The position numbers and the translations under genes were made by a program. This document shows positions 1-21,286 of a DNA stretch of 21,286 nucleotides, one piece after another; position 1 is the stretch's first letter, and the number at the start of each line of letters is the position of its first letter. The DNA is from a virus: positions 1 to 21,286 of the IMG/VR virus record IMGVR_UViG_3300034068_000426; one strand, given 5' to 3'. The notes beneath the pieces were generated by a model. The model had not been told where the DNA came from and did no database searches. It saw only the letters and a list, made by a program, of their open reading frames with translations.

Positions 1-2271
1 AATACTTTTGTTTCTTATCAATATGCAGAGGTAACTATTGAGGTCGAAGATGGAAATGGTTATTTGTCACAATGGAAAATTAGAACAGATGAAGACCCAA
101 CTGCAAATAATCCATTACGTCCTATTAGTGGTGAAACGAGATTATTAGCTGACATAACAACTGACCCCGACTTCTTTTATTTATTTTGTAATATTGACCC
201 GAATAAACTACCTACAAATGCAGTTAATTATAAAATAACTGCTGAATGGGTGGGTAATGTTAATGAAGGAATTGGAGATCCACCTTATACGATATTTAGA
301 GAACGTGATATTGCTTGGGCTGAAATAGTGCAAGCACCAGTTATTCAAGAAGATGAATTTTGTGAGCCGAATGAATGCCCTTATGAATCGTTAGTTTTAG
401 CTGATACAAATTCAACTGATAGGTTTAAAAACGATGTATCAACATTCTTTAAACAAGCTATTGGTCAATTAGGTACTGTTACTTTTTATTTAGTAGATGA
501 AAACGGAAATGAATACGAAATAAACGATGGAACGTATGGTGTATTTTGGGCATTGGGAAATTTTACTTACGAACCTTTATTAAGTGCAGTTCAGATTCAT
601 TGGAGAAATGTACTTATATTATTAGGTGAGGGATGCTATCGAATTAAAACAAGCCTTAGCAGATTAGTAGGTGAGCCATTAGTCACTTATTCTTGTTGCT
701 ATAAATTACTTCAATATTCGTGCGATAAAGCAGAAAAAACTGTTAGAATTACATCCGTTCAAAATGGTAATTTTAAAGATTTAGGAATAAATTTTAAAGG
801 AATTAATTTAACGGGTGATATTCGTTTTGATGCAACTTTTGGACGTGAACAAATTGAGGTTAATAATACAATGTATGTTGGTGTAAATGACATTAAGACA
901 CTAAACGCACAGGATCAACGCAGCACGTTTACTTTGACTTCTAAATTAGTGCCTCACATTTGTATAACGCATCCATTGTTTAAGTATCATTTGCGAGGTA
1001 CGGAGTTATTTGTAACCGTTTACGATAGATACAATCATAGACAAGACTACATTGAATACCCAGTATTTTTTGAGAATCCAGATGAAATAAAGTATTTTGA
1101 TTATAACACAAATGCTGCTTTAGTATTAAATTTTAGTGAGCGAATTATCGAAACACGCACAACTACTTGCGATGGTGATAGACCTTTAGCACCTTTTAAT
1201 GGTCAATATTTGCCAAGTTGTGTTCCTTTTTTATGTGAAGATGCAATAGTGGAAAATTCAGACACTTCATATATTAATACAGTTGTAAGCGGTGGCACGT
1301 TAGTACTTCCAGACATTACAGTTACCGATAGTTATGGCAGTACATACACTCAACCAAGTGTTACAGATGTGTTTTGTACGATTTGCGCAGATGCAACTTA
1401 TGACCTTGAAGATACTTTAGGCAATCCATTATCAAGTGGTTCAATTCCAAGCGGAGCAAACGATGTAATTGTAGCACCCGATGCAACGGTAGAAAATAGT
1501 AACACTTCATATTTAGACACTATTGTAAGCGGTGGTACGTTAATATTGCCTGATACCGACATTGAGGTAAATAGTATATTTGAGGGTACGGTTCCAAGTG
1601 CTGCAACTGTCGGCATTCAATTAACCGATGGAGTGAATCCCGTTACACCTACTTCGGTTGCGGTTAGTGGTTATACCGTAACTATTGAAGTGCCAAGCGG
1701 TGGTGCTGCTCCCGTTGGTGCTAAATTGATGAAAACGGGTCAAACGACTTCGTATAGAACGGGTGACGATGGTAATTTAGGTATAGGAAGAGCAACTAAC
1801 TTTTTTACGTTAGCAAGTAATAACCCTTTCGGTAATACCAATAGATTTACTGATGAATTGGGTACTCAGTTATATTTGACTGATATAGTGATTGATTGGT
1901 CAACTTATGATGGAGCAACTGTTTTAGGTTATTACAGAGTAAGAAATGGTGTAAATGTACTCTGGAATACCGCAATAGACGATTCTTTATTAGTAAGTAT
2001 AGGAATATTCACAACGGGGTGGAGGTTACCTAATATTTATGAATTGCAAAATATATGTAATTTTTCAGTGCCAACATCATTAAATTATGCTCCTTTTACT
2101 TTAGGATTAAGTGGAAGTATTGGGATTTGGTGTTCAACTACTAACCCAGCATCAGCAGGTCAATCGTATAGATTGGCAAATCAAAATGTTTTAGGCGCAG
2201 CTAATAAAACGGGCGGTGCTAATTATATACCTTGCAGAAATTTCACAGTAACAGGAATAATTTTAACTTAA
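1..2271 (+). CDS. Large tail-tip/fibre-like protein, 5' end missing, DUF1566-like C-terminus
   Basis: The frame is open from base 1 with no convincing start, so this is the last 756 residues of a longer protein. An internal TTG at 64 is in frame but I do not take it as the start. The middle (residues about 417-440 and 497-520) carries two copies of a V-E-N-S-x-T-S-Y...V-S-G-G-T-L unit typical of beta-rich phage appendage proteins. The C-terminus (about 580-756) resembles the DUF1566/Lcl_C family: a WRLP motif at 674-677, a WCSTT motif at 710-714, and a final Y-x-P-C-R segment. This family is related to the C-type-lectin-like folds that phages use for receptor contact. A structural virion protein at the tail tip or fibre is inferred from this domain, the size and the phage context. 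The N-terminal third is unrecognised. Confidence 0.75.
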   Translation, partial: NTFVSYQYAEVTIEVEDGNGYLSQWKIRTDEDPTANNPLRPISGETRLLADITTDPDFFYLFCNIDPNKLPTNAVNYKITAEWVGNVNEGIGDPPYTIFRERDIAWAEIVQAPVIQEDEFCEPNECPYESLVLADTNSTDRFKNDVSTFFKQAIGQLGTVTFYLVDENGNEYEINDGTYGVFWALGNFTYEPLLSAVQIHWRNVLILLGEGCYRIKTSLSRLVGEPLVTYSCCYKLLQYSCDKAEKTVRITSVQNGNFKDLGINFKGINLTGDIRFDATFGREQIEVNNTMYVGVNDIKTLNAQDQRSTFTLTSKLVPHICITHPLFKYHLRGTELFVTVYDRYNHRQDYIEYPVFFENPDEIKYFDYNTNAALVLNFSERIIETRTTTCDGDRPLAPFNGQYLPSCVPFLCEDAIVENSDTSYINTVVSGGTLVLPDITVTDSYGSTYTQPSVTDVFCTICADATYDLEDTLGNPLSSGSIPSGANDVIVAPDATVENSNTSYLDTIVSGGTLILPDTDIEVNSIFEGTVPSAATVGIQLTDGVNPVTPTSVAVSGYTVTIEVPSGGAAPVGAKLMKTGQTTSYRTGDDGNLGIGRATNFFTLASNNPFGNTNRFTDELGTQLYLTDIVIDWSTYDGATVLGYYRVRNGVNVLWNTAIDDSLLVSIGIFTTGWRLPNIYELQNICNFSVPTSLNYAPFTLGLSGSIGIWCSTTNPASAGQSYRLANQNVLGAANKTGGANYIPCRNFTVTGIILT
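1249..1566 (+). repeat. Two-copy internal repeat in the fibre-like gene
   Basis: Units beginning at 1249 and at 1489 encode near-identical peptides (ENSDTSYINTVVSGGTL and ENSNTSYLDTIVSGGTL). The DNA copies differ at many third codon positions, so this is an old duplication under protein-level selection rather than a recent slippage. Confidence 0.75.
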
Positions 2272-2284
2272 AAAATAAAACAAT

Positions 2285-2521
2285 ATGACTTATAAATTTG
2301 AACAATTCAAAGTAACAATAACAGACCCTAAGATTGCAATAAATTTGAACACAATTCAAGACAAAGCAATAGATAAGTTGCTGAGCGTAGATATTACATT
2401 AATAACCGACACCGCAACTTTTGGAGTTACTGCAATAGATATGCCTTATAGTTCAACTTGGGATGATGACGATATTGCACCAATGGTTAATGAGTGGTTA
2501 AAACAATTTCAAGTATTATGA
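2285..2521 (+). CDS. Unknown 78-aa protein following the fibre gene
   Basis: ATG at 2285 comes 13 bases after the fibre stop, behind an A-rich leader. The product is small, acidic at its C-terminus (a WDDDD run near residue 59) and has no signal peptide or membrane segment. I do not recognise a family. Its stop overlaps the next start as ATGA, so it is translationally coupled to the small membrane protein downstream. The position between the fibre and holin-like genes suggests a fibre accessory or late-operon protein, which is inference only. Confidence 0.7.
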   Translation: MTYKFEQFKVTITDPKIAINLNTIQDKAIDKLLSVDITLITDTATFGVTAIDMPYSSTWDDDDIAPMVNEWLKQFQVL

Positions 2522-2736
2522 GCAATGAAGTAGAGGCTGCGGCTGATTCAATAGGTTTGTCAACTGCTTTAATGAGCGTAATGATGTTTGTTTCAGACCG
2601 ATTAGACGTGGTGAATATTAATCAATGGCTTATTACAGTCACTTCAATAGGCGGTATAGTTTGGATAGCTTATAAAATTAGAGGTCAATATTTAGATAAT
2701 AAATTGAAACAAAGACAACTTGATAAAGATAATTGA
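2518..2736 (+). CDS. Small membrane protein, holin-like (72 aa)
   Basis: I choose ATG 2518, which overlaps the previous stop as ATGA, over the in-frame GTG at 2494. The 72-aa product has one clear hydrophobic segment (about residues 38-58, WLITVTSIGGIVWIAYKI), an amphipathic N-terminal part, and a highly charged C-terminal tail (KLKQRQLDKDN). Small size, one or two membrane segments and a charged tail fit a holin or holin-like protein. A second small membrane protein follows at once. Holins share little sequence, so the role is inferred from architecture and the nearby lysis genes. Confidence 0.6.
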   Translation: MSNEVEAAADSIGLSTALMSVMMFVSDRLDVVNINQWLITVTSIGGIVWIAYKIRGQYLDNKLKQRQLDKDN

Positions 2737-2953
2737 TTTTGTAAAGGGAACATTTTTAGAGAATGGCAAACCCTCTTCTAAGCGTGCTACTTTGTTTGCG
2801 GTGGTCATTATGTTGGCTATTGTTGTAATAAGCTATACAGACGTTTCTAATGCAGTTGAAATGGCATTAGTGTTATCGGGTTTGATTGGTTCTTTGGTAG
2901 GTATTACCGTTTATGGGGTTGTGAAGTCCAATAAGGATACTGATAAGGTATAA
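2720..2953 (+). CDS. Small two-TM membrane protein, holin-like (77 aa)
   Basis: The best start is TTG at 2720, giving MIKIIDFVKGTFLENGKPSSKRA and overlapping the previous gene by 17 bases; the only in-frame ATGs lie inside the first membrane segment. Two hydrophobic segments (about residues 24-42 and 48-68) are joined by a short acidic turn and followed by a charged tail (KSNKDTDKV). The length, the hairpin topology and the neighbouring one-TM protein fit a holin/antiholin pair. The start codon is uncertain and the function is inferred. Confidence 0.55.
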   Translation: MIKIIDFVKGTFLENGKPSSKRATLFAVVIMLAIVVISYTDVSNAVEMALVLSGLIGSLVGITVYGVVKSNKDTDKV

Positions 2954-3005
2954 AAATAATATTATAGCCTTAATTTATACCACTTCAAATATAAAAATCT
3001 AAATT

Positions 3006-4097
3006 ATGGGCAATTCGAAATGTAGGATTAAAGATGAATTAGCATTAATATTAGGTTTAAAGCTAAATCCATCAAAGCAATATCGTCTTACTCAATCACA
3101 AAAACAAGAACTAAAAGAACTACGTTATAATTGGGTTGAGGGTGTAAGTAGTGCAGTAGGTATCGATGCCAACGACATTAAACACGGGTGGCGAAAAGTC
3201 GATGGACATTCAGTATTTTATAAGAATCCATTATTTACCGAAAAAGGACAAGATGAATTTGCACAGTCATTAATCGAAAGTTTAAAAAACCACGCACCGA
3301 ATTATCCTACCATTGAAAGAGTTTACCAAAGTGAAGGTCATTTGTTGGTTATAGATCCTGCAGACGTGCATATTGGTAAATTGGCAACGTCATTTGAAAC
3401 TGGTGAAGAATACAATTCACAAATAGCAGTTCAAAGAGTAAAAGATGGTGTGCAAGGTATATTAAATAAAGCAAACGGATTCAATATTGAAAAGATTTTA
3501 TTTGTAGGTGGTAACGATATACTGCATATTGACACACCTAAAAGAACTACAACAAGCGGTACTAATCAAGATACGTGCGGAATGTGGTATGATAATTTTT
3601 TAATAGCTAAAAAGTTATACGTTGAAGTTTTAGAGCAACTTATTCAAGTGGCAAACGTACACTTTGTATTCAATCCAAGTAACCACGATTACACAAATGG
3701 TTTCTTTTTGGCAGATGTAATTCAAACACATTTTAGAAACTGCGAAAATATTACTTTTGATTGTAGCATAGCGCATAGAAAATATTATGCTTATGGTAAA
3801 AACCTTATAGGCACTACTCACGGTGATGGGGCTAAACAACAAGACTTAGGAAGTTTAATGAGTATTGAAGCTAAAGACCTTTGGGCATTTGCTGAACATA
3901 GATATTATTACACTCACCACGTTCACCATAAAACCGCAAAAGATTATATTAATGTAACGGTTGAAAGTTTAAGAAGTCCAAGCGGTGCAGATAGTTGGCA
4001 CGATAGAAACGGTTACAAGGGCGCACCAAAAGCTATTGAGGGTTACATACATCATTCCTATTATGGACAAATAGCAAGGTTAACACATATATTTTAA
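3006..4097 (+). CDS. Calcineurin-like metallophosphoesterase
   Basis: The product is 363 aa. The five metallophosphoesterase motifs appear in order: D120-x-H122, G-G-N170-D171, S-N226-H227-D228, H272-G-D274, and H305-x-H307 in place of the usual GHxH. These bind a di-metal centre that hydrolyses phosphodiesters or phosphomonoesters. About 110 N-terminal residues before the catalytic domain are unassigned and begin with a basic, possibly DNA-binding helical stretch. Relatives occur widely in phages as putative DNA phosphoesterases, but the substrate cannot be read from the sequence. ATG 3006 follows a leader AAAAATCTAAATTATG that is nearly identical to those before 13982 and 14180. The gene converges on the minus-strand lysis cassette with a 4-base tail overlap. 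Confidence 0.85.
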   Translation: MGNSKCRIKDELALILGLKLNPSKQYRLTQSQKQELKELRYNWVEGVSSAVGIDANDIKHGWRKVDGHSVFYKNPLFTEKGQDEFAQSLIESLKNHAPNYPTIERVYQSEGHLLVIDPADVHIGKLATSFETGEEYNSQIAVQRVKDGVQGILNKANGFNIEKILFVGGNDILHIDTPKRTTTSGTNQDTCGMWYDNFLIAKKLYVEVLEQLIQVANVHFVFNPSNHDYTNGFFLADVIQTHFRNCENITFDCSIAHRKYYAYGKNLIGTTHGDGAKQQDLGSLMSIEAKDLWAFAEHRYYYTHHVHHKTAKDYINVTVESLRSPSGADSWHDRNGYKGAPKAIEGYIHHSYYGQIARLTHIF

Positions 4098-4297
4098 CCT
4101 CCAATGTTTTCATCAAGTAAACCAAACTCATCAAGTAATTCAATGACCGCTTTTTTATAAGGTTCGTATTCGTAATCGATGTGCTTAAATTGTCGCCAAA
4201 GGTTATTCTTTAACTCAAATATAAAACAAGCCATATCATTAGCTTTTAATATAGTTTTAGCTTCGTTTTCATCTTCCGTTTCAAAAGTTATTTTCAT
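4094..4297 (-). CDS. Unknown 67-aa acidic protein, last gene of the lysis cassette
   Basis: I choose ATG at 4297 (MKITFETEDENEAK...), one base after the stop of the spanin candidate. A longer reading from upstream would run back into that gene. The product is 67 aa and acidic, with a motif D-M-A-C-F-I-F-E-L and then W-R-x-F-K-H that I associate with small unknown proteins of Bacteroidota phages. It has no membrane segment or signal peptide. It closes a four-gene minus-strand operon and its stop overlaps that of the metallophosphoesterase by 4 bases, tail to tail. No function assigned. Confidence 0.7.
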   Translation of the reverse strand: MKITFETEDENEAKTILKANDMACFIFELKNNLWRQFKHIDYEYEPYKKAVIELLDEFGLLDENIGG

Positions 4298-4298
4298 A

Positions 4299-4736
4299 TT
4301 ACCAAATATATTTAATAAAAGCCCTAACTCCAACAATAACAACTAATAGAATTACAAGCCATTTAACGTACTTTTCCCATTCGTGGGTAGTGATAACCTT
4401 ATCGACTATAAAAGAGCGTTCATAGACTATTCTATTTTCTTTACATTCAACTTCGTGATGTATCTCATTGGTAACGGTATCATAAAAGTATTGAAGTCTT
4501 ACACGTTCATTGTTTATTACTTCTACTTTTGTGTTGGTTAGGAACTTTGTAATAGTATCGTACCTGACACCTTCAACAATAATAGTATCGTGAATGTGTA
4601 CAGTATCTCTTTGAACTAAGTGAGGGTGTTTTGCAGTAATTCGGTTTATTCGTTTTTGTGGTGAGCAACCAACAGATGCCAAAATTGAAAGTAACAACAA
4701 AGTAATGGCTATTAATAACGTTCTTTTTGGTTTCAT
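4299..4736 (-). CDS. Lipoprotein with C-terminal TM: candidate unimolecular spanin
   Basis: The 145-aa product has an N-terminal signal with a lipobox-like S-V-G-C24 followed by S-P-Q, giving a lipidated cysteine for the outer membrane. A periplasmic region (about 25-120) rich in D-T/V alternations (DTVHIHDTIIV, YDTVTNEIHH) has beta or coiled character, and one hydrophobic segment (about 125-139) lies near the C-terminus. An outer-membrane lipid anchor plus an inner-membrane C-terminal helix in one chain is the defining architecture of a u-spanin such as T1 gp11, which fuses the inner and outer membranes at the end of lysis. Its place in a cassette with an amidase supports this. The -3 residue of the lipobox is Ser rather than Leu, which is slightly atypical. 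It overlaps the 47-aa gene upstream as ATGA. Confidence 0.72.
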   Translation of the reverse strand: MKPKRTLLIAITLLLLSILASVGCSPQKRINRITAKHPHLVQRDTVHIHDTIIVEGVRYDTITKFLTNTKVEVINNERVRLQYFYDTVTNEIHHEVECKENRIVYERSFIVDKVITTHEWEKYVKWLVILLVVIVGVRAFIKYIW

Positions 4737-4876
4737 ATAATGTGTATTAATTGCCCTTGTTTACTGTAAACTAAAATTATTCCAAAATGAATATCTAACT
4801 GCCTAACCTCATCATTGAATCCTAAAAATAGGAATGCGTTTCGATTTTTTAGATAATATTCCTTTGTGGCCTTCAT
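4733..4876 (-). CDS. Unknown 47-aa protein coupled between amidase and spanin genes
   Basis: This short ORF starts at ATG 4876 and ends at TGA 4733-4735. It overlaps the amidase stop and the spanin start, both as ATGA, and so fills the apparent gap exactly. The peptide (MKATKEYYLKNRNAFLFLGF... ending GQLIHII) is basic in its first part and hydrophobic in its second (FGIILVY), without a clear transmembrane helix. Two perfect coupling overlaps make chance unlikely. A lysis regulator or accessory is possible, but nothing in the sequence specifies it. Confidence 0.65.
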   Translation of the reverse strand: MKATKEYYLKNRNAFLFLGFNDEVRQLDIHFGIILVYSKQGQLIHII

Positions 4877-5265
4877 ATACTTTTATATTCAACTTTAGCA
4901 TCAAATCTAGGGCAACTTTTAGCAACGTTTGGGAAGTCTCTATGACCTTGTATAACCGCACTAGGGTAAAGTCTTCTTAAATCACTTAAAACAACCTCAA
5001 AAGCTAACTTTTGCATATTAGTTCTGTCGTCTTTATCTTTGCCACCAATGTATGATACGTGAATAGATTTAGAATTAAAACCTTTAACACCATTGGTAAT
5101 TGTTTCGTGGTCGGCTAATTTATGAATATACCCCGTTTTATCAATCAAATAATGATACCCTACATTTTTCCAACCTAATTTTTTCCAATTGTTTATAATG
5201 GTTTCAACTCTTGCATCTTGTGAGGTAGCGGTGCAATGGCAAACAATGTATTCTATTTTTCTCAT
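4873..5265 (-). CDS. N-acetylmuramoyl-L-alanine amidase (endolysin, T7 lysozyme-like)
   Basis: The 130-aa product is a complete Amidase_2 domain with no extra wall-binding domain. Likely zinc ligands are H10 (in VCHCTAT), H108 (in QGHRD) and C118 (in KSCPRFD), with the catalytic-type Y37 (GYH) and K116, matching the layout of T7 lysozyme. It cleaves the amide bond between N-acetylmuramic acid and L-alanine of peptidoglycan. There is no signal peptide, so it is a cytoplasmic endolysin needing a holin for release. It is the first gene of the minus-strand cassette. I find no exact Bacteroidota promoter box on the minus strand in the 200 bases upstream. Confidence 0.93.
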   Translation of the reverse strand: MRKIEYIVCHCTATSQDARVETIINNWKKLGWKNVGYHYLIDKTGYIHKLADHETITNGVKGFNSKSIHVSYIGGKDKDDRTNMQKLAFEVVLSDLRRLYPSAVIQGHRDFPNVAKSCPRFDAKVEYKSI

Positions 5266-5283
5266 AATCTAATTTAATTTAAA

Positions 5284-5318
5284 AACACCGCCCGAACAAA
5301 TCAATGACGAACGGTGTT
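5284..5318. repeat. 7-bp inverted repeat upstream of the amidase gene
   Basis: AACACCG at 5284-5290 and CGGTGTT at 5312-5318 form a 7-bp stem with a 21-base loop in the divergent intergenic region. There is no T-tract on either side, so I do not call it a terminator. It could be an operator or a 5'-leader hairpin of the lysis transcript. Confidence 0.35.
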
Positions 5319-5390
5319 AGTGTTTATGAAAAGTGACTACAAATTAAAACAAAATATTTGAATTAAACAATACCGTACATCATTTTAATT

Positions 5391-5440
5391 TACCGTTTGT
5401 GTAGAATTTGTTAAACGTGTTGTTTAGAAAGTTAATTTTG
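5391..5440 (+). promoter_or_regulatory. Promoter with upstream conserved box (copy A)
   Basis: TACCGTTTGTGTAG at 5391-5404 is repeated exactly at 14946. It is followed 42 bases after its first base by TAATTTTG (5433-5440), an exact match to the Bacteroidota -7 box TAnnTTTG. A TTTG at 5407-5410 lies 22 bases before the -7 box and could be the -33 element. A second TACCGT lies 20 bases upstream, at 5371. Predicted to start the early-type operon beginning at 5466. Confidence 0.65.
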
Positions 5441-5465
5441 AAGTCAAATATTAAAATATAGAATT

Positions 5466-5813
5466 ATGATAAAAGCAAATGATTTAAGAATTGGGAATTT
5501 AGTTATAGAAAATGAATTCCCCAATATCTATTCACAAATACAATCAATATCATTTAATGGATACGCAAGTTGTACGTATAATGATTCAGTAAATGTAAAT
5601 GATTTAACACCAATCCCATTAACCGAAGAATGGTTGATTAAAATGGGGTTTGAAAAAACACCTTATGAATTTAAAAACGATAATTTTTCATTTAATTTTA
5701 AATATTCATCTTTATACAATAGTGTAGCTTTAATCAAAGATGATGTTAAATATGTTCATCAGATGCAGAATTTAATATACGCACTTACAAACGAAGAATT
5801 AACAATATTATGA
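5466..5813 (+). CDS. Unknown 115-aa phage protein (first gene of the early-type operon)
   Basis: ATG 5466 lies 25 bases after a clear TAnnTTTG promoter box. The product begins MIKANDLRIGNLV and contains PIPLTEEWLIKMGF and YVHQMQNLIYALTNEEL. I recognise this pattern from unknown proteins that are widespread in Bacteroidota phages and mobile elements, but I know of no function. No membrane segment or signal peptide is seen. The stop overlaps the next start as ATGA. Confidence 0.75.
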   Translation: MIKANDLRIGNLVIENEFPNIYSQIQSISFNGYASCTYNDSVNVNDLTPIPLTEEWLIKMGFEKTPYEFKNDNFSFNFKYSSLYNSVALIKDDVKYVHQMQNLIYALTNEELTIL

Positions 5814-6097
5814 AAACACCAAACGAACATTTATTACAAGCGTTATTTCACGTTCAATGCGCTTTATCTCACATTGATAGGGTACACAGTCAAACGATAC
5901 CCAGTGAGTTCACACTATCTTTACAAAAGAAGTTACGCAACTTTGATAATTACGCAACACGTCAACTTCGCATTATGCAGAAATTATACGCAATAGATCA
6001 AGAAGCAATGATTATCTTTGAAGATGCTTTTAATAGTAAGGTTGATGAGGTTGTAGGTATGGATATTAAACAGTTTGTTAAAGTTGAGGAAAATTAA
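5810..6097 (+). CDS. Unknown 95-aa helical protein
   Basis: The start overlaps the previous stop as ATGA. The product is predicted to be mainly helical and is rich in leucine, histidine and arginine in its first 70 residues (ALFHVQCALSHIDRVHSQ), with an acidic C-terminus. No motif is recognised. The context is the early-type operon. Confidence 0.65.
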   Translation: MKTPNEHLLQALFHVQCALSHIDRVHSQTIPSEFTLSLQKKLRNFDNYATRQLRIMQKLYAIDQEAMIIFEDAFNSKVDEVVGMDIKQFVKVEEN

Positions 6098-6109
6098 AAA
6101 CAAAATAGT

Positions 6110-6361
6110 ATGTACGAAATAATATGTTTAACTATTAGCCAGTTTATTTTTAGCTTCAGTAGAACTTTAAATGTAAGATATACTGCAAAAGAAAATGTAA
6201 CTATGGGAATTATAACATCTACATTAATAAAATTAACTTGGCTTTTTAGCAGTGCAATAGGTATTGAATCCGTTATTAATGGTGATTTTATAATGTGTAT
6301 TGTTTATATTGTTAGTGGTTTAATTGGTGATTATTTATCTTATAAAATAAAAATAAAATGA
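6110..6361 (+). CDS. Small multi-pass membrane protein (83 aa)
   Basis: There are about three hydrophobic segments (residues about 2-17, 32-52 and 57-75) with R-T-L-N-V-R-Y-T between the first and second. The arrangement of an Arg-containing first segment, a W-L pair and a late G-L-I-G-D-Y turn faintly recalls the membrane part of UPF0316/DUF5698 proteins, but this is a weak resemblance. It overlaps the PP-loop enzyme start as ATGA, so the two are probably made together. Function unknown. Confidence 0.6.
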   Translation: MYEIICLTISQFIFSFSRTLNVRYTAKENVTMGIITSTLIKLTWLFSSAIGIESVINGDFIMCIVYIVSGLIGDYLSYKIKIK

Positions 6362-7095
6362 AAGATACAATAGCGGTTTGGTTTAGTTGCGGTGCTGCAA
6401 GTGCAGTAGCAGCAAAGAAAACCATTGAAAAATACAAAGACACGCACAATATAATTGTAGTTAATAACCCAGTTGTTAATGAACACGAAGATAATAGACG
6501 TTTTTTAAAAGATGTTGAAAAATGGATAGGAAAAGAAATAATTAGTGCTACAAATAAAAACTATCCAACTTGCGATATTGTAGATGTGTTTGAAAAAAGG
6601 AAATACATTAGCGGTGTAGCTGGTGCGCCTTGCACAAAGGAATTAAAAAAAGAAGCACGTTACCAATTTGAAAAAGAAAACAAAATAGACTTTCACGTTT
6701 TAGGATTTACTTTTGATGAAAAAAGTAGAAGTGATAGGTTTATGAAGTTTGAACGTGAAAACCTTATACCCATTTTAATAGATTTAAAACTAACTAAAGG
6801 ACATTGTTTTGATATACTTTTAGATGCTGGTATAAAACTGCCAGAGATTTATAAATTAGGTTTTCCAAATGCTAATTGCATTGGTTGTGTAAAATCACAA
6901 AGTCCGACTTATTGGAATTTAGTTAGGGATAAGTTTCCAGAAATATTTAATCAAAGAGCAGAGCAAAGTAGAAGATTAAATGTAAAACTTGTTAAGTATA
7001 AAAGTCAAAGAATATTTTTAGATGAGTTAAAACCAACTGACTTAGGCGGTAAAATTAAAAGTTGGGAGTGTGGAATTTTTTGTGATACCGAATGA
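6358..7095 (+). CDS. PP-loop ATPase / PAPS-reductase-like enzyme
   Basis: The 245-aa product starts with a beta strand and the loop F-S10-C11-G-A-A-S15, a variant of the SGGxDS PP-loop of adenine-nucleotide alpha-hydrolases (PAPS reductase, DndC, tRNA thiolases). Cysteines C72, C92, C174-x2-C177 and C238-x3-C242 could bind a metal or an Fe-S cluster. Family members activate a substrate with ATP or act on APS/PAPS; phage members often carry this annotation without a proven substrate. The second PP-loop Gly is replaced by Cys-Gly-Ala-Ala, which is odd. Candidate roles are sulfur transfer to DNA or RNA, or sulfate activation. It is coupled by ATGA to both its upstream and downstream neighbours. 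Confidence 0.75.
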   Translation: MKDTIAVWFSCGAASAVAAKKTIEKYKDTHNIIVVNNPVVNEHEDNRRFLKDVEKWIGKEIISATNKNYPTCDIVDVFEKRKYISGVAGAPCTKELKKEARYQFEKENKIDFHVLGFTFDEKSRSDRFMKFERENLIPILIDLKLTKGHCFDILLDAGIKLPEIYKLGFPNANCIGCVKSQSPTYWNLVRDKFPEIFNQRAEQSRRLNVKLVKYKSQRIFLDELKPTDLGGKIKSWECGIFCDTE

Positions 7096-7496
7096 AAAAG
7101 CTAATTATACTATTGTTACCTTTGTCTATACAAGCACAAAGCCAAAACGAAATCTACAAGTACCTTAATCAAATAGGCATTAAACAAGCTGAAATAGTAA
7201 TGGCGCAATGCCTTGTCGAAACGGGTCATCTAACTTCAAACATATTCAAGTCGAATAACAACCTTTTTGGAATGAAAGAAGCAAAGCAAAGGCGAACTAC
7301 TGCAATCGGTACAAAGAATGGACACGCATTTTATAAACATTGGCACGATTCAGTTATTGATTATTGGTATTACCAACGTGCTTACTACAATGGAAGCGAG
7401 GACTACTATTTGTTTTTGAGTAGAATGGGTTACGCTGCAAATCAAGGCTACATTGATAAGGTTAAAATGGTGCTATGGAAGTGGTCGAGTTGTTAA
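7092..7496 (+). CDS. Secreted glucosaminidase-like peptidoglycan hydrolase
   Basis: The 134-aa product has a short signal peptide (basic MKK, hydrophobic LIILLLPLSIQA, likely cleaved after A15). It is followed by a glucosaminidase (GH73/Bax-like) domain. The catalytic-type E43 sits in A-Q-C-L-V-E-T-G-H-L, followed by the family hallmark N-N-L-F-G-M-K at about 56-62. It would cut the glycan strand between GlcNAc and MurNAc in the periplasm. It is shorter than most members. It lies in the early-type operon, coupled by ATGA to the PP-loop gene and far from the amidase cassette. It may be a second lysin, a wall-remodelling enzyme, or a superinfection factor. Confidence 0.8.
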   Translation: MKKLIILLLPLSIQAQSQNEIYKYLNQIGIKQAEIVMAQCLVETGHLTSNIFKSNNNLFGMKEAKQRRTTAIGTKNGHAFYKHWHDSVIDYWYYQRAYYNGSEDYYLFLSRMGYAANQGYIDKVKMVLWKWSSC

Positions 7497-7516
7497 ATTA
7501 AAAAAATAAAAGAAAT

Positions 7517-8545
7517 ATGAATGTAGTAAGCTTATTCAATGGAATGAATACAGGTAGACAAGCCTTAGAAAATGTAGGAATAAAGGTTAACAAATACTAT
7601 TCAAGTGAAATAAAACCTTATGCAATAGAATTAACTCAGTATCATTTTCCTGATACTATTCAAGTTGGTGATGTTACAAAATGGAGAGATTGGGATATTG
7701 ATTGGTCAACAATTGATTTAATTTTAAGCGGTTCACCTTGTCAAGATTTAAGTGCAGCTGGTAAACGTGCAGGAATAAATGGAAGTAGATCGAGTTTGTT
7801 TTTTGTATTTGTTGAAATATTAGAACATATTAAATCATTAAATCCTAAAGTGTTATTCTTACAAGAAAACGTTGGTAGTGCATCAAAGTTAGATGTTGGA
7901 ATAATGAGTAGAGCTTTAGGAGTTTACCCAGTTAGAATCAATAGTAGTTTAGTGACCGCTCAATTACGTGACCGTTATTATTGGAGTAACATAAGAACAA
8001 AACAAGATGGTATGTTTGGAGATTTAATTACCGATATACCACAACCAAAAGATAGGGGTATAATGTTTAAGGATGTTTTAACTAGTGGCCTGGCAGACAC
8101 TGATAAACATACTTGTTTAAATACTGGTAGTGGTGTGACTGAAAAATCTTCACAAAGATATTTAAAACATCGAAACGAAACAACGGGAATGTTAACTCTA
8201 ATCTATGAAGAAAATAACGAATTAAGATGCAAAACAAACACTAAACAAGGTTATGACGTAGTAACTGAAAATGATTGTTTAGATTTAAGTTTTCCAACTT
8301 CAACAACTCGCAGAGCTAGAGTAACAAAAGGCAAAAGTCCTTGTTTAATGGAAAGCTCAAACAACCTTTATTCTTATAAAGATGGTATTGTTAGAACTGT
8401 TAATAAAGTTGAAATGTGTAGGTTGCAAGGTTTTCCTGATAACTATTGTGATATACTTACAACTTCAAAAGCTGGATCATTACTTGGTGATGGTTGGACA
8501 TTACCAATAATTGAACACATATTCTCTTACCTCCCATCCCTATAA
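7517..8545 (+). CDS. DNA (cytosine-5)-methyltransferase, Dnmt3-like
   Basis: The 342-aa product shows the ordered C5-MTase motifs. Motif I is L-F-N-G-M-N-T-G (6-13), with E31 for SAM ribose and D52-V. Motif IV is G-S-P-C75-Q carrying the catalytic cysteine, motif VI is E117-N-V, and motif VIII is Q149-x-R-D-R153. Motif IX/X is R-L-Q-G-F-P-D (about 302-308) with A-G-x-L-L-G-D-G-W (319-327). The G-M-N-T-G-R-Q-A-L start and the S-E-x-K-P-x-A-I spacing recall the Dnmt3-like branch common in phages rather than the M.HhaI type. The target-recognition region is about 185-290. No restriction enzyme is nearby, so it is a solitary methylase, likely protecting phage DNA or regulating it. Specificity cannot be read. 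Confidence 0.92.
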   Translation: MNVVSLFNGMNTGRQALENVGIKVNKYYSSEIKPYAIELTQYHFPDTIQVGDVTKWRDWDIDWSTIDLILSGSPCQDLSAAGKRAGINGSRSSLFFVFVEILEHIKSLNPKVLFLQENVGSASKLDVGIMSRALGVYPVRINSSLVTAQLRDRYYWSNIRTKQDGMFGDLITDIPQPKDRGIMFKDVLTSGLADTDKHTCLNTGSGVTEKSSQRYLKHRNETTGMLTLIYEENNELRCKTNTKQGYDVVTENDCLDLSFPTSTTRRARVTKGKSPCLMESSNNLYSYKDGIVRTVNKVEMCRLQGFPDNYCDILTTSKAGSLLGDGWTLPIIEHIFSYLPSL

Positions 8546-8602
8546 TACCCCTCCCATCACATTTTAAAACAAAACAAAACAAATAAATCATAATTTTACA
8601 CA

Positions 8603-8998
8603 ATGAATCCACACACTTACATAGGGCTACCTACGATAGTCCAAGAGATGCACCAATTAGACGTACCAATGGATATACTTCAACTGGATATAAACATAAA
8701 AGGCAAAACATTAGATAATATTTTAGAAGTTGTTTGCCACGTTACTGAATTGAAAGCGTATCAATTAAGAAGTAATACTAGAAAAAATAATATAATGACC
8801 GCTAGACACCTTTTTTTCTATATTGCACACAAACATACCAAAAAACAAATAGAAGTTATTGGGCGACATTTAAACAGACACCACGCAACCGTATTGCACG
8901 CTTGTAATAAAATAGAAAACCAATTAATTTATAGTGATGTGAATGATTTGGTCAATAAAATTGAGGCTATTTTAAGCCAAGTAAAAAAAGTAAATTAA
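8603..8998 (+). CDS. Stand-alone DnaA domain IV-like DNA-binding protein
   Basis: The 131-aa product's second half matches the C-terminal DnaA domain (Bac_DnaA_C): R60-K-N-N-I-M-T-A-R-H, then I-G-R-H-L-N-R-H-H-A-T-V-L-H-A-C-N-K-I at 86-104, equivalent to the DnaA signature around (D)H(T/S)TV-LHA. The AAA+ domain is absent. Such proteins bind double-stranded DNA and could direct replication initiation, or regulate it, at the repeats 450-600 bases downstream. The Asp of the DHTTV-type motif is replaced by His, so the target box may differ from the host DnaA box. Upstream is a T-poor A/C-rich leader. Confidence 0.8.
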   Translation: MNPHTYIGLPTIVQEMHQLDVPMDILQLDINIKGKTLDNILEVVCHVTELKAYQLRSNTRKNNIMTARHLFFYIAHKHTKKQIEVIGRHLNRHHATVLHACNKIENQLIYSDVNDLVNKIEAILSQVKKVN

Positions 8999-9023
8999 CA
9001 AAAACAAATAAATAAAAACAAAA

Positions 9024-9362
9024 ATGGAACTAGAATTAAAAGGAACGATCAAAGTAATCAATGATGCACAAGTTTACGACTCAGGATTTCAAAAACGTGA
9101 GTTCGTTATCACAACTGAGGGCGACTATCCTCAAGACATCAAATTAGAATTTGTCAAAGACAAATGTAAGCTACTTGATAGCTACGGTATAGGGCAACCT
9201 GTTACAGTTGGATTCAATGTTAGAGGTAATGAGTATAACGGTAAGTATTATGTTAGCCTACAAGCGTGGAAAATAAGCGGTGAGGGATTGGGAACACCAG
9301 TGCAACCGACTGCTAAAGCTAAAACTAAAACAAGTGAAGATCCAGATGATTTACCTTGGTAG
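9024..9362 (+). CDS. ssb: DUF3127 single-strand DNA-binding-like protein
   Basis: The 112-aa product begins MELELKGTIKVINDAQVYDSGFQKREFV, typical of the OB-fold DUF3127 family of Bacteroidota, and contains the strand pattern G-x-P-V-T-V-G-F-N-V-R-G-N-E-Y. A flexible linker (residues about 92-103, PVQPTAKAKTK) leads to an acidic aromatic tip D-P-D-D-L-P-W, which mimics the partner-binding tip of bacterial SSB. It most likely coats single-stranded DNA during replication. It is followed directly by an intrinsic terminator and the repeat array. Confidence 0.8.
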   Translation: MELELKGTIKVINDAQVYDSGFQKREFVITTEGDYPQDIKLEFVKDKCKLLDSYGIGQPVTVGFNVRGNEYNGKYYVSLQAWKISGEGLGTPVQPTAKAKTKTSEDPDDLPW

Positions 9363-9385
9363 TAAATAACCACTCAAATAAACAG

Positions 9386-9413
9386 AAGCCTCCATAATCG
9401 GGGGCTTTTTTTA
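9386..9413 (+). terminator. Rho-independent terminator after the ssb-like gene
   Basis: The stem is AAGCCTCC (9386-9393) with GGGGGCTT (9400-9407), containing one T-G wobble, with a 6-base loop and a following T-run (9406-9412). It ends the operon that starts at 5466. Confidence 0.85.
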
Positions 9414-9425
9414 TTCCTACATACT

Positions 9426-9607
9426 GTAACCTTGTTACCGTAACCTTCCAGGTGACAGTTAAAAATATCAAATAAAATAAATTATTTTTTATAATTTCGA
9501 AAAAAGTAGGGTTACGGTTACACTTTTTAGTTAAACCCTTTATTTCATTAGGCTGAGAGGTGTAACCTTAGGTGTAACCTTAGGTGTAACCCTAGGTAAA
9601 AGGTTAC
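9426..9607. repeat. GTAACC/GGTTAC repeat array: candidate replication origin or operator
   Basis: Eight copies lie within 182 non-coding bases: GTAACC at 9426, 9440, 9562, 9574 and 9586, and GGTTAC at 9510, 9516 and 9602. Three of them form a perfect-register 12-bp tandem repeat AGGTGTAACCTT (9558-9569, 9570-9581, and 9582-9593 with one change). The last two opposite copies form a 7-bp inverted repeat, TGTAACC/GGTTACA. An AT-only stretch (about 9459-9497) lies between the two clusters and would melt easily. Iterons plus an AT-rich segment beside DnaA-like, SSB-like and primase-helicase genes suggest an origin. An operator for the promoter at 9634 is the alternative. Confidence 0.6.
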
Positions 9608-9633
9608 AGTAAAAAAATAATTAAATAAAATGT

Positions 9634-9662
9634 ATTGTACATTGAAATTATTATTATATTTG
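9634..9662 (+). promoter_or_regulatory. Bacteroidota-type promoter for the replication operon
   Basis: TTG at 9635-9637, 17 bases, then TATATTTG at 9655-9662 (exact TAnnTTTG). It lies just downstream of the repeat array and upstream of the structured leader, reading towards the primase-helicase. Confidence 0.7.
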
Positions 9663-9667
9663 TACTC

Positions 9668-9768
9668 AAATACACCACTAAGAAAGAATTTTTTATTAAA
9701 GCCTTGTAAAATGATTGCCTGTGGTGGGCTAATTTTACAGGGCTTTATATTTTAAAATACACCACATT
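9668..9768 (+). ncRNA. Structured leader RNA with long hairpin and possible pseudoknot
   Basis: The arm AAAGCCTTGTAAAAT (9698-9712) pairs with ATTTTACAGGGCTTT (9732-9746) over 15 positions with a single G-U pair; an outer T-A pair (9697/9747) makes 16. The 19-base loop holds a small GCC/GGC stem (9717-9719, 9727-9729) that presents TGTGGTG (9720-9726). This loop is complementary to CACCACA at 9760-9766, two bases before the ATG at 9769, and to CACCAC at 9673-9678. Both flanks are parts of an exact 11-base direct repeat, AAATACACCAC. I infer a cis-acting control element (translation switch or attenuator). It matches no riboswitch class I know. Confidence 0.6.
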
Positions 9769-9930
9769 ATGGAAAGAATAGCAGTTTACACTTTCATTCG
9801 AGAAACGGGAGGCATTAGTTTAGAAAGCCCTATAATTTTAGAGATAGGAACTATATTTGAATACTGGGGGTTAACCTGGATAGTATCAGAAAAAAGTGAC
9901 GACCTTTATTTAATTTGCAAACAAGTATGA
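9769..9930 (+). CDS. 53-aa ORF between the structured leader and the primase-helicase
   Basis: ATG 9769 is the first start after the structured leader. The 53-aa peptide (MERIAVYTFIRETGGISLES... ending YLICKQV) is beta-like with two Trp residues (FEYWGLTW). Its stop overlaps the primase start as ATGA, so it probably passes ribosomes on to that gene. No family is recognised. It may be a real small protein or a regulatory leader ORF. Confidence 0.6.
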   Translation: MERIAVYTFIRETGGISLESPIILEIGTIFEYWGLTWIVSEKSDDLYLICKQV

Positions 9931-12164
9931 TAACAAAAGAATACGCTAAAAAATTAGCATCATTAGGTTTTTCTTTAATACCTTGCCGAGATGATAAATC
10001 ACCAGTTGAAACAAAATGGCAAATTAAACCAACAAAAACAGTTGATGAAATAGAATTATTAAACCCTGAAAGATGGGGTTGTAGATGTGGTTATAACGAT
10101 GTAGAATGTATCGATGTAGATTTAAAGGTATTGACTTCATTACCTGAAAGAAAACAATGGTTTGATGAATACTTAAATTTCTTATGTGATAATATAGAAA
10201 ATTTTTTGCAGAAAGTAGTAATAGCAAAAACCGTTAAAGGTGGTTATCATATTCTTTATAAAACTAATATAAAGGATGGTAATAAAAAACTTGCTAAACT
10301 AGAGGGTATGAATAGTGCTATTTTAGAAACAAGAGGTGTGGCAGGTCAGTTCATTATGTATGGTGTATTCTATAATGAAAGAGAATATCATCATATCGAT
10401 TATATTACAGATGAAGAAAGAAATATTATAATAGAAATATCCAGGACTTACAATCACATTTCTATTGAAACAATACCAACACCTAAAAAAACAGATTACG
10501 ATAAAGTAAATGAAAATGATGTTACACCCTGGGATGATTACAATTCAAAACATACTGCATTAGATATTGTTTCAGATGAATTTACGGTTGTAAGAAACAC
10601 AAAGAAATCTTATGTAATTAAAAGGCACGGTGCAGAAAGCCCACATAGTGGATATGTATTTAAAGATAGTGGATGTATGTACTTATTCAGTACTGCAACA
10701 CAATACAAAGCAGAAACTTTATTATCACCTTTTATTATATTTACTCAAAAATATCATCAAGGAGATATTAAAAATAGTGTTAATGATTTATATGAAAAAG
10801 GTTATGGAACTAGAAGGGTAGCAAAAATAGTAGTGCCTGAAATATTAATTCAAGATAATAAAATAGATAGAGCACAATTCCCAATCGATATATTCCCAAA
10901 AGAAATACAACACTTTATAATTGAAAGTTCTACTAGTTTAGGTATGTCAATCGATTACATGGGTTGTGCTTTTTTATGGGTACTTTCTTTGGTAACTGGC
11001 AACAGTATGGTTATTGAAGTAAAACCAGGTTGGAAAGAAATAGCAACCTTATGGATTGCAATAGTTGGTAAACCTGGTATTGGTAAGACACCATCTTTAA
11101 AACAGATAATCGATCCATTAAGAAAGTTAAACGTAATTGAACAAAGAAACTTTCAAAAACAATTTGAACTTTACAATGCTTATTCAAAGTTAGATAAAAA
11201 AGAAAAAGAACACTGTCAGGAAGTACATAAACCCGTAAATAAACAATTTATTGTTGGTGATGTAACCCTGGAGGCATTAATAGATATTCACGAAGAAAAC
11301 CCAAACGCAATAGGAGTATTCAAAGATGAATTAGCGGGGTGGTTAAAGGATATGAATAAATATCGAGCTGGTTCAGATTTAGAATTTTGGTTATCATCCT
11401 GGAGTGGCACACCTATTTCTTTAAATAGAAAGACCTCAAAAAATGCGTTTGTAGATAAACCATTTATTCCAGTTATTGGAGGTATACAACCAAGTATATT
11501 TGATGATTTTACCGAGGGTGAAAATAAAGAAAATGGTTTTGTAGATAGAGTTTTAATTAGTTACCCTGAGTTAATAGTAAACCACTACACAAAAGAGTAT
11601 ATTGATTTTGAATTAATAAAATGGTATGATTCATTTGTAGTAAATATGAAAGAAACAATTAATAAAAAGTTTCTTAAATTTGATGAAAACGACCAAATAC
11701 AACCATTAGTAGTAAGATTTGATAAAGAAAGTGAAAAGGAATGGATTAGAATATTTAATAAATATACAGATATTCAAAATTCAGATGATGAAAATGAGTA
11801 TATGAAATCGATGTTACCTAAACAAAAATCTTATATTCCAAGGTTTGCATTACTTTTAAATAATGTTTGGTTTTTTAGTTCAGATAATTACGATGTTGAA
11901 AAAATAAATAAAGAATCTATACTACGTGCTGAAAGATTATCAGAGTACTTTATTAGTATGGCAAAATTAGTTAAACAAGATTCTAAAAATAAATCAGATT
12001 TAAGTAATTTAGCAAAAGATAAAACTACTAATTTTGAAAAATTCAAAGCTATGTATTTAGCAGATAAAGAATTAAATAAAACAGTAGTAGCTGAAATGTT
12101 AGATGTATCAAGAAAATCAATTTACCAATGGGTTAAGAAAATAGAATCAGATGGAAAACTTTAA
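9927..12164 (+). CDS. Prim-Pol / DUF3987 primase-helicase
   Basis: I choose ATG 9927 (ATGA overlap) over the in-frame TTG at 9915, giving 745 aa. Residues 1-200 are a bifunctional primase/polymerase (AEP) domain: L-I-P-C near 17-20, K30-W31, and the metal-binding I-D63-V-D65. Residues about 340-640 match DUF3987: Walker A G381-K-P-G-I-G-K-T, the acidic V-F-K-D-E-L-A-G-W-L motif, F-W-L-S-S-W-S-G-T, and G-G-I-Q-P. The last 30 residues form a helix-turn-helix (VVAEMLDVSRKSIYQWVKKI). It should prime and unwind DNA at the phage fork, and the HTH may read DNA at the origin. It starts the replication operon and overlaps its downstream neighbour by 14 bases. Confidence 0.88.
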   Translation: MITKEYAKKLASLGFSLIPCRDDKSPVETKWQIKPTKTVDEIELLNPERWGCRCGYNDVECIDVDLKVLTSLPERKQWFDEYLNFLCDNIENFLQKVVIAKTVKGGYHILYKTNIKDGNKKLAKLEGMNSAILETRGVAGQFIMYGVFYNEREYHHIDYITDEERNIIIEISRTYNHISIETIPTPKKTDYDKVNENDVTPWDDYNSKHTALDIVSDEFTVVRNTKKSYVIKRHGAESPHSGYVFKDSGCMYLFSTATQYKAETLLSPFIIFTQKYHQGDIKNSVNDLYEKGYGTRRVAKIVVPEILIQDNKIDRAQFPIDIFPKEIQHFIIESSTSLGMSIDYMGCAFLWVLSLVTGNSMVIEVKPGWKEIATLWIAIVGKPGIGKTPSLKQIIDPLRKLNVIEQRNFQKQFELYNAYSKLDKKEKEHCQEVHKPVNKQFIVGDVTLEALIDIHEENPNAIGVFKDELAGWLKDMNKYRAGSDLEFWLSSWSGTPISLNRKTSKNAFVDKPFIPVIGGIQPSIFDDFTEGENKENGFVDRVLISYPELIVNHYTKEYIDFELIKWYDSFVVNMKETINKKFLKFDENDQIQPLVVRFDKESEKEWIRIFNKYTDIQNSDDENEYMKSMLPKQKSYIPRFALLLNNVWFFSSDNYDVEKINKESILRAERLSEYFISMAKLVKQDSKNKSDLSNLAKDKTTNFEKFKAMYLADKELNKTVVAEMLDVSRKSIYQWVKKIESDGKL

Positions 12165-12774
12165 AGAAATAAAAGACCAGGCTAATACATTGATTGATGA
12201 ATTACCATTAAATGAAATTGTAAAGGATAAAGATAAAATTAAAAGTTTATTGAAATATTACAAATATCATCCAAATTTTGAAGATAAATTTCATAACGGT
12301 TTCACTTATTTTATAAAGCAAAAGAATAAAGAATGGAATAATGTATGTATGTATATTATTGATAACTTAAATAATAAAATTGCATTATCTAAAAACTTTG
12401 CGCCTACATCAACAGATAAAGAAAAAGAAGGTACGTTAAAAGCATTAAGAGAAATAATAGATCCAATTATAAAAGAAAAAAGAAAACAATTTTATAAAGG
12501 TATGTTATGCGAAATAAGTGGTGTACCTATTAATGAAGCTATTGATTTACATATTGACCATCATAACCTGGACTTCATTGAAATAGTAAATAAATATTTA
12601 GAAACAAAAAATATTAGTTATAAAATTTTATTTGAGTATTGTAAAAAAGAAAATACTAAATGGAATATTATACACCCAGGAATAGTAAAAGACTTTATAA
12701 AATTCCATAACGAAAACACTACATTACGATTTACATTTAAAACAGAAAACTTAAAAAAACCAAAAGCAAAATGA
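12151..12774 (+). CDS. DUF3223-like protein, possible HNH-related
   Basis: The 207-aa product overlaps the primase end by 14 bases. The C-terminal half has C120-E-I-S-G-V-P, then H134-I-D136-H137-H and F-I-E-I-V-N-K-Y-L. This resembles the C-x-I-(T/S)-G...H-x-D-H...F-x-x-L-V pattern I know from DUF3223. The Cys/His spacing is reminiscent of HNH-type nucleic-acid enzymes, but only one Cys is present, so nuclease activity is uncertain. The N-terminal half is lysine-rich and helical (K-x-L-L-K-Y-Y-K-Y-H-P). Its place behind the primase-helicase points to replication or recombination work. Confidence 0.55.
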   Translation: MENFKEIKDQANTLIDELPLNEIVKDKDKIKSLLKYYKYHPNFEDKFHNGFTYFIKQKNKEWNNVCMYIIDNLNNKIALSKNFAPTSTDKEKEGTLKALREIIDPIIKEKRKQFYKGMLCEISGVPINEAIDLHIDHHNLDFIEIVNKYLETKNISYKILFEYCKKENTKWNIIHPGIVKDFIKFHNENTTLRFTFKTENLKKPKAK

Positions 12775-13085
12775 AATTTCAAACATCAACTGAAGGATTG
12801 GAAATACACAGTCACTTCAAATTAAATAAACTATTACAAAAAGAATGTGAATTTATGTGCTATTCAGATAGTATGTTTGTTTATCATTTGAAAATATCAG
12901 ATGGAATATTCTATGAAATAATATTTGAAGTAGATGGAGATTTATTCCCAAAGGAAGTATTACTTGATTTATTAAATAAAAATAGAATTGGTTATTTTAG
13001 TGTAACATTTTTTAATGAGGTACTAGGTCAAGAACCTAATCACATAGGAGTTTACAACAAATTAGATACTAAACATTTAAACTAA
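12771..13085 (+). CDS. Unknown 104-aa protein in the replication operon
   Basis: The start overlaps the DUF3223-like stop as ATGA, and the stop abuts the next ATG without a gap. The product is acidic with alternating hydrophobic strands (FYEIIFEVDGDLFP) and has no membrane segment. I do not recognise it. Confidence 0.7.
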   Translation: MKFQTSTEGLEIHSHFKLNKLLQKECEFMCYSDSMFVYHLKISDGIFYEIIFEVDGDLFPKEVLLDLLNKNRIGYFSVTFFNEVLGQEPNHIGVYNKLDTKHLN

Positions 13086-13271
13086 ATGAACCCACTAATT
13101 AGACAACCCTTTGCCATAACTGAAACGTTTATTTGCAACGGTCACTTCGTAACGATACACTCAGGAAAGTACATCGTGAGTAAACGCTACAACAAACATA
13201 TTAGTATAGCGATATTCGATACACCTTTGCAAGTTCAAGTATTTTGTAATAAAGATAAATTCCAAAACTAA
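13086..13271 (+). CDS. Unknown 61-aa basic protein
   Basis: It begins directly after the previous stop and shares one base with the next start (TAATG). The peptide (MNPLIRQPFAITETFICNGH...) is basic and probably a small beta fold, with pairs of Lys/Arg near the C-terminus. No family is recognised, but coupling on both sides supports it as a real gene. Confidence 0.6.
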   Translation: MNPLIRQPFAITETFICNGHFVTIHSGKYIVSKRYNKHISIAIFDTPLQVQVFCNKDKFQN

Positions 13272-13756
13272 TGACCAAAGAAAACAAAGCAATACTTAAC
13301 GAGTTATTTAAAGCTACTCAGCGATTGAAATACCCATCATTCCCTGAACACTATCACCACGATTATAAGCACTCAGATAATAGTACTAATGCACTCACTC
13401 GATGCGTTGTTGACTTTCTAAACTACTCAGGGCATTTTGCAGAACGTATCAATTCAATGGGTAGGTTTATATCTGGAGTTAAGATAGATGAAGGACACGC
13501 AAAATATCAAACGAATGGTAAATACATTAAAGGAACGGGAACGAATGGAACAAGCGACATATCAGCTAAAATAAAGTTACCTAATCATAAGTTTGCTATT
13601 CCCGTATCAATCGAAATAAAATTTGGAAAAGATAGACAAAGTTCAGACCAAAAAAAGTATGAGCAGAATATGAATAACGTAGGTGCTGTTTATATTATTG
13701 TTAGAAACTTTGATGATTTTATAAGTTGGTATAATGAATTTATAACGAACAACTAA
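13271..13756 (+). CDS. VRR-NUC-like nuclease
   Basis: The 161-aa product has a PD-(D/E)xK arrangement typical of VRR-NUC: G-T-S-D96, then I-E115-I-K117-F-G-K-D-R, Q127-K-K-Y, and a closing strand G-A-V-Y-I-I-V-R. Family members are structure-specific or Holliday-junction-type endonucleases, often found in phage replication modules. The N-terminal 45 residues are His-rich (EHYHHDYKHSD) and unassigned. It is coupled to both neighbours by one-base TAATG overlaps. Confidence 0.78.
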   Translation: MTKENKAILNELFKATQRLKYPSFPEHYHHDYKHSDNSTNALTRCVVDFLNYSGHFAERINSMGRFISGVKIDEGHAKYQTNGKYIKGTGTNGTSDISAKIKLPNHKFAIPVSIEIKFGKDRQSSDQKKYEQNMNNVGAVYIIVRNFDDFISWYNEFITNN

Positions 13757-13929
13757 TGAAGTTCACGCATAACAATATCTTATACACAGTCAGATCCTTA
13801 AATGGCTTTCCAATACACAACGATACTAAATTTGTTTTGGTAGTTGGTAATGATGGAAGTAAACGAATATCGGAGTACTCAAAGGTCAAACCGTTTATAT
13901 TTGATATTTACCGCCTATGTAATATGTAA
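13756..13929 (+). CDS. Unknown 57-aa protein at the end of the replication operon
   Basis: ATG 13756 shares one base with the nuclease stop (TAATG) and the frame runs to TAA 13927-13929. The peptide starts MKFTHNNILYTVRSLNGFP and contains a hydrophobic strand F-V-L-V-V. It is basic and likely a small beta fold. It is supported by coupling and by the 22-base gap to the next promoter box. Confidence 0.6.
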   Translation: MKFTHNNILYTVRSLNGFPIHNDTKFVLVVGNDGSKRISEYSKVKPFIFDIYRLCNM

Positions 13930-13951
13930 TACTGTATATTAGTATTAATAT

Positions 13952-13959
13952 TACTTTTG
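13952..13959 (+). promoter_or_regulatory. Bacteroidota -7 box (TACTTTTG)
   Basis: This is an exact TAnnTTTG match, 22 bases before ATG 13982, between two gene groups. No convincing TTTG -33 element is seen upstream, so the promoter may be weak or activated. Confidence 0.5.
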
Positions 13960-13981
13960 GGTATAATTAAAAATCGAAATT

Positions 13982-14155
13982 ATGAAATCAATAACACTTC
14001 AACAACATAATAAAAATCTTATAGAGGGAAAATACAAAGTAGCTAACTTGCTACATAAAAATAATGAATTTGACCAAGTAGTATTTATTGAACAAATGAC
14101 TAAAACTGGTAAAAGATTTTTTAGAGATTTAATAGTAATAGACTACTACGCATAA
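13982..14155 (+). CDS. Unknown 57-aa protein upstream of ERF
   Basis: ATG 13982 follows the leader AAAAATCGAAATTATG, nearly identical to those before 3006 and 14180. The 57-aa peptide (MKSITLQQHNKNLIEGKYKV... ending VIDYYA) reads as a compact strand-rich domain with a basic middle (TKTGKRFFRD). No family is recognised. It is the first gene behind the -7 box at 13952. Confidence 0.6.
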   Translation: MKSITLQQHNKNLIEGKYKVANLLHKNNEFDQVVFIEQMTKTGKRFFRDLIVIDYYA

Positions 14156-14179
14156 AATAAATAATTAAAAATCAAAATT

Positions 14180-14692
14180 ATGAAAACAGAAAAAACAAGT
14201 ATTTATATTAAAATACATCAAGCTAAATTAGAAATTGGTAAGGTAGCAAAAAATGCTACTAATCCACATTTTAAAAATAGTTATGCTAATTTGAACTCAT
14301 TGATTGAAGCGGTTGAATCAATCTTATTAGAAAAAGGTTTATTGCTTTTACAACCGTTGCAAGGTGGCAAAGTTATTACAATGATTTTTGATGTTGAAAG
14401 TGGAGAATCAATCCAAAGTGATATAGACCTACCACAAATTACAGACCCCCAAAAGTTAGGTTCGGCAATAACCTATTTCAGACGCTACACTTTACAATCG
14501 TTGTTAAGTTTACAAGCAGTTGACGATGATGGTCATTTGGCATCACAACCAACAAAGGCACCTAGTATGCTTCCATTCACTAAACAACTTGCAGACATTC
14601 ACATTCCACTTAAAACTTCATTAGACTTGCTTAAAAAGTCTTATTCATTCACTCCAGAACAAGAAGATAAATATTTAAACTCAATTAAGTAA
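14180..14692 (+). CDS. erf: ERF-family single-strand annealing protein
   Basis: The 170-aa product has the ERF hallmarks: N28-P-H-F-K-N-S-Y-A-N-L, L-I-E-A-V-E-S-I-L-L-E-K-G-L, S74-G-E, and Q91-K-L-G-S-A-I-T-Y-F-R-R-Y-T-L with L-x-A-V-D-D-D-G at 111-118. ERF proteins anneal complementary single strands in phage recombination and genome circularisation. The C-terminal 50 residues are variable as usual. ATG 14180 follows the repeated A-rich leader. It probably works with the SSB-like protein and the VRR-NUC nuclease. Confidence 0.9.
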   Translation: MKTEKTSIYIKIHQAKLEIGKVAKNATNPHFKNSYANLNSLIEAVESILLEKGLLLLQPLQGGKVITMIFDVESGESIQSDIDLPQITDPQKLGSAITYFRRYTLQSLLSLQAVDDDGHLASQPTKAPSMLPFTKQLADIHIPLKTSLDLLKKSYSFTPEQEDKYLNSIK

Positions 14693-14937
14693 TGGGAATG
14701 AGCACCAAAGATTTCTTTATTCATCTTAGAGATGGCGAAGAATATTATAGTTGTATGATGCACCCCGATACCTATCATTCGATACCAGCGCATTTAAAAG
14801 AATCAATAGTGTTAAATGAGGTGCGCCAAAAGAATGATAATTTTGTGAATGATGAATTACACAAAGGATTGGTAAAAGACGTTAAGAAAGCACGTGAAAG
14901 ACTTTTAGAGTATGAACATAAGGTAAACCATTCATAA
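14692..14937 (+). CDS. Unknown 81-aa protein coupled to ERF
   Basis: The start shares one base with the ERF stop (TAATG). The product has a mixed N-terminal part (HLRDGEEYYSCMMHPDTYHSI) and a charged, probably coiled C-terminal helix (LVKDVKKARERLLEYEHKV). Co-translation with ERF hints at a recombination accessory role, which is inference. Confidence 0.65.
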   Translation: MGMSTKDFFIHLRDGEEYYSCMMHPDTYHSIPAHLKESIVLNEVRQKNDNFVNDELHKGLVKDVKKARERLLEYEHKVNHS

Positions 14938-14945
14938 AGTTATAA

Positions 14946-14995
14946 TACCGTTTGTGTAGTTTATGCAAATGGTATTTATTTTAAACCTACTTTTG
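14946..14995 (+). promoter_or_regulatory. Promoter with upstream conserved box (copy B)
   Basis: TACCGTTTGTGTAG at 14946-14959 is identical to 5391-5404, and TACTTTTG (TAnnTTTG) lies at 14988-14995. The spacing between the two boxes, 42 bases, is exactly that of copy A, although the DNA between them has diverged. Both copies continue with a TCAAATA motif just after the -7 box. Predicted to drive the gene at 15019. Confidence 0.65.
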
Positions 14996-15018
14996 AATCA
15001 AATAAAAAAATAAACAAT

Positions 15019-15300
15019 ATGGAATTAAAACAACAAATATTAGCATTAATCTCAAACGAGGATTTGACTAATGAATTAGCGACACGTAGAGAGAATAACA
15101 CTATTGACATTGATTACCTTTGTCAAGTAGTTAACTGCTCACAAATTGAATATCTTGAGGCTTGTTTGGAAGGTATGGACTGCGAACAGTTAAGACGATT
15201 TGAAGATACGTTTTATAATATATATCTCAAACAACAAGCTAAAGAGGAAGCACAACAGGAAGAAATGACTAACTACCGTAACACATTGAACTCACTATGA
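15019..15300 (+). CDS. Unknown 93-aa acidic helical protein
   Basis: ATG 15019 follows promoter copy B by 23 bases. The product is acidic and helical, with a Cys-containing core (YLCQVVNCSQIEYLEACLEG) and a long Gln/Glu-rich C-terminal helix. No family is recognised. Its stop overlaps the next start as ATGA. Confidence 0.65.
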   Translation: MELKQQILALISNEDLTNELATRRENNTIDIDYLCQVVNCSQIEYLEACLEGMDCEQLRRFEDTFYNIYLKQQAKEEAQQEEMTNYRNTLNSL

Positions 15301-15605
15301 TACTAAACCCGATTAAAATAGCTGAAACCATTATTGAGAATGGTCAGTTAGAGAAAGTCCTTGTTAAACAAGGTGTGTACGATTGTTGTGTAATTCACAT
15401 AAACAAACAAATGATTTCATTCCGTTACGACTACTCACTAAACCCAAGAATTGAATCTGCAATGGTATGGATAAATGGTGATGACTTAAACATTACCGTT
15501 GAAGAAAATATAATGATACGTCATTTGTTGATTAGCAAATGGGATTCTAAAACGTGGGCATTAATACAACCGATTGAAAGAATTGAAACTAAAAAACAAA
15601 GATGA
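15297..15605 (+). CDS. Unknown 102-aa protein
   Basis: It is coupled by ATGA at both ends. The product is strand-rich (VLVKQGVYDCCVIHINKQM) with a C-terminal helix and basic tail (ERIETKKQR). No family is recognised. Confidence 0.65.
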   Translation: MILNPIKIAETIIENGQLEKVLVKQGVYDCCVIHINKQMISFRYDYSLNPRIESAMVWINGDDLNITVEENIMIRHLLISKWDSKTWALIQPIERIETKKQR

Positions 15606-15682
15606 AAAACCTAATACAAACTATCCTACACCGCTTTAAAGAGTTGTTGAGTGGTGATATAATAAAAACTAATCTACTATGA
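15602..15682 (+). CDS. 26-aa mini-ORF bridging two genes
   Basis: ATG 15602 overlaps the previous stop as ATGA, and its TGA at 15680-15682 overlaps the next ATG (15679) as ATGA. The peptide (MKNLIQTILHRFKELLSGDI...) reads as a short amphipathic helix with both basic and hydrophobic faces. Exact coupling at both ends argues that it is translated, at least as a relay for ribosomes. Confidence 0.5.
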   Translation: MKNLIQTILHRFKELLSGDIIKTNLL

Positions 15683-15909
15683 AACTAAAAGCTACAAAAT
15701 ACCTCCTACCAACAACCGATGGGAGGTTACACAAAGAACTTGAATACCTTATATCCTTACAAGAAAACAAAATGAATAAGGGTAAGATTAAAAATAGACT
15801 TGATGACTTAGAAAATAAGCTAAACGAAATGAGCCACGCTTTATCAATGATGTATAATACTATCGAATCAACGGAACAACTTTTTAACTCCGCTACAACA
15901 ACTAATTAA
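15679..15909 (+). CDS. Unknown 76-aa coiled-coil protein
   Basis: The second half is a clear heptad-like coiled coil (about residues 34-66, IKNRLDDLENKLNEMSHAL). The N-terminus is basic. It is the last gene before the packaging genes, coupled by ATGA to the mini-ORF. No function assigned. Confidence 0.65.
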   Translation: MKLKATKYLLPTTDGRLHKELEYLISLQENKMNKGKIKNRLDDLENKLNEMSHALSMMYNTIESTEQLFNSATTTN

Positions 15910-15918
15910 TTTTTTTAA

Positions 15919-15926
15919 TACCTTTG
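15919..15926 (+). promoter_or_regulatory. Bacteroidota -7 box (TACCTTTG) before the packaging genes
   Basis: This exact TAnnTTTG match ends 4 bases before ATG 15931. If used, the transcript of the small membrane protein would be almost leaderless and would continue into the terminase genes. No clear -33 element is seen. Confidence 0.45.
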
Positions 15927-15930
15927 TATT

Positions 15931-16104
15931 ATGAACCGAAAAACACTTTTAACAATATTAGGTATATTGCTAATGATTATTATACTATCTTTGTATTTAT
16001 TCATTCCAATATTAACACCTATTTCAATGGCTATATTCGTTATTAGTCTATTGATGAAACGAGGATTAAAACGTACTGATTATGGCAGCACCGAAAGGAA
16101 ATAA
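15931..16104 (+). CDS. 57-aa two-TM membrane protein overlapping the small terminase start
   Basis: The ATG 15931 frame runs to TAA 16102-16104, overlapping the small terminase gene by 23 bases. The peptide has two hydrophobic segments (about 5-24, LLTILGILLMIIILSLYLF, and 26-42) and a basic tail (KRGLKRTDYG). It resembles a tiny holin or membrane regulator. An alternative is that it is only a leader for terminase translation. Confidence 0.5.
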   Translation: MNRKTLLTILGILLMIIILSLYLFIPILTPISMAIFVISLLMKRGLKRTDYGSTERK

Positions 16105-16561
16105 CTATTGGGAGTTTAGAAATAAACACGGTAGAGATTTTGCTTATACTCCTGACTTACTTTGGGATGAAGCGGTTAAGTATTTTAATTGGATGCTTGA
16201 TAAAGTTTGGAATAAAAAAGACCCAATAAAAGGAGGGGATATGGCTGGAACTTTAATTGATGTTCCTACTCAAATACCTATGTCAATTACTTCATTTTGT
16301 TTGTTTGCTGATATTGACGAAAACACGTTTCAACGTTACGAAAAAGAGGTAGGATATGAAGATTTTTGGGCAATCACTAAAAAGATAAAAGGAATTATCG
16401 AATCTCAACAGTTCGAAGGGGCAGTAGTTGGAGCATTTAACCCTAACATTATAGCTCGTAAATTAGGGCTTACTGATAAGACTGAATTAAAAGCTAACTT
16501 TGAAGATATGCCTACTTCATTATCTAGTGAGGCATTATCTAAACTAATAGATAAGTTATAA
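16082..16561 (+). CDS. terS: Terminase small subunit
   Basis: The 159-aa product begins MAAPKGNNYWEFRNKHGRD, the characteristic start of Bacteroidota phage DNA-packaging small subunits. It continues with a predicted helix-turn-helix (ITSFCLFADIDENTFQRYEK, about 64-83) and a C-terminal helical oligomerisation region (EALSKLIDKL). It should bind the packaging site and hand DNA to the large subunit, whose gene starts 3 bases downstream. Confidence 0.85.
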   Translation: MAAPKGNNYWEFRNKHGRDFAYTPDLLWDEAVKYFNWMLDKVWNKKDPIKGGDMAGTLIDVPTQIPMSITSFCLFADIDENTFQRYEKEVGYEDFWAITKKIKGIIESQQFEGAVVGAFNPNIIARKLGLTDKTELKANFEDMPTSLSSEALSKLIDKL

Positions 16562-16563
16562 AT

Positions 16564-17895
16564 GTGTCAAAAGAACCAACTATACACGATGTTTTAAAAC
16601 TTGGCGCTAGAGATAGTTTCGTAGTCTTCTGCTACTACTATGATTTTGACTTTTTCCGTTCACGACCTTTTTTAAAAGAAATAGCACAGTCGTTTCAAGA
16701 TGTTACCGATGGTAAACTAAACTCATTAGCAGTATCACTACCTCCGAGAGCTGGAAAGTCTTATATTACTACTTTGTTTTGTGCTTGGACACTTGGCAAA
16801 TATCCAACTGAATCAGTAATGAGAAATACTTGTTCAGCACGTTTAGCCCGTAAATTATCATACGACACTAGAGAGATAATAAAATCACAAAAGTTTCAAA
16901 ATGTATTTCCTGAAGTTAAGCTATCAGATGACAAAAGCGCAGTTGATGGTTGGAATACTAATTTATCAAAATCAGTAGGTTATTTTGGGCAAGGTGTGGG
17001 CGGTACTATTATTGGTTTTGGTGCTTCAAAGTTAGCCATTACTGATGACTTATTCCGATCAATGGAAGATGCAATGAGTGAAACAATAAGAGAAAAAACT
17101 CACAGTTGGAAACATGGTACGCACGATTCACGATTAGAGAGCGGATGCGCTCAAATTGATATAGGTACACGTTGGGTAAGGGATGACGTTATCGGAGTTA
17201 ATTCTATTGAAGGTCGTTATGAAAAAGAAATAGTAGTGCCAGCATTAGTTGAAGGAGTTTCATTTTGTGAGGCAGTACAAACAACTGAAAGGTTTCTACA
17301 AATGAAGGAACGTATGCCAGAAGAGATTTGGATGGCTGAATATATGCAGACCCCTATCGATATTGAAGGTAGGTTATTTGAGAACCTTAAAACTTTTACC
17401 GATATAGATTCAATTCGTAACAGTTCAGAGGGGTGCTTGGCTTATATCGATGTGGCTAATGGTGGAGGTGACTTCCTTTGTATGGTTGTTGGTCATTTAG
17501 TAAACAAACAAGTTTACATAACCGATGTGGTTTTTAATAAAGGTAACACCGATATTACTATTCCAATGGTGGCAAATATATTGAATATAAATAACCCTAG
17601 ACAAACAAGGATTGAAACCAATGGAATGGGTGCATTGTTTATTAAGATGTTGAAAAACGAAACAAAATGTACCTTAGTGCCTATTTCAAATAGTACTAAT
17701 AAAAATACACGTATCTTTATGAATAGTGCATTTGTAAAAAATAATATGATATTCTTAAATACCGATAAAGGCGAGTATTTTCAATTTTTACAAGCACTCG
17801 CAAAGTATAGTCACGAGGGTAGGAATATAAACGATGATGCGCCCGATTCAATAACTGGATTAGCTTTATTTTTCCAATCACTTTTTAAATTCTGA
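16564..17895 (+). CDS. terL: Terminase large subunit
   Basis: The 443-aa product has Walker A P60-P-R-A-G-K65-S, Walker B L-A-I-T-D161-D162, and an RNase H-like nuclease domain from about residue 290 with A-Y-I-D-V-A-N-G-G-G-D. Together these power translocation and cut the packaged DNA. It starts with GTG 16564, three bases after the small subunit stop; the nearby ATG (16562) is out of frame. The 3' end overlaps the oppositely oriented portal gene by 18 bases. Confidence 0.93.
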   Translation: MSKEPTIHDVLKLGARDSFVVFCYYYDFDFFRSRPFLKEIAQSFQDVTDGKLNSLAVSLPPRAGKSYITTLFCAWTLGKYPTESVMRNTCSARLARKLSYDTREIIKSQKFQNVFPEVKLSDDKSAVDGWNTNLSKSVGYFGQGVGGTIIGFGASKLAITDDLFRSMEDAMSETIREKTHSWKHGTHDSRLESGCAQIDIGTRWVRDDVIGVNSIEGRYEKEIVVPALVEGVSFCEAVQTTERFLQMKERMPEEIWMAEYMQTPIDIEGRLFENLKTFTDIDSIRNSSEGCLAYIDVANGGGDFLCMVVGHLVNKQVYITDVVFNKGNTDITIPMVANILNINNPRQTRIETNGMGALFIKMLKNETKCTLVPISNSTNKNTRIFMNSAFVKNNMIFLNTDKGEYFQFLQALAKYSHEGRNINDDAPDSITGLALFFQSLFKF

Positions 17896-19098
17896 TGCAA
17901 TAATATCGGCTAAGTCAGTACGGTTGTTGGCTTGTAATATTTGTATCGTTTCGGCTCTAGTTTTATCGGCTGATGCTTCTGCGCTTTTATCGGATTTCAA
18001 TACTTCTAAATGTGAATAGTCTTTTTCTAACCATTCATTAATGCCATCCATACCAAAGAATTTAGTAAAACCTAATGCTCTATCTTCTGCAAGTGGAATA
18101 ATACAATCTTGATACGCTGATTTTAAACCTTGCGCATAGTTTGAGAATGTTGAAGCCTTACTAAAACTAAAGATATTTTCATTCAATCCAAAGCCATCTA
18201 TGATTAATTTAAAGTCTTGGTCAACTTCCTCAAACAACATTAAATCTTTTGTTGGGTATGACATAGCATTCCATTTCGCACTTCCTTCAACATATTGGAT
18301 ATTTGCTTTACCTTCTTGCATACCAAACAATCCAGCACGTGCCTCATTCATTCTTTTAATATCTTCTGGAGTTAAACCGAGACCCATACCATTTTGACCG
18401 TTATCGGATGACATAAACCCTAGTGCAGCATCATTTGTGATAATTCTATTTCTAAAACCCATTGAAGCTCTAATGTTAGCTATTGCAAGTTTATATTTGT
18501 CGAGTGGAGAAATACCCATTAAAGGGTCATTAGGATTAGAACTTTTAAAGTGAATAACATTTTTAACATCAAAGTATTCTCTAATTCCATTGTACTCGAT
18601 GTATATTTTATCAATGATTTTTTCACGTTCAACTTGATTGAACATTTTACCAGTGCGACCGATAACGGTATATTGCATTGGTAGGTTATAAATGGCAGTT
18701 GGTATCGGTAACGATTTGCGTAATAAATTAACCATTGAATTACCATAAGTTTCATCACTCCAAATCATTGACTTATCAAGTTCAGACCCGTTTTGAATAG
18801 GATTAGGATTCTCTAAAATATAAACTGCATCTGAATTTTCAACTAATTGTTTTTTACCGTTTACTAATTTGTAATGTTTCCATCGACCGTTTGAGTACAT
18901 TGATGCCTTACGGTCGATAACTGCTGCTACTTGCGGTGTAGTTCTAGCAAGTTCGTAAAGGTTTTCCCAAGTAGTATCAACTGTTGTTTCACCTTTTTGA
19001 AGACCCCATTGAACATAAGAGCCGAAGTTTGTTTGAGTATAAGCATCTTTGCCACCCGTAATAAAAGCCCCTAAACGATAAAAAATATTTTCTGCCAT
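17878..19098 (-). CDS. Portal protein, HK97-like family, on the opposite strand
   Basis: The 406-aa product has typical phage_portal features: an N-terminal TTPQVAAVIDRKASMYSNGRW segment (about 53-73), Y-I-L-E-N-P-N-P, G-N-S-M-V-N-L-L, V-I-H-F-K-S-S-N-P-N-D-P-L-M-G-I-S-P-L, and a C-terminal charged tail (KSDKSAEASADKTRAE). It forms the dodecameric ring at the capsid vertex through which DNA enters. The length is normal and the frame intact. Unusually, it lies on the minus strand between plus-strand terL and protease/capsid genes. It has its own promoter in the symmetric element at 19113-19151, with a leader of only about 15 bases. Confidence 0.9.
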   Translation of the reverse strand: MAENIFYRLGAFITGGKDAYTQTNFGSYVQWGLQKGETTVDTTWENLYELARTTPQVAAVIDRKASMYSNGRWKHYKLVNGKKQLVENSDAVYILENPNPIQNGSELDKSMIWSDETYGNSMVNLLRKSLPIPTAIYNLPMQYTVIGRTGKMFNQVEREKIIDKIYIEYNGIREYFDVKNVIHFKSSNPNDPLMGISPLDKYKLAIANIRASMGFRNRIITNDAALGFMSSDNGQNGMGLGLTPEDIKRMNEARAGLFGMQEGKANIQYVEGSAKWNAMSYPTKDLMLFEEVDQDFKLIIDGFGLNENIFSFSKASTFSNYAQGLKSAYQDCIIPLAEDRALGFTKFFGMDGINEWLEKDYSHLEVLKSDKSAEASADKTRAETIQILQANNRTDLADIIASEFKK

Positions 19099-19112
19099 TT
19101 TTTTTATATTTT

Positions 19113-19151
19113 ATTTGCAAATGTACATTTTTTTTATATACATTTGCAAAT
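19113..19151. promoter_or_regulatory. Symmetric divergent promoter (perfect 13-bp palindromic arms)
   Basis: ATTTGCAAATGTA (19113-19125) is the exact reverse complement of TACATTTGCAAAT (19139-19151), with a 13-base AT-rich spacer. Each strand therefore reads TTTG, 21 bases, TACATTTG, a full Bacteroidota promoter. The minus-strand -7 box is at 19125-19118, towards the portal. The plus-strand -7 box is at 19139-19146, towards the protease and capsid. Each arm is also a self-palindrome (ATTTGCAAAT), so it could double as a dimeric-repressor operator. Confidence 0.75.
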
Positions 19152-19176
19152 TATGAATGGTAATATTTTTATTTAG

Positions 19177-19311
19177 ATGGTAAATAAACCTAAACAAACG
19201 GTAATTGAAGATTTAGAAAAACAAATCTCTAAGGCTAATAATATTGAAATAAAATCATTATTACAAGCTAAATTGAATTTAATAAAGTCAAACGAAATTA
19301 TAAACAAATGA
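19177..19311 (+). CDS. 44-aa helical ORF before the prohead protease
   Basis: The ATG 19177 frame ends at TGA 19309-19311, which overlaps the protease start as ATGA. The peptide (MVNKPKQTVIEDLEKQISKA...) is a single charged helix with coiled-coil character. It is the first ORF behind the plus-strand arm of the divergent promoter. It may be a small assembly factor or simply a translational relay. Confidence 0.55.
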   Translation: MVNKPKQTVIEDLEKQISKANNIEIKSLLQAKLNLIKSNEIINK

Positions 19312-20144
19312 TCTACTGTAAAGAATTAGATACTACATTCGAGAACAAAGAAAACTTATTTAAGGCTTTAAGGGAGAATGTGACCTCTATTATTGATGTT
19401 AAGAAAGCTAATATTTACAAGTCAGTTGATAAAGGTAGTTCAATTAAAACTTCATCTACAATAGATACCGATGTAATAAAAGCAGATGCTACATTCAAAG
19501 AAAACTATATTTACCCAGTTATAAACACTATTGGTTATTTAGATAGTCACAATGATTTGCACGTTACTGGTTTATTCAATAAGTCAGCAAGGGAACAACA
19601 AGGTAACATTTTCTACGTTGCAGACCACGAACTAAAAACCACTACAACAATCGCTTGGAAGTCTGATGTGAAACTATTGATTAAGGACATTGATTGGTCA
19701 TTAGTTGGTAAGTCTTATTCAGGTAAAACTCAAGCGTTATTGTTTGAAATACCAAAGGATAAGATTAGACTTGATATTGCAAAGTCAATTATCAATGATA
19801 GATTAGATGTTGAGAACTCAGTAAGAATGAGATATTACAATATTGCACTTTGTTACAACTCCGATAAAGAAGAAGATAAAGATTATAAAAAGAATTTTGA
19901 TAAATACTACCCTCAAATTGCAAATAAAGAGGACTTTAACGAAATCATATACTTCTATGCAGTCTTAGAGGCTGGTATAGTAAGTGAAGGAAGTATGGTT
20001 TTACAAGGTTCTAATGATGCAACTCGAGTAGTACAATCGAAAATAGAGCCGACAATAGTCACTCAAACAAACGAAGTCGAAGCCGATAAATCGCACTCCA
20101 TCACTCCGACACCAAACAAAATAAGTATTTACAATTTAAACTAA
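19308..20144 (+). CDS. Prohead protease-like head maturation protein
   Basis: The 278-aa product sits in the protease position directly before the capsid gene. I see a candidate catalytic histidine H107 in Y-V-A-D-H-E, a serine S171 in E-N-S-V-R-M-R-Y-Y-N-I (the position of the S-I-G-F/Y serine in HK97-type proteases), and a later E-G-S-M-V-L-Q-G-S-N-D-A-T (227-239), equivalent to the E-V-S-V-V-P-x-P-A-N region. The fold would be the assemblin-like serine protease that cleaves the capsid delta domain. The C-terminal 40 residues are low-complexity. The assignment rests on motifs and position, not on strong overall similarity. Confidence 0.65.
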   Translation: MIYCKELDTTFENKENLFKALRENVTSIIDVKKANIYKSVDKGSSIKTSSTIDTDVIKADATFKENYIYPVINTIGYLDSHNDLHVTGLFNKSAREQQGNIFYVADHELKTTTTIAWKSDVKLLIKDIDWSLVGKSYSGKTQALLFEIPKDKIRLDIAKSIINDRLDVENSVRMRYYNIALCYNSDKEEDKDYKKNFDKYYPQIANKEDFNEIIYFYAVLEAGIVSEGSMVLQGSNDATRVVQSKIEPTIVTQTNEVEADKSHSITPTPNKISIYNLN

Positions 20145-20149
20145 ATAAA

Positions 20150-21286
20150 ATGAAAAAAACATTTTTAGAGTTTTTAACATCAAAATCTATCGACAAGGCA
20201 ACTTTCGATTTGTTTGATGCTGAAAAACAAGCTGGTTTATACAATGAGTATAACACAGAATTGAAAGCCTACATTGATACGTTGGAGAAAAACGTAGATG
20301 GAAAAGCTACAAAATCAGAATTGGATAACGCTATTGCTGAGTTCAAAGCTACACAATTAGACCAAATGAAAACCTTAAACAAATCTTTAGAATCTATTGG
20401 TTTGAGAATTGAGGCAATGAATGAAGCTGACAAAACTGCTGCTAATTCAGTTGGTGACCTTAGAAAATCTTTAGAGGCAAATCTTGACAAAATCAAAGGT
20501 TTAAAAACTTCAAAAGAAGGTTTTGAAATGGTTATTAAAGCGGTTGGAACGATGTTAGAATCTACTAACATATCTGGAGGCAACGTACCAGTTGAAGAAA
20601 GAATACCAGGTTTGAATGTTATTGCTTCTAGACGAGTAAGATTCTTAGATGTATTGAGCAGACGTAGAGCAAACTCAAATTTAATATCTTGGGTTTATCA
20701 AAGTGGAAAAGAAGGTACTGCTGGAACAACTGAAGAGGGAGCAACTAAAAACCAAATTGATTTTAACTTAGTTGTTGCATCTCAAGCGGTAGTTAAATAT
20801 TCTGCTTTCATTAAAGTATCAACTGAAATGTTAGACGATATTGATTTTATCGAAAGTGAAATTAATGCTGAACTTTTAAGAGAGCTTTTAAAAGCGGTTG
20901 AGTTAGGTGCTTATTCTGGAAACGGTACTGCTCCAAACTTAAACGGTGTAAGTACTGTTGCGACTACATTTGCTGCTGGTACATTTGCAGGTACTGTTGA
21001 TAATGCTAACCAAGTCGATGTATTGGTAGTTGCAGTTAATCAAATAATGATTGCCGAACAAGATATGCCAACTCATATTTTTATGCATCCAACTGATGTA
21101 ACTAAATTGAAGTTATACAAAGTTAGTGCAAGTGATAGACGTTACGTTGAGCGTTTAGCTGAAATTGGAGGGTCATTGTTTATGGATGGCATTCCTATCA
21201 TACCTACTACTTTAGTTTCTGTTGGTACATTCTTGATTGGAGATTTCACAAAAGCAACGCTTTATGAAAAAGGAACATTGAGAATT
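20150..21286 (+). CDS. Major capsid protein, HK97 fold, 3' end missing
   Basis: ATG 20150 comes 5 bases after the protease stop. 379 codons are open up to the window end, so the C-terminus is missing. Residues 1 to about 115 are charged and helical (delta/scaffold domain, with coiled-coil-like stretches such as LDKIKGLKTSKEGF). From about 140 the HK97 core begins: VPVEERIPGLNVIASRRVR, the E-loop-like WVYQSGKEGTAGTTEEGA, and then KVSTEMLDDIDFIESEI. The P-domain follows with Y-S-G-N-G-T-A-P-N-L-N-G-V and T-H-I-F-M-H-P-T-D. Such proteins form the icosahedral shell after the delta domain is removed by the protease. Confidence 0.93.
   Translation, partial: MKKTFLEFLTSKSIDKATFDLFDAEKQAGLYNEYNTELKAYIDTLEKNVDGKATKSELDNAIAEFKATQLDQMKTLNKSLESIGLRIEAMNEADKTAANSVGDLRKSLEANLDKIKGLKTSKEGFEMVIKAVGTMLESTNISGGNVPVEERIPGLNVIASRRVRFLDVLSRRRANSNLISWVYQSGKEGTAGTTEEGATKNQIDFNLVVASQAVVKYSAFIKVSTEMLDDIDFIESEINAELLRELLKAVELGAYSGNGTAPNLNGVSTVATTFAAGTFAGTVDNANQVDVLVVAVNQIMIAEQDMPTHIFMHPTDVTKLKLYKVSASDRRYVERLAEIGGSLFMDGIPIIPTTLVSVGTFLIGDFTKATLYEKGTLRI

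Follow-up and report, generated by a model that had tools for sequence, protein, structure and literature searches.

The locus considered here lies directly before the replication operon of the window, by which we mean the whole 21,286-nt stretch of viral DNA analysed (IMG/VR record IMGVR_UViG_3300034068_000426), and it raises the question of what is done by a leader whose hairpin loop can pair with two different partners. An iteron-like array with the unit AGGTGTAACCTT and a 12-nt period (9558-9605, plus strand, as are all leader features and genes in this paragraph) provides an origin-like context 5′ of a Bacteroidota-type promoter (9635-9662), in which TTG occupies 9635-9637 and TATATTTG 9655-9662. 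This -33/-7 type is the Bacteroidota consensus. Transcription is predicted to start at about 9667-9669, next to the 5′ K motif AAATACACCAC (9668-9678), whose CACCAC (9673-9678) pairs with the hairpin loop over 6 bp. After a spacer of 18 nt comes the long hairpin H2 (9697-9747, 51 nt, located by folding), with a 16-bp outer stem (9697-9712/9732-9747), an internal loop GATT/TA, an inner stem GCC/GGC and a 7-nt apical loop, K′, reading TGTGGTG (9720-9726). H2 is followed by the T-rich stretch TATTTT (9748-9753) and a second copy of K, AAATACACCACA (9755-9766), of which CACCACA (9760-9766) pairs with the loop over 7 bp and ends two bases before the ATG at 9769. The 11-mer AAATACACCAC is exact at 9668-9678 and 9755-9765, and has no further exact copy in the window. 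The first gene 3′ of the leader is a 53-aa ORF (9769-9930) with no match in Pfam or PHROG, and the ATGA at 9927-9930 overlaps its stop with the start of a primase-helicase carrying Prim-Pol and DUF3987 domains (9927-12164). Homologs of this ORF (53-60 aa) sit behind the leaders of L004 and L005, likewise between leader and primase-helicase with overlapping start and stop.

The original prediction had described a hairpin with the loop TGTGGTG, two partners for that loop and an exact 11-base repeat, and all of these were found in place. Its view of the region as a structured, pseudoknot-capable leader directly 3′ of a promoter also held: the promoter elements could be located, and the fold is better than that of shuffled sequence (z = -3.05), only one of 200 dinucleotide shuffles being equally good. 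The position before a replication operon, with an iteron-like array upstream of the promoter, was likewise borne out. When the flanks were shuffled, a 5′ loop partner of at least 6 nt arose in 1.1% of cases and a 3′ partner of at least 7 nt in 0.025%, while both together were seen in none of 20,000 shuffled flanks. The predicted pairing strengths of the two partners in the window are alike (-10.6 kcal/mol for the 5′ partner and -11.8 kcal/mol for the second K). A scan for promoter, 5′ partner, hairpin and T-tract returned the leader site as the sole match in the window; applied to Flavobacterium phage 11b, whose 36-kb genome is complete, it returned exactly one site.

We fetched 80 relatives of the primase-helicase and read the DNA upstream of them, which has the same layout in other sequences: TAnnTTTG, then a K of 6-9 nt and, some 50 nt 3′ of it, a long hairpin that has the reverse complement of K in its loop. 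The leader is not essential, since in four close primase relatives (L019, L020, L021 and L060) the gene follows its promoter directly, with no leader in between. A pattern search identified L106, an independent leader that has the window's K, second K and hairpin core GATTGCCTGTGGTGGGCTAAT, with an outer stem that differs and is compensated, and that stands before a different replication gene. An exact search for AATACACCAC pairs gave 36 matches and a search for TGATTGCC..GGCTAATT gave 75, and in both the only leaders were those of L106 and the window's twin contig.

Comparison of homologs identified the pairing of the 5′ end with the loop as the conserved core of the family. K lies within the first 20 nt or so of the predicted transcript, mostly in the loop of a short 5′ hairpin, and about 50 nt 3′ of it the long hairpin is built from an outer stem, a conserved internal loop and an inner stem, usually with a T-tract behind. 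The internal loop is UGAA/GGAU or a bulged-G-like GAGUA/GAAA, and there are few invariant bases otherwise. Some class C leaders contain a hammerhead-like core (GAUGAG..CGAAA); this identity was rejected, as GAGUA/GAAA fits the bulged-G form better and there is no third helix or cleavage site. In class C the loop of the 5′ hairpin consists of an A and a 7-nt K, and that of H2 usually of one base and a 7-nt K′, an arrangement typical of kissing hairpins. In most members, the 5′ hairpin is predicted to form a kissing contact with the apical loop of the long hairpin. In the window, promoter, 5′ K, hairpin with K′ in its loop and a gene close behind are all present at 9655-9771, with a K:K′ helix of 6 bp and no 5′ hairpin of at least 4 bp; the 5′ hairpin is also missing in L338 and in L075-L081. 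The original prediction was right that the loop pairs, but its general partner is the 5′ end of the transcript, mostly presented as a hairpin loop, so that the contact is in most cases a kissing one.

We scanned for a promoter followed by K, with or without a 5′ hairpin, and by K′ within a long hairpin; this gave 40 matches at a score of at least 46, against one in dinucleotide shuffles, and a promoter-free scan that included the T-tract gave 18 against none at a score of at least 50. The final scan yielded 89 candidate leaders; among them K had 52 different sequences, and a 5′ hairpin was present in 82. A few low-complexity, iteron-like matches that are probably false (e.g. L070, L072 and L007 on the minus strand) slightly inflate the count. 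Because such structural scans select for complementarity, two sets of hairpins picked without any use of K were tested as well. Class A hairpins, selected by the core TGAAACAG..CTGTGGAT and an outer stem of at least 8, had an 8-bp upstream K partner in 13 of 13 cases, whereas the downstream control gave 0 of 13 at 7 bp or more; matches to the class A pattern that lacked the stem had an 8-bp partner in only 1 of 85. Class C hairpins, selected by GAGTAGAG..CTCGAAA and an outer stem of at least 7, had an upstream partner in 50 of 51 (at least 7 bp in 49), against none at 7 bp or more in the downstream control. A promoter was present at the equivalent place in all 13 class A and in 49 of the 51 class C relatives.

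The hairpin arms and the pairing of the loop with the 5′ flank, on which the original prediction depended, covary across the family. In the alignments of classes A and C, 93% and 99.1% of cells were paired, against 30-50% in slid controls, changes on both sides occurred in 20 of 27 and 17 of 23 pairs, and none of 500 shuffles reached the observed score; most of the aligned rows came from scans that select on K, and for the pseudoknot itself the counts obtained without K are therefore safer to rely on. Covariation was seen in the K:K′ helix as well as in the 5′ hairpin and outer stem. L013, L014 and L016 are nearly identical leaders whose K sequences are ACGCAC, ATGCAG and ATGCCG, each with a matching loop, from which we infer that K is changing fast and in concert with the loop. 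Where two leaders stand on one contig, their K differs in the genuine cases. The class C outer stem contains 34 U-G but only 2 G-U pairs; since these wobbles would be A/C mismatches on the other strand, the structured molecule is the sense RNA rather than the DNA or the opposite RNA. That the complementarity is due to chance, or is a feature of an origin at the level of DNA, could be suspected from the iteron-like array that adjoins the leader in the window. Such an explanation is contradicted by the covariation and the strand-specific wobbles, as well as by leaders before endonuclease genes that do not adjoin an origin-like array, and its probability is negligible. We also rejected a target-site duplication left by a small mobile hairpin, which the two 11-nt repeats might have indicated, since leaders that lack the outer repeat show covariation of K:K′.

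What the RNA may do is suggested by what follows the hairpin. A T-tract (at least 5 T in 7) lies 3′ of the hairpin in 48 of 51 class C and 13 of 13 class A leaders (61 of 64), compared with 13-15% of background sites. Among the leaders for which an ORF was found, the start codon is a median of 14 nt 3′ of the stem and within 26 nt in 72 of 80. As this gap is too short for another promoter, RNA polymerase would have to read through a terminator-like hairpin in order to express the replication or endonuclease gene, and for this reason the leader is probably a cis-acting transcription attenuator, gated by pairing between the 5′ end and the terminator loop. The K:K′ complex, formed as the hairpin emerges, would set how often the hairpin terminates, so that termination would depend on capture of the loop by the 5′ end. 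The family has the layout of an attenuator, namely a terminator-like hairpin and T-tract between promoter and gene, although the window itself is a weak example. Against the attenuator reading stand the T-tract, weak in the window (TATTTT) and absent in L106, the primase relatives that have no leader, and the finding by eye that the family has no general alternative antiterminator helix. A riboswitch would be expected to have such a helix together with a conserved ligand-binding core, and the few invariant bases of the leaders are those of the internal loops.

The leader could instead be an independent gene for a trans-acting small RNA, with its own promoter, structured RNA and terminator, which precedes other genes by chance. 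At about 100 nt with a terminator-like end it does resemble a complete transcription unit, but the short gap leaves no room for a second promoter and the same classes of downstream gene recur, so that we consider this highly improbable. Another model is offered by the putRNAs, which are two-stem RNAs of about 70 nt behind early promoters (PMC9378689). Like putL and putR of phage HK022, the leaders are phage RNAs at the start of an early transcript, with two stem-loops and a predicted influence on transcription, and a put-like RNA would, through its kissing fold, bind the elongating polymerase and cause read-through of its own and later terminators. The location directly behind phage promoters, the two hairpins with a tertiary contact and the sense-strand structure would all agree with this. 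However, put promotes read-through and is not itself terminator-like, whereas the second hairpin here bears a T-tract, and neither a pseudoknot nor kissing between loops is mentioned for put in that paper (PMC9378689); the comparison is one of published descriptions. Put-like antitermination is accordingly an improbable account of the family.

In the original prediction, the two partners of the loop formed a switch that controls the entry of ribosomes. In its pure form, the loop would pair either with the 5′ K, with the gene on, or with the second K, with ribosome entry blocked. Two leaders fit this, namely the window and L106, in which the second K is exact, pairs over 7 bp and has a strength similar to that of the 5′ partner, and which are exactly the two leaders with a weak or absent T-tract. 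The second K before the ATG was absent from all other members checked, so that the rest of the family lacks a second partner. Moreover, K is identical in the window and L106, and the second-K pair therefore offers no covariation. L338 has the same K and does have a T-tract, but lacks the second K, which suggests that the window form is a derived or alternative solution. A purely translational switch is thus unlikely for the family; a two-partner switch is plausible as a variant of the window and L106, and is not the mechanism common to all. The terminator-like hairpin in nearly all members points to transcription attenuation rather than ribosome entry as the primary control. Given the weak or missing T-tract and the second K beside the start codon, control in these two leaders has probably shifted in part to translation, the 5′ end and the region of ribosome entry being alternative partners of the loop. 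The window may in this respect be compared with repZ of the IncI-alpha plasmid ColIb-P9, a replication gene that is controlled through a pseudoknot in its leader, 5′ of the ribosome site (cited in PMC8383071); the window has its second K just before the start codon, whereas the family otherwise has no such site. A leader peptide was also considered, as a 30-aa ORF overlaps the hairpin in L106, but in the window a stop interrupts this frame, and the ORF is thus not conserved.

The genes behind 64 representative leaders include 18 NUMOD4/HNH endonucleases and 8 DUF6291 proteins, along with other HNH and GIY-YIG endonucleases, Prim-Pol/DUF3987 and BT4734-like primases, and replisome organizers. 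Among named phages, the leader stands before the replication operon in Flavobacterium phages 11b, lillamy9-6 and elemoA, Cellulophaga phages phi13:2 and phi19:3, and Olleya phage Harreka_1, the locus in elemoA having been recognised by eye. In Riemerella phage RAP44 and Cellulophaga phage phi38:1, the gene used for comparison was not preceded by a leader. The covariance model R1 had one match at E ≤ 0.001 in 595 Bacteroidota genomes (299 from one family and 296 across the phylum), and the class C pattern had one match in 299 genomes, a rarity that has to be read knowing that the class A model misses divergent members. The leader family occurs in many viruses of Bacteroidota and hardly ever in the genomes of hosts. 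Homing endonuclease genes of the NUMOD4/HNH type that stand alone have a promoter and a kissing-loop leader of their own (L026, L038, L058, L004:1421, L340, L344, L375 and others). The K of such an endonuclease leader is not the one found in the replication leader of its contig, and the leader may travel with the endonuclease gene.

The range of downstream genes also bears on control by a separate antisense RNA directed against the loop, of the IncI-alpha repZ or pIP501 type, with the variation in K then marking compatibility groups. The leaders do precede replication genes, and K differs with compensation between the near-identical L013, L014 and L016. Like the attenuators of pIP501-type plasmids, they have a terminator in the leader of a replication gene, but there an antisense RNA induces termination (PMC8383071), while the complement in our leaders is supplied in cis by the 5′ end. 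Similarly, in repZ an antisense RNA (Inc) blocks the pseudoknot (cited in PMC8383071), and the partner in the leaders is their own 5′ end. A promoter-like site on the opposite strand, within 150 nt downstream, was present in 3 of about 40 loci with the one promoter consensus tried, and the leaders also precede homing endonucleases, genes with no role in copy number. Antisense control therefore appears very unlikely.

No match to the window was found in Rfam 15 at curated thresholds, and 16 further loci with class A, B or C leaders gave only sub-threshold, chance-level matches at relaxed E, in agreement with the earlier statement that no riboswitch or phage leader family with this layout was known. 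A literature search, made mostly outside subscription papers, found no report of it. Hairpins of the T4 homing endonuclease genes I-TevI, segB and mobE are structured RNAs before endonuclease genes, as are some of the leaders, but they sequester the ribosome site in long transcripts and no kissing loop is described for them (PMC2988022). STAXI and other pseudoknot RNAs are, like the leaders, found near DNA-processing genes (PMC2864571, Rfam); STAXI differs in having tandem pseudoknots near SSB, topoisomerase and integrase genes (PMC2864571). A 5′-terminal hairpin that kisses a terminator loop is described for none of put, repZ, pIP501-type attenuators and the T4 hairpins in the papers cited. 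Judged by these descriptions each system shares one aspect with the leaders, which on present comparisons are an undescribed family among putative cis-regulatory leader RNAs and are not assigned to any of these systems.

A more far-reaching reading, which we put forward tentatively and hold to be possible rather than probable, is that the leaders form a new class of cis-regulatory RNA. Through a fast-diversifying loop-loop code, the 5′ end would gate the terminator that follows it, as a means by which phages of Bacteroidota time replication and homing-endonuclease genes, and private codes would prevent cross-talk between leaders of one genome or of co-infecting phages. If the 5′ end does gate its own terminator in this way, gene timing would be compact and would need no dedicated recognition sequence. 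The leaders add a widespread and strongly covarying RNA family to the phages of a phylum in which gene regulation is poorly known, link the control of replication with that of homing endonucleases, and could be searched for as a means of locating early operons in uncultured phages. Isolates that carry the leader and could be used for experiments include Flavobacterium phage 11b, Cellulophaga phage phi13:2, Olleya phage Harreka_1 and the lillamy and elemo phages.

Several other features of these genomes were seen. A different conserved leader, TTCAAGGGG..ATCCACTTAAAAGGTTCACTGTTCC..CCCC..AACAGTGGAT, lies directly upstream of the primase gene in L034, L047, L052, L058 and L059; it has a possible AAGGGG/CCCCTT contact and, as far as tested, falls outside the kissing-loop family. 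Arrays of short repeats lie upstream of the primase gene in the window (9422-9611) and in the same region of primase relatives, with repeats whose sequence depends on the phage (GTGTAACC, GTGCACA, GTGTAAAG, GTGGGACAT) while the core stays similar and AAACCCTTATAAACACT-like, and look like a fast-changing origin and initiator-binding site. Near the array, the window encodes a small protein with a DnaA C-terminal DNA-binding domain (Bac_DnaA_C, 8603-8998), followed by a DUF3127 SSB-like protein, and a DnaA-like gene is also found upstream of the leader in Cellulophaga phages phi13:2 and phi19:3. Further along the window, the large terminase gene on the plus strand is directly followed by a portal-like 406-aa ORF (17878-19098) on the minus strand, and this opposite orientation is unusual.
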